Source: Gemmatimonadales bacterium
Lineage (GTDB): Bacteria > Gemmatimonadota > Gemmatimonadetes > Gemmatimonadales > GWC2-71-9
DNA length: 64,000 nucleotides
Direction of reading: 5' to 3'
Assembly: GCA_036265815.1 (NCBI GenBank)
Contig: DATAOI010000092.1
Span: 1 to 64,000, forward strand
In this document: piece after piece, positions 1 through 64,000 of the stretch
How positions within the stretch are numbered: the first letter of the stretch is position 1
Layout of the letters: each line of letters begins with the position of its first letter
Notes under the pieces: model-generated
Databases searched by the model: none
Seen by the model: the letters and a program-made list of their open reading frames with translations, nothing else
What the model was told of the DNA's origin: nothing
Program-made: the position numbers and the translations under genes

Positions 1-82
1 TGGCCACCTCTTCGGCGAGGGCACGGTTGGCCGACCCGCTCAGGAGCAGCATCTGGCTGCGTGACAGCGAGAGGTCCGTCAT
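1..82 (-). CDS. prs: Ribose-phosphate pyrophosphokinase, N-terminal fragment (probable)
   Basis: Only the first 27 codons lie in the window; the gene runs off the left edge. The ATG at 82-80 opens a reading frame containing LLLSGSANRALAEEVA. This matches the usual opening of PRPP synthetases, where a K/L-L-F-S/A-G-N-A-N stretch is followed by an L-A-x-E/R-I/V-A helix. The family converts ribose 5-phosphate and ATP to PRPP for nucleotide, histidine and NAD synthesis. No catalytic motif is visible, so the call rests on the N-terminal pattern alone. The gene is divergent from the PKD lipoprotein at 460. Confidence 0.5.
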   Translation of the reverse strand, partial: MTDLSLSRSQMLLLSGSANRALAEEVA

Positions 83-459
83 AATTACAGCCCGCAAAAA
101 TAGTTAGGGGCCCGGGCGCGAGTCAACGGCGGGTCAGTGGCGTCGCGCCGGTCTCCGGGAGCGGGTTTCTCAAGGCCTTTCCGACCCCCCGTTGCGGGAT
201 GCCGATGCTGGCAGCGGGGTTTTTGCGATCCTTTATGGCATGTGCGCCACAACTGAGGTGGGCGCACCTCGGTGTCATTTTTTAGCACCCCGCAAGCTAG
301 GTGTTCACGCTGTCGAGATTTGAGAACAGGTCTGCTGTCTGGAAAATCGACACCCCAGGATGGCACAGGTCTGGCTCCTGCGCGGACAGCCGAACCGCGC
401 ACCACGGCTTGGTTCCTTTGCCACAATGCACCTTCACCCTGGGGCTCGAGACCAACACT
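83..459. other. Divergent intergenic region
   Basis: This 377-base gap separates the leftward prs-like gene from the rightward PKD lipoprotein gene, so it should hold at least two promoters. I could not assign convincing -35/-10 boxes. The only clear structure is a hairpin with a T-run at 253-283. The last 20 bases before the ATG at 460 (GGGGCTCGAGACCAACACT) closely resemble those before the paralogue at 1869 (GGGGCAGGGGACCAAACACCT), so the translation leader appears to be shared or duplicated. Confidence 0.5.
253..283 (+). terminator. Hairpin followed by T-run
   Basis: The arms CTGAGGTG (253-260) and CACCTCGG (265-272) pair around a GGCG loop with one G-T pair. A run of six T follows at 278-283 after a short spacer. 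It looks like an intrinsic terminator read on the plus strand, but no plus-strand gene is visible upstream, so it could instead be a leader attenuator. Confidence 0.35.
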
Positions 460-1683
460 ATGCGCTTCTCGCCTGTCCTGACCGTCGCCCTTGGGGCTGC
501 GCTGCTTGCGGCCTGCGGCGGAGACTCGAACAATCCGTCGGACAACACCGCACCGGCGGCGGCGTTCACCGTTGCCTGTAGCGACCTCGCCTGTACGTTC
601 ACCGACGGGAGCACCGACGCCGATGGTAGTATCGCGTCGCGGAGCTGGGACTTCGGCGATCAGACCGCCGCGGTCACCGAGACCAATCCGGACCACACCT
701 TCGGCTCCGCCAACACCTACACCGTCACCCTGACTGTCACCGACAACGAGGGCGCCACCAACGCGGCGACCAAGCAGGTGAAGGTGCCCAACCTTCCGCC
801 CACCGCCAGTTTCACCTCCGAGTGCAGCGATCTGGTCTGCACCTTCACTGACCACAGCTCGGATGGCGATGGGACCGTCGCGTCCTACGACTGGGACTTC
901 GGCGACGGCAGCAGCCACGTCACCACCCAGGCCGCCAGCCGGACGTTCGCGGCCGCCGGCACCTATACCGTAAGCCTGTCGGTGAGGGACGACGGTGGCG
1001 CGAGCGGCTCGACCACCAACGACGTGACCGTGACCGCGCCGGCGGCAGGCGGGCTCAAGGCCAGCTTCGATGTGTCCTGCACCTCGCTCGACTGCACCAT
1101 CACCAACACCACCACCGGGACGGGGAGCGTCGTGACCTGGGACTGGGACTTCGGCGACGGCAGCCCGCACAGTAACGTGCAGAATCCCCCGCCGGTGCAC
1201 TACGACATCACCACGCTGACCACGTTCACCATCACGCTGGTGGTCACCAGCGACGGTGCCACCAGTCAGGCGACGAAGCAGGTGACGCCGACCCCGGCGG
1301 CCAGCCTGACCTGCGGCGACGTGGCCTGTACGCTGGGCCTCGACCAGGCAGCCACGGTCGTGGTGACGCTCACGAGCCGGGACTGCGAGGCGCACGGCAA
1401 CACCTTCGTGATCACCGCACCGGTGGTCGATACCCTGTTCACCGACGGGTGCTTCGCCGACGTCAACAGTCCGTTCACCCTCAACGGCGGGGCAGCCTTC
1501 CCGGCCGGCACCCAGCTCGACGCCGAAGTGCTGACCGGCGTGGCCGGGGCGCAGAACCCGAAGCTGCGGGTCACCGGCACCTTCGCCGACGGCTGGACCC
1601 TGGAGTTCGACGATGGCTTCGTCGGCCCGGGAGAGCCGGACTTCAATGACCTGGTGATCACGGTCAAGGCCACACCGGAGTAG
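460..1683 (+). CDS. PKD-domain lipoprotein
   Basis: The 407-residue protein starts with a lipoprotein signal (L-A-A-C, acceptor Cys19), so it should be exported and lipid-anchored. Three PKD-type beta-sandwich domains follow at about residues 31-108, 112-195 and 202-278, each with the W-D-F-G-D core. Each opens with a Cys-x4-Cys pair (C40/C45, C122/C127, C207/C212) that probably forms a disulfide. A separate C-terminal domain (about 282-407) has its own Cys pair and ends with GPGEPDFND, and is shared with the next gene. PKD domains usually mediate extracellular binding; no catalytic motif is seen. An upstream in-frame start at 301 was rejected because the signal peptide begins at 460. It is followed by a strong terminator. 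Confidence 0.85.
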   Translation: MRFSPVLTVALGAALLAACGGDSNNPSDNTAPAAAFTVACSDLACTFTDGSTDADGSIASRSWDFGDQTAAVTETNPDHTFGSANTYTVTLTVTDNEGATNAATKQVKVPNLPPTASFTSECSDLVCTFTDHSSDGDGTVASYDWDFGDGSSHVTTQAASRTFAAAGTYTVSLSVRDDGGASGSTTNDVTVTAPAAGGLKASFDVSCTSLDCTITNTTTGTGSVVTWDWDFGDGSPHSNVQNPPPVHYDITTLTTFTITLVVTSDGATSQATKQVTPTPAASLTCGDVACTLGLDQAATVVVTLTSRDCEAHGNTFVITAPVVDTLFTDGCFADVNSPFTLNGGAAFPAGTQLDAEVLTGVAGAQNPKLRVTGTFADGWTLEFDDGFVGPGEPDFNDLVITVKATPE

Positions 1684-1704
1684 ACCTCACCAGGAGCAGC
1701 GAGA

Positions 1705-1744
1705 CACTGCCGCCGGGCGATGTTGCCCGGCGGCAGTGCTTTTG
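1705..1744 (+). terminator. Intrinsic terminator
   Basis: A perfect 14-bp stem (1705-1718 with 1725-1738) with a six-base loop is followed by CTTTT. It lies 21 bases after the stop of the first PKD lipoprotein gene and separates it from its paralogue. Confidence 0.85.
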
Positions 1745-1868
1745 GCTCCCACGCCTGTCCTGGCCGGCGCGATTGGCGTCACAGACCCGACTGTGGCAGG
1801 ATTGTACTGTTCGGCGTTCTTCAGTGACCACAGTACGCTACTCAAACGGGGCAGGGGACCAAACACCT

Positions 1869-2900
1869 ATGCGACCTCTCCATCTGTGCGCCCTGCTGGT
1901 GGGCGCGGCGGCAGCCGGGACCGCCTGCGGCGGCGACGGCGGCGGGCCGTCCAACACGGCCCCGACGGCCGCGTTCAGCCATGCATGCACCGGCCTGGCC
2001 TGCACCTTCACCGACGCCAGCAGCGATCCCGAGAACGATCCTCTGACCTACCTGTGGACCTTCGGCGAACCCACCTCGGGGACCAACGACACCGCCACCG
2101 TCACGAGCCCGAGCCACACCTATGCGGCCGCCGGCTCCTATCATGTGAAGCTCACCGTCACGGATTCGGCCGGGGCCGCCAGTGCGGTGGCCGACAGCGT
2201 GGTGACGGTGTCGACGACCACGCCGCCGCCGCCGGGCGGCCCGATCGCTGGCTTCACGGTGGCCTGCGACGGGCCGGTCTGCACCTTTACCGACACCAGC
2301 ACCGCGGCTACCGGTCGGACGATCGCGTCCTGGGATTGGGACTTCGGCGACGATTCCGCCCATGCCACCACTCAGAACCCGACGCACACGTATGATGTCG
2401 CCGACACCATCAGCACATTCACGGTGACCCTGACGGTCACCGATGACCAGGCAGCTACGGACTCGGCTAGCGATGACATCACCGTCACACCTCCGGCCGG
2501 TTTGCAGTGCAGCGGCGTGACTTGCACGCTAGATGTTACCAATAAGGCCACGCTGACGGTCACGGTGGACAGCGCACGCTGCGAGTTTGCGGGAAACCGC
2601 TTCGCCATCACCGAACCAATCCAGGAGACGGTTTTCACCAACGGGTGCGTGGTATCGGATGGCACCGTGTTCCACATCAACAACGACCTGCCGTTCGACG
2701 CAGGTACCCAGATTCAGGCCGAATTCACCCAAGGTGCTGGTAAACCGACTGATCCCCCTCGGGGGACGCCCGCCATCCAGCTCACTGGGACTTTCCCCCA
2801 CTGGGTCATCAAGATCGACGATGGAGGTGATCCGACGGGGCCGGGTGAGCCAGATTTTAATGACATCATCTTGTCGGTCGACGCCACAGCGGTACCGTAA
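1869..2900 (+). CDS. PKD-domain lipoprotein, paralogue of the preceding gene
   Basis: The 343-residue protein has an N-terminal export signal ending at Cys20. The lipobox is weak (G-T-A-C, no Leu at -3), but the C-G-G-D sequence after it matches its neighbour. Two PKD domains lie at about residues 31-113 and 124-210, each with a C-x-G/D-x-x-C-T-F-T-D opening. The C-terminal domain from about 216 is homologous to that of the gene at 460, including the I-T-E/A-P, T-N/D-G-C and GPGEPDFND motifs. Tandem duplication with loss or gain of one PKD module is the simplest reading. Function is unknown; an extracellular binding or adhesion role is inferred from PKD domains. The start was chosen at the ATG preceding the signal peptide. 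Confidence 0.83.
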   Translation: MRPLHLCALLVGAAAAGTACGGDGGGPSNTAPTAAFSHACTGLACTFTDASSDPENDPLTYLWTFGEPTSGTNDTATVTSPSHTYAAAGSYHVKLTVTDSAGAASAVADSVVTVSTTTPPPPGGPIAGFTVACDGPVCTFTDTSTAATGRTIASWDWDFGDDSAHATTQNPTHTYDVADTISTFTVTLTVTDDQAATDSASDDITVTPPAGLQCSGVTCTLDVTNKATLTVTVDSARCEFAGNRFAITEPIQETVFTNGCVVSDGTVFHINNDLPFDAGTQIQAEFTQGAGKPTDPPRGTPAIQLTGTFPHWVIKIDDGGDPTGPGEPDFNDIILSVDATAVP

Positions 2901-2935
2901 ACCCTGGCGGAAGTTCGATCCGGGATGAAATGGAG

Positions 2936-2967
2936 CAGCCCGCCGGCGGCATGCCGCCGGCGGGCTG
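2936..2967. terminator. Perfect palindrome between convergent genes
   Basis: This 32-base perfect palindrome (16-bp arms, GC-rich) lies between the stop of the plus-strand PKD lipoprotein gene and the stop of the minus-strand glycosyltransferase gene. Its position fits a bidirectional terminator, although the T-tract is poor on both sides. Confidence 0.65.
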
Positions 2968-2986
2968 TCGCCGTTTCTCCTGCGCC

Positions 2987-4120
2987 TCAGGCCACCAGCC
3001 GCCGGTACACCTCGACCGTAGCCATCGCAGCATCGTTCCACTGGAACTGCCGGGCCCGCTCGTGTCCGGCCGAGCGGAGCCGGTCCGCCTCCGCGGAGAT
3101 GGTCACCCGCTCCAGCCCGTACTCGATGCTCGCCACGTCGAATGGATCGACCAGCAGCGCGGCGCCGCCGGCGATCTCCGGCGCGGCGCCGGTGGAGGAA
3201 GTTACGACCGGTGCGCCGCAGGCCATCGCCTCGATGATGGGCAGCCCAAACCCCTCGTAGATCCCAGGATACATGAACGCGGCGGCGCCGGCGTACAGCC
3301 GCGCGAGCTCGGCCTTCTCCACATACCCGAGCAGGGAGACACCCTCGGGCAGCCCCGCTCCGTTGTGGCCGAAATCACTGTCGAGGGAGGTACCCGTGAT
3401 GAGCAGCCGGTGCGCCGCTCGATGGCCGCCGCGGCTCCGCCAGCGGGTAAACGCCTCGATCAGCCGGCGGGTATTCTTGCGGGGCGACACCCCGCCCACT
3501 GCGAGGAGATAGGGCGGATCATCGGCGGTGAAACCCGCGGGGCTGGCGTGAAATGCAGGGTCGAGCCCGTGATAGATCACCTCGATCTTGGACGCGGGCA
3601 CGCCGGCGCGGCGCATCAGGTCGTCGGCCGTGTAGCGGGACACGGCTATGAAGCGGTCGGCCCGGCGGACCGACCAGGGGAACAGGGCGGAGTACATCCA
3701 GCGCACCCGGTTGGCGTACAGTTCGGGATGCGCTTGCCAGCCGAGGTCGTGCACCGTCGCCACGCAGCGGTCGCGAGAGCGAACCGCATAGGGCAGGAAG
3801 CCATCCATGCCGTGGATCAGGATGCCGCCACGGCGAGGGATGGTGCGGAGGCACGCCCACTGGTCGAACCAGAGCTTCCAGAGCGTCGCGCGCACCGATC
3901 CGGCGCGCATCTCGGGTCGCCGGGTTGGGATGACCTCCTGCACGCCGGGGAGCTCGAGGTGCAGCGGTGCCCAGGTGAGTGCCGTGATCCGTACCTGGCC
4001 GGTGCTCGCCAGCGCGCCGAGCAGCTCCTCCATGTAGATCTCGATCCCGGTGCGGACGCCAGCCAGGTGCCGGACGTTGACCACCAGCTCCACTGGATCC
4101 GCCGGCCCGGCCGGGGTCAC
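2987..4120 (-). CDS. GT4-family glycosyltransferase
   Basis: The product of about 377 residues has a GT-B fold. The N-terminal half carries G-V-R-T-G-I-E-I-Y and VHDLGW motifs. The C-terminal nucleotide-sugar half carries LLAVGGVSPRKNTRRLIEAF, then Y-P-G-I-Y-E-G-F-G-L-P-I-I-E-A-M-A-C-G-A-P-V-V, the E-x7-E signature of GT4 enzymes. The acceptor is unknown. The GTG at 4120-4118 overlaps the TGA of the upstream glycosyltransferase gene (GTGA), which points to translational coupling; a second GTG at 4093 is possible. The longer frame reaching 5065 is an artefact running antiphase through the neighbour. The pair probably builds part of one surface glycan. Confidence 0.85.
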   Translation of the reverse strand: MTPAGPADPVELVVNVRHLAGVRTGIEIYMEELLGALASTGQVRITALTWAPLHLELPGVQEVIPTRRPEMRAGSVRATLWKLWFDQWACLRTIPRRGGILIHGMDGFLPYAVRSRDRCVATVHDLGWQAHPELYANRVRWMYSALFPWSVRRADRFIAVSRYTADDLMRRAGVPASKIEVIYHGLDPAFHASPAGFTADDPPYLLAVGGVSPRKNTRRLIEAFTRWRSRGGHRAAHRLLITGTSLDSDFGHNGAGLPEGVSLLGYVEKAELARLYAGAAAFMYPGIYEGFGLPIIEAMACGAPVVTSSTGAAPEIAGGAALLVDPFDVASIEYGLERVTISAEADRLRSAGHERARQFQWNDAAMATVEVYRRLVA

Positions 4121-5268
4121 CGGGAAGGGCCGGGTGCGGCGGCTGGGATCCGCCGCGACGCGGGGACGACCTGTTCCAGCACCCGGAGCGTCTCGCTTGC
4201 CGTCCGGCTCCAGCGGAAATCGCGGCTCCGCTCCCGGCCCGCCGCGATGAGCTTCACCCGCAGGCTCCCATCGTCCAGCACCCGCCGGATACCCGCAGCG
4301 ATGCTGTCGACCGACTCGGGATCGACCAGCACGGCCGCGCCCTCGGCCAGCTCCTTGGTGCCGTAGCGATCCGCCGTCACGACGGGGCACCCGGCCGCCA
4401 TGGCCTCGAGTACCGGCAGGCCGCAGGACTCGAAGAGCGACGGCAGCAGCAGCGCGTCCGCCAGGGCATAGAGCCCGGCAAGCTCCTCCTGCTCCACCCA
4501 TCCCGGCCGGTGGACCCACTGAGCGATGCCGAGAGCTTCCGGCTCCCGGATCTCGCGCTCGGAGAGGAAGCGGTTCTCTCCCCCGGCCACGACCAACGGC
4601 AGCCCGCGCTCCGGCCCGACCTGCGCGTAGGCCTGGACCAGCCGCGCGAAGTTCTTGGGAGGGTAGATTGCGCCGGCGTACAGCAGGAAGCGGTCGGGCA
4701 GAGAATACTTGGCGCGGATCTCCCGCAATCGCGCGGGGTCGAGTGGCCGCCGGAACAGGTCGTCCACGCCGGAGTACACGGTGATCACCCGGTCCTCGGG
4801 GACGTGGAGAAACTCCATGACGTGCCGCCGGGTGATCTCCGACACCGCGATGATGGCGTCGGCCCGGGCAGCATAGCGGGGAACCAGGAACCGATGGCTC
4901 AGACGATCGAGAAAGCGTGACGCCCAGGGCATGACGTACCAGTCGAGCCCGTGGCAGACCCAGACCGATGGACAGCCGGCCCGGAGCGGAATCGAGTATT
5001 TGGGATTGAACAGGACGTCGACACCATGCCGCCGTACCGCCGCCGGAACGGCCAGCTGGTCCCACGCGAGGAAGGAGCCCGCGGAGAGGGCGACTTCCTC
5101 CACCCCGGGCTCTCCGGTGTAGGCACCGATCAGCGCCGGGTCTCGGTACAGGAGGACGAATTCGTGCCCGCTACGGAGCTCGAACAACGCCTGCAGCAGC
5201 CTCCGGGTGTACACCCGGACGCCGCCGTTGTGCTGGTCGTAGTGGCGCAGCATGACACCAACGCGCAC
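4117..5268 (-). CDS. GT4-family glycosyltransferase
   Basis: This 383-residue GT-B glycosyltransferase shows an N-terminal N-G-G-V-R-V-Y-T-R-R-L acceptor-side motif. Its C-terminal nucleotide-binding half shows LLYAGAIYPPKNFARLVQAY and S-L-F-E-S-C-G-L-P-V-L-E-A-M-A-A-G-C-P-V-V. The start is a GTG at 5268, supported by GGAAGGAA a few bases upstream; no ATG is in a suitable place. It overlaps the next glycosyltransferase gene by four bases, so both are made from one message. The two proteins have the same overall design, suggesting duplicated sugar-transfer steps. Sugar specificity cannot be read from the sequence. Confidence 0.87.
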   Translation of the reverse strand: MRVGVMLRHYDQHNGGVRVYTRRLLQALFELRSGHEFVLLYRDPALIGAYTGEPGVEEVALSAGSFLAWDQLAVPAAVRRHGVDVLFNPKYSIPLRAGCPSVWVCHGLDWYVMPWASRFLDRLSHRFLVPRYAARADAIIAVSEITRRHVMEFLHVPEDRVITVYSGVDDLFRRPLDPARLREIRAKYSLPDRFLLYAGAIYPPKNFARLVQAYAQVGPERGLPLVVAGGENRFLSEREIREPEALGIAQWVHRPGWVEQEELAGLYALADALLLPSLFESCGLPVLEAMAAGCPVVTADRYGTKELAEGAAVLVDPESVDSIAAGIRRVLDDGSLRVKLIAAGRERSRDFRWSRTASETLRVLEQVVPASRRIPAAAPGPSR

Positions 5269-5373
5269 GATTCGATTCCTTCCGGAGGCGTTCCAGGATA
5301 ACCTAAACAGACGCGGGCGGGACGGGCCAGCGGCCGGCCACCCAGCCCCGAAGTGTTGCGCTCCTGCCGTTCT

Positions 5374-5399
5374 GCCCGTGGCGCTTCTGCGTCACGGGC
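5374..5399. repeat. Short inverted repeat in divergent promoter region
   Basis: GCCCGTG (5374-5380) and CACGGGC (5393-5399) form a 7-bp stem with a 12-base loop. It lies between the leftward glycosyltransferase pair and the rightward copper oxidase gene. It could be an operator or a leader hairpin; nothing else in this 250-base gap stands out. Confidence 0.35.
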
Positions 5400-5518
5400 C
5401 CCAGCAGGATAGGTAATTGGCTGATTTCGAGTAACTTACGATCCCTCGTCGGGCGTTCATGGTGGCGTGAAAGGTGCGACCACCGGCGCTCTTGACCGCT
5501 TACGTCCTGGAAGCCCGA

Positions 5519-7672
5519 ATGATTGCTACGCGCAGCCTCCGAACTTGGATTTTGGGTGCGGCCTTGGGAGCGGCCTCGCTCCGATGCGGCGGAGATACGG
5601 GTCCGCAGGACGTCCAGCCGGCCTCACTCGCGATGGTGTCCGGCAACGGCCAGAACGGACCCGTGGGTGTCGCGCTGCCGGATTCGCTGGTCGTCATCGT
5701 CAAGGATTCCCAGGGACAACCGCTCAAAGGCGTCGCGGTGGACTGGAGCGCGAACGGCAGCGTGAGCAGCTCGAGCGTGACCAGCGGGGCGGATGGCCAT
5801 GCGGCGGTTCGGTGGACGCTGGGAAATACGGCGGGAGCGCAGTCGGCGTCGGCCACGGCGGGCGATCTGCCGGCGGTTGCCTTCACAGCGACGGCGGAGG
5901 CGCCGGTTCCGCTGGCCATCGTGGTCCAGCCGCCCGACTCGGCACTGGACAAGGAAGTGCTGGCGCCGGATCGGCAGCCGGTGCTGCTGGTGCGGGACGC
6001 ACAGGGTGCCCTCGCCAATGGCGTGACGGTCACTGCGGCGATCAAGTCTGGCGGGGGCACGCTCGAGGGCGTGACCAGCGCCGTCTCCGGCGCGGACGGA
6101 AAGGCCGCCTTTGCCGACCTCGGGATCAACGGTACCGGTTCCCACACGCTCGAGTTCACCGCCGGCTCGAACAGCGTGACCTCCTCCTCCATCGACGTCT
6201 CGGCGCTCCCCCCTGAGGCCACGAGCGGCTCCTGGGGGCCGCTGGTCCCCTGGGATATCGTGCCGCTGCACATGCATCTGCTGCCCAACGGGAAAATCCT
6301 GGGCTGGGGCAAGTACGACAACGGCGCCACCGGCACGATGGGCGGCAGGCCGAGGCTCTGGGATCCGGCCAGCGGGGACCCGCTCTCCACCGCGCAGATG
6401 GTCCAGGTCGATACGATGCTGTTCTGCTCCGGACACGCGTTCATGCCGGACGGCAAGCTCATGGTATCGGGTGGGCACAAGGACGACGACAAGGGAATCG
6501 ACGTCACCAACATCTTCGACCCGGGCAGCGGGAGCTTCACCTCCGGGCCGAAGATGGCCTTCGGCCGATGGTATCCCACCGTCACCGAGCTGCCCGACGG
6601 GCGCATGCTGACCATGGCCGGGCGGGATTCAGCGGGCAACGTGGTGACGATACCGGAAATCTGGGAAAGCGACCACTGGGTCAAGCTCCCCGGCGCCGTC
6701 GATACCGTGATTCCCTATTACCCTCGCAACTTCGTGGACCCGAAGAACGGGCTCATCTTCATGGCCGGGGAGCGCATCAAGTCGCGCTGGTTCGACGTGG
6801 ACGGCTCGACCGGAGGCCAACGCGGGCACTGGATCGACGGCCCGAGTCACCTCTATCAGAAGAACAGGGACTATGGGACGGCTGTGATGTACGATGCCGG
6901 CAAGATCCTCTACGCGGGTGGCGGCGGCGACCCCAACTGGCCGACGCCAGACCCGAGGGCGTCGGCGCCCACGGCCACCGCGGAGATCATCGATCTGATC
7001 ACGCCGTCGGGGAGTCCCCACTGGACCAACATCGCCCCGATGCACTTCGCCCGCCGGCACCTCAATTCCACCGTCCTGCCGGATGGGACGGTGCTCGTGA
7101 CGGGAGGCACCAGTGGAGGTGGCTTCGTGGATATCAATACCGGGGACGCCGTGAAGACGGCCGAGCTCTGGGACCCGAAGCACCCCACGCAGTGGACCCA
7201 GCTCGCGGCCAACAGAGTGATGCGAGTCTACCATTCCGTGTCGCTGCTCCTCCCGGACGGCACGGTGCTCCACGGCGCCAGCGGCAACGCGCTGGCCGCC
7301 CAGCCCGGCGGCGGAATCGTTCCGGTGCCGGACCAGAAGAACCACGAGATCTTCTCACCGCCCTACCTGTTCAAGGGCGCGCGGCCGACGATCACGAGCG
7401 CTCCGGCAACGGTGGGCATCGGGGACAATTTCACCGTCGAGACACCCAATGCCGCGCAGGTCACCGACGTGCGCTGGATCCGGATCGGCTCGGTGACCCA
7501 CGCCTTCGACGCGGGCCAGCGCGCCAACACGCTGGGCTTCACCGCGACATCGACGGGAGTGAGCGTGACCGCGCCAGCGGACCACAATCTCGCGCCCCCA
7601 GGCCACTACATGCTGTTCATCCTGAATCGGAACGGGGTGCCTTCGAAGGGAAAGATCATTCAGCTGCAATGA
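5519..7672 (+). CDS. Exported AA5-type copper radical oxidase (galactose/glyoxal oxidase-like) with two Ig-like domains
   Basis: The 717-residue protein begins with a hydrophobic export signal ending in A-S-L-R-C-G-G. The Cys looks like a lipid acceptor, but Arg at -1 is unusual. Two bacterial Ig-like (invasin-type) domains at about residues 30-115 and 125-225 are followed by a kelch-type beta-propeller. A C-terminal DUF1929 domain (about 615-717) closes the protein. All expected metal and cofactor residues of galactose/glyoxal oxidases are present: C303 (LFCSG) and Y352 (RWYPT) for the Tyr-Cys cofactor, Y571-H572 (VYHS) and H696 (PPGHYM) for copper. The family oxidises primary alcohols or aldehydes with O2, releasing H2O2. 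Substrate is unknown. The ATG at 5519 was preferred over a GTG at 5474 because it abuts the signal peptide. Confidence 0.87.
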   Translation: MIATRSLRTWILGAALGAASLRCGGDTGPQDVQPASLAMVSGNGQNGPVGVALPDSLVVIVKDSQGQPLKGVAVDWSANGSVSSSSVTSGADGHAAVRWTLGNTAGAQSASATAGDLPAVAFTATAEAPVPLAIVVQPPDSALDKEVLAPDRQPVLLVRDAQGALANGVTVTAAIKSGGGTLEGVTSAVSGADGKAAFADLGINGTGSHTLEFTAGSNSVTSSSIDVSALPPEATSGSWGPLVPWDIVPLHMHLLPNGKILGWGKYDNGATGTMGGRPRLWDPASGDPLSTAQMVQVDTMLFCSGHAFMPDGKLMVSGGHKDDDKGIDVTNIFDPGSGSFTSGPKMAFGRWYPTVTELPDGRMLTMAGRDSAGNVVTIPEIWESDHWVKLPGAVDTVIPYYPRNFVDPKNGLIFMAGERIKSRWFDVDGSTGGQRGHWIDGPSHLYQKNRDYGTAVMYDAGKILYAGGGGDPNWPTPDPRASAPTATAEIIDLITPSGSPHWTNIAPMHFARRHLNSTVLPDGTVLVTGGTSGGGFVDINTGDAVKTAELWDPKHPTQWTQLAANRVMRVYHSVSLLLPDGTVLHGASGNALAAQPGGGIVPVPDQKNHEIFSPPYLFKGARPTITSAPATVGIGDNFTVETPNAAQVTDVRWIRIGSVTHAFDAGQRANTLGFTATSTGVSVTAPADHNLAPPGHYMLFILNRNGVPSKGKIIQLQ

Positions 7673-7698
7673 GGCGCTGCGGGTCGGGCGAAGGAAAA

Positions 7699-7769
7699 TT
7701 GGCCCTGGTGGATTCGAACCACCATTAACGGATCCAAAGTCCGCTGTCCTGCCGTTGGACGAAGGGCCA
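7699..7769 (-). tRNA. tRNA-Gln (anticodon TTG)
   Basis: On the minus strand the sequence folds as a cloverleaf. The acceptor arms are TGGCCCT and AGGGCCA, the anticodon loop CTTTGGA carries TTG, and the T-arm GGTGGTTCGAATCCACC is intact. The discriminator is A and CCA is not encoded. It reads CAA (and, by wobble, CAG) codons. It lies between the two copper-oxidase genes and points against them. Confidence 0.95.
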
Positions 7770-7798
7770 GTGCGGGGGAACGTACACCTGAACGCTGA

Positions 7799-7951
7799 CA
7801 CGGTAAACTGCGCCACGGGGTTGCCCCGCTGAAATCCGTGCCATCCCGGTCACGCCCGAGGGAATCGATCCTCCTAGCGGGTGACTACACGGTGTTCTTT
7901 CTCGCCGGAAACGGGGTACCTTCCATGGCCCGCATCGTGCATATCGCCTGA
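7799..7951 (+). pseudogene. C-terminal remnant of a third copper radical oxidase (DUF1929 end)
   Basis: From about 7868 to the TGA at 7949-7951 the plus strand reads S-I-L-L-A-G-D-Y-T-V-F-F, then LAGNGVPSMARIVHIA and stop. This aligns with the C-termini of both intact neighbours: S-I-A-P-P-G-H-Y-M-L-F-I then V-P-S-V-A-R-I-V-K-L-Q in one, and L-A-P-P-G-H-Y-M-L-F-I then GVPSKGKIIQLQ in the other. The frame is closed at 7796-7798 and upstream similarity fades into the tRNA. The copper-ligand His is replaced by Asp (GDY instead of GHY). It is not a functional gene. Confidence 0.7.
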
Positions 7952-8007
7952 GCGGGCCATTCTGATCTCCACCATAACTCGATTTTTCTCGCTCGTCGGA
8001 GAGCACC

Positions 8008-9765
8008 ATGCGCGCACGCGGGTCGCTCGGCGCAGCTTCGTGTGCCATGCTGGTGGGGTTGCTCCTCACCGGCTGCCGAGAGACGCAGGATTCTGCACCA
8101 GCAGCAAGGCCCGACGTTCCCCTCGACCAGGAGACCGATGGCAGTACCCTCGCCCCCATCGATCTGGTCTACGTCTGCGGCAACAAGTTTCTCGCCACCA
8201 ACGGGACGCCGGCGCGGCTGGACCTGACGTACCGGGTGGCTGGGACCTCGGAATCGGGCCAGGTATCGCTGGTCGAGGCGCCGAACGAGGACCCGGCGCA
8301 CAGCGAGACGGAGATCGAGACGAGGCACGCCGGAGTGGTCGAGCTCTACCGCAACGACGAGCGAGTGGCCCGGCGGGCGAACGGAGGTCTGGCGTGCGGG
8401 GCACCCGCTATTGCGGCGACGGTCGCTGGAGTCGCGACGGACCCCGCCTCCGGGGGACAGTGGACGCCACCGTTCGCCTGGCCCATCGTGGCCGTCCATC
8501 TCACCCTGTTGCCCACCGGGAAGGTGTTGAGCTGGGGACACAACGGCGTGCCAACGGTGTGGGACCCAGGCACCGGTGTCTTCACCTCGGTCCCGAGCCC
8601 TTCCCTGCTATTCTGCGCCGGAGAGACGCTGCTGCCTGATGGTCGGGTCTTCGTGGCGGGCGGTCACATCGATGACGATCGTGGGCTCCCGGACCTCAAC
8701 CTGTTCGACCCCGTGAGCGAAACGTGGTCCTCCGGCCCGCCGATGGCCAAGGGCCGGTGGTACCCAACGACCACCACCCTGGGTACCGGCGAGGTGCTGA
8801 CGATCGCGGGTCGCGACCAGACCTCCACCAACGTGTTGATCCCGGAGGTGTGGACCGGCAGCGCCTGGCGTGCGCTGAGCTCGGCCAGCCGGACGCTCCC
8901 GTACTACCCGCGAATGTTTCTGGCGCCGAACGGGCGCGTCTTTCTGGCCGGCGAGAAGCAGAAGACGCTCTACCTCAAGACCTCCGGCACGGGATCCTGG
9001 AGCAGCGTGGGGTACCGATTGTACGGAACGCGGGACTACGGCTCGGCCGTGATGTACCAGCCGGGGAAGATCCTCTACGCCGGTGGCGGCCGTACCACCA
9101 ACACGGCGGAGATCATTGATCTCAATCCAGCCACTCCCGCATGGCACTGGACCGGCTCGATGGCCTTCGCGCGGCGGCACCTCAACGCCACCGTCCTGCC
9201 GACCGGCGATGTGCTGGCCACCGGCGGCACCGCCGGCAGCGGATTCACCGACGAGTCCAAGGCGGTGCACGCGGCCGAGCTCTGGAACCCGCAGGCGGGC
9301 TCCAACGGCCAGTGGACCACTCTGGCCAGCAACACCTCCGTCCGAGGCTATCACGGGACATCGATTCTGCTGCCGGACGGCCGGGTGCTGAATGCGGGCA
9401 GCGGGGATGGGGGCGTGGCCACCGCGCAGCTCAACGCGGAGCTCTACTCACCGCCCTACCTATTCAACGGCACCCGTCCGGTCATCACCAGCGCCCCTGC
9501 GACGATCGGCTATATGGGGACATTCTTTGTCGGCCAGACGGACGGGACGCCGATCGGCAGTGTTGCGCTCATCCGGCTGGGCTCGACCACGCACGCCTTC
9601 GACCAGAACCAGCGATTCGTTCCGTTGTCGTTCACCAGCGTGAGCGGCGGCCTCACTCTGACGGCGCCGACCAGCCGGAGCATCGCGCCTCCGGGGCACT
9701 ACATGCTGTTCATCGTGAGTACGGCGCGGGTCCCGTCGGTCGCCAGGATCGTCAAGCTGCAGTAG
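8008..9765 (+). CDS. AA5-type copper radical oxidase lipoprotein (galactose/glyoxal oxidase-like)
   Basis: The 585-residue protein has a good lipobox (L-L-T-G-C). Residues 25-150 form a short unknown N-terminal region with a possible disulfide (VYVCGN and GLACG). A kelch-type propeller follows, then a DUF1929 C-terminal domain. The full active-site set is visible: C203 (LLFCAG), Y252 (RWYPT), Y448-H449 (GYHG) and H564 (PPGHYM). The reaction expected from the family is O2-dependent oxidation of an alcohol or aldehyde to yield H2O2. Unlike its neighbour at 5519 it lacks Ig-like domains. Its last 14 bases overlap the 3' end of the convergent ispE gene. Start ATG at 8008 follows a GGAGAG ribosome-binding site. 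Confidence 0.88.
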   Translation: MRARGSLGAASCAMLVGLLLTGCRETQDSAPAARPDVPLDQETDGSTLAPIDLVYVCGNKFLATNGTPARLDLTYRVAGTSESGQVSLVEAPNEDPAHSETEIETRHAGVVELYRNDERVARRANGGLACGAPAIAATVAGVATDPASGGQWTPPFAWPIVAVHLTLLPTGKVLSWGHNGVPTVWDPGTGVFTSVPSPSLLFCAGETLLPDGRVFVAGGHIDDDRGLPDLNLFDPVSETWSSGPPMAKGRWYPTTTTLGTGEVLTIAGRDQTSTNVLIPEVWTGSAWRALSSASRTLPYYPRMFLAPNGRVFLAGEKQKTLYLKTSGTGSWSSVGYRLYGTRDYGSAVMYQPGKILYAGGGRTTNTAEIIDLNPATPAWHWTGSMAFARRHLNATVLPTGDVLATGGTAGSGFTDESKAVHAAELWNPQAGSNGQWTTLASNTSVRGYHGTSILLPDGRVLNAGSGDGGVATAQLNAELYSPPYLFNGTRPVITSAPATIGYMGTFFVGQTDGTPIGSVALIRLGSTTHAFDQNQRFVPLSFTSVSGGLTLTAPTSRSIAPPGHYMLFIVSTARVPSVARIVKLQ

Positions 9766-10627
9766 ACGCGAGAGTCTCGGCCGCCGCCACGGCTCCGTGC
9801 TTGCGGCCGAGCATCATGCGGGCATCGTCGCGCTCCCGGGCGGAGCGATAGACGGCGAAGAGCGTCGATCCGGATCCGCTCATCCGGCAGACCAGTGGAT
9901 GGGTGGCCACCAGCGCCTCGAACGCGGCGCGCACCTCCGGGTGCCGGCCGAACACCGCGGACTCGAAGTCGTTCCCCGCCATCCGCCCGATGTCACCCCA
10001 GCGAGAAAGCGCGTCGAGGTCCAGCGCGACGGCGCCGCGCCGGCCAGCCGACTGCCGCGCCGCATCGACCCAGCCGTAGGCCTCCGCGGTCGCAATGGCC
10101 ACGGGTGGCGTCAGCAGCAGGAGGGGCGCGGCGGGAAGCGGAGGAAGTCGGAGCAGCCGCTCGCCATGACCCCAGGCTAGAGCGAGCGGGGCCCCGGTCA
10201 GGAAGAACGGTACGTCGCTGCCCAGCCGGGCGGCGAGCTGCAGCAGCTCATGGCGGGGCACAGCGTTTCCCGCCAGCTGATTGGCACCCCGTAAGGCCGC
10301 CGCCGCGTCGCTGGAGCCGCCCCCCAGACCCGCGCGCACCGGAATCCGCTTGGTCAGAGTCAGGTGAGCCGCGAAGCGGTTGCCGGTCGATTCGAGGACC
10401 ATCGCCGCGGCCCGCAGGGCCAGGTTCTGCTCCGGCGGGCCCACGTCCGCGCCCTCGACCTCGATCGTGACACCCCGACCTTCCCGCCGCTCGAGCCGTA
10501 TCTGGTCCGCCAGGCTCACCAGACAGAACAGCGTCTCCAGGCCGTGGAATCCGTCTGATTCCCGCGCCAGGACCCGCAGGAAGAGGTTGATCTTGGCGGG
10601 TGCGGAGAGGGTGACGGACTCGCTCAT
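9752..10627 (-). CDS. ispE: 4-diphosphocytidyl-2-C-methyl-D-erythritol kinase
   Basis: This GHMP-family kinase of 291 residues phosphorylates CDP-methylerythritol in the non-mevalonate (MEP) isoprenoid pathway. It shows the PAKINLFL substrate motif at 10-17 with the catalytic Lys12, the ATP loop RAGLGGGSSD at 98-107, the catalytic Asp139 in GSDVPFF, and the C-terminal M-S-G-S-G-S-T motif. Its ATG overlaps the stop of the upstream membrane-protein gene (ATGA). The 3' end overlaps the convergent oxidase gene by 14 bases. Confidence 0.95.
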   Translation of the reverse strand: MSESVTLSAPAKINLFLRVLARESDGFHGLETLFCLVSLADQIRLERREGRGVTIEVEGADVGPPEQNLALRAAAMVLESTGNRFAAHLTLTKRIPVRAGLGGGSSDAAAALRGANQLAGNAVPRHELLQLAARLGSDVPFFLTGAPLALAWGHGERLLRLPPLPAAPLLLLTPPVAIATAEAYGWVDAARQSAGRRGAVALDLDALSRWGDIGRMAGNDFESAVFGRHPEVRAAFEALVATHPLVCRMSGSGSTLFAVYRSARERDDARMMLGRKHGAVAAAETLASTAA

Positions 10628-11658
10628 ACCACCGGTCGGCGGAGGTCCCCAAGGCCGATCGGCGTCCGGGCGAGCGACCAGGCGCCCAGCAGGATGATCG
10701 GGAGAAAGGTGGTGGCGTGGAAGGCGATCGCGTAGGACGACGCCAGTGCATTGGGCACTTCATACAGCGCCAGCGCGGCCACGATGGCGGCCTCGAACTG
10801 CCCCACAAAGCCGGGGGTGAACTGCACGGTGATGCCGAAGATCAGCACGCCCTGAAGCAGGAGCGCGCCGACGAAGCTCACCGGGATGCCGAACGCCTCG
10901 AAGCCCACGTAAAAGGCGGCGGCGTTGGTCAGCCAGACCGCGAACGACCAGAACACGACGCCGGCCAGCCGGGCAGGCGAGCGGAGCACGGCGAGTCCCT
11001 GGCGGATGCCTTCGAGTAACGTCACGATCTTGTCGGTCACCCGGCCCGCCGGTAGCGCTCGCCGCACCAGCCGCTCGGTGGCCAGCGGGAACGCCACCAT
11101 GAGCACGGCGGCCACCAGGGCCGCCAGACCCATCGTGCCCGCGGCCTGAGCCGCATGGCGGAGCGAGACACCGCCGACGGCGATGTCGGGCGGGAAGTCG
11201 GACGCCAGCAGGGCGATGATGAGTAGAGCCACCACGGCCAGGCCATCGAAGATGCGCTCCACCGCGATGGAAGAGAGCACCGCACTGAAGCGGGCACCGG
11301 CCAGACGGGTCGCCGCGAAAGTGCGGACCAGCTCACCGGCGCGGAAGGGCAGCAGGTTGTTGGCCATGAAGCCGATGGCGACCGCGTGCCAGAGCGGCCA
11401 GGCCGGCAGCGGACCGCCCCGCTCGTCGCGGAGCAGGAGCCGCCAGCGCACCAGCCGAAGCGGGAAGGTGGAGGTGGCGAGGACAACCGCCACGGCCAAG
11501 GGAACCGATCGTGCCGCGCGGAGATGAAGGAGGACCTCGGAGAGGTGCACACCCCGAAGCGCCCAGAACAGGAGGGCCACGGCGAGCGCGATGCCGAGCA
11601 GGGCGGCAACGGCGCGGCGCGCCGTCTCTCCGCGCGAGCCCGTCTCAGGCTTCGGCAA
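10624..11658 (-). CDS. Lysylphosphatidylglycerol synthase-type (UPF0104) membrane protein
   Basis: This polytopic membrane protein of about 344 residues belongs to the LPG-synthase transmembrane/AglD-like family. About eight hydrophobic segments are visible. Family features include FMANNLLPFRAGELVRTF near residue 100 (the N-N-L-L-P-x-R-x-G-E motif), S-x-x-V-E-R-I-F-D-G, and FTPGFVGQFEAAIVAAL. Such proteins are flippase-like or act in lipid-linked glycan or phospholipid modification; no catalytic domain is fused here. No ATG or GTG is near the expected start. A TTG at 11658-11656 overlaps the previous gene by 14 bases and is my choice. The frame extending to 11937 is an artefact. The stop overlaps ispE (ATGA). 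Confidence 0.75.
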   Translation of the reverse strand: MPKPETGSRGETARRAVAALLGIALAVALLFWALRGVHLSEVLLHLRAARSVPLAVAVVLATSTFPLRLVRWRLLLRDERGGPLPAWPLWHAVAIGFMANNLLPFRAGELVRTFAATRLAGARFSAVLSSIAVERIFDGLAVVALLIIALLASDFPPDIAVGGVSLRHAAQAAGTMGLAALVAAVLMVAFPLATERLVRRALPAGRVTDKIVTLLEGIRQGLAVLRSPARLAGVVFWSFAVWLTNAAAFYVGFEAFGIPVSFVGALLLQGVLIFGITVQFTPGFVGQFEAAIVAALALYEVPNALASSYAIAFHATTFLPIILLGAWSLARTPIGLGDLRRPVV

Positions 11659-13402
11659 GCGCGAGCGGCACGAGGTCGAGCAACTCCTGCAGCAGTGGCT
11701 GAATGGCGTCGAGCCCGCCGTGACGGGTGAGCTCGTCGGCCAGCTGCTGGCGCACCAGACCGGCGCGCTCCAGCGCCGCGCGGCCGCGGTAGCAGAGGGC
11801 AGCGATCTCCACGGTCTGCAGATCAGGCACCGGAGCGATGGCCGGCTCGGATGCAGGTGAGCCCGCCGCCTCGCGCCGCAGCCGGTCATAGGTGCGGAAG
11901 CTCGCTTCCAGTCCCCACTCCGGGGGATCGGGCGCAAGAGCGGCGATTGGTATCACGTCATCGGAGGCTTCGTCGGGGGCGAGACTCAGGATCGATACCG
12001 GCTCCTCGTCGTAGAGCAGGGAATCGATGGAGACGACGTCGGTCTCGCCATTGATCAATCCGGTGGCCCCGCGGGGCGATAGGGCTGTCTCCGCGTGTGG
12101 CCGAGCGCGGGGAGCCGGTGTGGCTGCCAGCGTCGTCGCCGCCTGCGGGGGCTGTTCCGCGAGACGGAGTCCGTCCAGCCGATACGCCACATCGAGGATA
12201 CGGCGCGAGATCAGCATCCGGTCGTCCGCGTCGGCCACAGCGCGAAGCAGCTCGCCGCCCTCGCGCAAGCAGCCCACCAGCGCCGCGGTTGCGCTAGCCG
12301 CCACGCCAACCGCGAGGGCCTCACGTGCCGAGCGGGCGAAGACCGCCAGGCCGCTGGCCACCGGATCGGGCCCGGGGGAGCCCGCCGAGCGCAGCACGCC
12401 GAGCAGGTGGTAGAGCCGGAGGTCGCGCTCCGTGGCCGAGCGGGCGTTGGCGATGAGATCGGCGCTCTGGCAGAGGTGCTCGCCGTGACTCACCAGCTCC
12501 AGGGGCCCCAGCGGGGCAGGGGCGGCGAACTGCGGTTGTGCCAGCGGTGGAGTGACCGGCTCCGGATCACCGGCGAAGAAGAGCGACTCGATCGGCACGA
12601 CGTCGCGCTCCACCGCGAAGGCTCGGAGCAGCAGATCGGTGAAGCGCCGGGCCTCCGGCGCCTCCGGGTCGGGGCGGCCGCGCTCCGCGATGTCGCGCGA
12701 CATCCGGGTCAGCGCCTGGGACGCCGCGCCCATCACCTCGTCCACGCCGGGTGGCGGAGCGAAGAGCCGGGTGAGATCGCCGACCGCGAGCTCGATGCCA
12801 TCCAGGATCTCGGGCAGGGGGACGAGCTCGCCCAGTTCGGCGAGTCCGCGCAGCGACTGCATCCGCCGGATGACGGTATACAACGGCTCGCGATCGCCGG
12901 GCGCGCTGCGGAGCGAGCGCGCCGCCCGATCGAGCGCGCTGGCGATGAGCGCCCCTTCGCGGGCCACGAAGGCGCGCACACCGGTGTTGAGCTCGCCGCG
13001 CTCGGCGTGGTGCTGCTGCTCCTCCGCTTCGGCGCGTCCGGCGAGCGACTCGAGACCCAAGGCCAGGCGGGACGCGCGCGCCGAGTCCGCCTCGGTCCAG
13101 TCGCGCACCCGGCGGATGAGCAGCCGAAACTCCTCCACCGCCTGTACCAGATGCGCCCGGAGCGCCGCGTCCCAGTCGCGGGGCTGGTCTCGATGCGCCC
13201 GGGCCAGTGCCTCGAGCCCGGCCGCCGCGCGGGCGATCGCATGTTGACCGGCCATCAACGCTGAGCCCCGGAGCACCCGTGCGTTGCGCAGGAACTCATC
13301 GGCAGGCGGCGCCTGCTCCCGATCGACCTCGGACTCGAGGCGGTCGAGGCACTCGCCCGCCTCGAGGGCGAAGAAGTCGGCGCTGGCCAGGGGATTGGTC
13401 AT
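11645..13402 (-). CDS. Hpt-like domain protein lacking the phosphoacceptor histidine
   Basis: The 585-residue, mostly alpha-helical protein is rich in Ala, Arg and Glu. Its N-terminus resembles a CheA-type Hpt domain: FLRNARVLRGSALMAGQHA corresponds to the usual A-H-x-L-K-G-S-A-x-x-x-G motif, but the phosphorylatable His is Arg42. Several further helical segments and low-complexity, acidic linkers follow (S-I-D-S-L-L-Y-D-E-E-P and I-P-I-E-S-L-F-F type repeats), suggesting a scaffold or decoy rather than a phosphorelay enzyme. No kinase, receiver or membrane segment is present. It follows pdxJ by 13 bases. A GTG at 13408 is an alternative start. The Hpt assignment is inferred by eye and is not certain. 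Confidence 0.55.
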   Translation of the reverse strand: MTNPLASADFFALEAGECLDRLESEVDREQAPPADEFLRNARVLRGSALMAGQHAIARAAAGLEALARAHRDQPRDWDAALRAHLVQAVEEFRLLIRRVRDWTEADSARASRLALGLESLAGRAEAEEQQHHAERGELNTGVRAFVAREGALIASALDRAARSLRSAPGDREPLYTVIRRMQSLRGLAELGELVPLPEILDGIELAVGDLTRLFAPPPGVDEVMGAASQALTRMSRDIAERGRPDPEAPEARRFTDLLLRAFAVERDVVPIESLFFAGDPEPVTPPLAQPQFAAPAPLGPLELVSHGEHLCQSADLIANARSATERDLRLYHLLGVLRSAGSPGPDPVASGLAVFARSAREALAVGVAASATAALVGCLREGGELLRAVADADDRMLISRRILDVAYRLDGLRLAEQPPQAATTLAATPAPRARPHAETALSPRGATGLINGETDVVSIDSLLYDEEPVSILSLAPDEASDDVIPIAALAPDPPEWGLEASFRTYDRLRREAAGSPASEPAIAPVPDLQTVEIAALCYRGRAALERAGLVRQQLADELTRHGGLDAIQPLLQELLDLVPLALAEA

Positions 13403-13415
13403 AGCCACTAAGCTA

Positions 13416-14138
13416 TCAGCGCCTCGCGCCGCGCACCAAGTGGCCCATCTCGCTGACCGCGGAGCGCATCCCGACCATTGCGGCGCGGCTCACCACGCTG
13501 TGGCCGATGTTGAGCTCCTCGATCTCCATTATGGCGGCGACCGGCACGACATTCTGGTAGGTGAGACCATGGCCCGCGTGCACGAACAAGCCCATGTCGG
13601 CCGCGTGACGCGCCGCCCGGCGGAGCTCCTCCAGGGCCGCATCACCTTGGCGCCAGCCATGGGCGTAGCGTCCGGTGTGCAGCTCGACCGCGGGGACGCC
13701 CAGGTCTTTGGCGGCGTCGAGCGCGGCGGCGTCGGGATCCACGAACAGGCTCACCCGGGCCCCGACCTCGTCCAGCCGGCGAATCGTCTCCCGAAGCCGC
13801 GGATTGGGCCGGGCCAGGTCGAGCCCGCCCTCAGTCGTCACTTCTTCCCGCCGCTCGGGAACGATGGTGGCCTGGTAGGGTCGCAGGCGGCAGGCGAGCT
13901 CGACCACATCCGAGCTGGTGGCGAGCTCGAGGTTGAGGACCTTCACCCTGGGGGCCAGGCGCTCGACATCGTGATCCTGGATGTGGCGGCGGTCTTCCCG
14001 AAGGTGGACAGTGATTCCGTCTGCTCCGGCAGCCTCGCAGAGAAGGGCGGCCTCGACCGGGTCGGGCTCGTCGGTCCGCCGCGCCTCCCGCACGGTCGCG
14101 ACGTGATCGACGTTGATGTACAGCCGGATCGGTGTCAT
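13416..14138 (-). CDS. pdxJ: Pyridoxine 5'-phosphate synthase
   Basis: This 240-residue TIM-barrel enzyme condenses 3-amino-2-oxopropyl phosphate with 1-deoxyxylulose 5-phosphate to make pyridoxine 5'-phosphate, the last ring-forming step of DXP-dependent vitamin B6 synthesis. Diagnostic segments are [12 protein letters not shown] near the N-terminus, [31 protein letters not shown] and [12 protein letters not shown]. Length is normal for the family. It starts the minus-strand group that continues through the Hpt-like protein, the LPG-type protein and ispE; it shares the DXP precursor with the MEP pathway served by ispE. Confidence 0.97.
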
Positions 14139-14197
14139 TGCCCGGGGCTCCAGAGCCGGTTAAGTTCGCCAGCCAACATCCCACCAGTGAGAGAGTT

Positions 14198-14668
14198 GTG
14201 ATTCAGCGACTAGGGTTCGCGGCCGGGCTTGCGCTGGCTGCGTGCGGTGGTGCCGGCGCCGGGACAGCGCCGGTCCGGCCGGCCGGCACCGCGGCCGAGG
14301 CGGTGCAGAGCTTCATGAAGGCCGTAGTGGACAGCAATGTGGCCAAGATGGCGTCCCTCTGGGGCACCGCCGCGGGCCCGGCGTCCAAGACCCACCAGCC
14401 GTCGGACTACGAGCGCCGGGTCACCATCATGCAGGCGTACCTCCGCAGCGACGACTCGCGGATCGCGTCCGACACCCCGCAGAACCCTCCCACCAAGCAC
14501 GCCGTGCAGGTCGAGATCCGTCGCGCCGCCTGCACCTGGATCGTGCCGTTCGTGGTGATCCAGCTGGCAGACGGGAGCTGGCTGGTCAACCAGGTGGACA
14601 TTGCCGCGGCCGGCAACCCCGCGCGTCCGTGCAACCCCTCGGAGAAAGACAGCACCGGCCAGCAGTGA
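14198..14668 (+). CDS. Small lipoprotein, DUF4878/NTF2-like (uncertain)
   Basis: The 156-residue protein has a classic lipobox (L-A-L-A-A-C). The mature part begins with a helix AEAVQSFMKAVVDSNVAKMA, followed by a strand-rich region ending in A-D-G-S-W-L-V-N-Q-V-D. This helix-plus-sheet order is typical of NTF2-like DUF4878 lipoproteins. Two Cys residues in the second half may pair. The GTG start at 14198 is preferred because GTGAGAG lies just upstream and the signal peptide begins there; an in-frame ATG at 14132 would overlap pdxJ. Function is unknown. Confidence 0.7.
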   Translation: MIQRLGFAAGLALAACGGAGAGTAPVRPAGTAAEAVQSFMKAVVDSNVAKMASLWGTAAGPASKTHQPSDYERRVTIMQAYLRSDDSRIASDTPQNPPTKHAVQVEIRRAACTWIVPFVVIQLADGSWLVNQVDIAAAGNPARPCNPSEKDSTGQQ

Positions 14669-14700
14669 CCCGGGAACCTCTCACGCCGGTCCTTGTTATC

Positions 14701-15096
14701 TTATTCGGTTAACTCGAGCAGGATCCCCGCCGTCGCCGAGGGATGGACGAAGGCGATGCGGCGCCCGCCAGCGCCCAGCCGGGGAACCTCGTCGATCAAC
14801 CGGTAGCCGGCCGCACGACACGCGTCGAGGGCGGCATCCAGGTCGGTCACCCGATAGCAGATGTGATGAATGCCGGGGCCGCGCCGGGTGAGGAACCGGC
14901 CGATGGGACTGTCTGGCTGGAGTGGTGCCAGCAGCTCCACCTCGGCATCACCGAAGGGCAGGGCCACGATGGCGGCACCGTCGGCGGTCTCAGGGGCATG
15001 GGGTTCGAGGCCCAGCACGTCGCGGTAGAAGGCAAGGGCCACGTCGAGGTCGGGCACGGCAACGCCGACATGCGCGATGCGGGGGCGATCAGGCAC
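14701..15096 (-). CDS. mce: Methylmalonyl-CoA epimerase
   Basis: The 131-residue protein of the glyoxalase/VOC fold interconverts (R)- and (S)-methylmalonyl-CoA in propionate metabolism. It has two beta-alpha-beta-beta-beta modules. Metal-ligand candidates are His8 in I-A-H-V-G-V-A-V-P-D, the His pair in GIHHICYRV, and the Glu in I-L-L-E-L-T-E at the C-terminus. The segments A-L-A-F-Y-R-D-V-L-G-L and DAALDACRAAGYRLI are typical. It is divergent from thioredoxin with 56 bases between the starts. No mutase gene is in the window. Confidence 0.88.
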   Translation of the reverse strand: MPDRPRIAHVGVAVPDLDVALAFYRDVLGLEPHAPETADGAAIVALPFGDAEVELLAPLQPDSPIGRFLTRRGPGIHHICYRVTDLDAALDACRAAGYRLIDEVPRLGAGGRRIAFVHPSATAGILLELTE

Positions 15097-15152
15097 GCGG
15101 TCCCTCCGACGGATTTGAGTCGAGCAGGTATCAACTACAGGAGAATAACATC

Positions 15153-15491
15153 ATGGCCGCGCCGAATGCTCCCAGTGTCCACGTGACCGACGCCTCGTTC
15201 GCCGCCGAAATCGAGCAGGCGAACGGACTCATTCTGGTCGATTTCTGGGCGACCTGGTGCGGGCCGTGCCTCATCGTCGCTCCCATACTGGAGCAGCTCG
15301 CGGGTGAGTACGCCGGTCGCGCCAAGGTGGCCAAGGTGGACGTCGACGCCAACCAGCGGACCGCGATGCGGTTCAACGTGCGCTCGATTCCCAGCATCCT
15401 CTTCTTCAAGAACGGCCAGCACGTCGACACCGTGATCGGCGCCGTTCCCAAGGCCACGCTGGAAGGCAAGATCAAGCAGCACCTCGCCTGA
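15153..15491 (+). CDS. trxA: Thioredoxin
   Basis: This 112-residue cytosolic thioredoxin reduces protein disulfides. The redox centre W-C-G-P-C (C36, C39) follows LVDFWATW. The conserved Asp in the A-K-V-D-V-D segment and the cis-Pro loop R-S-I-P-S-I-L-F-F are present. The ATG at 15153 follows an AGGAGA ribosome-binding site. A strong terminator follows directly, so it is probably transcribed alone. Confidence 0.96.
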   Translation: MAAPNAPSVHVTDASFAAEIEQANGLILVDFWATWCGPCLIVAPILEQLAGEYAGRAKVAKVDVDANQRTAMRFNVRSIPSILFFKNGQHVDTVIGAVPKATLEGKIKQHLA

Positions 15492-15507
15492 GACGGTGAT
15501 CTCACGG

Positions 15508-15550
15508 AAAGGAGTGGAGGGGCCGTCGCCGGCCCCTCCACTCCTTTCGT
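15508..15550 (+). terminator. Intrinsic terminator of trxA
   Basis: A perfect 17-bp stem (15508-15524 with 15531-15547) with a six-base loop ends in CCTTT and is followed by CGTCTTT. It starts 17 bases after the thioredoxin stop and separates trxA from the rsmI operon. Confidence 0.88.
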
Positions 15551-15580
15551 CTTTCCGGTCCGGGCTATCATTCCGGCACC

Positions 15581-16420
15581 ATGAGCGATCCCGGCACACT
15601 CTACGTCGTGGCGACTCCGCTGGGCAACCTGAACGACCTCACGGCACGTGCCAGCGAGGTGCTCCGGTCCGTGCCGGTGGTGGCCGCGGAGGATACCCGC
15701 CGCACCCGCGGTCTCCTGGCTCACCTCGGCGCGTCACCGACCGTGCTCAGCTACCACGCGCACTCGGAGGACCGCCGGCTGGAGGCGCTGCTGGAGATCC
15801 TCGCAGAGGGCCGGGACGTCGCGCTGGTCTCCGACGCGGGCACCCCAGGCGTCAGTGACCCTGGCGCCGGCCTGGTCTCGGCCGCCCGCGCCGGGGGGAT
15901 CACCGTCATCCCGGTCCCGGGCCCTTCGGCGGTGGCGACGGCACTGTCCGCCTCGGGGCTTCCCGCGGACCGCTACGTCTTCCTGGGATTCGTGCCTCGT
16001 AAAGGGAGCGAGCGGACCCGGCTCCTGGCCCGTGCGGCGTCGGAGGAATGGAGCGTCGTCCTGTTCGAGGCGCCGTCCCGACTGGTGGCATTGCTCCGAG
16101 ATCTCGGCGCGGCGGCGGGGGCGGGCCGTCCGGCGGTAGTCGCGCGTGAGCTGACCAAGCTGCACGAGGAGTTTCGGGCCGACACGCTGGGCGAGCTGAT
16201 GAACTATTATTCTGAGGTCCCCCCGCGTGGCGAGCTCACCATCGTGCTGCAGGGCACGGGCGGCCCGGCGGCGCCCTCGGATCGCACGGAGGACGCTGTC
16301 GAACAGGCCACCGTGCTCCTGGCCCAGGGTCTCACCCGGCGCGAGGTGGTGCGGCGGCTGACCGAAACCCTCGGGCTGCCACGGAACGACGCCTACCGGC
16401 TGGTGATGGAGTTGCCCTGA
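15581..16420 (+). CDS. rsmI: 16S rRNA (cytidine1402-2'-O)-methyltransferase
   Basis: This 279-residue SAM-dependent tetrapyrrole-methylase-fold enzyme 2'-O-methylates C1402 in the ribosomal decoding centre. Signature segments are LYVVATPLGNLNDLTARA at the N-terminus, A-A-E-D-T-R-R-T, VSDAGTPGVSDPGAGL, V-P-G-P-S-A-V-A-T-A-L and R-E-L-T-K-L-H-E-E. Its TGA overlaps the ATG of the DUF4159 gene (TGATG), so it heads the long operon that follows, although its role seems unrelated to the exported proteins. Confidence 0.96.
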   Translation: MSDPGTLYVVATPLGNLNDLTARASEVLRSVPVVAAEDTRRTRGLLAHLGASPTVLSYHAHSEDRRLEALLEILAEGRDVALVSDAGTPGVSDPGAGLVSAARAGGITVIPVPGPSAVATALSASGLPADRYVFLGFVPRKGSERTRLLARAASEEWSVVLFEAPSRLVALLRDLGAAAGAGRPAVVARELTKLHEEFRADTLGELMNYYSEVPPRGELTIVLQGTGGPAAPSDRTEDAVEQATVLLAQGLTRREVVRRLTETLGLPRNDAYRLVMELP

Positions 16421-17073
16421 TGGTCCGTGCCGCCCTGCTCGCGCTGGTCGCGCTTTTGGCTCCCAGGCCGGCGCCCGTCATGACCATCGGCCGGCTGCAT
16501 TACGAGGGCGGCGGCGACTGGTACGCCAATCCCTCCAGCCTGCCGAACCTGCTGCGGGCGATCCGTGAGCGTACCACCCTGCCGGTGGCCGATACCGAGG
16601 TCGTGGTCACGCTGAGCGACGACCGGCTCTGGTCGATGCCGTACCTCCACATGACCGGCCACGGCAACGTCCACTTCAGCGATTCGGATCTGGCCAACCT
16701 GCGAGCCTGGCTGCTCCAGGGCGGGTTCCTCCACGCCAGCGACAATTACGGGATGGATGCCTCGCTCCGGCGCGAGCTGGCCCGGCTCTTTCCCGATCAC
16801 CCCCTGGTGGAGGTCCCGCTGGACCATCCGATCTACCACCTGGTGTACGACTTTCCCAAGGGACTGCCCAAGATCCACGTGCACGACGGCAAGCCGGCCC
16901 AGGGGTTCGGCATCTTCCTGGATGGGCGGCTCGCCGTGTTCTATGACTATCAGTGCGACCTGGGCGACGGCTGGGAGGACGCCGAAGTGCATCACGATCC
17001 GCCGGAGAAGCACGAGGCGGCGCTCCGGATGGGCGTGAACCTCTTCGCCTACGCCGTGGGGTACGGCGGGTGA
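16420..17073 (+). CDS. Exported DUF4159 protein
   Basis: The 217-residue protein has an N-terminal hydrophobic signal (ALLALVALLAP) and a single DUF4159 domain. Typical features are R-L-H-Y-E-G-G-G-D-W-Y at the start, P-Y-L-H-M-T-G-H-G-N-V, LLQGGFLHASDNYG and A-V-F-Y-D-Y-Q-C-D-L-G-D-G-W. The fold is thought to resemble class I glutamine amidotransferases without their catalytic Cys. DUF4159 genes usually sit with BatA/MoxR-like or DUF4175 genes, as here. The exact role is unknown. It is translationally coupled on both sides (TGATG upstream, GTGA downstream). Confidence 0.85.
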   Translation: MVRAALLALVALLAPRPAPVMTIGRLHYEGGGDWYANPSSLPNLLRAIRERTTLPVADTEVVVTLSDDRLWSMPYLHMTGHGNVHFSDSDLANLRAWLLQGGFLHASDNYGMDASLRRELARLFPDHPLVEVPLDHPIYHLVYDFPKGLPKIHVHDGKPAQGFGIFLDGRLAVFYDYQCDLGDGWEDAEVHHDPPEKHEAALRMGVNLFAYAVGYGG

Positions 17074-20000
17074 GCGCTCCCGCAACCGGGGAGGCCCTGG
17101 CACGCCTCGCCTCTCCGCTCAGAGCCCGATCGTGGATCGGTTGGAGCACGCTTGGGCTCGGCCTGGGCGGATTGCTCCTCGGCGTGGCGGCGTGGTCGGC
17201 ACGGCTGGGGTGGATCGACGCGCCGTACTGGGTCCTGGTCGCGTGGGGCGTGGCGATCGCGGCGCTGATCCTGGTGGCCTGCTTCGCCTGGGTGGCACAG
17301 GCACGGCTGGCGCCGTTACGGGTGGCCGGCCGACTCGAGGAGCTGGGCGCCTGGCGCTCCGGGACCTTGACCGCGCTCCTGGGCGTGATCGCGCCGGGCA
17401 CCAGCGAGGCGCTCTTCGAGCTGGCCGACCGGGCGCAGGCCGCCGATCTCGAGCGCCGTGGGCCCGCGGCGGTGGCGCCGCTCGCCCGCGTGGTCCGAGT
17501 CATCATGCTGGCGGGGGCGGGGCTCCTGGTGCTCGGGCTCACGGCCTTCACCTCCGCCGGGCCGATTCGAGGCGCCGCTGCCGCGCTCTGGCACCCGCGT
17601 CGTGCCTGGGAAGCGACCATCGCTCCGCTCCGCATCCGCCCGGCGCGTGGCGTGGTCGACCGGGGAGATTCGGTGGACCTCGAGCTCCTGGCGTTCGGGC
17701 GGCGGGACGCCACGCTCTGGCTCAGGTCTCCCGGGGAAGCATGGCGTCCGCGCAGCGTGGCACTCGACTCCACCGGCCGCGCCCGCATCAGCACGGGCCC
17801 GCTCGAGAGCGACCTCTTCGCCCGCATCACCAGCGGGAGCCGTGGGTCGGACACGGTGCTGGTCCGGGTGCGCCTGCCGGTCTTCCTGGGCTCAGTCACG
17901 GTCACCGCCCACTACCCCGCCTATCTGGGACTCGAGGCCGAGCCGGTTCCGACCAGCGGTGACACGCTGCTGCTTCCGGCCGGCACTCGCCTGGAGACTC
18001 GAGGCGAGGCGACGGCACCCCTGGCCCGCGCGGCCTGGTCGGCGGGACGTCTCGTGGCATCACTCGCGGTCGAGGATGGACGGTTCCGCGGCAGCTTCGT
18101 TCCCCCGAGCTCCGGAGAGTATCGCCTCTCACTGACCACCAGAAGCGGGGCCCCGCTAGCCGGCGACACCGTACGATTGCCGGTCCGCGTCGTCGCCGAC
18201 AGCGCCCCACGGGTGGACGTTCCGGTGCCCGGCGTGGACACCCTGGCGCCAGTGAGTCTCCAGGTCCCGCTGGTGTTGGATGTCCGGGATGATCACCAGA
18301 TCACCGAGGTGACGCTGCTGAGCCGCCGGATCAGCTATCTCGGCGTGACGGACTCCTTCCGCCGGGAAACCATTCCACTCCCGGCGGAGAAGCCGGACCG
18401 CGCCATCCTCACCTATACCCTCGATCTCAACCGGCGGGGTCTCCTGCCTGGGGATACGGTGCGCTACTACGCGGTCGCGGCGGACAATACCCCGCAACGG
18501 CAGACCGGCCGGTCGCGCCAGTTCGTGCTGCGCCTGCCCACGATGAGCGAGGTGCGCGCGGCCGAGCGGCTGGCAAGCGCCACGGTGGCAAGCCAGCTCG
18601 ACTCGGTGACGGCGGCGAGCAAACGGCTCGAGCGCCAGACCGGCGACCTGGCCCAGGAGCGCTCGCGGCCGGTGGAAAGCGCAGGAGAGAAGCAGGGCGA
18701 GTCGCTCACCTTCGAGGAGGCCAAGCGGGCCGAAACGGTCGCGCAGTCCCAGCAGGAGCTCATGAAGCAGGCTGAGCGGCTCAAGCAGTCGTTGGACGCG
18801 TTGCGGAAGAGCGCGGAGGCGGCCGGCCTGGCAGATACGGCCTGGCAACGGGAACTCTCCGAGATCCGGGAGCAGATCGATCGTGCGCTCTCGCCGGAGC
18901 TGCGCGAGCGGCTGGCCGCACTGCAGCAGGCGCTCAAGAACCTCGATGCGGATCGCGCCAAGGACGCCCTCGAGCGCCTGGCCGAGTCCCAGAAGGAGTT
19001 GCGGGATGCCTTGGAGCGGAGCAAGGAGCTGTTCCGCCGCGCTGCCCTCGAAGGGGACCTGGCCAACCTGAGCAAGGAATCGAAGGATCTGGCCCAGGAA
19101 CAGCGACAATGGAACGCGCAGGTCCCCTCGGCCGACAGCACGCGCGCGGCAGCCGCCGAACAGCAGCTCGCCACCCGGGCCGACTCCCTGGGATCGGCAC
19201 TGGACCGCATCGCCAAATCGATGGATGCGCCGGCGCGGCAGGAGCGGCTCGATTCGGCGGGGCAGCAGGCGAGTCGGGCCGCGCGGCAGATGCAGCAGGC
19301 GAGCAAGGAGAGTCGCGCCGGACGTCGGCAGCAGGCGCAGAAGTCCGGCGAGAAGGCGGCCCAATCCCTGGAGCCCCTGTCCGACCAGCTCCAGAGTGAG
19401 CGTCAGGACATGCAGCGGGAGTGGCGCGAGGAGGTGGCGAAGGGTCTGGATCAGGCGCTCGCCGAAACCAGCCGGCTGGCGCAACGCGAGCTGACGCTGG
19501 CGGAGTCGCTCCGTACCGAAGGCGATGCCGGTGGCTCGCTGCGGGCGGAGCAAGGCGCCATCGAGGAGGGGCTCCAACGGGTGCTGGAGCAGGTGCGCAG
19601 GACGGCCGGGAAGAATGCCCTGGTGCCTCCGGCCATCGGCAAGGCGCTCGGCGGGGCGCAGGAGCAGATGCAGCGAACCCGGGAAGCCATCAGCAACACC
19701 ACGCCCAACTCACGGGAAGGCGCGGAAGCGGCGGGCGGCGCGGTGGACGCCTTGAACGCGGCGGCGTACCAGCTGCTGCGCGCCCGGAGCGATGTCGCGG
19801 GCTCGGAGTCCGGGTCCGGACTCCAGGAGGCGATGGAACGGATGGCGCAGCTGGCGCAGCAGCAGGGCGGCCTGGGCCAGCAGTCGGCTGGCCTGTTGCC
19901 GATGGCTGGCTCCGGCGCCATTCAGGAGCAGCTCCGACGGCTGGGCGCGCAACAGCGGGCGCTGGCCGAGGAGCTGCAGAAGCTGAAAGGGCAGGGAAAC

Positions 20001-20345
20001 ATGCCGGGCGCGGGTGAGATGGGCGACGAAGCCAAGGAGCTGGCCAAACGCCTCGAGGCCGGGCGGCTGGACCGCCAGATGGTGGAGCGCCAGGAGCGGC
20101 TGTTCCGCCGGATGCTGGATGCCGGACGCACCCTGCAGGGTCGGGAGGAAGACGAGCGGAAGGAGCGGCAGAGCACCGTGGCCACCGATGACAGTGTCCA
20201 CCTGCCGCCGGCGCTCCGGGCGCGGCTCCAGGGCGAGGACGGGTTGCGGGTGCCGACCTGGGACGAGCTGCAGCAGCTCTCCCCGGAGGAGCGCAGGCTG
20301 GTCGTGGATTACTTCCGCCGGCTTTCCGAGCCGGGTGCACGATAG
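17070..20345 (+). CDS. DUF4175-type large membrane-anchored coiled-coil protein
   Basis: The 1091-residue protein has membrane segments near residues 25-75 (two helices) and 145-165. A beta-rich external region (about 190-490) is followed by a long Gln/Glu/Arg/Ala-rich helical part (about 490-1050) that should form coiled coils, with the heptad-like Q-x-x-L-x-x-Q pattern. This order (membrane anchor, Ig-like part, Q-rich coil) is that of the DUF4175 family, which accompanies DUF4159 and MoxR/BatA proteins in Gram-negative bacteria. No enzymatic motif is seen. The GTG at 17070 overlaps the DUF4159 stop (GTGA); the longer frame from 16953 would overlap the previous domain out of phase. Confidence 0.8.
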   Translation: MSAPATGEALARLASPLRARSWIGWSTLGLGLGGLLLGVAAWSARLGWIDAPYWVLVAWGVAIAALILVACFAWVAQARLAPLRVAGRLEELGAWRSGTLTALLGVIAPGTSEALFELADRAQAADLERRGPAAVAPLARVVRVIMLAGAGLLVLGLTAFTSAGPIRGAAAALWHPRRAWEATIAPLRIRPARGVVDRGDSVDLELLAFGRRDATLWLRSPGEAWRPRSVALDSTGRARISTGPLESDLFARITSGSRGSDTVLVRVRLPVFLGSVTVTAHYPAYLGLEAEPVPTSGDTLLLPAGTRLETRGEATAPLARAAWSAGRLVASLAVEDGRFRGSFVPPSSGEYRLSLTTRSGAPLAGDTVRLPVRVVADSAPRVDVPVPGVDTLAPVSLQVPLVLDVRDDHQITEVTLLSRRISYLGVTDSFRRETIPLPAEKPDRAILTYTLDLNRRGLLPGDTVRYYAVAADNTPQRQTGRSRQFVLRLPTMSEVRAAERLASATVASQLDSVTAASKRLERQTGDLAQERSRPVESAGEKQGESLTFEEAKRAETVAQSQQELMKQAERLKQSLDALRKSAEAAGLADTAWQRELSEIREQIDRALSPELRERLAALQQALKNLDADRAKDALERLAESQKELRDALERSKELFRRAALEGDLANLSKESKDLAQEQRQWNAQVPSADSTRAAAAEQQLATRADSLGSALDRIAKSMDAPARQERLDSAGQQASRAARQMQQASKESRAGRRQQAQKSGEKAAQSLEPLSDQLQSERQDMQREWREEVAKGLDQALAETSRLAQRELTLAESLRTEGDAGGSLRAEQGAIEEGLQRVLEQVRRTAGKNALVPPAIGKALGGAQEQMQRTREAISNTTPNSREGAEAAGGAVDALNAAAYQLLRARSDVAGSESGSGLQEAMERMAQLAQQQGGLGQQSAGLLPMAGSGAIQEQLRRLGAQQRALAEELQKLKGQGNMPGAGEMGDEAKELAKRLEAGRLDRQMVERQERLFRRMLDAGRTLQGREEDERKERQSTVATDDSVHLPPALRARLQGEDGLRVPTWDELQQLSPEERRLVVDYFRRLSEPGAR

Positions 20346-20346
20346 C

Positions 20347-22077
20347 GTGCGGACACTCGCGGCGGTCCTCGGCTGGCTCGGCGTACTGTCCAGCGCGCTG
20401 CCGGCGCAGCAGCAGGCGATGTCGCGCGCGTTCGACCTGGAGCGCCGGGGCAACTATCCAGCGGCCGCCGAGGCCTACCGGTCAGTTCTGGTTGGCTCGC
20501 CGGGCGACCCGGCTGCGCTGCTAGGCCTCGAGCGGGTGCTGCTGCCGCTGGACCGGAGTGCCGAGATCCTGCCTGCCGTGCGCGCCGGGCTGGCGGCGAA
20601 CCCGCGGAGCGGACCGCTCTACGGCATCGCGCTCCGCGCCTGGGCCGCCGCGGACCGGCCCGACAGCATCCGGGCGATCGCCGAGCGCTGGGCGGCGATC
20701 GCCCCGGGCGACGAGACGCCGTACCGGGAATGGGGCGGCGCGGCGCTGGGCCGACACGATCGGCGCGGTGCCGTGGAGGCGTATACCCGAGGCCGTGAGG
20801 AACTTCACCGTTCGGACGCGCTCGCCGCCGAGATGGCTCAGCTGGCCTACGCCGACGGTGATTACGCGGGCTCGCTCAGGGAGTGGCTCGCCGCCGTCCG
20901 CCGGGCGCCGGGATACCGGGCCACTGCCATCGCCACTTTGGGACAAGTGCCCGAAGCCGCACGGCCCGCGCTCCTGGCGGAGTTGCAACGGCAAGGCGCC
21001 GAGCTGCCCGTCCGGCGGCTCGAGGCCGAGCTCAGGGTCCGCTGGGGCGATCCGCTCGGAGGTCTGCAGGTGCTGCAGCGCGCCCTGCCGGAGAGCCGCA
21101 CGATGGCGGTGGAGGCGCTCCGGGGCGTGCTCGACCAGCTCCGACCGCTCCAGACCCGGGAGGGCAAACTGGCGCAGGGCCAGGCGCTGGAGGAGCTCGC
21201 CGGACGCACCCCCGACCCGGAAGGGTCCCGGCTTCGGCTGGAGGCGGCCCAGATCTACTCCGCCGCGGGCGACCGCGAGGCGGCGCGGCGCATGCTGGCC
21301 GGACTGGCCGACGACCACGGCGCCCCGAATGCCGTGTCCGCGGGCGCCGCCACCACGCTGGTGAGCGTGCTGATCGCCGAAGGCAAGCTGGACGAGGCGG
21401 GCCGCCGGCTCAAGGAGATCCAGTCGACTACCACCGCCGACGAGCTCGCCATGCTTCGGCGCCGCCTGGTTCTCGGCTGGATACGGGCCGGTGAGTTGAC
21501 CCGCGCCGATTCGACGCTCGGGTCCGACAGCACGATCGAGGGATCCGCACTGCGCGGCGAGATCCGGCTCTACCGCGGTGATGTGGCGGGGGCGATCGAA
21601 GGCTTCAAGGCCGCCGGTCCCTATGCGGGAGAGCGCGCCGAGGCCACTCAGCGGACCGCGCTGCTCGCCCTGCTGCAGCCGATGGAGGCGGAGAGTCTTC
21701 CCGCCCTGGGTCACGCGCTTCTGGTCCTGGCCCGGGGCGACACCACCGACGCCGCGGCCCGGCTCGAGCGGGTGGCGGCCGACCTGCCGCCCGACAAGGG
21801 AGGCGCCGAGGTCCGGCTCCTGGCCGGACGCTTGTACGGCCAGGCGGGGAAGTCGAGCGAGGCCGAGCGGCTTTTTCTCGCCGCCGCGGGACCCGACGCG
21901 CCGGGCACCGCGCCGGCGGCGGAGCTCGCCCTGGCCGAGCTGCTGATCGAGCAGGGCCGCACGGCCGACGCGATTCCGCGGCTGGAGCATCTGATTCTCA
22001 CCTATCCTGAGAGCGCGCTGGTGCCCCAGGCTCGGCGCCGGTTGGATCAGGCTCGCGGCGCGGTGCCGAAAACATGA
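20347..22077 (+). CDS. Exported TPR-repeat protein
   Basis: This roughly 576-residue protein starts with a signal peptide (R-T-L-A-A-V-L-G-W-L-G-V-L-S-S-A-L-P-A-Q) and is otherwise made of helical tetratricopeptide repeats. Clear TPR pairs appear at the N-terminus (A-x-x-L-E-R-R-G-N-Y-P-A-A-A-E-A-Y) and at the C-terminus (A-E-L-L-I-E-Q-G-R-T-A-D-A-I-P-R-L). It is probably a periplasmic scaffold for its operon partners. The start is GTG at 20347, one base after the previous stop; GTG at 20335 is an alternative. Its stop overlaps the next start (ATGA). Confidence 0.8.
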   Translation: MRTLAAVLGWLGVLSSALPAQQQAMSRAFDLERRGNYPAAAEAYRSVLVGSPGDPAALLGLERVLLPLDRSAEILPAVRAGLAANPRSGPLYGIALRAWAAADRPDSIRAIAERWAAIAPGDETPYREWGGAALGRHDRRGAVEAYTRGREELHRSDALAAEMAQLAYADGDYAGSLREWLAAVRRAPGYRATAIATLGQVPEAARPALLAELQRQGAELPVRRLEAELRVRWGDPLGGLQVLQRALPESRTMAVEALRGVLDQLRPLQTREGKLAQGQALEELAGRTPDPEGSRLRLEAAQIYSAAGDREAARRMLAGLADDHGAPNAVSAGAATTLVSVLIAEGKLDEAGRRLKEIQSTTTADELAMLRRRLVLGWIRAGELTRADSTLGSDSTIEGSALRGEIRLYRGDVAGAIEGFKAAGPYAGERAEATQRTALLALLQPMEAESLPALGHALLVLARGDTTDAAARLERVAADLPPDKGGAEVRLLAGRLYGQAGKSSEAERLFLAAAGPDAPGTAPAAELALAELLIEQGRTADAIPRLEHLILTYPESALVPQARRRLDQARGAVPKT

Positions 22078-23363
22078 AACGGCGAGACTTCCTCATCAGC
22101 GGGACGGCCGGCCTGGTCGCGCTGTCACCCCGGCTCGGCCGGGTCGGGCTCTTCAGCGCCGCGCCATGGCTGCTGGTCCCGATGGACGACGCGCAATCCG
22201 ATCACCTGAAGGCGTACGGCGTGGCATTCCGAGTGCTGGAGCGGGGCAGCCGGGCGGAGTGGTTCCTCAACTATCGGAACGGCTCCTTCCTGTTACCGGG
22301 CGACGCGGCCACCGCGCGGGACGCGGCGCTGGCCGGCGTGGCGGTGGAGCCGCTCGATGATGGCCAGGTGGTTCAACTCCGTGGATCGCTGCAAGGCGGG
22401 AACATGGACGCGGTGCCCCTGGAGAAGGCGCCCAAGGTGGCGGTCTACGCGCCGCCCAACGCGGCTCCCTGGGACGACGCGGTCACGATGGCGCTCAACT
22501 ACGCGGGGATCTCGTTCGACAAGGTGTGGGACGCCGAGGTCGTCGGCGGCAAGCTCAAGACCTACGACTGGCTTCACCTGCACCACGAGGATTTCACCGG
22601 CCAGTACTCCAAGTTTTTTCTCAACTACGCCGGGGCGCCCTGGCTGGTGGAGATGGTGGATCGCAACCGGGCGATCGCCAAGCAGCTCGGGTTCCCCTCG
22701 GTCCCGGCGGAGAAGCGGGGGGTGGCGGTGGCGATCGCCGAGTTCGTGGGTCGGGGCGGCTTTCTGTTCGCCATGTGCACGGCCACCGAGACGCTCGATC
22801 TGGCGCTCGCCGCCGACCACGTCGACATCGCGGCGGCGTACGCCGACGGAACTCCGATGGATCCGGACGCCTCCCGCCGGATGCACTGGGAGCTGGCCCT
22901 GGCGTTTCAGAACGCGCAGCTGGAGCTGAGCCCGACGATTCCGGTGTACTCCGACATCGATGGCCATCAGGTCAACTCCCCGGATCGGCGGCAGCAGCTC
23001 GGCTCCTTCACGCTGTTCAACTTCAGCGCGAAGATCGATCCAGTGGCCACCATGCTGGTGCAGAACCACCGACAGGTGATTCCCGATTTCTACGGGCTCA
23101 CGACCTCCTTCACCCGAAAGACCCTCAAGCCCAGCGTCACGGTCCTGGCCGACGAGCCGGGTGCCCCGTGGGTCAAGTACATCCACGGCGAGCATGGGCA
23201 GGGCACCTGGACCTTCTTCGGGGGCCACGATCCGGAGGATCCGCAGCATCAGATCGGCGACGTGCCCACCGATCTCTCGTTGCACCCGCACTCGCCCGGC
23301 TACCGGCTCATCCTCAACAACGTCCTCTTCCCCGCGGCAAAGAAGAAGGAGCTCAAGACCTGA
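22074..23363 (+). CDS. Tat-exported conserved protein of unknown function
   Basis: The 429-residue protein opens with M-K-R-R-D-F-L-I-S-G-T-A-G-L, a twin-arginine export signal. The mature part begins L-L-V-P-M-D-D-A-Q-S-D-H-L-K-A-Y-G-V-A and continues with W-F-L-N-Y-R-N-G-S-F-L-L-P. It has the W-L-H-L-H-H-E-D-F-T-G-Q-Y and FVGRGGFLFAMCTATETLD segments, in which Cys lies in a GATase-like turn. From memory, relatives are often labelled asparagine synthetase B, but none of that enzyme's motifs (Cys2, SGGLDS) occurs here, so I do not adopt the name. It is embedded in the DUF4159/DUF4175/TPR operon by a four-base overlap and probably acts with them outside the cytoplasm. Confidence 0.75.
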   Translation: MKRRDFLISGTAGLVALSPRLGRVGLFSAAPWLLVPMDDAQSDHLKAYGVAFRVLERGSRAEWFLNYRNGSFLLPGDAATARDAALAGVAVEPLDDGQVVQLRGSLQGGNMDAVPLEKAPKVAVYAPPNAAPWDDAVTMALNYAGISFDKVWDAEVVGGKLKTYDWLHLHHEDFTGQYSKFFLNYAGAPWLVEMVDRNRAIAKQLGFPSVPAEKRGVAVAIAEFVGRGGFLFAMCTATETLDLALAADHVDIAAAYADGTPMDPDASRRMHWELALAFQNAQLELSPTIPVYSDIDGHQVNSPDRRQQLGSFTLFNFSAKIDPVATMLVQNHRQVIPDFYGLTTSFTRKTLKPSVTVLADEPGAPWVKYIHGEHGQGTWTFFGGHDPEDPQHQIGDVPTDLSLHPHSPGYRLILNNVLFPAAKKKELKT

Positions 23364-23389
23364 GCGGCGCCGATCGGATTGCTCCAGGC

Positions 23390-25867
23390 GTGCGGGCCGC
23401 GCTCGCCGCCGAGATTGGCGCGGCCGGCGGGCGGGAGGTCTCGTTTGTCGCCCAGGTGGATCGCGATGGCGTGATCACCAGCGCGCGCGCCGTGGCGCGC
23501 GGCACCGTCGAGATGGTGCTGGCGCTCCCGGGGGCAGCCCGCCGGGGCGAGATGCTGCTGCACAATCACCCCAGCGGACATCTGGAGCCCTCGGGCGCGG
23601 ACCTCAACGTGGCCGCCCGGCTGCACGACGGCGGCGTCGGCTTCGGGATCATCACCAACACCGCGGACGCGCTGTATGTAGTGGTGGAGGTGCCCCGAGA
23701 CCGCGAGGTGGTGCGGCTCGATCCATTCGAGGTGATCGAGGCGCTCGGCGAAGGCGGCCCAGTGGCCGGCGAGCTGGGGCAGTACGAGGACCGGCGCTGC
23801 CAGCGGGATATGGCGGCCTACATCGCGGACGGTTACAACGATGGCGGGGTGCAGCTGCTCGAGGCCGGGACCGGCGTCGGCAAGTCGTTCGCCTATCTGG
23901 TTCCGGCGCTGCACTGGGCCCGCGCCAATGGCGAGCGCACCGTGGTCAGCACCAACACCATCAACCTGCAGGAGCAGCTGGTGGGGAAGGATCTCCCGCT
24001 GCTCCGGCGGGCGCTGGCCACGGCGGATTACACGCCCACCTTCGCCCTGCTCAAGGGTTGGCGGAACTACCTGTGCCTCTCCCGGATGCACCAGGCGGTG
24101 GCGTCGCAACGCACCCTGCTGGAGCAGGACAAGCTGGACGAGCTGATCGCCATTGCGGAATGGGCGGGGCACACGGCCGACGGTACCCTGAGCGATCTGC
24201 CGGTCACGCCGACGCCGGAAGTCTGGGACGAGGTCAGCGCCGAGGCGGATCTGTGTACCCGGCTCAAGTGCAGTCACTTCGACCGGTGCTTCCTGTTTCG
24301 CGCGAGACGGCGCGCCGCGGAGGCGGATGTCGTGGTGGTGAACCATCACCTGCTGGCGGCCGACCTTTCCGTTCGACAGGCGCAGGACAACTGGGAAGAG
24401 GCCGCGGTGCTGCCTCCGTACCGGCGGCTGGTGCTGGATGAGGCGCACCACCTGGAGGATGTGGCGGCCAACCACCTCGGCATCTCCGTGACCAGCCGAG
24501 CGGTCCGCCGGCTGCTGGCCCGATTCGAGCGCAACGGCCGCGGGCTCGCGCCGACGCTGGCGCAGGAGCTCATGAGCCGGGGCGACCTGCTGAGCCGGGC
24601 GAGTCTCGATCTCCTGAGGCAGCGCCTGCTGCCCGCCATTGCCGATGCGCGCCGGGCCACCGACGCGCTCTTCCTCCGCCTGCACGGCCGGCTGGACGAT
24701 GCCGCCGCGGGACAGCTTCGGCTGGACGACGATTTCGGCGCCGACCCGATCTGGACCGAAGGCCTGGCGGTCGAGCTGGATGCGACCCTGACCGCGTTCC
24801 GGGCGCTGCAGGAGAGCGTCGAGACCATCGCGGATCGACTGGCGGAATCGGAAGAGACCGAGCGCCGCGGCGCGATCCTGCAGGAGCTTCGGGCAGTGAT
24901 CCGCCGGCTGGACGCGATCTCGGACGGGCTCAACCGGTCGCTCCGGCCCCTGTCCGGCGGGCCGCCGACGGTCCGCTGGATGGAGCGCACGCCCCGGGGA
25001 CAGCATGTGGCACTGTCGGCGGTGCCACTCGATCTGGCGCCCGTGCTCCGGGAGCTGCTGTTCGACCGGCTCGATACCGTGGTGCTCACCAGCGCCACGC
25101 TGGCTGCCGGCGGCGAGTTCGAGTTCCTGGAGTCGCGGCTGGGGCTGGCGGGCGAGGATTCGCCGGTGACGGTGCGGGAGGCATTCCCGTCCCCCTTCGA
25201 TTTTCCGTCGCAGTGCGTGTTCGGCATCCCGAACGACATACCGGAGCCGCGGGAAGACGAGCACGCGCATGCCACCGCGGTGATTCAGGTGGTCACTGAC
25301 CTGGCCTACGCCAGCGACGGCGGCATGTTCGTGTTGTTCACCAGCCACGCATCGCTCCGGCGCGCGGCCCAGGAGCTTCGAGGCGTGCTCGGCACGCGCT
25401 GGCCGATCCTGGTCCAGGGCGAGGGGCCGCGTGACCTCCTGCTGCGCCGCTTCCGGGAGGCGGAGAACGCCATCCTGCTCGGGACCGACTCGTTCTGGGA
25501 GGGCGTAGACGTGCCCGGACACGCGCTCCGCGCCCTGGTGATCAACAAGCTACCTTTCAAGGTGCCCTCGGAGCCGGTCACGGCGGCGCGGCTCGAGCGC
25601 CTGGCGGAGGAGGGAATGGACGGCTTCATGAACTACCTCCTGCCCCATGCGGCGCTCAAGCTGAAGCAAGGTTTCGGGCGGCTCATTCGGAGCCGGCAGG
25701 ACATGGGCGTCGTGGTGCTGCTGGATAGCCGGGTCGTCACCCGGCGGTACGGGCCGTTGCTGCTGAGCGGCCTGCCGCGAGCCGAGCGGATCGTGGGGAG
25801 CTGGGCCCAGGTCCGAACCAAGTGCGAAGACTTCTTCGCCCGACGGGGTATCGGGGCCATCGCATGA
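23390..25867 (+). CDS. JAB-domain/DinG-family helicase fusion
   Basis: The roughly 825-residue protein joins two domains. Residues 1-100 form a RadC-like JAB/MPN domain with an exact JAMM motif (E41, H58-N-H60, then S and D in PSGAD), normally a zinc metalloprotease centre. From about 120 it is an XPD/DinG superfamily-2 helicase. This has Walker A with K165 (AGTGVGKS), the four-Cys iron-sulfur cluster motif (N-Y-L-C, D-L-C, L-K-C, D-R-C), DEAH at 350-353, and a C-terminal QGFGRLIRSRQD arginine-finger motif. DinG unwinds 5'-overhang DNA, R-loops and G-quadruplexes. The start is uncertain: GTG at 23390 is the first good codon after the preceding stop; CTG at 23360 is possible. It overlaps the next gene (ATGA). 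Confidence 0.85.
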   Translation: MRAALAAEIGAAGGREVSFVAQVDRDGVITSARAVARGTVEMVLALPGAARRGEMLLHNHPSGHLEPSGADLNVAARLHDGGVGFGIITNTADALYVVVEVPRDREVVRLDPFEVIEALGEGGPVAGELGQYEDRRCQRDMAAYIADGYNDGGVQLLEAGTGVGKSFAYLVPALHWARANGERTVVSTNTINLQEQLVGKDLPLLRRALATADYTPTFALLKGWRNYLCLSRMHQAVASQRTLLEQDKLDELIAIAEWAGHTADGTLSDLPVTPTPEVWDEVSAEADLCTRLKCSHFDRCFLFRARRRAAEADVVVVNHHLLAADLSVRQAQDNWEEAAVLPPYRRLVLDEAHHLEDVAANHLGISVTSRAVRRLLARFERNGRGLAPTLAQELMSRGDLLSRASLDLLRQRLLPAIADARRATDALFLRLHGRLDDAAAGQLRLDDDFGADPIWTEGLAVELDATLTAFRALQESVETIADRLAESEETERRGAILQELRAVIRRLDAISDGLNRSLRPLSGGPPTVRWMERTPRGQHVALSAVPLDLAPVLRELLFDRLDTVVLTSATLAAGGEFEFLESRLGLAGEDSPVTVREAFPSPFDFPSQCVFGIPNDIPEPREDEHAHATAVIQVVTDLAYASDGGMFVLFTSHASLRRAAQELRGVLGTRWPILVQGEGPRDLLLRRFREAENAILLGTDSFWEGVDVPGHALRALVINKLPFKVPSEPVTAARLERLAEEGMDGFMNYLLPHAALKLKQGFGRLIRSRQDMGVVVLLDSRVVTRRYGPLLLSGLPRAERIVGSWAQVRTKCEDFFARRGIGAIA

Positions 25868-26490
25868 TTCCCGTGCGGCCCTCCAAGATCATCGGCATCG
25901 GACGGAACTACGCGGCGCACGCGCGCGAGCTGGGCAACGAGGTCCCCGACGTGCCGATCCTGTTCTTCAAGCCCCCCTCCTCCCTCATCGGGCCCGGTGC
26001 CCCCATCCGGCTGCCGCACGTCTCCCGGCAAGTGGAGTTCGAGGCGGAGATCGGCGTCGTCGTAGGCAGCCGGCTTGCGGGGGCCGACGAGGCGGCGGCG
26101 GAGCGGGGGATCGCGGGATACGTTTGCGTGAACGACGTGACCTGTCGCGACCTGCAGAAGCGCGACGGACAGTGGGGGCGGGCCAAGGGCTTCGACAGCT
26201 TCTGCCCGGTGGGTCCGGAGGTCCGGGGCGGCCTCGACTGGCGCGCGTTGGAAGTGATCTGCCGGGTGAACGGGGTGGAACGGCAACGCGCGCCGGCCAC
26301 CGCCATGCAGTTCTCCATACCGTTCCTGCTCTCCTACCTGAGCGGGATCATGACCCTGGAACCGGGCGACCTGATCGCGACCGGCACACCCGCCGGCACC
26401 GGACAGCTGCACGATGGCGACGTCGTGGAGGTGGAGATTCCCGGCGTCGGCATCCTCTCCAACCCCGTCCGCGACGGCGACCACCGATGA
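25864..26490 (+). CDS. Fumarylacetoacetate hydrolase-family protein
   Basis: This 208-residue single-domain FAH-fold enzyme belongs to the group acting as acylpyruvases, oxaloacetate tautomerases/decarboxylases or hydroxyhepta-dienedioate isomerases. Metal-binding acids are visible in V-E-F-E-A-E-I-G-V-V-V and V-N-D-V-T-C-R-D-L-Q. K-G-F-D-S-F-C-P-V-G-P and LEPGDLIATGTPAGTG are typical of the family. Length matches the short members (about 210 residues). It starts at ATG 25864 within the DinG stop (ATGA) and ends in an ATGA overlap with the aminotransferase. Confidence 0.88.
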   Translation: MIPVRPSKIIGIGRNYAAHARELGNEVPDVPILFFKPPSSLIGPGAPIRLPHVSRQVEFEAEIGVVVGSRLAGADEAAAERGIAGYVCVNDVTCRDLQKRDGQWGRAKGFDSFCPVGPEVRGGLDWRALEVICRVNGVERQRAPATAMQFSIPFLLSYLSGIMTLEPGDLIATGTPAGTGQLHDGDVVEVEIPGVGILSNPVRDGDHR

Positions 26491-27683
26491 TCGAGCTGAG
26501 CACCCGCGTGCAGTCTCTTCCCGGCTATCCCCTGGCCCAGATCCCGACCATCAAGCGGCGGCTGATCGAGGCGGGGGTCGACGTGATCGACCTGGGCGCC
26601 GGCGACAACGACGCGCCACCTCCCGCGGTGGCGGTCGAAGCCATGGCCGCGGCGCTGCACGACCCGGCGTTCAGCAAGTATGGGTTCCAGCAGGGACTGC
26701 CCGCATTCCGGCAGGCGGCCTCCCGCTGGATAGAGCGGCGATTTGGCATCCGCTTCGACCCCGCGGCGGAGACGCTGCCGCTGATTGGGTCCAAGGAAGG
26801 TCTCTCGCACCTGCCGTTCGCGGTGGTCGACCCGGGGGACGTCGCCATCGTGCCCGAGCCGGGCTACCAGGCGTATCTCGGGGGCGCGCTGCTGGCGGGA
26901 GCGGAGCCGTACATCGTGCCGCTCAGGCCGGAGAACGGATTCCTCCTCGAGCTGGAGCGGGTGCCCGAGGCAGTCTTGAGACGGGCCAAGCTCGTCTTCC
27001 TCAACTATCCCAACAATCCCACCGCGGCGGTTGCCACGCCGGAGTATCTGGAGCGGGCCGTAGCAGTCTGCCGCAAGCACGGAATCGTGCTGGCCTATGA
27101 CAACGCCTACTGCGATCTGACGTTCGACGGCTACCGCGCGCCCAGCATTTTCGAGATCCCCGGGAGCCGGGACGTGGCCATCGAGTTCTTCTCGCTCTCC
27201 AAGAGCTTCTCGATGGCCGGCTGGCGGCTCGGTTTCGCTGCCGGCAGGCCGGAGCTGATCGGGGCGCTGACACGGGTCAAGTCGTACGTGGACACGGGGC
27301 CGTTCCTGGCCGTTCAGCAGGCGGGCGCGGCCGCGCTCGACCGCGCGGAGGAGCTGGTGGCGCCGATCCGCAGCGAGCTGCAGCGCCGGCGGGATGCGGC
27401 TGTGACCGCGCTCAGGAAGGCCGGGTTTGCCCTGGAAGCGCCCCGGGCCGCGATGTATCTCTGGATCGCGTTGCCGGCGGGCATCGCGTCCGCCGAGTTC
27501 GCCACCCGCGCGCTGGAAGAAACCGGAGCGCTGGTGCTGCCGGGTAGTGCCTTCGGGCCGGCCGGCGAAGGATTCTTCCGGATCGCGCTGACGGTGGGAA
27601 GTGGGCGGCTGGGGAGCGCGGCCGAACGGCTGGGGCGCACGCTCCAGGCCATGTCGCGAGGGGAGCTTGCGACCACCGCCTGA
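26487..27683 (+). CDS. PLP-dependent aminotransferase, class I/II (DapL-like)
   Basis: The 398-residue fold-type I aminotransferase has the PLP lysine in S-L-S-K-S-F-S-M-A-G-W-R-L-G-F. The N-Y-P-N-N-P-T motif, the D-N-A-Y motif and the C-terminal Arg in F-F-R-I-A-L are also present. The opening L-P-G-Y-P-L-A-Q-I and D-L-G-A-G-D-N-D resemble LL-diaminopimelate aminotransferase-like and related amino-acid aminotransferases. Substrate cannot be fixed from sequence; lysine/peptidoglycan precursor synthesis is one option. Overlaps the FAH gene by four bases. Confidence 0.85.
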   Translation: MIELSTRVQSLPGYPLAQIPTIKRRLIEAGVDVIDLGAGDNDAPPPAVAVEAMAAALHDPAFSKYGFQQGLPAFRQAASRWIERRFGIRFDPAAETLPLIGSKEGLSHLPFAVVDPGDVAIVPEPGYQAYLGGALLAGAEPYIVPLRPENGFLLELERVPEAVLRRAKLVFLNYPNNPTAAVATPEYLERAVAVCRKHGIVLAYDNAYCDLTFDGYRAPSIFEIPGSRDVAIEFFSLSKSFSMAGWRLGFAAGRPELIGALTRVKSYVDTGPFLAVQQAGAAALDRAEELVAPIRSELQRRRDAAVTALRKAGFALEAPRAAMYLWIALPAGIASAEFATRALEETGALVLPGSAFGPAGEGFFRIALTVGSGRLGSAAERLGRTLQAMSRGELATTA

Positions 27684-28542
27684 GCTCCGACTGCCGCGCG
27701 CACCACGCTGGCCGGCCCTGGCGATTGTCGCCAGCGTGCTGGTGCACAGCCTGCTGCTATTCGGCTGGATCGAGGGGCGGGAGCCGGTGCTTCCCCACCG
27801 GCCGGGTGCACTGATCGTGCTGCTGCCGCCGGCGGAGGGCCGGCTGGTGGTGCCGATGCCGTATCGAGTCCCCAACCCGGTCGGTCCGGCCGGGCGTGGG
27901 ACGGCGGGCCCGCGGCCAGTCCGGCCCGCGCTCCCGCGCCGGCAAGCGGAAGTCATCGCCGCCTTGCCGGAGCCAGAACGGAAACCTTCGCCGGTGCGGA
28001 CCGATACCGGCAGCACGCCGGTGGCACGGCGCCGGCCGACTGTCGGCCTGATCGGCCCAGAGCTGGCGCAGGGCCGTCTCTGGGTGCGTCCGTTGCCACT
28101 GCCACCCAAGGAGCTGGCCCAGCGACTCACCAAAAGCCACGCCCAGCTGGTTGACAGCGCGGTCACGGCCATCGTGCAGGCGTACCTGGATTCCATCGCG
28201 GCCGATCCCGCCTCGCGCAACGCGGCGCTTCCGAGCTGGACCAAGGAGATCGCCGGCAAGAAGTTCGGCGTCGACAGCAAGAACATCTACATCGCCGGGC
28301 TCAAGATCCCGGCGGCGGTGCTGGCGCTGCTTCCGATTCCCGCTGGGAACATCGACCAGAACCGGGCCTACAATCATCTGATGGACATGCGGGCCGATCT
28401 GCAGTACGCGGCCCAGCGCTCGGCCAACATGGAGGAGTTCAAGGAGACGATCCGGGAGATCCGGCTGCGGAAAGAGCGGGAGGAGGAGTTCCAGCGGAAT
28501 CAGCGGACGGCGCCGCCACCGGACACGGCGGCGACCCCATGA
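27667..28542 (+). CDS. Membrane-anchored Pro/Arg-rich protein of unknown function
   Basis: The protein of about 291 residues has one N-terminal membrane segment (LAIVASVLVHSLLLFGW), like the anchor of TonB-type proteins. A Pro/Arg-rich extended stretch (about 40-135) is followed by a helical C-terminal domain with A-Q-R-L-T-K-S-H-A-Q-L-V-D-S-A-V and a charged tail (R-K-E-R-E-E-E-F-Q-R-N-Q). The layout suggests a periplasm-spanning linker. No TonB signature (YP motif) is visible, so I do not call it TonB. The TTG at 27667 sits behind GAGGGGAG and overlaps the aminotransferase end by 17 bases; the start is uncertain. Confidence 0.55.
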   Translation: MRPPPELRLPRAPRWPALAIVASVLVHSLLLFGWIEGREPVLPHRPGALIVLLPPAEGRLVVPMPYRVPNPVGPAGRGTAGPRPVRPALPRRQAEVIAALPEPERKPSPVRTDTGSTPVARRRPTVGLIGPELAQGRLWVRPLPLPPKELAQRLTKSHAQLVDSAVTAIVQAYLDSIAADPASRNAALPSWTKEIAGKKFGVDSKNIYIAGLKIPAAVLALLPIPAGNIDQNRAYNHLMDMRADLQYAAQRSANMEEFKETIREIRLRKEREEEFQRNQRTAPPPDTAATP

Positions 28543-28567
28543 CCGTTCCTGGAAGGGAAGCACACGC

Positions 28568-29011
28568 ATGAAGCTGGTGGATACCGAGGAGACCGTGGTG
28601 CTGGTGACGGGCACCTCCGTGAGCTCCGAGGAGCGCGACCGGCCCCTCGCCTATCGGCTCAAGGCCGAGATCGACCAACGAGGGGCGGGGCACGCCTACC
28701 GCCGCGCGGTGGTCGTCGGCGATCTCTGGTACCTCGACAACCGCATCTTCCAGCTCAATCCGACCATCGCCATCGGCGGGCCGGGGGCGAACGGGGTGGC
28801 ACAGGAGTTCTCCGGTGTGCTGCCCACGGTCTACAACGACGAGGAGCAGGTCTTCGTGCAGATCGATTTCGAGGGCGAGCTCAAGCGGGCAGCGCTCTGG
28901 GGCGTGAACGCCGGATTCACCGCCACGGCCGTGGACGTGTTCACCACCCGGGGGTATCTGGACGATCTGCTCGGCCGCATCTGGCGGTTTCGGGTGGGGA
29001 CGTTCGTCTAG
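28568..29011 (+). CDS. Conserved hypothetical protein
   Basis: This 147-residue, probably cytoplasmic protein has no signal or membrane segment. It shows alternating strands and helices (E-T-V-V-L-V-T-G-T-S-V at the start, R-R-A-V-V-V-G-D-L-W-Y-L-D in the middle, and F-V-Q-I-D-F-E-G-E-L). The N-terminal V-L-V-T-G-T-S plus A-V-V-V-G-D-L could be a nucleotide-type fold, but no P-loop motif is complete. A good ribosome-binding site (GGAAGGGAAG) precedes the ATG. It ends the long plus-strand operon and overlaps the convergent gene by four bases. Confidence 0.6.
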   Translation: MKLVDTEETVVLVTGTSVSSEERDRPLAYRLKAEIDQRGAGHAYRRAVVVGDLWYLDNRIFQLNPTIAIGGPGANGVAQEFSGVLPTVYNDEEQVFVQIDFEGELKRAALWGVNAGFTATAVDVFTTRGYLDDLLGRIWRFRVGTFV

Positions 29012-29586
29012 AGGCCCAGCAGGTCCGCCAGCGCCCGGTCGATCAGCTCCGACGTCTCTCCATCGATGATCTTGCGCAGCACGTCCACCGCCTCGAGCGG
29101 CAGACTCTCGGGGTGGATCCGGTCGCGGTCGTAGCGGACGATGTTGCCCAGCGGAATCGGCGCGACCTGCGGATCATCCCCACTCTCCTCTCCATCGACA
29201 TCCTCGTCCGCGATCGATGCTTCGTAGCTCGAACCCGGCACGCTGGCCGACCAGGGCTCCTCCGCCTCATCGTCGGTCTCGGGAAGTGGTACCATGGCGT
29301 ACAGCTGACATTGCAGACCGGGCGGAGCGGTCCGGGCCACCAGCACGACTTGCACTGGCTCATCGAAGATCCCGAGCTCGTAGATCTGGGCCCAGGCCTC
29401 CGGGGGCATGACCGAGCGCGAGATGAGGCGGCCGTTCCGGAAACACCCCATGCACACCATCCCGTCCGGCACCCGCTCGTCATTGACCAGCTGCACGCTG
29501 AGCGGGACCGGCCGCTCGGTGGCCGCAATCGCCGCCGGGGAGGGCGTAGAGTCGGGTTCGGTGGGTTCCGGCAGGTCAGGATTCAT
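29008..29586 (-). CDS. Acidic hypothetical protein
   Basis: The 192-residue, strongly acidic protein has a folded middle part (V-P-L-S-V-Q-L-V-N-D-E-R-V-P-D-G, then M-V-C-M-G-C-F-R-N-G-R) containing a Cys-x2-Cys pair. An acidic linker (A-D-E-D-V-D-G-E-E-S-G-D-D) and a helical tail follow (VDVLRKIIDGETSELIDRAL). I do not recognise a family. It is last in the minus-strand group with the CapA-like gene, about 60 bases away. The stop overlaps the stop of the convergent plus gene. Confidence 0.55.
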   Translation of the reverse strand: MNPDLPEPTEPDSTPSPAAIAATERPVPLSVQLVNDERVPDGMVCMGCFRNGRLISRSVMPPEAWAQIYELGIFDEPVQVVLVARTAPPGLQCQLYAMVPLPETDDEAEEPWSASVPGSSYEASIADEDVDGEESGDDPQVAPIPLGNIVRYDRDRIHPESLPLEAVDVLRKIIDGETSELIDRALADLLGL

Positions 29587-29645
29587 TGAGAATCAGTAGA
29601 GCAGTCCCTTCGGCTGGGCAAGCTCGTTGGAGCCCGTGAGGCCCG

Positions 29646-30860
29646 TCACTCCAGCGAAATCTTGCCGTCCGGCGCCAGACGCGCACCAGCATCTCCGAAA
29701 TCCTCGGCGGAGAGCTGGCGGAGGAGCTCCAGCGCCCGGCCGTCGGGGTCGGGAGCCGGTCCCTGCCGGGGGAACTGGCGCATCGGCACGAACCGGGCGC
29801 CACTCAGCCGGCGATCCGGGGCGTACTCCAGCTGCAGCACACCGGTGATTCCCAGCGGCCCGGCCAGGCTGAAGCCTCGGTAGGTCAGGAAATTCCCCAG
29901 CGAGTAGACGATCGGTTTCCCTCGATAGAGCTCGATGCCGCGGAGCACGTGCGGTCCGTGGCCCACCACCCCGTCAGCTCCGGCATCGATCACCGCGTGG
30001 GCCCACCGCCGCAACTCGCCGCGCGGCTCATGTCCCAGCGACTCGGCCTGCTCCGGCGTGTGAACGGCTCGGATTCCTTCGCTCCCGCCATGGAAGGTGA
30101 CAAGGAGCAGGTCCACCAGCGGGCGCAGCGAATCGATCACCGCGGTGCTGCGCTGGATGTCCAGCAGATCGTAGGCGAACGGGTAGGTGCTGAAGCCGAT
30201 CAGCCCGACGATCGTGAGGCTGTCCCCTCGTCGGACGCTGTCGATGGCGATGCGTCCGATGGGACCGTAGAAATCGATTCCGAGGCTGTCGAGCAGCGCC
30301 TCGGTCGACACCCGTCCGGCCGGGCCATAGTCGTTGGCGTGGTTGTTCGCCAGGTTGAGATGGGTGAAGCCCGCCTCCCGCAATCGGGGGGCGAGTGCCG
30401 TGGGAGTGCGGAAGGCGAAGCAGCCGGCCTCATCCGAGGTGCTGTCGATGGGCGCCGGCAGGTGCCGCCGCCGGCGACGGCGGAGCTCCCGCTCGCGGCG
30501 GGCGATGCGCTCGCGGAGCCACTCGCACTTGACCGATGATCCGGTGTCCGCCAGTACTCCTTCGAAGTTTCCCACCACCAGGTCGCCGACCAGCGACGGG
30601 CGGGCCCGGTCGAGGAGACCGCGCCCCTCATCCGGCGGCACCCCGTCGGAGAACGTGCTGGTGCCGAGGTTGATGTCCCCGACGAAGGCGAGGCGAACCG
30701 GGGCGTAGAGCCGGGCCGGAGGCCCCGGCGCGAGAGGTGCCGCGGGCGCCGGCGGCGGAGGTGTGGTGGTGTCGGGAAGAGGGCGCGGTGGGGATGGCGG
30801 CGGGGCGCGGCCACAGGCCGCCGCTGCCGCCAGGATCGCCAGCCGGCCCACTCGCCGCAT
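29646..30860 (-). CDS. CapA/PgsA-family metallophosphatase-fold lipoprotein
   Basis: The 404-residue lipoprotein (acceptor Cys16) has a Pro-rich spacer and then a CapA (PGA_cap) domain from about residue 55. Family motifs are F-V-G-D-I-N-L-G, V-V-G-N-F-E-G-V, LNLANNHANDYG, T-F-H-G-G, and DGVVGHGPHVLRG; these hold the Asp, Asn and His residues expected to bind metals. PgsA/CapA takes part in poly-gamma-glutamate capsule export, but many bacterial members have unknown substrates, and no pgsB/C genes are here. An unusual run of Arg residues (R-R-R-R-R-R-H) lies near residue 130. Its ATG overlaps the gltX stop (ATGA). Confidence 0.83.
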   Translation of the reverse strand: MRRVGRLAILAAAAACGRAPPPSPPRPLPDTTTPPPPAPAAPLAPGPPARLYAPVRLAFVGDINLGTSTFSDGVPPDEGRGLLDRARPSLVGDLVVGNFEGVLADTGSSVKCEWLRERIARRERELRRRRRRHLPAPIDSTSDEAGCFAFRTPTALAPRLREAGFTHLNLANNHANDYGPAGRVSTEALLDSLGIDFYGPIGRIAIDSVRRGDSLTIVGLIGFSTYPFAYDLLDIQRSTAVIDSLRPLVDLLLVTFHGGSEGIRAVHTPEQAESLGHEPRGELRRWAHAVIDAGADGVVGHGPHVLRGIELYRGKPIVYSLGNFLTYRGFSLAGPLGITGVLQLEYAPDRRLSGARFVPMRQFPRQGPAPDPDGRALELLRQLSAEDFGDAGARLAPDGKISLE

Positions 30861-32305
30861 CAGGCCGCGGACTGGGGGTTGCTCCAGCGCCGGGCGACGG
30901 CGCGCATGCGCTCGATGGCCCGCTGGCGGCCGACCACGGCCAGGAGCTCGTTCACTGGCTCGGAGACGGTCGAGCCGGTGAGGGCCACCCGGATCGGCTG
31001 CATCGTGTCACCCAGCTTGAACCCGTGCGCTTCGGCCACGCTCTTGAGACACTCCACGATGCGCTCCGGCGCCCAACCATTGGCGGGGAGCTGCTCCAGG
31101 GCGCTCGCCGCGGTCTCCAGGTTCGCCGCGAAGGCAGGCCCCATCTTCCGGATCAGCGCCTCACCCTTGGCATCGAGCGGCGCGCGCGCCGGATCGAGCC
31201 GCACTGCGATCTGCTCCGCGACATGAATGATGGTCCGGGAACGGGCCTTCACGGCGTCGATGAGCGGCGCGAGATCCCCGCCGCCGGGATTCACCCCGAT
31301 GTGCTCCAGTTGCCGGCGAACCGCGGGGACGAGCTCTTCGGCGGGAAGCGCGGAGAGATACTGGCCGTTCATCCACTCGAGCTTCGTGGTATCGAAGACG
31401 GCGGCCTTCTTCTGGATCCCCTCCAGGGTGAAGAGGCGGATCATCTCCTCCCCGGCCACGATCTCGCGATCACCGCCGGGCGACCAGCCGAGCAGCGCCA
31501 GGAAGTTGCGCATCGCCGCGGGGAGGATCCCCTGTTTCTGGTAGTCGCCCACGGCGGTGGCGCCGTGGCGCTTGGACAGCTTCTTCCCGTCGGCGCCGAG
31601 GATCATGGGGACATGGGCGAAGACCGGGAGCGGGTGACCGAGGGCCCGGTACAGGGCGATCTGTTTGGGCGTGTTGGAGATGTGGTCGTCGCCCCGAATC
31701 ACGTGAGTGATGTCCATGGCGATGTCGTCGCTCACCACGGCCAGATTGTAGATCGCGCTGTGGTCGCTCCGGAGAATGACGAAATCGTCGAGGTCCCGAC
31801 CCTGGAAGCTGATCCGCCCGTGTACCGCATCGTCCCAGGCGATCTCCTCGTCCTGCAGCAGGAAGCGAATGGTCGAGGGTGTGCCCGCGCGGATGCGGGC
31901 TTCGATTTCCGCGGGGGCGAGCCGGAGGCAGCGGCGGTCGTAGCGAAAGGCGGCACCGGCCGCTGCGGCCGCGGCGCGCTGCGCGTCCAGCTCCTCCCGG
32001 GTACAGAAGCAGCGATACGCCTTGCCTTCGGCCAGCAGGCGCTCGGCGCTGGCCTGGTGGCGGGCGGCGTACTCGCCCTGGAAGAGCGGGCCTTCGTCCC
32101 AGGTGATCCCGAGCCAGGTCAGCCCCTCCAGGATCACACGGGTGTGCTCCTCGGTGCTCCGCTCCCGATCGGTGTCTTCGATCCGCAGGATCAGGGTGCC
32201 AGCCGTGTGCCGAGCGAAGAGCCAGTTGAACAGCGCGGTGCGGGCGCCACCGACGTGGAGATAGCCGGTGGGGGACGGGGCGAAGCGAACGCGCGGTGAG
32301 CTCAT
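30860..32305 (-). CDS. gltX: Glutamyl-tRNA synthetase
   Basis: This 481-residue class I aminoacyl-tRNA synthetase charges tRNA-Glu. The HIGH-type motif is PSPTGYLHVGG at 9-19 and the KMSKS-type motif is K-K-L-S-K-R-H-G. The RIEDTDRERS segment and C-terminal anticodon-binding helical domain are normal. The ATG at 32305 is chosen because V-R-F-A-P-S-P-T-G follows within five residues, and AGGA lies just upstream; the frame from 32356 would run through a hairpin. It is downstream of tRNA-Ser on the same strand with a strong hairpin between. Confidence 0.97.
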   Translation of the reverse strand: MSSPRVRFAPSPTGYLHVGGARTALFNWLFARHTAGTLILRIEDTDRERSTEEHTRVILEGLTWLGITWDEGPLFQGEYAARHQASAERLLAEGKAYRCFCTREELDAQRAAAAAAGAAFRYDRRCLRLAPAEIEARIRAGTPSTIRFLLQDEEIAWDDAVHGRISFQGRDLDDFVILRSDHSAIYNLAVVSDDIAMDITHVIRGDDHISNTPKQIALYRALGHPLPVFAHVPMILGADGKKLSKRHGATAVGDYQKQGILPAAMRNFLALLGWSPGGDREIVAGEEMIRLFTLEGIQKKAAVFDTTKLEWMNGQYLSALPAEELVPAVRRQLEHIGVNPGGGDLAPLIDAVKARSRTIIHVAEQIAVRLDPARAPLDAKGEALIRKMGPAFAANLETAASALEQLPANGWAPERIVECLKSVAEAHGFKLGDTMQPIRVALTGSTVSEPVNELLAVVGRQRAIERMRAVARRWSNPQSAA

Positions 32306-32323
32306 GGGTCCTGGGCGAAGCGT

Positions 32324-32361
32324 CAAAGGTGAAAGGTGAGAGGACTCACCTTTCACCTTTG
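32324..32361 (-). terminator. Perfect hairpin between tRNA-Ser and gltX
   Basis: A perfect 17-bp stem (32324-32340 with 32345-32361) has a four-base loop. It starts 11 bases after the tRNA 3' end and ends 18 bases before the gltX ATG. On the minus strand it is followed by TTTGACG, a weak T-tract. It could be the tRNA terminator, a processing signal or a gltX leader attenuator. Confidence 0.7.
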
Positions 32362-32372
32362 GTGGGCTGGGA

Positions 32373-32462
<90 letters not shown>

Positions 32463-32589
32463 AGCGAGGCTGGAAAATCGTGGGTGGCGCGGAGATAGGC
32501 AAGGGCTGGTTGCTCAAACCGTACCCCCCGTCCGCTCCCCAGGATCAACCGTGTCCGCGAGCTGGGGAAGGGGTCGGGGTGAGCCACGT

Positions 32590-33312
32590 CTACCCCACGC
32601 TGGTCAACCACGCCGCCACGGTCAGCCACGCGCCCGTTCCGCTGAGCGCAAGCCGGATGACCTGTGAGGCCAGGATTGCCAGGCCACCCCAGACGTACAC
32701 CGGGTGCACCTTACGTCGGGTGATGAAATCGTACAGCACGCCCGTCAGTATCAGGAGATCCACCACCCCGAAGTAGAACGGCGGCCCCGCCGCGGCGAGC
32801 GCCGTCGGGAGCCGCGCGACGGCCGCCGCAAGCAGGCTGATCGTCGCCAGCAGCATGAGGCGCTTGTGCGTCTCCGGCCGGCGACGGTACCATACCGCGG
32901 CGGCAACCAGGGGTGCGAAGACCAGCATGTCGAACAGTGGGATGATCAGAAAGACGAGAGGCGGAATGCCCGGCGGCGCCCGCCCCTCGCGCGCATTCCC
33001 AATGGCCAGAACAGTGCCCAATACGACCATCCCCACCGCCAGTATGACGCCCGCAACGCCAAGCCGGCGATGAATGTACGTCCGGCCGGCGGCGACCAGG
33101 GTCGTCTGCGCCACGAACAGCAGAATCCAGGCGGAGAAGGCGACACCGTGCACAATCCGCAGCGGCGTCAGGGCCGGGCCGTGCAACCAGGGCGAGAGGT
33201 AGAAGGTGCGGTAGAAGCCGGCGAAGACGATCGCGGCGATCAGGAGCGACATGCCACTGTAGAAACGGTGGTGCCGGCGACGGACCAGCGGTGCGGGCAG
33301 GCTGACGGCCAT
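32590..33312 (-). CDS. Polytopic membrane protein of unknown function
   Basis: The 240-residue protein has about seven hydrophobic segments, starting with SLLIAAIVFAGFYRTFYL and including I-L-L-F-V-A-Q-T-T-L-V-A-A-G, LAVGMVVLGTVLAIG, LLATISLLAAAVARLP and VYVWGGLAILASQVI. Conserved polar sites within or next to the segments are H-G-V-A-F-S-A-W, Y-I-H-R-R-L-G and T-H-K-R-L-M-L-L. The last two pattern as a His/Arg pair found in small haem-like or DUF2306-type membrane proteins; that link is weak. The ATG at 33312 was chosen over the longer frame to 33540, whose extra part crosses an inverted repeat. Confidence 0.7.
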   Translation of the reverse strand: MAVSLPAPLVRRRHHRFYSGMSLLIAAIVFAGFYRTFYLSPWLHGPALTPLRIVHGVAFSAWILLFVAQTTLVAAGRTYIHRRLGVAGVILAVGMVVLGTVLAIGNAREGRAPPGIPPLVFLIIPLFDMLVFAPLVAAAVWYRRRPETHKRLMLLATISLLAAAVARLPTALAAAGPPFYFGVVDLLILTGVLYDFITRRKVHPVYVWGGLAILASQVIRLALSGTGAWLTVAAWLTSVG

Positions 33313-33372
33313 AGAACGCCTTGAGGGCGGAGTGCCGATGGGTGAGGTGATCCGGCAGAATATGTGTCGCGG

Positions 33373-33413
33373 TATATGCAGGCGCCAGAGTAGGCCACTG
33401 GCGCCTGCATATA
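33373..33413. repeat. Perfect 16-bp inverted repeat
   Basis: TATATGCAGGCGCCAG (33373-33388) and its exact complement (33398-33413) flank a nine-base spacer. It lies in the gap between the leftward membrane-protein gene and a rightward small ORF. No T-tract follows, so an operator, a structured leader or the relic of a mobile element is more likely than a terminator. Confidence 0.75.
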
Positions 33414-33443
33414 TCGATACCAGATTCCAGGCGAGTCCACCCG

Positions 33444-33477
33444 CTGCGGAATGCCCCATGGCAGACTGATTCCGCAG
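33444..33477. repeat. 9-bp inverted repeat
   Basis: CTGCGGAAT (33444-33452) and ATTCCGCAG (33469-33477) are separated by 16 bases and end 15 bases before the start of the 45-residue ORF at 33493. The spacing suits a dimeric regulator site or a hairpin near the ribosome-binding site. Confidence 0.5.
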
Positions 33478-33492
33478 ACCATAAGTTGAGAC

Positions 33493-33630
33493 ATGCAGAC
33501 CATCCCGCTCCGCTACGTAATCGGCGGCCTCATCGGCCACCAGGGCATTGTACTCGCCCTCGGGGCTGCCCTCACGGTCGTCTGGCTGGTCGCCGCCCTC
33601 GTCACCGCCATCCGACGCAAGGCTAAGTGA
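33493..33630 (+). CDS. Small single-span membrane protein, 45 residues
   Basis: This ORF encodes a short protein with one membrane segment (LALGAALTVVWLVAALVTAI) and a basic C-terminal tail (R-R-K-A-K), so the N-terminus should face out. The TGA overlaps the ATG of the next gene (TGATG), which supports real translation. The ribosome-binding site is weak. Function is unknown. Confidence 0.5.
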   Translation: MQTIPLRYVIGGLIGHQGIVLALGAALTVVWLVAALVTAIRRKAK

Positions 33631-33917
33631 TGACAGTACGGGTACTGCAGCGGCCGACCGCCGAGGAGCTCAAGATCCTGAAAGCGGTTCGGGAGACCAC
33701 CTTCCACCCGTTCTTCCCAACTGGTCGGAGCATCGCTGAGGCGGAGGCGTTCGACGTGCGTGTGGAATTGTTGAAGCGGATGCAGCAAGAAGGATGGATC
33801 GAGCTCGAGGTCTCGCCGTCCAGATCGCTGGTGGGGGGCTATCAGCGAAAGTATCGGGCAGCTCTGGCGCGCTGCACGGATCTCGGGCGGGAAGGGCTCA
33901 AGTCCTTTGGGGAGTGA
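33630..33917 (+). CDS. Small hypothetical protein, possible winged-helix fold
   Basis: The 95-residue cytoplasmic protein is coupled to the preceding ORF by TGATG. Helices (A-E-E-L-K-I-L-K-A-V-R, then DVRVELLKRMQQEGWIELEV) followed by strands and a Tyr/Arg-rich stretch (G-G-Y-Q-R-K-Y-R-A-A-L) resemble a winged-helix layout, with K-R-M-Q-Q-E-G-W-I-E-L as the wing lead-in. The resemblance is only by pattern. With the membrane peptide upstream it might form a two-gene unit. Confidence 0.5.
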   Translation: MTVRVLQRPTAEELKILKAVRETTFHPFFPTGRSIAEAEAFDVRVELLKRMQQEGWIELEVSPSRSLVGGYQRKYRAALARCTDLGREGLKSFGE

Positions 33918-34043
33918 GCCCACGCAGGCGCTGCCTCCGGACGCGAGAATGAACCGGGGCCGGATCATCTCTATCGCAGGGAAGCATCGAGCGGTACTTT
34001 CGTGCTGCGGTTTGGGTTCTCTCCCCGAACATGTGAGGCTGCT

Positions 34044-34544
34044 ATGACACTCGCCGGTCGCGTTCGCGCTTGGCTTCCGCTCACGCTGTCTCTCGCACTG
34101 CTCCTCCCGACCGTAGCTATGGGCCAGGGAGTCGAGCAACCCCACGTCCCGGTACGGAAAGCCCTCGATGAGATCAGAGTCTTACGCGCGGAATACGCCG
34201 AAGCGTTCAACAAACAGGACGCGGCGACGCTGGTGGACGTATATGCGCCGGATGCCACCATGATCGACGCTGACGGTACGATGCTGACCGGCAAGGACGC
34301 GATACGGAAGAGGATCGAGGCCGGTCCATGGGGGACCCTGTCGATCGACTCGGATACCGTGCGAGTTTTTGGGAACACTGCCTATGACATTGGAACCGCG
34401 CGCATCTCGCACAAGGGCGGGGGCGAGGACGTCAGCCACTATCTGGTCGTCCTTCGGCGTGGAATCAAGGAGTGGAAGGTCAGCAGCATCGCGCAGGTGC
34501 CAGAAACCAAAAAAGGGAACGCCAGCGATTCGGCGGGACACTGA
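34044..34544 (+). CDS. Exported NTF2-like (DUF4440/SgcJ-type) protein
   Basis: The 166-residue protein has a clear signal peptide (LPLTLSLALLLPTVAMGQG) and an NTF2-like domain. Typical are L-R-A-E-Y-A-E-A-F-N-K-Q-D-A-A-T-L, V-Y-A-P-D-A-T-M-I and LTGKDAIRKRIEAG, then the strands around A-Y-D-I-G-T-A. Such proteins bind small molecules or act as accessory domains; no catalytic dyad is obvious. The ATG at 34044 begins the signal peptide; the earlier in-frame ATG at 34002 lacks support. Confidence 0.78.
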   Translation: MTLAGRVRAWLPLTLSLALLLPTVAMGQGVEQPHVPVRKALDEIRVLRAEYAEAFNKQDAATLVDVYAPDATMIDADGTMLTGKDAIRKRIEAGPWGTLSIDSDTVRVFGNTAYDIGTARISHKGGGEDVSHYLVVLRRGIKEWKVSSIAQVPETKKGNASDSAGH

Positions 34545-34585
34545 TAGGCCCTGGGTGCAGCAGGACGGAGGCGGACAGGCTCCTT

Positions 34586-35023
34586 ATGATGCGCATCTCG
34601 TCCCTGTCAATCGTGACGGGTTTGGCGCTCGCCGCGTGTGGCGGCGACTCGACTGGTCCGAAGGATGTGTTCCCCGAGGCCAAGGGCGTCTATGAGGTCA
34701 ACGGCAGCTTCGACGGAATCTCCACCTCGGATGCACACTTCAGCGGTGCTCTCACGCTTACCCAGATCTCCCGGGAGACTGGCACACTTGGCGGGAGCGC
34801 GGCATACACGGTGATCATCGGGACCCAGAGTTATGACTTCACTGAGGACAGTCTGTCCGCCGCCACCGTTTCGGCGAATGGCGTCGTGACCTACACGATG
34901 GGTGAGGGGGGATCAACCTGGACCTTCACGGGAACGCTCTCTGGACCCTCCATCGTAGACGGGCATCATACTCTCTCTGAGAGCTCGGGCTCGGTCTCAG
35001 GCGCTTGGACAGCCACTCGCTAG
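34586..35023 (+). CDS. Small lipoprotein of unknown function
   Basis: The 145-residue protein has a clean lipobox (L-A-L-A-A-C-G-G-D-S-T-G-P-K) followed by a Ser/Thr/Gly-rich, all-beta mature domain (G-V-Y-E-V-N-G-S-F-D-G-I, then GALTLTQISRETGTLGGSA). The sequence suggests a small calycin-like or beta-sandwich barrel. Two adjacent ATG codons (34586 and 34589) are possible starts. It follows the NTF2-like gene by 41 bases and may be co-transcribed. Confidence 0.7.
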   Translation: MMRISSLSIVTGLALAACGGDSTGPKDVFPEAKGVYEVNGSFDGISTSDAHFSGALTLTQISRETGTLGGSAAYTVIIGTQSYDFTEDSLSAATVSANGVVTYTMGEGGSTWTFTGTLSGPSIVDGHHTLSESSGSVSGAWTATR

Positions 35024-35215
35024 GAACGCAAGCGCCAATCGCCCGCGCACTCTGGATTGGGGCCTGGGCTGGACTATCATTGATTGTCCCAGAGCCCCTC
35101 TACACGTTAAGATAGGCTGCATGTCGAGTTATTCGGTCAAGGTTCGCCCTCCCCGGTCCGGCCGGCCGGGGAGCAATGCCCACCGCAACGCCCCCTGAGA
35201 TGCAGGTAGGTCGCG

Positions 35216-35395
35216 ATGTCCTTCACTCAATGTCCGGACTGCGGGCTAGCGATTACGTATGCCGCATCCACCTGTCCACTCTGTCAGGCAAGTCTCATTC
35301 GTATCAATCGGCGCAGGGCGCTGCTCTGGGCCACCCTTATCGGCGAGTTCCTGCTGCTGCTTTTCTTGAATGTTCTGGGCAGGGCACACGGATAG
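35216..35395 (+). CDS. Small zinc-ribbon membrane protein, 59 residues
   Basis: This short ORF reads M-S-F-T-Q-C-P-D-C-G at the start and T-C-P-L-C-Q at 19-24. The two Cys-x2-Cys knuckles 10 residues apart fit a zinc ribbon. A basic stretch R-I-N-R-R-R and a membrane helix (ALLWATLIGEFLLLLFLNVL) follow, with the C-terminus outside. A ribosome-binding site (AGGTAGG) lies at a good distance. Such proteins are often regulators or assembly factors at the membrane; no function can be assigned. Easily missed by length filters. Confidence 0.65.
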   Translation: MSFTQCPDCGLAITYAASTCPLCQASLIRINRRRALLWATLIGEFLLLLFLNVLGRAHG

Positions 35396-35536
35396 CAGCG
35401 AATCGTAAACGGCCTCAACCCTGACCCCGGGCACGCCGCGGGCGGTCGGGTGCTACCTGCCTCAGGGTCGGCTTCAAGGCAGTCTGGATGTGCTCGTCTA
35501 GCGAGCCGAACCACCTACCGAGAGTGAGCTGCAGCG

Positions 35537-35740
35537 ATGACTCTCCCGACCAAAGCCAGGTGGCCCTACCGTCCCGCACTGCTGCTGGCCGCGGTCGCGC
35601 TCCTCCTTGCGATGGCAGCGATGCTCTCTGCGCTCTGGCTCAGTAGCCTGCTCTTCGTGGCCGCAGTCGCCTTCGCATTGGTCGCGGTGCTGCACTTCTG
35701 GCGAAAATGGCTGTGGCAGCGCGCCAACCGGCCGGAGTAA
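35537..35740 (+). CDS. Small two-span membrane protein, 67 residues
   Basis: The protein consists of two hydrophobic helices (RPALLLAAVALLLAMAAMLS and LLFVAAVAFALVAVLHFW) with basic ends (T-K-A-R-W-P-Y-R and W-R-K-W-L-W-Q-R). A hairpin with both termini inside is expected. No family recognised. It lies convergent to the DUF983 remnant. Confidence 0.5.
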   Translation: MTLPTKARWPYRPALLLAAVALLLAMAAMLSALWLSSLLFVAAVAFALVAVLHFWRKWLWQRANRPE

Positions 35741-35761
35741 GCCGGGAGCCGGAGACCAGCC

Positions 35762-36068
35762 TTAGGGAGCCGTGAAGTCCTCCGGCCCTGGCGGTCGGAA
35801 ACTCAAGTCGAAGGCCAGAAACGTGGTCTTGGAGAATGGATAGAAGAGCACCGGCAGGACCCCCATCAGCGCCACGCCGCCATACTGGAGGAGGGTCCAG
35901 GGCGCATCCGGCAGTGTGGCTACCAGAACCGCGACAAAAATAGCCGCGAACACCAGCTCGGCCACTCTTGAACCAGCTCCGCTAGAGTCCCCCGCCGCCG
36001 CAGTTGGGGCAGCGGAGCCGTATCGCCCGCCAGTAGAGCGGGGCCACACGCCGCGTCGTGGGGTCCAT
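35762..36068 (-). pseudogene. Decayed DUF983-type zinc-ribbon membrane protein
   Basis: The ATG at 36068-36066 opens a frame reading YWRAIRLRCPNCGGGGL, a typical DUF983 N-terminus with a Cys-x2-Cys knuckle, then hits a TAG. Past the stop the same frame reads R-S-W-F-K-S, as the family expects. The membrane part (VAELVFAAIFVAVLVATLPD, then GVALMGVLPVLFYPFSKTTF and A-F-D-L-S-F-R-P-P-G) continues in another frame to the TAA at 35764-35762. The second Cys knuckle and the G-Y-F-L-G-A region are missing, so a deletion plus frameshift has destroyed the gene. Confidence 0.7.
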
Positions 36069-36147
36069 GAGGCGAATCTAGAATGACGGGGACAAATGTT
36101 CGAGGGAACGCGCCGCGCCGGCCGCCTCGAGTCAGGAGGTCGATCTC

Positions 36148-36375
36148 TTGCCAGTTCCGTCACCACGGGTCATCGGAGAGGCGCGCGTTCGAGCGGAGCA
36201 CGCCCGCCGCGCCCTCGGGTTGAATCCGCGCGTCTGGTATCCCATCCTCGAGCGTAACCCGGAGTCCTCGGAGCCGGTGGCGCGGTCGGGCTATCTCTGG
36301 ATCGAGGTGGACGGTGAGCCCCGTCAGGTCTGGGCCAGGCACTTTCACATCCGGACGGAGGAGAGCGGGGAGTAG
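36148..36375 (+). CDS. Small hypothetical protein, 75 residues
   Basis: A basic, Arg/Glu-rich soluble protein with A-R-V-R-A-E-H-A-R-R-A-L-G-L, then V-W-Y-P-I-L-E-R-N-P and a C-terminal strand region Y-L-W-I-E-V-D-G-E-P-R-Q-V-W. The TTG start at 36148 is decided by a near-perfect Shine-Dalgarno CAGGAGGT at 36133-36140, seven bases upstream; no ATG or GTG is close. No family recognised. Confidence 0.6.
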   Translation: MPVPSPRVIGEARVRAEHARRALGLNPRVWYPILERNPESSEPVARSGYLWIEVDGEPRQVWARHFHIRTEESGE

Positions 36376-36397
36376 CGGCTATTTACCGGAGCGGACC

Positions 36398-36493
36398 ATG
36401 GGTCTCGAGATCATCGTGGGAGTGGCCGCAGGCGTATTGATCGCCGCAGTATACCTGATGAAGCGCGCGGCGAGGGCCAAGCGGGAACAGTGA
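36398..36493 (+). CDS. Small single-span membrane peptide, 31 residues
   Basis: The ORF encodes one hydrophobic helix (LEIIVGVAAGVLIAAVYLM) followed by K-R-A-A-R-A-K-R-E-Q, giving an N-out, C-in orientation. GGAG lies seven bases before the ATG. It starts 22 bases after the 75-residue gene and may be translated with it. Very short, so it is a suggestion rather than a firm call. Confidence 0.4.
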   Translation: MGLEIIVGVAAGVLIAAVYLMKRAARAKREQ

Positions 36494-36519
36494 GGAACCG
36501 GTGGCCATGAGGCCGCGGC

Positions 36520-38829
36520 CTACGATGCCACGACCTTTCCGTCGAGCATCTCCCGGACCTTGCGTGCCAGCTCTTCCGGCATGAACGGCTTCTGCTGAAA
36601 GGGCAGCCCAGGGTCGAGCAGGCCCCGCTGCACGACATCGTCACCGGTGTACCCCGACATGTAGAGCACCGGCAGGCTCGGATTTATCAGGGCGACCCGC
36701 CGTCCCAGCTCCCGGCCACCCATCTCGGGCATGACGACGTCGGAGATCATGAGATCGACCCGCAGGGCTCCCTCCTCGAGCAGCGCCAGAGCCAGGACCC
36801 CGTTGGCCGCTTCGACCACGCAGTAGCCGTACTCCCGCAGTCCGCGTGACGCCATCCCACGCACCAGCGCTTCGTCTTCCACCACCAGGATGGTCTCCGT
36901 ACCCAGGCAGGGCGCGGGCGGGGGCGCCGGCACCGGGCGGTCGGGAAGCGCAGTCGAGAGCTGGGGAAGGTAGACCTTGAACGTGGTCCCGTGGCCCGGC
37001 TCGCTGTACACCCAGACGAAGCCCTCGCTCTGCTTGACGATGCCATACACGGTCGAAAGGCCGAGACCGGAGCCCTGGCCCACGGGCTTGGTGGTGTAGA
37101 ATGGCTCGAAGATGCGAGTCTGCAGCTCCCGATCCATGCCGCATCCATCGTCGCTCACGGTGAGCAGGACGTACGGGCCGGAGGCGATGTTCGCTTCATT
37201 GTGCCGTTGGGCGTACACCTCGTCGAGCGATGCCGTGCCGGTGGCGATGGTGACTCGTCCCTGCTCACCCAGGGCGTCGCGCGCGTTGAGCACCAGGTTC
37301 ATGAGGACCTGCTCGAGCTGGGCTCCGTCCGCCCGGATCTGTCCGATGGTAGGCGAGAGCCGCAGCTCGAGGAGGTGCTGCTCGGACAGCGAGCGGCGCA
37401 GCATCTTCTCCATCCCCAGAACCACGGCGTTCAGGTCGAGCAGCTGCGGCCGCAGCATCTGCTGGCGGGTGAAGGCGAGCAGTTGCCGGGTCACGTCGGC
37501 GGCGCGGCTGCCGGCCCGGATGATCTCCTCCAGGTCGCCGCGACGATCATCGGTGGGATCGAGAGTCTGCAGCAGGAACCGGCTGAACCCGATCACGCCG
37601 GTCATCATGTTGTTGACCTCGTGGGCCATGCCGCCGGCGAGCCGTCCTGCGGCCTGCAGGCGTTCCGTCCGGCGGAGGTGCTCCTCCACCCGTTTCCGCT
37701 CGGTGACGTCGCGATAGATCCCCCGGATCATCACGGGGCGGCCGTTGGCACTGGTGCAGCTCAGGTTCCCTTCGACCGTAATGCTGCCGCCCTCGCGGGT
37801 GAGAAAGACCAGCTCCACGTGGGTCAGCGTCTCGCCGCCGAGCACCCGCTCGATGAGCTCGCGGTAGCGGTCGCGGCTTTCGGGGTGGATCACGTCCAGC
37901 AGGGCGAGCCGGCGGATCTCCTCCCCGGAGTATCCGACCCGCTGCTGCCAGGCATGGTTGACATAGCGGAACGTCCCATCGGGCGCGGTCATGCAGACCA
38001 GATCGCTGGCATTGTCGAACAGGTCGCGATAGCGCTCCTCGCTGGCGCGCAGCAACTGCTCGGCGCCTTTCCGCTCGCTCACGTCACGCGCGTCGAGGCA
38101 GATCCCGATCACGTCGCCGCGCTCGTCGATCACCGGCGTGGTGGTGATCTCGAACCAGCGCTCGACCTGGTCGACATCCCGGAGACTCAGCTCGACGGTG
38201 GACGTCTCACCCCGGAGGGCGGCCTGAAGCAACGGCACCGCCTGGGGCACGAACTGCCGGACCTCGTCGCCTTCCCGGGGCCGGCGACCCAGGATGCGCT
38301 CCGACCACTCCCCGGCGGTGCGGTTCAGCGCCTGAATGGTGCCGTCCCGGTCGACCAGCACGAAGCACTGCAGGCTGTTGTTGAAGATTGCGCGCAGGTT
38401 GGCCTCCGAACGGCGCAGGGCGGCTTCGGCCCGGGCCTGCTCGGTCTGGAGGTGCACCCGCTCCAGGGCTCCTTCGATCGCCGGGCCGATCCGCGCCAGA
38501 TTGCTCTTGAGCAGGTAGTCGGTGGCACCGGCTTTCATGCAGCCGACCGCCGTCTCCTCATTGACCGAGCCGGTGACGATGAGGAAGGGAACGCTCGGCG
38601 CACGCTGGCGCGCCACCGCGAGGGCCGACATGCCGTCGAACCGGGGGAGGGTATAGTCCGAGAGGATCACGTCGGGCCGGAAATCCGCGAGCTCCTGCAC
38701 GAAGGACTCGCGGGTGTCGACGCACCGAGAGGTGAAAGGAATACGGGCGCGGGCGAGCTCGTATTCCACGAGCTCGGCGTCCATCGGAACATCCTCGAGA
38801 ATCAGGATCCGCAGCGGGTCCGTCAGCAT
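36520..38829 (-). CDS. Hybrid sensor kinase REC-PAS-PAS-HisKA-HATPase-REC
   Basis: This 769-residue soluble hybrid kinase has no membrane segment. Domains in order: receiver (1-125, phosphoacceptor D58 in VILSDYTLPRFDG), two PAS domains (about 145-270 and 275-395), HisKA with phosphorylated H403 (MAHEVNN), HATPase (N box VLNARDAL, G boxes DDGCGMD and GQGSGLGLS), and a second receiver (650-769, D697 in ISDVVMPEMGG). It belongs to the NtrB-like HPK4 type. The ATG at 38829 was chosen because the first receiver starts there (P-L-R-I-L-I-L-E-D); the frame to 39027 has no domain. It is divergent from the poly-HAMP kinase. Confidence 0.93.
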   Translation of the reverse strand: MLTDPLRILILEDVPMDAELVEYELARARIPFTSRCVDTRESFVQELADFRPDVILSDYTLPRFDGMSALAVARQRAPSVPFLIVTGSVNEETAVGCMKAGATDYLLKSNLARIGPAIEGALERVHLQTEQARAEAALRRSEANLRAIFNNSLQCFVLVDRDGTIQALNRTAGEWSERILGRRPREGDEVRQFVPQAVPLLQAALRGETSTVELSLRDVDQVERWFEITTTPVIDERGDVIGICLDARDVSERKGAEQLLRASEERYRDLFDNASDLVCMTAPDGTFRYVNHAWQQRVGYSGEEIRRLALLDVIHPESRDRYRELIERVLGGETLTHVELVFLTREGGSITVEGNLSCTSANGRPVMIRGIYRDVTERKRVEEHLRRTERLQAAGRLAGGMAHEVNNMMTGVIGFSRFLLQTLDPTDDRRGDLEEIIRAGSRAADVTRQLLAFTRQQMLRPQLLDLNAVVLGMEKMLRRSLSEQHLLELRLSPTIGQIRADGAQLEQVLMNLVLNARDALGEQGRVTIATGTASLDEVYAQRHNEANIASGPYVLLTVSDDGCGMDRELQTRIFEPFYTTKPVGQGSGLGLSTVYGIVKQSEGFVWVYSEPGHGTTFKVYLPQLSTALPDRPVPAPPPAPCLGTETILVVEDEALVRGMASRGLREYGYCVVEAANGVLALALLEEGALRVDLMISDVVMPEMGGRELGRRVALINPSLPVLYMSGYTGDDVVQRGLLDPGLPFQQKPFMPEELARKVREMLDGKVVAS

Positions 38830-38964
38830 GCGCGTGCCTCTGGTCGTGGATGCTGGAGGGTGGACCGGAACACAGGATGCTCCCACTGGAAAGATCGCGT
38901 CAAGCGTCGTAAGTATGAGCGACAACCGCGCCGGTCGATAGGGCTCGCACGTGCCGGCTGATCG

Positions 38965-38980
38965 TGTGACCCTAGTCACA
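38965..38980. promoter_or_regulatory. CRP/FNR-family-type palindrome
   Basis: TGTGACCCTAGTCACA is an exact TGTGA-N6-TCACA palindrome, the consensus for CRP-type regulators. It lies 136 bases before the ATG of the leftward kinase and 74 bases before the ATG of the rightward poly-HAMP kinase, so it could control both. The regulator is not in the window. Confidence 0.6.
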
Positions 38981-39054
38981 GCGCTAAGTCCAAGCACCAC
39001 GCGATCTTTGGCAATCTCACCAGCCACAGACGTCCCAGTTCAAACGGAGTGTTC

Positions 39055-44909
<5,855 letters not shown>

Positions 44910-44913
<4 letters not shown>

Positions 44914-46130
44914 GCGCTCTCCGCCCGCCGGCCGCCCTGCCCGTGGCCCCGGCGCCCGCGCCGGCGCCGGCGGAGGACCGGGTGAACATCCTGATGGTGG
45001 ACGACCAGCCGGCCAACCTGCTGGCGCTCGAGGCCATGCTGCAGGAGCTGGGACAGAACCTGGTCCACGCCAGCTCCGGCCGGGAGGCACTCAAGTGCGT
45101 CCTGAGCCAGGACTTTGCCGTCATTCTGCTGGACGTAAAGATGCCGGAGATGGACGGGTTCGAGACCGCGACCCTCATTCGGCAGCGGGACAAGTCGCGG
45201 GACACGCCCATCATCTTCCTCACCGCGGCCGACCGGAGTCAGACCCAGGCGGTCCGAGGCTACGCGCTTGGCGCGGTGGACTACCTGGTGAAGCCGGTCG
45301 TTCCCGAGTTCGTCCGGTCCAAGGTGGCCGTGTTCGTGGAGCTGGCCAAGAAGAACGCGCTACTCCAGCGCCAGGCGCAGCTGCTCCGCCAGGGCGAGCA
45401 GGAGGCACGCGACCTGGCCGAGACGCGGGCGGAGCTGGTGCGCGACCTGGAGCACAAGAACCGCGAGCTGGAGAGCTTCAGCTATGCGGTGTCCCACGAC
45501 CTCCGCGCCCCGCTCCGGCGGATCGACGCCTTCGGCCGGGCGCTGGAGGAGACGCAGGGAGAGCGGTTGGACGACGCCGGGCGCCATTTCCTGGGGCGGG
45601 TCCGCGAGGCCAGCCAGCAGATGATGCAGCTGATCGACGACGTGCTCTACCTCTCCCGGGTCACTCGGACCGAGCTCCGGGAGCAGGAGGTGGACCTCAG
45701 CGGCCTGGTGGAGCTGCTGCTCGACCGCATGCGGGAGGCGGAGCCCGCGCGAGCGGTGGAGGTGAAGATCCGGCCCGGCGTCGTGGTGGGGGGAGACGGT
45801 CAGCTGCTGCGCATCGCGCTGGAGAACCTGCTCACGAACGCCTGGAAGTTCACCGCGAACGTGCCGGCCCCGCGGGTCGAGTTCGGGACCATGCAGGCGG
45901 GTGGGGAAACCGGGTACTTCGTGCGCGACAACGGGGCGGGCTTCGACATGGCGTACGTCGATCGCCTGTTCGCACCGTTCCAGCGCCTGCACCGCACCAG
46001 CGAGTTTCCCGGCACCGGCATCGGACTTGCCACGGTGCAGCGGATCATCCACCGGCACGGCGGGCGGGTCTGGGCCGAAGGGCTGGTGGGGCAGGGCGCC
46101 ACCTTCTACTTCACCATCGCCCGCGCCTGA
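44910..46130 (+). CDS. Receiver-histidine kinase protein (REC-HisKA-HATPase)
   Basis: This 406-residue soluble protein has an N-terminal receiver (25-145, phosphoacceptor D75 in [13 protein letters not shown]), a coiled-coil linker, HisKA with H196 ([17 protein letters not shown], phytochrome/bacteriophytochrome-like class) and a HATPase with N box [10 protein letters not shown] and G box [13 protein letters not shown]. The Ala/Pro-rich opening of about 20 residues is a linker. The GTG at 44910 overlaps the stop of the poly-HAMP kinase (GTGA), so the two are made together. The receiver could be phosphorylated by that kinase and in turn control this one. Confidence 0.92.
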
Positions 46131-46238
46131 ACAGACGCGCCCCCCGAGGCGAGACACGCGATGGAGCTTGCGGCGGGTCGCGGACCATACAAAGTTTCTC
46201 TGCCCTACGCGCGTCCCGTTCCTTCGATGGATTCAGGC

Positions 46239-46715
46239 ATGACTCAGCCGGACCCGGTGAACCAGTTCCACCGTACCGAACGTCCGGTCGACGGGTACAC
46301 GGTGCTGGTGGTCGACGACGAGGAAGCGGTGCGCCGGCTGGCGGTCCGGATGCTGACCTGGACCGGCTATCAGGCGCTGGAAGCGCGGCACGGGCGGGAG
46401 GCGCTGGTCACCATCGAGCAACACAACGGGCCGATCCACCTGGTGCTCACCGACATCAAGATGCCGGGGATGAGCGGGCGGGAACTCGGACGTCACGTCG
46501 AACGACGCTGGCCCGGCAAGCCCATCCTTTACATGTCCGGCTTCCCGTCGGAGGTGTTTCAGGGCGGGCTGCTCGAGGCCGGCGCGCCCTTCCTCGCCAA
46601 GCCGTTCACCCAGGAAGACCTCGCCGCCAAGGTGCGGGAGCTGCTGGAGGGTCCTGTCAACTCTGGCGGCTCAGCCGGATCCGATGGCCCTGAGAGGCGA
46701 AGGTCACCTGGTTGA
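46239..46715 (+). CDS. Single-domain response regulator
   Basis: The 158-residue CheY-like receiver has acidic pocket D26/D27, phosphoacceptor D72 (VLTDIKMPGMSG), Thr/Ser switch (L-Y-M-S-G) and Lys in L-A-K-P-F. It has no output domain and is related in sequence to the C-terminal receiver of the kinase at 36520. Its final 19 residues (from V-N-S-G-G-S-A) run antisense through the 3' end of a decayed CheX-like gene, so the natural C-terminus may have been altered. Starts at 46161 or 46227 are also possible; 46239 fits the domain. Confidence 0.85.
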   Translation: MTQPDPVNQFHRTERPVDGYTVLVVDDEEAVRRLAVRMLTWTGYQALEARHGREALVTIEQHNGPIHLVLTDIKMPGMSGRELGRHVERRWPGKPILYMSGFPSEVFQGGLLEAGAPFLAKPFTQEDLAAKVRELLEGPVNSGGSAGSDGPERRRSPG

Positions 46716-46828
46716 GCAGCCGGGTCTCCGGCTGCCTTCAGGTTGCCACCCACCATGTTGACCAGCTCTCCCACGCATCCGGCCGCCTCCGCGGCCGTCA
46801 GCTCCGCAGAGGTGCGCCAGGCATGACC
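46657..46828 (-). pseudogene. CheX-like chemotaxis phosphatase remnant (probable)
   Basis: On the minus strand 46828-46733 reads GHAWRTSAELTAAEAAGCV then GELVNMVGGNLKA, close to the central E-L-x-N-M-x-x-G-N-x-K motif of CheX phosphatases. In another frame, 46728-46657 reads E-T-R-L-L-N-Q-V-T-F-A-S-Q-G, then H-R-I-R-L-S-R-Q-S and a TGA stop, matching the family's last strands. The segment that should join them is missing and the frame shifts, so the gene is broken. It overlaps the tail of the response regulator. The assignment is by eye. Confidence 0.5.
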
Positions 46829-47030
46829 GCTCCGCCTTCGGCAGGGGGCGTGTCGAATGGCGCTCGGGGGCATCACCTGTGGTGTTGCACATTGTCGGCA
46901 GGTTCGTCGGGGAGCGGGAGCGGCGCAGGCCAAACCGGGGTGCCGGACAGGGGCTAAAGTGGCACAAATGTTGATCTTTCGTGGCCGACCCTCTAGGCTT
47001 CCACGCAGCGAGTTCGGTGGGAATCACGCT

Positions 47031-48326
47031 ATGATCACTGGGGAGCTGGAGGTCACAGCGGCCGATAAGCCCTCGCGTGCTGACAGGGGCCCAGGAGCTG
47101 CGTTGCGTATCATCTGCCCGACCTATTGGTATCCGCAGCACGCGACGGACACGCAGGCCACGTACGTCCACGACATCAACCGGCACCTGGCTCGGCGGGG
47201 GCATTCGGTCACGGTGGTGACCCCCGGCAACCAGTCGCTGCCCGCCTCCGAGAGCTTCGACGGGGTGAAGGTCATCCGGTTTCCCATGGAGCTCCCGGCC
47301 GATCTCACCTACGGCCGGGTGGCCCAGACCCGGGTGAACTACCTCGGCAAGATCGCCCGCGTCGTGGTGATGAGTCACTATCTCCAGGAGCAGTACCGCG
47401 CCACCATGGCGGCCGCCCGGGAGCACCAGGCCGACGTCATCCATGCGCATTGGGCGATTCCCACCGGGCCGGCGGCCGTCCGGGTGGCGCAACGGCTCCG
47501 GATTCCCTCGGTGATCACCATGCACGGAGGGGATGTCTACGTGAACCCCGAGCAGGGGTACGATTTCCCCACCCGCTGGTACGTCCGCCCCGCGTTGCGC
47601 TGGACCCTCCGGAAGGCGGACGCGCTCACCGCGATCACCGAGGACTGCCGGCAGCATGCGCTCCGCGCCGGCGCGCCGGCAAGCTCGATCCGGCTGGTCT
47701 TCAACGGCACCGACCTGGGCCGCTTCAGCCCCGTCGAGCATGGGAACGGCGCGGCCGACCCGCGCTTCGGCGCTCACATGGTCTTCGCCTGCCGGCAGCT
47801 CTTTCCCCGGAAGGGCATCCGGTTTCTCATCGAGGCCGCGGCCCAGCTCAAGCCGCGGTTCCCCGATCTCAAGGTCGTCGTGGCCGGCGATGGTTTCGAG
47901 CGGCCGGAGCTGGTACGGCTGGCGGCCGAGCTGGGGATCGCGGCCGACGTGACCTTCCTCGGCTGGGTCCCCAACACCGAGCTGCCCAGCTACTACCGGG
48001 CCGCGGCGCTGTCGGTGATACCTTCGCTGGAGGAGGGTTTCGGTATTCCGGCGGCGGAGGCGATGGGCTGCGAGACGCCGGTCGTCGCCAGTGATGCCGG
48101 CGGCCTGCCCGAGGTGGTCGAGGACGGGGTCACCGGCCTGGTGGTCCCCCGCGGCAACAGCGCCGCGCTCGCCGCGGCCATCGGCTCGCTGCTGGCCGAT
48201 CCGGAGCGCCGCATGCGAATGGGGCAGGCGGGACGGGAGCGCGCGTTGCGGTTGTTCGACTGGGATCGCACCGCGGCGCAGTTCGAGGAGATCTATCGTG
48301 AAGTGGGAGCCGGGGCACGCCGGTGA
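47031..48326 (+). CDS. GT4-family glycosyltransferase
   Basis: The 431-residue GT-B enzyme shows an N-terminal D-T-Q-A-T-Y-V-H-D-I-N-R-H-L acceptor motif, HAHWAIPTGP and HGGDVYVNP. The donor half shows FACRQLFPRKGIRFLIEAAA, V-V-A-G-D-G, and L-E-E-G-F-G-I-P-A-A-E-A-M-G-C-E-T-P-V-V. It opens the polysaccharide operon; the following gene starts inside its stop (GTGA). The ATG at 47031 follows GGTGGG; the first 35 residues are an extension before the fold starts at L-R-I-I-C-P-T-Y. The frame from 46857 has no support. Confidence 0.88.
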   Translation: MITGELEVTAADKPSRADRGPGAALRIICPTYWYPQHATDTQATYVHDINRHLARRGHSVTVVTPGNQSLPASESFDGVKVIRFPMELPADLTYGRVAQTRVNYLGKIARVVVMSHYLQEQYRATMAAAREHQADVIHAHWAIPTGPAAVRVAQRLRIPSVITMHGGDVYVNPEQGYDFPTRWYVRPALRWTLRKADALTAITEDCRQHALRAGAPASSIRLVFNGTDLGRFSPVEHGNGAADPRFGAHMVFACRQLFPRKGIRFLIEAAAQLKPRFPDLKVVVAGDGFERPELVRLAAELGIAADVTFLGWVPNTELPSYYRAAALSVIPSLEEGFGIPAAEAMGCETPVVASDAGGLPEVVEDGVTGLVVPRGNSAALAAAIGSLLADPERRMRMGQAGRERALRLFDWDRTAAQFEEIYREVGAGARR

Positions 48327-49180
48327 GCGATCGCCTCTTCGTGTTTCGCTGGGACGTGGACCACCGGGTCTGCGTGACTGATGGATTGCCTCGGATCCGC
48401 GCGGTGTGCCGCGACTTCGGTGTGTCCAACACCTTCTTCGTCAACATGGGCCGGTCCACCAACCTCAGGGAATGGCTGGGGACGGGGATCACGCGCTCCA
48501 AGGCCAAACTGGCCGACCGCGAGGCGGTGCACCTCATAAAGAAGACAGGATGGCCTCGATTCCTGGTCGAGACCGCCCTGAGCCGTCCGGTCGGCCTCAG
48601 CTTCGTGCCCGTGCTCCACGCCACCCAGGCGGAGGGTCACGAGCTCGGACTGCACGGCGGGATGGACCATGTGATCTGGAGCCGCCGATTCGGCGAGCTG
48701 CCGGACCGTGTGCTCCAGTCCGACGTGGAGGAGTCGTACGAACACTTCCTGCGCCACTTCGGACGCCCGGCCGGCTTCTCCTCGCCCGGCTTCTATTCCG
48801 ATGAGCGGGTGATGCTGCTGCTCGACCGCCTGGGCTTTCTCTATAACGGTGACGGCATCGGGGGCGCGCCGCATCGGGCGGAGGCGGGCGGTCGTCCGTT
48901 GCGCCACTGGACCATCCCGGTGACGCTCTCGGGCCCTCGTACCATCCCCTTCCTGGAGTATCACGGCGCCAAGGGAACGCCGGAAGCCGTGGTGCTGCGC
49001 CAATTGAGCGAGCACCTGGACGCCAACGAGCTGGTCATCCTCTACGGGCACCCCTGCTATGAGGGCGTGCGTGAGGCGATCCTGCGCAAGGTCTTCGCCA
49101 CGGTGATCGAGCGAGGCTTCCGTTTCGTGACCATGCAGGCGCTGGCCAAGCGATTGCAGGTCGCCGTCCCCACCCGATGA
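48323..49180 (+). CDS. Polysaccharide deacetylase-family protein (NodB/ArnD-like)
   Basis: This 285-residue protein has a divergent NodB fold. The first motif is F-R-W-D-V-D-H (two Asp), the metal-binding step is HELGLHGGMDH, and the later motifs are F-S-S-P-G-F-Y-S-D and ILYGHPCYEG. The enzyme should remove an acyl group from a sugar, as ArnD does on lipid-linked sugars. No signal peptide, so a cytoplasmic lipid-linked or nucleotide-linked substrate is likely. GTG start overlaps the glycosyltransferase stop; the end overlaps wecB (ATGA). Confidence 0.8.
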   Translation: MSDRLFVFRWDVDHRVCVTDGLPRIRAVCRDFGVSNTFFVNMGRSTNLREWLGTGITRSKAKLADREAVHLIKKTGWPRFLVETALSRPVGLSFVPVLHATQAEGHELGLHGGMDHVIWSRRFGELPDRVLQSDVEESYEHFLRHFGRPAGFSSPGFYSDERVMLLLDRLGFLYNGDGIGGAPHRAEAGGRPLRHWTIPVTLSGPRTIPFLEYHGAKGTPEAVVLRQLSEHLDANELVILYGHPCYEGVREAILRKVFATVIERGFRFVTMQALAKRLQVAVPTR

Positions 49181-50289
49181 TCCGGGTCTTGAGCGTCTTC
49201 GGCACCAGGCCGGAGGCCATCAAGATGGCGCCGGTGGTGCGCGCGCTCCAGGCGGCCCCCGGCCGGTTCGAGAGCCTGGTCTGCGTGTCGGCCCAGCACC
49301 GCGAGATGTTGGATCAGGTGCTCAGCGTCTTCGGTCTCCAGGCCGATCACGACCTCGATCTGATGACGCGCGGCCAGACGCCGGCCGAGATCACCGCACG
49401 GGTGCTCGAGGGCCTTCCGCGGCTGCTCCGCCGGGTTCGCCCCGACATTCTGCTGGTCCAGGGCGACACCATGACCAGCTTCGCCGGGGCGTTCGCGGCG
49501 TATCTCGAGCGGATCCCTTCCGGGCACGTGGAGGCGGGGCTCCGCACGGGCGACCGCTGGCAGCCGTTTCCCGAAGAGATGAACCGGGTGCTCACCACCC
49601 GTCTCGCGAGCATCCACTTTGCCCCCACGGCCCAGGCCCATGACCAGCTGCTCGCGGAGGGCGTGCCGGCGGATGACGTGCACCTCACGGGCAACACGGT
49701 CATCGACGCGCTGCTGCAGACGGTCCGGCCGGACTACCGCTTTCGGACGCCGGCGCTCGAGGGGCTGGATTCCGGGCGGCGGCTGGTGCTGATCACGACG
49801 CACCGGCGCGAGAGCTTCGGCGCGCCGCTCCGCTCCACCTGTGCGGCCGTCCGGGAGCTGGCCTGCCGCTTTCCCGACCTGCAGTTCGTGCTTCCGGTCC
49901 ATCCCAATCCCGAGGTCAAAGGGACGGTGGAGGAGCTGCTCCGCGAGGTGCCCGGAATGCATCTGATCGATCCGGTAGACTACGTGGAGTTCGTTCACCT
50001 GATGGCGCGGTCCCACCTGATCCTGACCGACAGTGGTGGCGTCCAGGAGGAAGCCCCCACGCTCGGAAAGCCCGTCCTGGTGCTTCGGGAGGTGACCGAG
50101 CGTCCCGAGGGGGTGGCGGCCGGAACGGCCGTGGTGGTGGGCACCGACCAGACGCGCATCGTCGCGGTGGCGAGCGAGCTCCTGACCTCGGCGGCCGCCT
50201 ACGACCGGATGGCCAACGCGGTGAATCCCTACGGGGACGGCCACGCCAGCGAGCGGATTACCCAAGCACTCGCGGACCGGTTCGGATGA
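49177..50289 (+). CDS. wecB: UDP-N-acetylglucosamine 2-epimerase
   Basis: This 370-residue cytosolic enzyme interconverts UDP-GlcNAc and UDP-ManNAc for surface polysaccharide synthesis. Motifs: FGTRPEAIKMAPVVRAL at the N-terminus, V-Q-G-D-T-M-T-S-F, H-V-E-A-G-L-R-T-G and P-F-P-E-E-M-N-R. Further on are T-T-H-R-R-E-S-F-G, P-V-H-P-N-P and LTDSGGVQEEAPTLGKPVLV. All key residues are kept. It overlaps both neighbours by four bases. Confidence 0.95.
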   Translation: MIRVLSVFGTRPEAIKMAPVVRALQAAPGRFESLVCVSAQHREMLDQVLSVFGLQADHDLDLMTRGQTPAEITARVLEGLPRLLRRVRPDILLVQGDTMTSFAGAFAAYLERIPSGHVEAGLRTGDRWQPFPEEMNRVLTTRLASIHFAPTAQAHDQLLAEGVPADDVHLTGNTVIDALLQTVRPDYRFRTPALEGLDSGRRLVLITTHRRESFGAPLRSTCAAVRELACRFPDLQFVLPVHPNPEVKGTVEELLREVPGMHLIDPVDYVEFVHLMARSHLILTDSGGVQEEAPTLGKPVLVLREVTERPEGVAAGTAVVVGTDQTRIVAVASELLTSAAAYDRMANAVNPYGDGHASERITQALADRFG

Positions 50290-51284
50290 GGTTGTTGGTC
50301 ACCGGGGGCACCGGATTCATCGGGTCCCATCTGGCGGAGGAAGGGCGGCGACGCGGGGCTGAGGTGGCGGTGCTCGGTCTGACCGACCGCCCGGAAGAGC
50401 GCGCCAACGCCGACCGCCTTGCGAAGCAGGGCGTCGAGGTGATCCCGGGAAGCATCACCGACGCCGAGCTCTGCGGCCGTGCGGTCCGCGGGGCCACCCA
50501 CATCTTCCATCTCGCCGTCGCGATGCGGGAAGGCGGCAAGACGGACGAGTTCTTCGAGGCGGTGAATCTCGAGGGAACCCGCCGGCTGCTGGGGGCCGCG
50601 GCGGAAGGGCGGGTAGAGCGGTTCGTGTACTGCAGCACGATCGGGATCTACGGGCATCGGGTGCCGGGCGTCACTCGGGAAGACTCGCCGCTCGCCCCGG
50701 GCAACGTGTACGAGCGGACCAAGGTGGCCGCCGAGCGGATGGTGCGCGAGCTGGCGCCGCCACGCGGTCTGCCGTTCGTGATCCTTCGGCCCGCCGATGT
50801 CTACGGCCCGCGGGACCACCGGCTGCTCAAGCTCTTCGGGGGTGTGAGCCGGGGCAGGTTCCCGCTCTTCGGCTCGGGCGACGGACGCCGTCACATGATC
50901 TACGTGGACGATGTCGTGTCGGCTTTCTTCCTGGCGTGCGAGCGGCCTGAGGCGCTGGGCGAGGCGCTCATTCTGGCCGGGCCGCACCCCTGCACCCTGC
51001 GGGAGCTGATCGAGCTGGTGCGCCGGGAGACCGGCGTTGCGCGGTTCGGCATCCGGCTGCCCCTCGCCCCGATGCTGGCATTGTCGGCCGCGGTCGAGGA
51101 TGCCTGCCGGCTGCTTCACCTGGATCCCCCGATCTACCGGCGGCGCATGGATTTCTTCCGCTCCGACTCGGAGTTCGACACCTCGCGCGCGCGACGAGTG
51201 CTTGGCTGGGCGCCGAAGGTGGAGCTGCCGGACGGGGTGCGGAGAACCTTGGAGGACTACAGGCGATCGGGGGCGTTGGGGTAG
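50286..51284 (+). CDS. NAD-dependent sugar epimerase/dehydratase
   Basis: The 332-residue extended SDR has the Rossmann motif TGGTGFIGSHLAEE, catalytic Y and K in N-V-Y-E-R-T-K-V-A-A-E, the preceding S-T-I-G-I-Y-G, and substrate loops L-R-P-A-D-V-Y-G-P-R-D and H-M-I-Y-V-D-D-V-V. It should act on a nucleotide sugar; whether as 4-epimerase, 4,6-dehydratase or reductase is not clear. ATGA overlap with wecB. A 75-base gap separates it from the methyltransferase. Confidence 0.88.
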   Translation: MRLLVTGGTGFIGSHLAEEGRRRGAEVAVLGLTDRPEERANADRLAKQGVEVIPGSITDAELCGRAVRGATHIFHLAVAMREGGKTDEFFEAVNLEGTRRLLGAAAEGRVERFVYCSTIGIYGHRVPGVTREDSPLAPGNVYERTKVAAERMVRELAPPRGLPFVILRPADVYGPRDHRLLKLFGGVSRGRFPLFGSGDGRRHMIYVDDVVSAFFLACERPEALGEALILAGPHPCTLRELIELVRRETGVARFGIRLPLAPMLALSAAVEDACRLLHLDPPIYRRRMDFFRSDSEFDTSRARRVLGWAPKVELPDGVRRTLEDYRRSGALG

Positions 51285-51359
51285 GAGCGCGGTTCGGGAG
51301 GCGGGGCGGGGTCCGCCATGGTGGCATGCTATCATTCGAGATCAACCAAGAGGTCGCGC

Positions 51360-52166
51360 GTGGCTGAGCCTTGGCAGTTGCAACTGTACCGCCGGTCCCT
51401 CAAGAAGAAGCTCACGGTCGAGGCCCTGCTGCGGCACCTGCCGCCGGTGCAGGGGCGGCTCTGCCTGGAGCTCGGCTGCGGGACGGGGCTCACCTCGCAT
51501 TTCCTCCGGGAGCGCGGCGGCACCTGGGTCAGCTGCGACTTCGAGCGGGACCATGCCCGCTCCGCCCGCCAGTTGGTGGGAGACCGCGTGCTCCAGATCA
51601 CCGAGCGCGAGCTCCCCTTTCGGAGCGGGGCGTTCGATCTGGTCGCGGCGATCAACTTCCTGGAGCACATCGAGGATGACGAGACCTTCTTCGCCGAGAT
51701 GGTACGGGTGCTGAAGCCGGGCGGGGATTTCCTCTTCATGGCACCCAAGGGAGAGACCGGCCGCCCCGGATTCGCCCTCAAGCGCATGCTGGGCTTCACC
51801 GCCGATCGGGAGGGATTCGGGCATGCGCGGGACGGCTATCCGCCCGCGGCGGCCGGGGCCCTGATGCAGCGCCACGGGCTCGTGGTCCAGGGCCAGGACG
51901 ACTACTGCCGCCTCTTTACCGAGTCGCTGGAGGACCTGCTCAACTACGCCTACCACCGGAAATCGGCCAAAGGCAAGCAGAGCGAGGAGCAGGATTTCCA
52001 CGGCGACACCGCGCCGATGTCGGCGGAGGCGCTGAATCGGGTGGGCACGGCCTATAAAGTTTATTCGGCGGTGTACCCGGCCCTCCGTGCGTGGACCCTG
52101 CTGGACAACCTGATCCCCTTCTCCCCGGGCTACATGATGGTAGCCTGGGGCAAGCGGGCCGCCTGA
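51360..52166 (+). CDS. Class I SAM-dependent methyltransferase
   Basis: The 268-residue enzyme has motif I CLELGCGTGLTSHF, motif II acidic W-V-S-C-D-F-E-R, and F-D-L-V-A-A-I-N-F-L-E-H-I-E-D-D in the post-I region, then V-L-K-P-G-G. The C-terminal third is specific. Likely it methylates a glycan or lipid carrier in this cluster. The GTG at 51360 is chosen since AAGAGG lies seven bases before it; an ATG at 51318 is weaker. The end is one base before asnB. Confidence 0.83.
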   Translation: MAEPWQLQLYRRSLKKKLTVEALLRHLPPVQGRLCLELGCGTGLTSHFLRERGGTWVSCDFERDHARSARQLVGDRVLQITERELPFRSGAFDLVAAINFLEHIEDDETFFAEMVRVLKPGGDFLFMAPKGETGRPGFALKRMLGFTADREGFGHARDGYPPAAAGALMQRHGLVVQGQDDYCRLFTESLEDLLNYAYHRKSAKGKQSEEQDFHGDTAPMSAEALNRVGTAYKVYSAVYPALRAWTLLDNLIPFSPGYMMVAWGKRAA

Positions 52167-52167
52167 T

Positions 52168-54126
52168 ATGTGCGGCATCGCCGGCAAACTCGGCCCGGAC
52201 CCCATCGTCGAGGCGGAGATCATCCGGATGTGCGACGCGATCGCACATCGGGGGCCCGACGACTGGGGCGCTTTCGTCGAGGGCGGCGTGGGGCTGGGGA
52301 TGCGCCGGCTCAGCATCATCGATATCGCCGGCGGGCACCAGCCGCTGACCAACGAGGATGGCAGCGTGGTGGTGGTCTTCAACGGAGAGATCTACAACCA
52401 CGAGAGCCTGCACCAGGAGCTCGCGGCACGGGGTCACCAGTTCCGCAGCCGAGCCGACACCGAAGTGCTGGTGCATCTCTACGAGGAGGAAGGCGAGCGC
52501 ATGCTGCAGCGGCTTCGCGGCATGTTCGCCTTCGCGATCTGGGACCGCCGCCGGCGCCGACTGCTGCTCGCCCGGGACCACTTCGGCCAGAAACCGCTGT
52601 TCTACACCGAAGACGGCGGACGGATCACCTTCGCCTCGGAGATCAAGGCGCTCCTGGCCGATGATCCCGGGCTCGCGGCGCTGGACCCGTTCGCGCTGGA
52701 CCAGTATCTCACGCTGCGCTTCGTGCAGCCGCCGGACACGTTCTTTCAGCGCGTCCGGTCGCTCCCGCCGGCGCATTTCCTGGTCTGGGAGAACGGCGTC
52801 TCACGCATCGAGCGCTACTGGGACCTGCCGTACGGCTCCAAGTGGACCTATTCCGAGGCGGAGATCCTCGAGCGGATCGACGGACTGCTGGCGGAGACGG
52901 TGCGGCTCCACCTCACCAGCGACGTGCCGGTCGGGGCCTTCCTCAGCGGCGGGCTGGACTCGACGCTGATCGCCTCGTACGCGGCCAAGGTCCTGGGGCC
53001 CGAGCTCCGCACCTTCTCGATGGGCATCCCCTACCGGGACCTGAACGAGCTCCCGGCCGCCGCGGCCGTGGCGGCGCGTTACGAGACGAGGCATTTCGCC
53101 CAGGAAGTCACCCCCAGCGTCGTGGACGATCTCCCACGCCTCATCTCCGCCCTCGACGAGCCGGCCGATCCGCTGTCGATCTGCCTGCTGCATCTGGCAC
53201 AGATGACCGCGCGGGAGGTGAAAGTTGTCCTGGGCGGTGATGGCGGCGACGAGCTCTTCGGCGGATACGACCGGTACGCGGCCGGCCGCTGGCTGGACGC
53301 CTACGGCGCCGTGCCCGAGGTGGTGCGGGATCTGGTGGCCGATCAAGTCCTCCGCCGGCTGCCCGACCAGTTCACCTTCAAGAGCCTGACCCACAAGCTG
53401 CGCTGGGTGGACCAGATGGCGAGGAAGACCGGAGGCGACCGGTACTCCGAGAGCCTGCAGTTCTTCTGGTTCAACCAGGCGCACCGGGCCGAGCTGTACA
53501 CGCCCGAGTACCGGGCGACCTTGGGGAGCCGGCGCCCGGACGCCTGCCTGCTGGACCTGTACGCCACGACGCAGGCCGACGCGCCGCTGGACCGCATGCT
53601 GTACGTGGACACCATGTCGCGGCTGCCGGGCCAGTCGCTCATGATCCTCGACCGCGCGACGATGGCGTACAGCCTGGAGTCCCGGTCGCCGTTCCTCGAT
53701 CCCCGGATGACGGAGTTCATGGCCCGGGTCCCGACCGAGCTCAAGGTCCGGGGCAACCGGCTTCGTTATCTGGAGCGACGACTGGCGGAACGCTATCTGC
53801 CGGCCGCGGTGCTGCGGCGGAAGAAGCAGGGATTCGCGTCGCCGCTCATGTACATCATGGAGGAAGAGGTGCGCACCCTCGCCCCGCGGCTCCTCTTCCG
53901 GAGCGAGCTGGTGCGGGACGGCTATCTCCAGGCGTCGCGCGTCCAGCAGCTGGTGGATGAGCACCTGAATCGCCGGCGGGATCACGGCAACCGGATCTGG
54001 CTGCTGCTGAGCGCCGAGGTGTGGTACCGCCGGTACATCGGCGGCCGGTCCGCGGCGGATCTCGAGGCGGAGCTGTCCGACCGCCGCCCGGAGCCCGGAG
54101 GCGCGCTGGCCAGGAGCGCGGGATGA
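52168..54126 (+). CDS. asnB: Asparagine synthase (glutamine-hydrolysing)
   Basis: This 652-residue two-domain enzyme has the glutaminase Cys2 (M-C-G-I-A-G), H-R-G-P-D-D-W and F-N-G-E-I-Y-N-H in the N-terminal Ntn domain, and the ATP-pyrophosphatase loop FLSGGLDSTLIAS in the synthase domain. GGDGGDELFGGYDRY and the lysine in K-K-Q-G-F follow. In polysaccharide or exosortase clusters such paralogues probably amidate a sugar acid or a peptide rather than make asparagine. Its stop overlaps the next gene (ATGA). Confidence 0.93.
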   Translation: MCGIAGKLGPDPIVEAEIIRMCDAIAHRGPDDWGAFVEGGVGLGMRRLSIIDIAGGHQPLTNEDGSVVVVFNGEIYNHESLHQELAARGHQFRSRADTEVLVHLYEEEGERMLQRLRGMFAFAIWDRRRRRLLLARDHFGQKPLFYTEDGGRITFASEIKALLADDPGLAALDPFALDQYLTLRFVQPPDTFFQRVRSLPPAHFLVWENGVSRIERYWDLPYGSKWTYSEAEILERIDGLLAETVRLHLTSDVPVGAFLSGGLDSTLIASYAAKVLGPELRTFSMGIPYRDLNELPAAAAVAARYETRHFAQEVTPSVVDDLPRLISALDEPADPLSICLLHLAQMTAREVKVVLGGDGGDELFGGYDRYAAGRWLDAYGAVPEVVRDLVADQVLRRLPDQFTFKSLTHKLRWVDQMARKTGGDRYSESLQFFWFNQAHRAELYTPEYRATLGSRRPDACLLDLYATTQADAPLDRMLYVDTMSRLPGQSLMILDRATMAYSLESRSPFLDPRMTEFMARVPTELKVRGNRLRYLERRLAERYLPAAVLRRKKQGFASPLMYIMEEEVRTLAPRLLFRSELVRDGYLQASRVQQLVDEHLNRRRDHGNRIWLLLSAEVWYRRYIGGRSAADLEAELSDRRPEPGGALARSAG

Positions 54127-54806
54127 GCTCCCGGCTCGCGCCGGTTCGCCCGACCGCTGCGTCCGGTCCGGACACGGCTGCGACGCTGCTGCTGTCGTCC
54201 TACCCCTGGGAGGCGGATCGCGCCGAGCTGCCGCTCGGCACGGCCGTCCAGCGGTTCCGCGACGTGAACGGGTACGTGGGGCTGCCGATTCCCGCCAAGC
54301 CGGCGTTTCTCAAGGTCTTTCGGCGGCTGATCAACGGGTCCCGGCCGCCGGAGCAGATCTACCTGGTCCACGACGCCTCGCACGTGCTCACCGGCACCAC
54401 CTTCACCCATGACGAGCCGCCGCTGGTGCTGCTCGCCGGGGAAGCGGTGGAGCAGGGCCTCTACTTCGCTTCTCGCGGCGTGCCCCGGTGGGTGGGCTGG
54501 GTCCTGTTCTACGGGGGCGCGTTCCTCGAATGCGCGCGGAGAATCGCGTCTTTCCGGCAGGTCTTTCGCGGGATCCGGCTGGGCCTCTTCAACCGCGCCT
54601 ATCGCTATGCTGAGCGCACCCGCCTCACCGATCTCTTCACCATGCCGGTCGACCAGCTCTGGGAGTTGCCGGTTGAAGAGGCGCGCCGGCGGCTCGGCAT
54701 GCCCATCGAGGGGGCCGCGGCGGAGCTCTACCGGGAGATTCCCATTCCGTCGGCGATGGCTGAGGCGCTCAGGCGGGAGTGGCGAGCCCTCGGGACGGAG
54801 AAATAG
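54123..54806 (+). CDS. Coq4-like protein of unknown function
   Basis: The 227-residue protein carries IYLVHDASHVLTG at 79-91, which has the metal motif H-D-x-x-H (H83, D84, H87) followed by L-T-G, as in Coq4 proteins. An acid for a fourth ligand (E98 or E106) follows. The Coq4 family takes part in ubiquinone synthesis, binding the isoprenoid intermediate, but here the gene ends a glycan operon. An isoprenoid-linked substrate such as undecaprenyl-glycan is an attractive inference. ATGA overlap with asnB. Confidence 0.6.
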   Translation: MSSRLAPVRPTAASGPDTAATLLLSSYPWEADRAELPLGTAVQRFRDVNGYVGLPIPAKPAFLKVFRRLINGSRPPEQIYLVHDASHVLTGTTFTHDEPPLVLLAGEAVEQGLYFASRGVPRWVGWVLFYGGAFLECARRIASFRQVFRGIRLGLFNRAYRYAERTRLTDLFTMPVDQLWELPVEEARRRLGMPIEGAAAELYREIPIPSAMAEALRREWRALGTEK

Positions 54807-55000
54807 AGAACCTCAGGGAGGCAGGTCGCCGAGCCGGTCATCCTGTCCTCCCCAGGACGGCTCACCCGGCGCTGGTACAGCCCGCGCTCCAGAACGAACT
54901 CCCTCAAGGTACACGCCGGCACCCACGCGCCTGGCGTCAGGTCGGGGTAGAGCGCGGCGAACCTCGGCCGAAGCCGGCCCTCTCGAAACGGCAGCGACAT
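54728..55000 (-). CDS. Small hypothetical protein, YP-x5-W-x-P-A family
   Basis: The 90-residue frame starts L-P-F-R-E-G-R-L-R-P and continues Y-P-D-L-T-P-G-A-W-V-P-A, which aligns with the plus-strand gene at 57150 (REARLRPEGADRYPGVPVGE then W-V-P-A). GAGGGAT lies just upstream of the ATG. The last 79 bases overlap the 3' end of the Coq4-like gene on the other strand, so the true end may be shorter. Function unknown. Confidence 0.5.
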   Translation of the reverse strand: MSLPFREGRLRPRFAALYPDLTPGAWVPACTLREFVLERGLYQRRVSRPGEDRMTGSATCLPEVLYFSVPRARHSRLSASAIADGMGISR

Positions 55001-55018
55001 ATCCCTCGATCAAGCTCG

Positions 55019-56485
55019 CTATCTAGCGAGCGTGTAGTTCTGGTACTCCGGCTCTCCTGTCACTTCGCGCACCAGGTACGGCTTGAGCCAGTCGGGCGGC
55101 GTCACCACCGTGCTCTCGGAAGGGAGCTCGATCTCCGCCAGCACCAGATCCCGGTCGCAGAACTCGTCGATCTCCCAGGCCACGCCGCCCTGCTCCACCC
55201 GCCGCCGTTTCTTCATCAGCCGATGCCCGACCGTGAACGGCCACAACCCGTCGAACAGCTCGCGCGACGTCTCCTCCTCGATCTCGATGCGCCGCACGCC
55301 AGTTCCCGCCTTCACGGTGCGATACCAGCGCTCGCCATCGGCCGAGGTGACGTGGCGCAGGCGTTCGGTGAGCCGGTCGCCCGGCAGGTAGCCCTGCGCC
55401 ATCTCGTCGGAGGGCAGATCCAGCGCTGTGGCGGGGAGCCCGCTGAGCAGGTACTTCCGCTCGATCTCGGTGTGCTCGTCTCCCGTGCTCGCCAACCGAT
55501 GGGCGAATGCCGTCAATCGCTCGAAGAAGCCGTCCGCGCCGTCGGCCAGCCAGCCCGACTCCTGCAGCCGTGCGAAGGCCTGGTCGCTGCGGTCGCGCAG
55601 ACGGGTGGTGATCTCCAGCATTCCCGATCGGGGATCGCGGCGGCGCAGCCGCCGGAGCGCCTGCGGCGTCGACGCGCCCGCGAGCACCGCCTCGGAAAGC
55701 CGGCGAGCGTCCTCCGCGGCGGCGTCCCCGATGGCGCTGCCGATCTCCTGAGAGAAGACGTGCGCGTCGTGTAGCTCGCCCAGGGTGTCCTGCAGCGCCT
55801 TGAGCCGAGCCAGCAGCTCCTCGCCATCGGCGAACAGGCCCACTACCGGCTCCAGCAGATAGCGCAACCGCTTGGCCTGAATCCGTGCCTGATGGGCCTC
55901 CGTCTGATCGGCGAGCGACTTCACCTGCCCGAGCCGGCGCTTCACCTCCTCGGCGTGCTCCAGCAGGAGTCCGGTGGTCACGGCGGCGTAGGTCGGCTCC
56001 CGATCGAGTCCGCCGATACCGACCGTGACGGTATACTTGGTCAGCCGTTGCTCCAGGCGCTGCCTGATCGCGGGAAAACGGCGCGCGACCTGGTCGGACA
56101 ACCCGGCGTCGGCCGCACGCTTGGCGGTGCGGAGCCGGCGCATGAGCCAGGCGAGGCCGACGCGTTGCATATAGCGGAGGGTGGGTTTCTGCTGCGCCAG
56201 CCAGGCGAGGTGCACCTGGAGATCCCGGCTGGCACCGGAGGCCTGCGCCAGCCGCTTGAGCCGGCGACGCAATTTCCGGCCGACGCTGTCCTCGACGCAG
56301 GGGCGGTAGGCCCGCAGCACGCTCCGCACCCGGCGGAGGCCGACCCGGAAATCATGCAGCGCCTCGGTATCACCTGGCTGGTTGAGCCGATCGCGTGCTT
56401 GCCCCGCTTCGGCCAGCAGCCCGAGGGCCAACTGGCGGGCCACCTCCGAGGCGGGGTGCTGCAGCGCGCTCGCCGGCAGATTCAT
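55019..56485 (-). CDS. CHAD-CYTH two-domain protein
   Basis: The 488-residue protein has an N-terminal CHAD domain (about 10-330). It carries the conserved His/Arg helices L-H-D-F-R-V-G-L-R-R-V-R-S, I-Q-A-K-R-L-R-Y and L-G-E-L-H-D-A-H-V expected to bind polyphosphate. The C-terminal CYTH domain (about 340-488) has the E-x-E-R-K signature (T-E-I-E-R-K-Y-L-L) and metal-binding acids (I-E-I-E-E-E, E-I-D-E-F, A-E-I-E-L). CYTH enzymes are triphosphatases. The usual order in such fusions is CYTH then CHAD; here it is reversed. Its ATG overlaps the sixA stop (ATGA). Confidence 0.9.
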   Translation of the reverse strand: MNLPASALQHPASEVARQLALGLLAEAGQARDRLNQPGDTEALHDFRVGLRRVRSVLRAYRPCVEDSVGRKLRRRLKRLAQASGASRDLQVHLAWLAQQKPTLRYMQRVGLAWLMRRLRTAKRAADAGLSDQVARRFPAIRQRLEQRLTKYTVTVGIGGLDREPTYAAVTTGLLLEHAEEVKRRLGQVKSLADQTEAHQARIQAKRLRYLLEPVVGLFADGEELLARLKALQDTLGELHDAHVFSQEIGSAIGDAAAEDARRLSEAVLAGASTPQALRRLRRRDPRSGMLEITTRLRDRSDQAFARLQESGWLADGADGFFERLTAFAHRLASTGDEHTEIERKYLLSGLPATALDLPSDEMAQGYLPGDRLTERLRHVTSADGERWYRTVKAGTGVRRIEIEEETSRELFDGLWPFTVGHRLMKKRRRVEQGGVAWEIDEFCDRDLVLAEIELPSESTVVTPPDWLKPYLVREVTGEPEYQNYTLAR

Positions 56486-56997
56486 GGGCTACCTCCCAGC
56501 GCGCGGAGGTGCGCAGGTGAGAGGGACCAGATCAGCTTGGCTCGCCCGGGGCGCACCGTCCCTTCGAACAGCAGGAGGCACGCGCCGCCCTTTTTGAGGA
56601 GCACGAACTGGCCGCGCCGCCCGCTCAGCAGCACGCTGATGAGCGAAACCAGATGCATCTCGTGTCCCACCGCGGCCACGACCTCCTCGCGCCGATGACG
56701 CTGCAGCCAGTGAACGAACTCGAGCGGGTCGGGGGCATGGTCGAGGGCGGGGACGCTGATCAGCGGCGGATCGTCATAGGCCTCGGTAAGGATCTCTGCC
56801 GTCTGGACCGTGCGCGTGAGCGGGCTGGTGCCCACGACATCGACTGATGGAAGGATACGGCAGAGGCCCCTGGCTCCCAGGCGCATCTGGGTGCGCCCGT
56901 ATCGGGTGAGCGGTCTCAGCGCATCCTTCTTCCCGGTCCGGGCGAAGGTCTTCCGGTCTTCCGCGATGGCATGTCGCACGATGAGCAGGCGCATCAT
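56482..56997 (-). CDS. sixA: Phosphohistidine phosphatase SixA-type
   Basis: The 171-residue histidine-phosphatase-fold protein starts L-L-I-V-R-H-A (catalytic His), with L-T-R-Y-G-R-T-Q-M, T-S-P-L-T-R-T-V-Q-T-A and V-G-H-E-M-H-L. SixA removes phosphate from Hpt histidines in phosphorelays and from PtsO. The gene is coupled to the CHAD-CYTH gene, a frequent neighbour. Two ATG codons in a row; 56997 is chosen. The longer frame to 57432 has no domain. Confidence 0.87.
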   Translation of the reverse strand: MMRLLIVRHAIAEDRKTFARTGKKDALRPLTRYGRTQMRLGARGLCRILPSVDVVGTSPLTRTVQTAEILTEAYDDPPLISVPALDHAPDPLEFVHWLQRHRREEVVAAVGHEMHLVSLISVLLSGRRGQFVLLKKGGACLLLFEGTVRPGRAKLIWSLSPAHLRALGGSP

Positions 56998-57149
56998 GGC
57001 TGTCTCGAGTCCTCGATCTGGTCGTCTGGTCCCACCGGTAAAATACTTGAGGATCGCTCGGGCGGAGCCGGAGATTGTGACAGGCGCGGCTCTTGACGCC
57101 TGGCACTGAGGCCCCCTTCTTCTCGAAAGACTTCTCCCTGGAGCTGGCA

Positions 57150-57428
57150 ATGATGAGCATTCGCGAGGCTCGACTCCGGCCCGAGGGCGCCGATCGGTAT
57201 CCAGGCGTGCCCGTCGGCGAATGGGTCCCGGCATTCCGCATCGCGGCAGAGGCTCAGGCGCTGGCGGGAGGCGCGATGGCGCAGTCGAGGCAGCGTCTCC
57301 TGGCCGATGATGTGTTCGAGTTTCGGGGTGGCGCCCCGGAGATGGCCCTTCGCCGGCGCGCCCGGACCCGGTGGGTGGATTACCCTGCGCCGGTGGCCGC
57401 CTCGCGCCGAGCCATTCCCTCGTACTGA
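57150..57428 (+). CDS. Small hypothetical protein, YP-x5-W-x-P-A family
   Basis: This 92-residue soluble protein has I-R-E-A-R-L-R-P-E-G-A-D, then R-Y-P-G-V-P-V-G-E-W-V-P-A, helices, then L-L-A-D-D-V-F-E-F-R-G-G and a basic tail. A paralogue lies on the minus strand at 54728-55000. GGAG lies at a proper distance from the ATG pair at 57150/57153. It is divergent from sixA. Role unknown. Confidence 0.62.
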   Translation: MMSIREARLRPEGADRYPGVPVGEWVPAFRIAAEAQALAGGAMAQSRQRLLADDVFEFRGGAPEMALRRRARTRWVDYPAPVAASRRAIPSY

Positions 57429-57486
57429 GCACGGCGCCGGCCTCCCCTCAATCCACAGATTACTTCGGTCCTCGTCGGAAGAGCAT

Positions 57487-58134
57487 ATGGGGTACATCCA
57501 GCTCCTGGTGTGCGTGGCACTCCTGGTCGTGCGGCCTGCACTGGCTCAGGGCCAACAGGTGCCGGAGGGCGACTCGGTGGTGTACCGCCTCGATCCCGGC
57601 AGTCGCCTCGAGGTCAAGACCGGGAAGGCGGGGCTGTTCGGCTTTGCGGGGCACAGCCATGTGATTCGGGCTCGCGCGTTCGCCGGAGACGTGGTGTACT
57701 ACCCCAAGTCACCTGCCAGCTCTCACCTGCGGATCATCGTCCAGACCGACAGTCTAGTGGTGCTCACCCCTCCGGACACCGCCGAAATTCGCAAGGTGAC
57801 CGCCGCCATGCGCAGCGAGGTGCTGCACCCCGACCAGTATCCGGAGATCCGGCTGGTGTCGAAAGAAGTGACTCCTACGGCGAATGGCTTTCATCTGGTG
57901 GGAGCGCTCACCCTGGTCGGCCAGACCCATGACGTGCCGGTCGATCTCGTGGTCAAGCCGGGGGCCGACACCCTGCGTGCGAAAGGCAGCTTCTCGATCA
58001 AGCAGACGGATTTCGGGATCAAGCCGTACAGCGGGGGGCCGGCTGGGAGCGTCAAGGTAGCGGACAAGGTGACGTTTACCATCGACGCCGTGGCGGTCCG
58101 GGGTGCCGCGCAGCCGGCGGGGTCCAAACCGTGA
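57487..58134 (+). CDS. Exported YceI-family protein
   Basis: The 215-residue protein has a signal peptide (LLVCVALLVVRPALAQ) and a YceI lipocalin-like barrel. Segments S-R-L-E-V-K-T-G-K-A-G, F-G-F-A-G-H-S-H-V-I, MRSEVLHPDQYPEIRLVS and GALTLVGQTHDVPVDL are typical. YceI proteins bind isoprenoids or amphiphiles in the periplasm. The ATG at 57487 is preceded by GGAAGAG; the frame from 57307 belongs to the previous gene region. Confidence 0.87.
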   Translation: MGYIQLLVCVALLVVRPALAQGQQVPEGDSVVYRLDPGSRLEVKTGKAGLFGFAGHSHVIRARAFAGDVVYYPKSPASSHLRIIVQTDSLVVLTPPDTAEIRKVTAAMRSEVLHPDQYPEIRLVSKEVTPTANGFHLVGALTLVGQTHDVPVDLVVKPGADTLRAKGSFSIKQTDFGIKPYSGGPAGSVKVADKVTFTIDAVAVRGAAQPAGSKP

Positions 58135-58154
58135 GGTTTTGGGGTGCGATGCAG

Positions 58155-58241
58155 CGGCGTGGGTGAGATTCGAACTCACGAAGGACTTTCGCCCTTGGCG
58201 GTTTTCAAGACCGCTGCCTTCAACCACTCGGCCACCACGCC
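58155..58241 (-). tRNA. tRNA-Ser (anticodon TGA)
   Basis: This type II tRNA of 87 bases has acceptor arms GGCGTGG and CCACGCC, anticodon TGA in GGTCTTGAAAACC, a long variable arm (CAAGGGCGAAAGTCCTT) and T-arm GTGAGTTCGAATCTCAC. Discriminator G; CCA not encoded. Reads TCN codons. Confidence 0.96.
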
Positions 58242-58255
58242 CAGGCAGGGACAAG

Positions 58256-58666
58256 CTATTTCCGGACAGCCGCCTCCGGCAAGCTCAGCCGCCCGGTGAC
58301 GATCTCACAGTCCTCCAGCCGCAGGCACCCGCAGCGAAGGCCGGCTTCCAAGAGCCGCTTCATCGCCTCGGCGCGGGAGATCACCTCGTCCAGCTCGCGC
58401 AGCTTCTGGCGGGTGAGTATCGCCCAGCGCTCGGAAGGTCGAGCCTCGAGCTGCATCCCATGCAGCAGCGTCCGCATCTCGGCCACGGTGAAGCCAGCCT
58501 CGCGCGCGAAGCGCAGCAACGCGAGCAGCTGAATCACTCCCGGGTCGTACCGCCGGCGGCCGCCGACGCGTTTCGGACTCGGCAGGACGCCCACGCTCTC
58601 GTAGTAGCGGAGCGTCGAGGCCGGGATTCCGGTCCGCTCCACCACCTCGCCAATTCGCAGGTCCAC
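58256..58666 (-). CDS. MerR-family transcription regulator, probable metal sensor
   Basis: The 136-residue protein has a MerR winged helix-turn-helix at 1-70 (LRIGEVVERTGIPASTLRYY, then R-V-G-G-R-R-R-Y), a dimer helix, and a C-terminal loop with C112-x-C114-x5-C120. Such Cys loops bind soft metals in ZntR, PbrR and MerR. GTG at 58666 follows AGGAGG by seven bases; the GTG at 58669 is an alternative. The gene is divergent from the gene at 58765 and should bind the palindrome between them, bending the promoter open on inducer binding. Confidence 0.88.
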   Translation of the reverse strand: MDLRIGEVVERTGIPASTLRYYESVGVLPSPKRVGGRRRYDPGVIQLLALLRFAREAGFTVAEMRTLLHGMQLEARPSERWAILTRQKLRELDEVISRAEAMKRLLEAGLRCGCLRLEDCEIVTGRLSLPEAAVRK

Positions 58667-58680
58667 CACCCGACCTCCTC

Positions 58681-58711
58681 TTGACTTCGAGTGCACTCGA
58701 AGTCGTAACCT
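58681..58711 (+). promoter_or_regulatory. MerR-type promoter with 20-bp operator palindrome
   Basis: TTGACT (58681-58686) and TAACCT (58706-58711) are -35 and -10 boxes with a 19-bp spacer, the overlong spacing characteristic of MerR-activated promoters. A perfect 20-bp palindrome ACTTCGAGTGCACTCGAAGT (58684-58703) fills the spacer. It reads toward the gene at 58765 and starts 15 bases upstream of the merR-type GTG, so the regulator also likely controls itself. Confidence 0.9.
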
Positions 58712-58764
58712 ATCGACTGAGCAGCGACGGCCACAGGCCGGCACCCTCACCGCGGAAGGCCACC

Positions 58765-59250
58765 ATGTCCCATTCATCCGGCTCAGTGTTCGATCCGGGT
58801 CCGCCAGATGTGCCCCTGGCGTGCGACTTGACGGCCATACCTCTCGCGCAGAGAGTCAAGCACGCCGCCGCCACCGCACGGCTGCTGCACGTACTGGCCG
58901 ACGAGATCCTCCCGCTGCCGGACGGGTACAGGTTCCGGTTTGCCCCGGAGCACATCGGCGCGGTTGCGGCTTTCGTGAGCCGGGAGCGGCTATGCTGCCC
59001 GTTCCTTCGGTTCACCATCGAGTTGAGCCCCGGCCACGGTCCCCTCTGGCTGACCCTGACGGGCCGGGAGGGTGTCCGGAAGTTTCTCGCCGCCGAGCTG
59101 TGGATCGGTGGCGACCAAGGCGGGAGCGCTGGCGTGTTACCCATCATCGGCTTGGCGGCCTGCCTGGTGCCCTGCGTCTGGATCGCCGCGTTCTTCGGCC
59201 GTAAGTGGAGATGCCGGAAGCCTGCTAGCTCCGTGGCTGACGAGAGGTAA
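58765..59250 (+). CDS. Cys-rich membrane protein under MerR control
   Basis: The 161-residue protein has a soluble domain with L-P-D-G-Y-R-F-R-F-A-P-E-H and a conserved E-R-L-C-C-P-F-L-R-F (C77, C78), then GPLWLTLTGREGVRKFLAAE. A C-terminal membrane helix (123-144) holds C133 and C137, ending in K-W-R-C. From memory, the E-R-L-C-C-P-F domain is often found near metal regulators but its role is not settled. The Cys pairs and the MerR promoter upstream suggest a soft-metal (mercury, copper, lead) binding or transport role. ATG 58765 follows GGAAGG. Confidence 0.72.
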   Translation: MSHSSGSVFDPGPPDVPLACDLTAIPLAQRVKHAAATARLLHVLADEILPLPDGYRFRFAPEHIGAVAAFVSRERLCCPFLRFTIELSPGHGPLWLTLTGREGVRKFLAAELWIGGDQGGSAGVLPIIGLAACLVPCVWIAAFFGRKWRCRKPASSVADER

Positions 59251-59490
59251 CGCGCCAGGGATTCGCGGCGCTGATGGCGGTCCGGCCGTTCCGCTTGCAA
59301 ATCCCGCCAAACCTTGGAGATGACCGCACCCACGCCGCTCTCCTAATGTCGTTGTTACGTGCAAGGCTTTGACATAGCGCCACTTACTGCACCGTCCCCC
59401 GGCAGGTCTGCCTCTTGCACTACCCGTCTCGCCCTCACCGGCACCTCGTTTTCAACGCGTTAGCTCACCGACTCACCGCCCGGGTGGTGC
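59251..59490. other. Intergenic region upstream of chemotaxis operon
   Basis: This 240-base gap probably holds the promoter of the CheY-CheA-CheW-MCP operon. A perfect TTGACA lies at 59369-59374 but no matching -10 box was found at 16-18 bases. Confidence 0.4.
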
Positions 59491-59886
59491 ATGCCGGATT
59501 CCTTTCTCGTCATCGACGACTCGAAGTTGGTCCAGCAGATGTACCAGCTGATCTTCTCGCGCGGCCGGCTGGCGGGCAGCACGGTGCACTATGCGGATAA
59601 CGGCCGGGAAGGCCTCAGCCTGCTTGCGGCACATCCGGAGCTCACGCTGGTCCTGCTGGACCTCAACATGCCGGAGATGAACGGGCTGGAACTGCTCGCC
59701 CGCCGCCATGCGGAGGACATTCACCCGCACATCCCGATCGCGCTGGTCACCACCGAGGACAGCAAGGACGACGAGGTTCGCGGACGCGACGCCGGTGCCT
59801 GGGACTATCTGCGGAAGCCGTTTCAGCCGGCTGACGTCGAGCGGCTGGTGGAGCTCGCCCGTGCCCGGACGCCCACCCGGCCGTGA
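59491..59886 (+). CDS. cheY: CheY-like response regulator
   Basis: The 131-residue single receiver has D9/D10 in the acidic pocket, phosphoacceptor D57 (V-L-L-D-L-N-M-P-E-M-N-G), Thr in V-T-T-E-D and Lys in R-K-P-F. First gene of a chemotaxis-like operon; likely target of the CheA encoded next, whose GTG overlaps its TGA (GTGA). May control a motor, pilus or other output. Confidence 0.9.
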   Translation: MPDSFLVIDDSKLVQQMYQLIFSRGRLAGSTVHYADNGREGLSLLAAHPELTLVLLDLNMPEMNGLELLARRHAEDIHPHIPIALVTTEDSKDDEVRGRDAGAWDYLRKPFQPADVERLVELARARTPTRP

Positions 59887-61547
59887 GCCTGGACGAGGCC
59901 CCGTTCGGGGAGCTGCTCAGCGAGTACATCGTCGAGTGTCTGCCGCTGGCAGAGCAGGTGGGAGACACCTTCGTCGAGTTGGAGCGTCGCTGGCGCGCCG
60001 GCGAGTCCGGCGACGAGCTGCTGGCTTCGGTCAAGGGTGGTCTCCACACCGTCAAAGGCAACTCGGCGTTGATGGGGCTCACGCCGATGCAGGACCTCGC
60101 GCACGCGCTGGAGGACGCCTGCGCCTTCCTGGCGCGCATGCCGGCACACCAGGACGACGAGGCCGCAGCCCTGTTGGTGACTGGAAGCGGGCTCCTGGCG
60201 GATCTGATTCGCGGCGCCTCCAGCGAGACCGATCCCGACGCCGCGGCAGAATTCGTGGCCCGAGTGCGTGGCTTTCTGGCCGCGGGAGCGCACGAGCAGC
60301 CCGGGCTGAGCGCCGAGCGCCGCCGCGGCGAGCGCCGCTCGGCCGCGCGGGCCCCCGCCATTGCGGATGCGGCCGGAAACGTTGTCCGGGTGGATTTCCG
60401 CCGGCTCGACGCCCTGCTCGAGGTGCTCGGCGAGGGGCTGATCCAGCACTCAGCCCTCGCGGAGGTCTACCGGCGGCTGGTCCGGCGGGTCGGAGCCTGC
60501 GTGGAGCTGGCCGAGCTGGACCAGACGGTGGTGTCGCTGGAGAAGACCCTCAAGCGGCTGGAGGCCACCCTGATGGAGACCCGCCTCCTGCCGGTCTCCA
60601 CGGTTTTCAATCGCTTCCCTCGGATGGTGCGCGACGTCGCCCACGCCGAAGGAAAGCGCGCCCGGCTGCTGCTCGGCGGGGGCGAGACCAGGCTCGACAA
60701 GGCGGTACTCGACCGCTTGAGCGAGCCGCTGCTCCACCTGGTGAGTAATGCCGTAGTGCACGGGATCGAGCGGCCTGATCAGCGAACCGGAGCCGGTAAG
60801 CCGGGCGAGGGGTTGCTCCGTCTGGAGGCGGCGTCGGTCTCGGGACGGGTGGTGATCACCTTATCGGACGATGGCCGAGGGCTCGACGAGGCCGCGATCC
60901 GTGCCCGGGCCGACGAGCTGGGGCTGGACGGACGGACCAGCGATCCGGCCGACCTGCACAGCCTGATCTTCGTGCCAGGACTCTCGACCGCGGAGCAGCT
61001 CTCGACGCGTGCCGGCCGGGGGGTGGGCCTGGATGTCGTCGCCGGGTCGATCCACACGCTGGGTGGCACCATCGAAGTCGAGAGCCAGGCCGGGCGGGGC
61101 ACCGCATTCCGGCTCAGCCTGCCGTTGACCCTAGCCATCGTGCGCTCGCTGATCGTCGAGGTCGACCGCGAGCGCTACGCGGTGCCGCTCACCCACGTGG
61201 CCGAGACGGTGCAGGTCGAGCCGCAGTCGATCCGGGAGATCAACCAGCGCGGGGTGACGCAATGGCGCGGCGGGCTGATCCATGTGGCCGATGGTGGTGC
61301 CGTGCTGGGGACCCATCCGCCGGCGCGGACGCCCCGGCGGTTCTACGTGGTCATGACCGCTGGCGCCAAGCGGCGGGGCCTGCTGGTGGACCGCCTGGTC
61401 GGGCATCAGGACATCGTGGTGAAGGGACTCGACCCCGCGCTCGGCCGCCCGGACGTGGTCTCCGGAACGACCATTCTGGGAGACGGGCGGGTGGCCTGCA
61501 TCCTGGACGTGGTGCGCATACTCGATGGAGCCCGCCGTGCCAGTTGA
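59883..61547 (+). CDS. cheA: CheA-type histidine kinase
   Basis: The 554-residue CheA has an N-terminal Hpt domain with phosphorylated H55 (GLHTVKGNSALMG). A dimerisation region and kinase core follow (L-V-S-N-A-V-V-H-G-I-E, D-D-G-R-G-L-D, R-A-G-R-G-V-G-L-D-V-V), then a C-terminal CheW-like domain (about 410-554). There is no separate P2 domain for CheY docking; the linker between Hpt and P3 is an Arg-rich stretch. The GTG start is coupled to cheY. The receptor is the MCP encoded downstream. Confidence 0.95.
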   Translation: MSLDEAPFGELLSEYIVECLPLAEQVGDTFVELERRWRAGESGDELLASVKGGLHTVKGNSALMGLTPMQDLAHALEDACAFLARMPAHQDDEAAALLVTGSGLLADLIRGASSETDPDAAAEFVARVRGFLAAGAHEQPGLSAERRRGERRSAARAPAIADAAGNVVRVDFRRLDALLEVLGEGLIQHSALAEVYRRLVRRVGACVELAELDQTVVSLEKTLKRLEATLMETRLLPVSTVFNRFPRMVRDVAHAEGKRARLLLGGGETRLDKAVLDRLSEPLLHLVSNAVVHGIERPDQRTGAGKPGEGLLRLEAASVSGRVVITLSDDGRGLDEAAIRARADELGLDGRTSDPADLHSLIFVPGLSTAEQLSTRAGRGVGLDVVAGSIHTLGGTIEVESQAGRGTAFRLSLPLTLAIVRSLIVEVDRERYAVPLTHVAETVQVEPQSIREINQRGVTQWRGGLIHVADGGAVLGTHPPARTPRRFYVVMTAGAKRRGLLVDRLVGHQDIVVKGLDPALGRPDVVSGTTILGDGRVACILDVVRILDGARRAS

Positions 61548-62055
61548 CGATCGATCGGTTCGGGAGCGCCTGCTGGGATTCGCGGACACGCTGGAGGTGG
61601 CCGCGGCAGCGGCGGAGCCCGCCCCCAAGCCGGAGCTTCACCTGGTGACCTTCGCGCTCGACGGCGAGGAGTTCGGCGTGCCCGTGGCGCAGGTCCGTGA
61701 GGTAACCCGGGTGAGCGATATCACCCGGGTACCCCAGGCGCCGCCGTATGTGCGGGGGGTGACCAACCTCCGGGGCCGGGTGCTCGCCGTGGTGGAAATC
61801 CGGAGCCGGCTCGGGCTCGAGCCCGCGGTCATCACTCCGTCCTCCCGCATTGTCGTTGTCGACGTGCTGGGCCGGGTGCTCGGGCTCCTGGTGGACCGGG
61901 TGTCCCAGGTGACCAAGGTGCCGGCGGAGAGCGTGGTTCCCGCACCGGACGAAGTGATCTCCGCCGAGGCGGACTACCTCAGCGGTGTGGCGCGGTGGAA
62001 CTCCCGGCTGATCATTCTGCTCGATCTCGACAAGGTGCTGCTGCTCAACGCCTAG
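61525..62055 (+). CDS. cheW: CheW-type coupling protein
   Basis: The 176-residue protein links the receptor to CheA. The CheW fold covers about 40-176: L-V-T-F-A-L-D-G-E-E-F-G-V-P-V, VTRVPQAPPYVRGVTNLRG (with R at the conserved site), then G-L-L-V-D-R-V-S. A 40-residue N-terminal extension precedes it. The ATG at 61525 overlaps cheA by 23 bases; a GTG at 61537 with a better Shine-Dalgarno (GGAG) is an alternative. Confidence 0.92.
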   Translation: MEPAVPVDDRSVRERLLGFADTLEVAAAAAEPAPKPELHLVTFALDGEEFGVPVAQVREVTRVSDITRVPQAPPYVRGVTNLRGRVLAVVEIRSRLGLEPAVITPSSRIVVVDVLGRVLGLLVDRVSQVTKVPAESVVPAPDEVISAEADYLSGVARWNSRLIILLDLDKVLLLNA

Positions 62056-62100
62056 GTCCCTGAACCCGGCCCTCCGGGTCTCCCAACGACGGGTGCAACG

Positions 62101-63573
62101 ATGCCGAGCCTGCAACAGACGGTCAAAGACTGGACCATCCGACGAAAGATCCTCACCGCATTCGCCGCGGTGCTGGTGCTCGCTTCGGTCCTCGGATGGC
62201 AGGCGATCCGCGCCCTCGAGCGGATGAGCGGTCTGGGCGCCGAACCGGCCGTGGCCCAGCAGATCTTCCGCGACTCGCGCTCGGCCATCCTCCTCGTGCT
62301 GGCCGTCACCATCGCGGCGGGGGTCGGGCTGGCCCTCGCGCTCGCCCGGCTGATCGCCGACCCGCTCACCAATCTCGGGGTCCTGGCAGAGCAGGTCTCC
62401 AAGGGCGACCTGACCACCGATGTCCGTAGCCAGTCCCGGGACGAGATCGGCTGGCTGGAACACTCGATGCGGCAGATGGTGAAGAACCTGCGGGAGATCG
62501 CCACCCAGATCGCGGTCTCCTCCCGCACCGTCGCCACCTCGGCCGAAGAGATCTCGGCGTCCTCGACTCAGATGGCCAAGGGCGCGGAGATGCAGTCCAG
62601 CTCGACCGAGGAGACCTCGTCCACGATGGTGGAGATCGCGTCCCAGATGCAGCACCTGGCCCGGAGCGCGGAGGCGCTCGCGGCCAATGTGGACCAGACC
62701 TCCGCCTCCATTCAGGAGATGAGCGCCACGCTGGCGCAGACGGCCCAGAACGGGGAGGTGCTGCTGGGAGCGGTAGAGGAGGCCACCGGCACGCTCAGCA
62801 CCATGATCCAGAACGTGGGGGCGATCGCCGCACGGGTACACCAGGTGGACCAGGTGAGCCAGCAGTCGGTGGCCGACACCCGGCAGAACGGCGAGCGGCT
62901 GCAGGAGTCGATCTCCTCGATCGGCGAGCGGTCCGACGAGATCGGGAAGATCGTGAAGGTGATCGAGGGAATCGCCGACCAGACCAACCTGCTGGCGCTC
63001 AACGCCGCGATCGAGGCGGCCCGGGCCGGCGACGCGGGGAAGGGGTTCGCCGTGGTGGCGGACGAAGTGCGCCGGCTGGCCGAGCGGTCGGTCCTGGCGA
63101 CGCAGGAGATCGGCGGCGTGATCGAGACCGTGCAGAAGGACACCAAGCGCGCCGTCAGCCTGATGGAGCACGTGCTGGCCGGCATCGTGGAGTCGATCGG
63201 CAAGACCTCCGGCCTGGTGGCGGAGGTGGCTCGCGCCGCGGACGCGCAGGCCGCCGACGCCAAGACGGTGCTCGGCACGGTGGGGGAGATGTCGACGCTG
63301 GCCCGCCAGATCGCGGGATCGATCTCGGAGAATGCCGCGGGCGCCCAGGAGATCAGCGCCGCGTCACAGAAGATGAACCAGTTGACCCATCAGATGTCCG
63401 AAGCAGTGGCGGAGCAGCGGCGAGGAGGCGAGATGGTGGTCAAGGCAGTGGAGGCGATCGCGGTTGTGTCCCGGCAGAATCTGGTCGCGGTGGAGCAGAT
63501 GAACGACGCTGCAAAGAGCTTGGCCGGCGAATCCGACGCGCTGCGCCAGCGCGTCGCCCTCTTCCAGGTCTGA
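62101..63573 (+). CDS. Methyl-accepting chemotaxis protein without a ligand domain
   Basis: The 490-residue receptor has two membrane segments (about 17-38 and 61-83) separated by only some 22 residues, so no periplasmic sensing domain exists. HAMP (84-140) is followed by a long signalling coiled coil with the conserved tip [20 protein letters not shown] then [12 protein letters not shown]. Signal could come from the membrane, HAMP or a partner. Forms a complex with the CheW and CheA above. Spacing from cheW is 45 bases. Confidence 0.93.
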
Positions 63574-63581
63574 GACTTCGG

Positions 63582-64000
63582 ATGCCGACCCCAATGGAGC
63601 GTCTGGACCGGCTCGAGGCAGCCGCCAAAGGTCCAGACGCAGAGCACGCGATTCTCGCCGCGCTGGAAGACGAGACCCTCGCGGTCCGGGAGCGCGCCAT
63701 CCGGCTGGCCGCCCGCTATGTCGAGCCGGCGGTCCTGGCCGAGCTGGTAGCGGATGGCGAGAACGCGGTGCGCCGGAACGCCGGGCTCGCCGCGCTGGAG
63801 CGCCAGGGGCCCTACGCGGTCCCCCACCTCACCAGCATGCTCGCCCGGGGCGACGCCGAGCTGGCGATGTTCGCCCTGCAGAGCCTCTCCCGGATCGGCG
63901 ACGCGTCGGCCGGGTCCGCCATCTTGCCGCTGCTGCACCACCCCGATCTCAATGTGGCCCAGGCGGCGGTCGAGGCCGCCGGGCGGCTTCGGGTCCAGAC
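63582..64000 (+). CDS. HEAT-repeat protein, N-terminal part
   Basis: The ATG at 63582, eight bases after the MCP stop, opens a frame that runs off the right edge. The 139 residues seen are helical HEAT/PBS-type repeats (A-V-R-E-R-A-I-R-L-A-A-R-Y, A-V-R-R-N-A-G-L-A-A-L-E-R-Q-G, A-M-F-A-L-Q-S-L-S-R-I-G-D). HEAT proteins act as scaffolds and occur in chemosensory clusters of Gram-negative bacteria. The rest of the gene and other domains are unknown. Confidence 0.82.
   Translation, partial: MPTPMERLDRLEAAAKGPDAEHAILAALEDETLAVRERAIRLAARYVEPAVLAELVADGENAVRRNAGLAALERQGPYAVPHLTSMLARGDAELAMFALQSLSRIGDASAGSAILPLLHHPDLNVAQAAVEAAGRLRVQ

Follow-up and report, generated by a model that had tools for sequence, protein, structure and literature searches.

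A divergent relative of Coq4 encoded at the end of a conserved glycan-type operon in Gemmatimonadales

COQ4 is now described as a C1 oxidative decarboxylase of prenylated coenzyme Q (CoQ) precursors (PMC11495197); a structural role has also been described, with a scaffold proposed in the CoQ synthome (PMC9774615, PMC11495197), and the Coq4 site follows the pattern HDxxH-(X)10-13-E (PMC9774615). That Coq4 relatives may serve purposes other than ubiquinone synthesis has already been proposed for plants, in which a COQ4 paralog co-expressed with shikonin genes was suggested to assemble a metabolon (PMC8969065). The literature that we searched for Coq4 relatives in bacterial gene clusters or neighborhoods held nothing on point. 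Coq4 proteins are also annotated on cyanobacterial plasmids, and cyanobacteria use plastoquinone. A DNA-pattern scan of viral contigs additionally returned 19 contigs (L071-L089), all with clear Coq4 proteins scoring 97-171 bits; in one of them (L080:5037-5849, IMGVR_UViG_3300047560_001719), the Coq4 gene is placed between an apparent T4-type terminase large subunit and a tail sheath. Coq4 genes thus appear to be present in some T4-like phages; a tblastn search for Coq4 in 50,697 phage records returned none.

Here, we describe a protein, named COQ4L, encoded in the analyzed stretch of 64,000 nucleotides (the window) from a Gemmatimonadales bacterium. It is the product of the last of seven co-directional genes arranged end to end between positions 47031 and 54806 on the forward strand, which, together with the relevant regions of COQ4L, comprise the following features:

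47031..48326, forward strand: GT4 glycosyltransferase, MshA/PimA/TuaC-like retaining GT-B (PF00534, 1.2e-45; PDB matches MshA, PimA and BshA)
48323..49180, forward strand: ArnD-like metal-dependent sugar deacylase with D11-x-D13, H110...H115 and YGHPCYEG (NCBIfam ArnD and PDB 8T0J matches, see below)
49177..50289, forward strand: WecB, non-hydrolyzing UDP-GlcNAc 2-epimerase, which makes UDP-ManNAc (TIGR00236, cut-off of 210 passed with 469 bits)
50286..51284, forward strand: extended SDR, an NAD-dependent sugar epimerase/dehydratase or reductase (PF01370, 1.2e-41)
51318..52166, forward strand: class I SAM-dependent methyltransferase (PF08241, 1.2e-19)
52168..54126, forward strand: AsnB-type glutamine-dependent amidotransferase with Cys2 and SGGLDS present (PF00733, 1e-84; TIGR01536, 450 bits, above cut-off)
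54123..54806, forward strand: COQ4L, divergent Coq4 relative of 227 aa (profile and fold matches, see below)
54369..54395, forward strand: HDASHVLTG motif of COQ4L, residues 83-91 (H83, D84, H87)
54408..54443, forward strand: loop and helix start of COQ4L, residues 96-107, with invariant H96, E98, G106 and E107, eight residues longer than in Coq4

A reading made from the window's letters alone (hereafter, the sequence-only reading) had described this region as an operon of mostly overlapping genes, and indeed all seven genes were found in place with 4-base overlaps at four of the six junctions (GT4/deacylase, deacylase/WecB, WecB/SDR and AsnB/COQ4L), the remaining two being separated by 33 bases (SDR/methyltransferase) and a single base (methyltransferase/AsnB). 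The SDR also matched TIGR03466 (HpnA) at 7.5e-42, below its cut-off, and UDP-glucose epimerases were among its PDB matches. Immediately upstream of the operon, a single-domain response regulator (46161-46715) is conserved in position across seven related genomes with 72-89% identity and may regulate the operon or share its promoter region; beyond it, a gltX-like gene was detected in several genomes. Farther away in the window (39049-44913), a 1954-aa protein carries about ten near-identical repeats, read as HAMP-type, followed by a GAF-like region, a histidine kinase and receiver domains.

Of the ten genomes of the genus that were examined, eight, the one with the window included, encode close homologs of COQ4L (73-78% identity), and one further homolog was found in a genome placed in another genus of the same family. 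The same group only was recovered by six peptide patterns run against 84,980 species, one genome per species, in a scan that detects close relatives only. Outside the genus, a nine-row profile search of the phylum produced only weak partial matches (E 0.005-0.05, up to 17 bits), which we took as noise, and neither tblastn of plasmids nor a peptide-pattern scan of viral contigs returned COQ4L. Operon gene order was preserved in nine genomes, and a search of the neighborhoods, proposed in the sequence-only reading, revealed that linkage to asnB is conserved, COQ4L directly following this gene in nine of the ten genomes in which the end of asnB is resolved. The exception, G006 (L053), keeps the six other operon genes and shows 1.7 kb without COQ4L after asnB, and the G003 contig breaks off within asnB. 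An unrooted tree built from five operon proteins pairs G003 with G006, next to the COQ4L-bearing G009, an arrangement that fits a loss of COQ4L but, for want of a root, stops short of proving it. Six pairwise comparisons of COQ4L gave dN of about 0.2 against dS of 0.8-1.7, with third-position changes dominating; COQ4L is therefore a real gene under purifying selection. Two genomes with a full copy additionally carry pieces of a second COQ4L copy at contig edges (L063 in G005:C50; L057 in G008:C10), which reflect either true duplication or assemblies that mix strains. In three genomes, a gene for a probable multi-spanning membrane protein (YLWAF...APTTAFWDTSEYI; L058:10419-12722, L061:6589-8856 and L060:1268-3427) lies close to the downstream end of the operon, in convergent orientation; the protein resembles DUF2723 glycosyltransferases and is a possible user of lipid-linked sugars.

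The relationship of COQ4L to Coq4 lies beyond routine detection. No useful family match was obtained in single-sequence scans of Pfam, NCBIfam and PHROGs; the Pfam Coq4 family (PF05019) was not matched at its cut-off by COQ4L and five homologs, and a PF05019 search of its own genome (G000) returned nothing. We therefore relied on profile-profile comparison, using a Coq4 profile of plasmid-encoded Coq4 proteins gathered with a human COQ4 query, which was retained as one row of the alignment. This comparison (hhalign) aligned residues 36-196 of COQ4L with probability 96, E 2e-9 and a score of 65, and a merged set of 16 Coq4s gave E 8.8e-10, the aligned columns numbering 130-138 across the comparisons from E 2e-9 to 9e-10. 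Controls remained far below the real score, with maxima of 21 for 200 column shuffles of Coq4 and 26 for 100 shuffles of COQ4L, and 15 for a reversed profile. The match persisted without the human row (E 1.6e-8) and with either the HDxxH motif (E 3.6e-7) or the C-terminal motif (E 1.4e-5) masked, falling to only E 0.002 when both were masked; it was weaker with eight viral-contig Coq4s alone (E 2.4e-4). Searched against the PDB, the COQ4L profile scored best with 3MSQ, at a nonsignificant E of 0.54.

The HDxxHxxTG motif, noted in the sequence-only reading, is present at residues 83-91, and H83, D84 and H87 are invariant in nine homologs, as is E107. Two invariant glutamates are candidates to complete a metal site. 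E98 lies at a spacing of 10 from HDxxH, within the published range; the alignments instead pair E107, at a spacing of 19, with the glutamate of Coq4, both standing in a GE context, across an eight-residue insertion that holds the invariant H96. Structure prediction was mixed in its outcome. The first AlphaFold2 model, built with nine close homologs (pLDDT 81, pTM 0.81), had no match in the PDB or viral structure libraries, Coq4 included. For the second (pLDDT 82, pTM 0.81), six viral-contig Coq4 rows were added to the alignment, which makes the fold test less independent; with these rows in its alignment, Foldseek ranked 3MSQ first (E 0.021, probability 1.00; 22% identity over 176 columns), the next match having E 3.1, but the model superposed poorly on 3MSQ (TM 0.38-0.41, rmsd 10.6). 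The expectation of a Coq4 fold was thus borne out only in part, as the second model ranked 3MSQ first but the first model had no match and the superposition was poor.

A chance occurrence of HDxxHxxTG in a protein unrelated to Coq4 would agree with the unmatched first model and with the five homologs, which had no Pfam match even at E 10. We nevertheless regard this explanation as disfavored and very improbable, given the profile match and its shuffled and reversed controls, the similarity that outlasts masking of either motif and the second fold search, in which 3MSQ stood about 150-fold ahead of the next match. That COQ4L is a remote, divergent Coq4 relative, and not a standard Coq4 member, is well supported by these profile comparisons, and the Coq4-likeness first noticed from the motif holds. 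The protein is predicted to be a metal-binding, all-helical Coq4 relative.

Given that prenylated quinone precursors are the substrates of known Coq4 proteins, COQ4L might still serve quinone biosynthesis, its position in the operon being accidental. A role in ubiquinone synthesis is unlikely, however, because COQ7 was absent from all 11 genomes tested (relatives) and PF05019 from 346 Gemmatimonadota genomes, this judgment being made by proxy from marker genes and operon context. MenA (TIGR00751) was likewise found in 0 of 11 genomes, a result uninformative alone since the futalosine pathway was outside the search. Against an accidental position also stand the conserved linkage and 4-base overlap with asnB, as well as the narrow range in which COQ4L was found, one genus plus a single sister genome, when quinone synthesis is widespread; we hold the quinone explanation to be highly unlikely.

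The other operon members offer hints of their own on the substrate. The deacylase had been called NodB-type, a label that does not stand, since PF01522 (NodB/CE4) was unmatched at E up to 1. Its best NCBIfam match is ArnD (PRK15394, 3.8e-15, 55.9 bits against an unreached cut-off of 382 bits) and its best solved relative is ArnD as well (PDB 8T0J, 4.4e-8), with which it shares D-V-D and the HELGLH...DH motif. It differs in the second metal motif, H110-xxxx-H115, one residue longer than the HxxxH of ArnD, and in that no other arn genes were identified in the operon. These motifs, D11 and D13 included, are invariant in ten orthologs, and the deacylase, as COQ4L, is strong solely in the same genus and sister group. 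ArnD deformylates an undecaprenyl-phosphate-linked sugar (Ara4FN), and because the deacylase is nearest to ArnD, a lipid-linked (undecaprenyl) sugar substrate is hinted at independently of COQ4L. As for the amidotransferase, its best NCBIfam match is the XrtA/PEP-CTERM exopolysaccharide amidotransferase (TIGR03108), reached with 517 bits but below the cut-off of 817; the exosortase association that this suggested was rejected, PF09721 being found in 0 of 11 genomes. The sequence-only reading had supposed amidation of a uronic-acid or peptide-like product; carboxylate amidation fits AsnB, but the operon showed no sugar-nucleotide 6-dehydrogenase that would supply a uronic acid.

The same reading had argued that Coq4 binds isoprenoid quinone precursors and that COQ4L may handle an isoprenoid-linked glycan. 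The link between Coq4 and isoprenoids looks stronger than it is, because 3KB4, the structure with geranylgeranyl monophosphate, is obsolete and its replacement, 6E12, has Mg, the figure depicting oleic acid (PMC9774615). An isoprenoid-linked substrate stays reasonable, because COQ4 is described as a decarboxylase of prenylated precursors (PMC11495197), and the handling of an isoprenoid-linked glycan by COQ4L is plausible but unproven.

Building on the demonstrated gene order, gene families, purifying selection and Coq4 homology with its metal-ligand motif, we favor, with slightly less than even confidence, a chromosomal operon that makes and tailors a ManNAc-derived surface glycan, probably linked to undecaprenyl or another lipid, COQ4L being an optional metal-dependent step or scaffold on it. 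WecB would supply UDP-ManNAc, the SDR would alter a nucleotide sugar and the GT4 enzyme would move a sugar onto a membrane acceptor. The ArnD-like enzyme would strip an N-acyl group off the amino sugar on its lipid carrier, with methylation by the methyltransferase and amidation by AsnB. COQ4L would then act at the membrane on the lipid-linked intermediate, either by metal-dependent catalysis or by binding lipid and serving as a scaffold to the remaining operon enzymes; its step would be optional because one genome, G006, lacks it. These enzyme steps are what we infer, as is the lipid carrier, because the operon yielded no identifiable polyprenyl-phosphate sugar transferase, flippase, polymerase or ligase.

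The product might instead be a soluble or peptide-like small molecule, glycosylated, amidated and methylated, with COQ4L as a metal-dependent tailoring enzyme on a non-isoprenoid part, for example by oxidative decarboxylation or hydroxylation in the manner of human COQ4. The best solved relative of AsnB (7YLZ) is a hydroxyamidotransferase, the GT4 relatives include MshA and BshA, makers of small thiols, and the decarboxylase activity described for COQ4 (PMC11495197) would agree with such a route; the kinship of the deacylase with a lipid-linked-sugar enzyme and the failure to identify a peptide synthetase, carrier protein or exporter in the operon weigh against it, leaving it an unlikely alternative. 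Somewhat less probable, to our judgment, is a purely non-catalytic COQ4L that brings the operon enzymes together at the membrane, the kind of role proposed for COQ4 within the CoQ synthome. The structural role described for COQ4, the metabolon proposed for the shikonin paralog (PMC8969065) and the genome that manages without COQ4L would all suit a scaffold, although strict invariance of the metal-ligand residues in nine homologs goes beyond what a pure scaffold needs. COQ4L could even found its own branch within the Coq4 superfamily, as an enzyme that depends on metal and chemically modifies a polyprenyl-linked sugar or the carboxylate of that sugar. We consider this proposal doubtful; if true, the ancestral activity of the fold would concern isoprenoid-linked head groups generally, and not quinone precursors alone.

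Like the plant shikonin paralog (PMC8969065), COQ4L belongs to the Coq4 relatives for which a role apart from ubiquinone synthesis is proposed, but the shikonin pathway still yields a prenylated quinone, whereas the COQ4L operon is glycan-like. The chemistry of Coq4, C1 oxidative decarboxylation, has been assigned only recently, and the previously unrecognized COQ4L family, which escapes the searched Pfam, NCBIfam and PHROGs libraries, is a separate system for asking what the Coq4 fold binds and does, with no sign of ubiquinone, linkage to sugar enzymes and one otherwise equal operon from which it is missing. Its existence suggests that a soil bacterium seemingly without CoQ synthesis employs the Coq4 fold for another purpose. 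Set beside Coq4 itself (PF05019; Nostoc 3MSQ and 6E12; human COQ4), COQ4L diverges in falling below Pfam detection at about 20% identity, in not retaining the Gln of 'AQT', in the eight-residue insertion between TG and GE, and in sitting in a glycan operon without a ubiquinone pathway marker. It nonetheless preserves the collinear series of an LG...helix, HDxxHxxTG, GE and the C-terminal 'W...P...R..LG', together with the invariant H, D, H and E and the profile match at E 2e-9.
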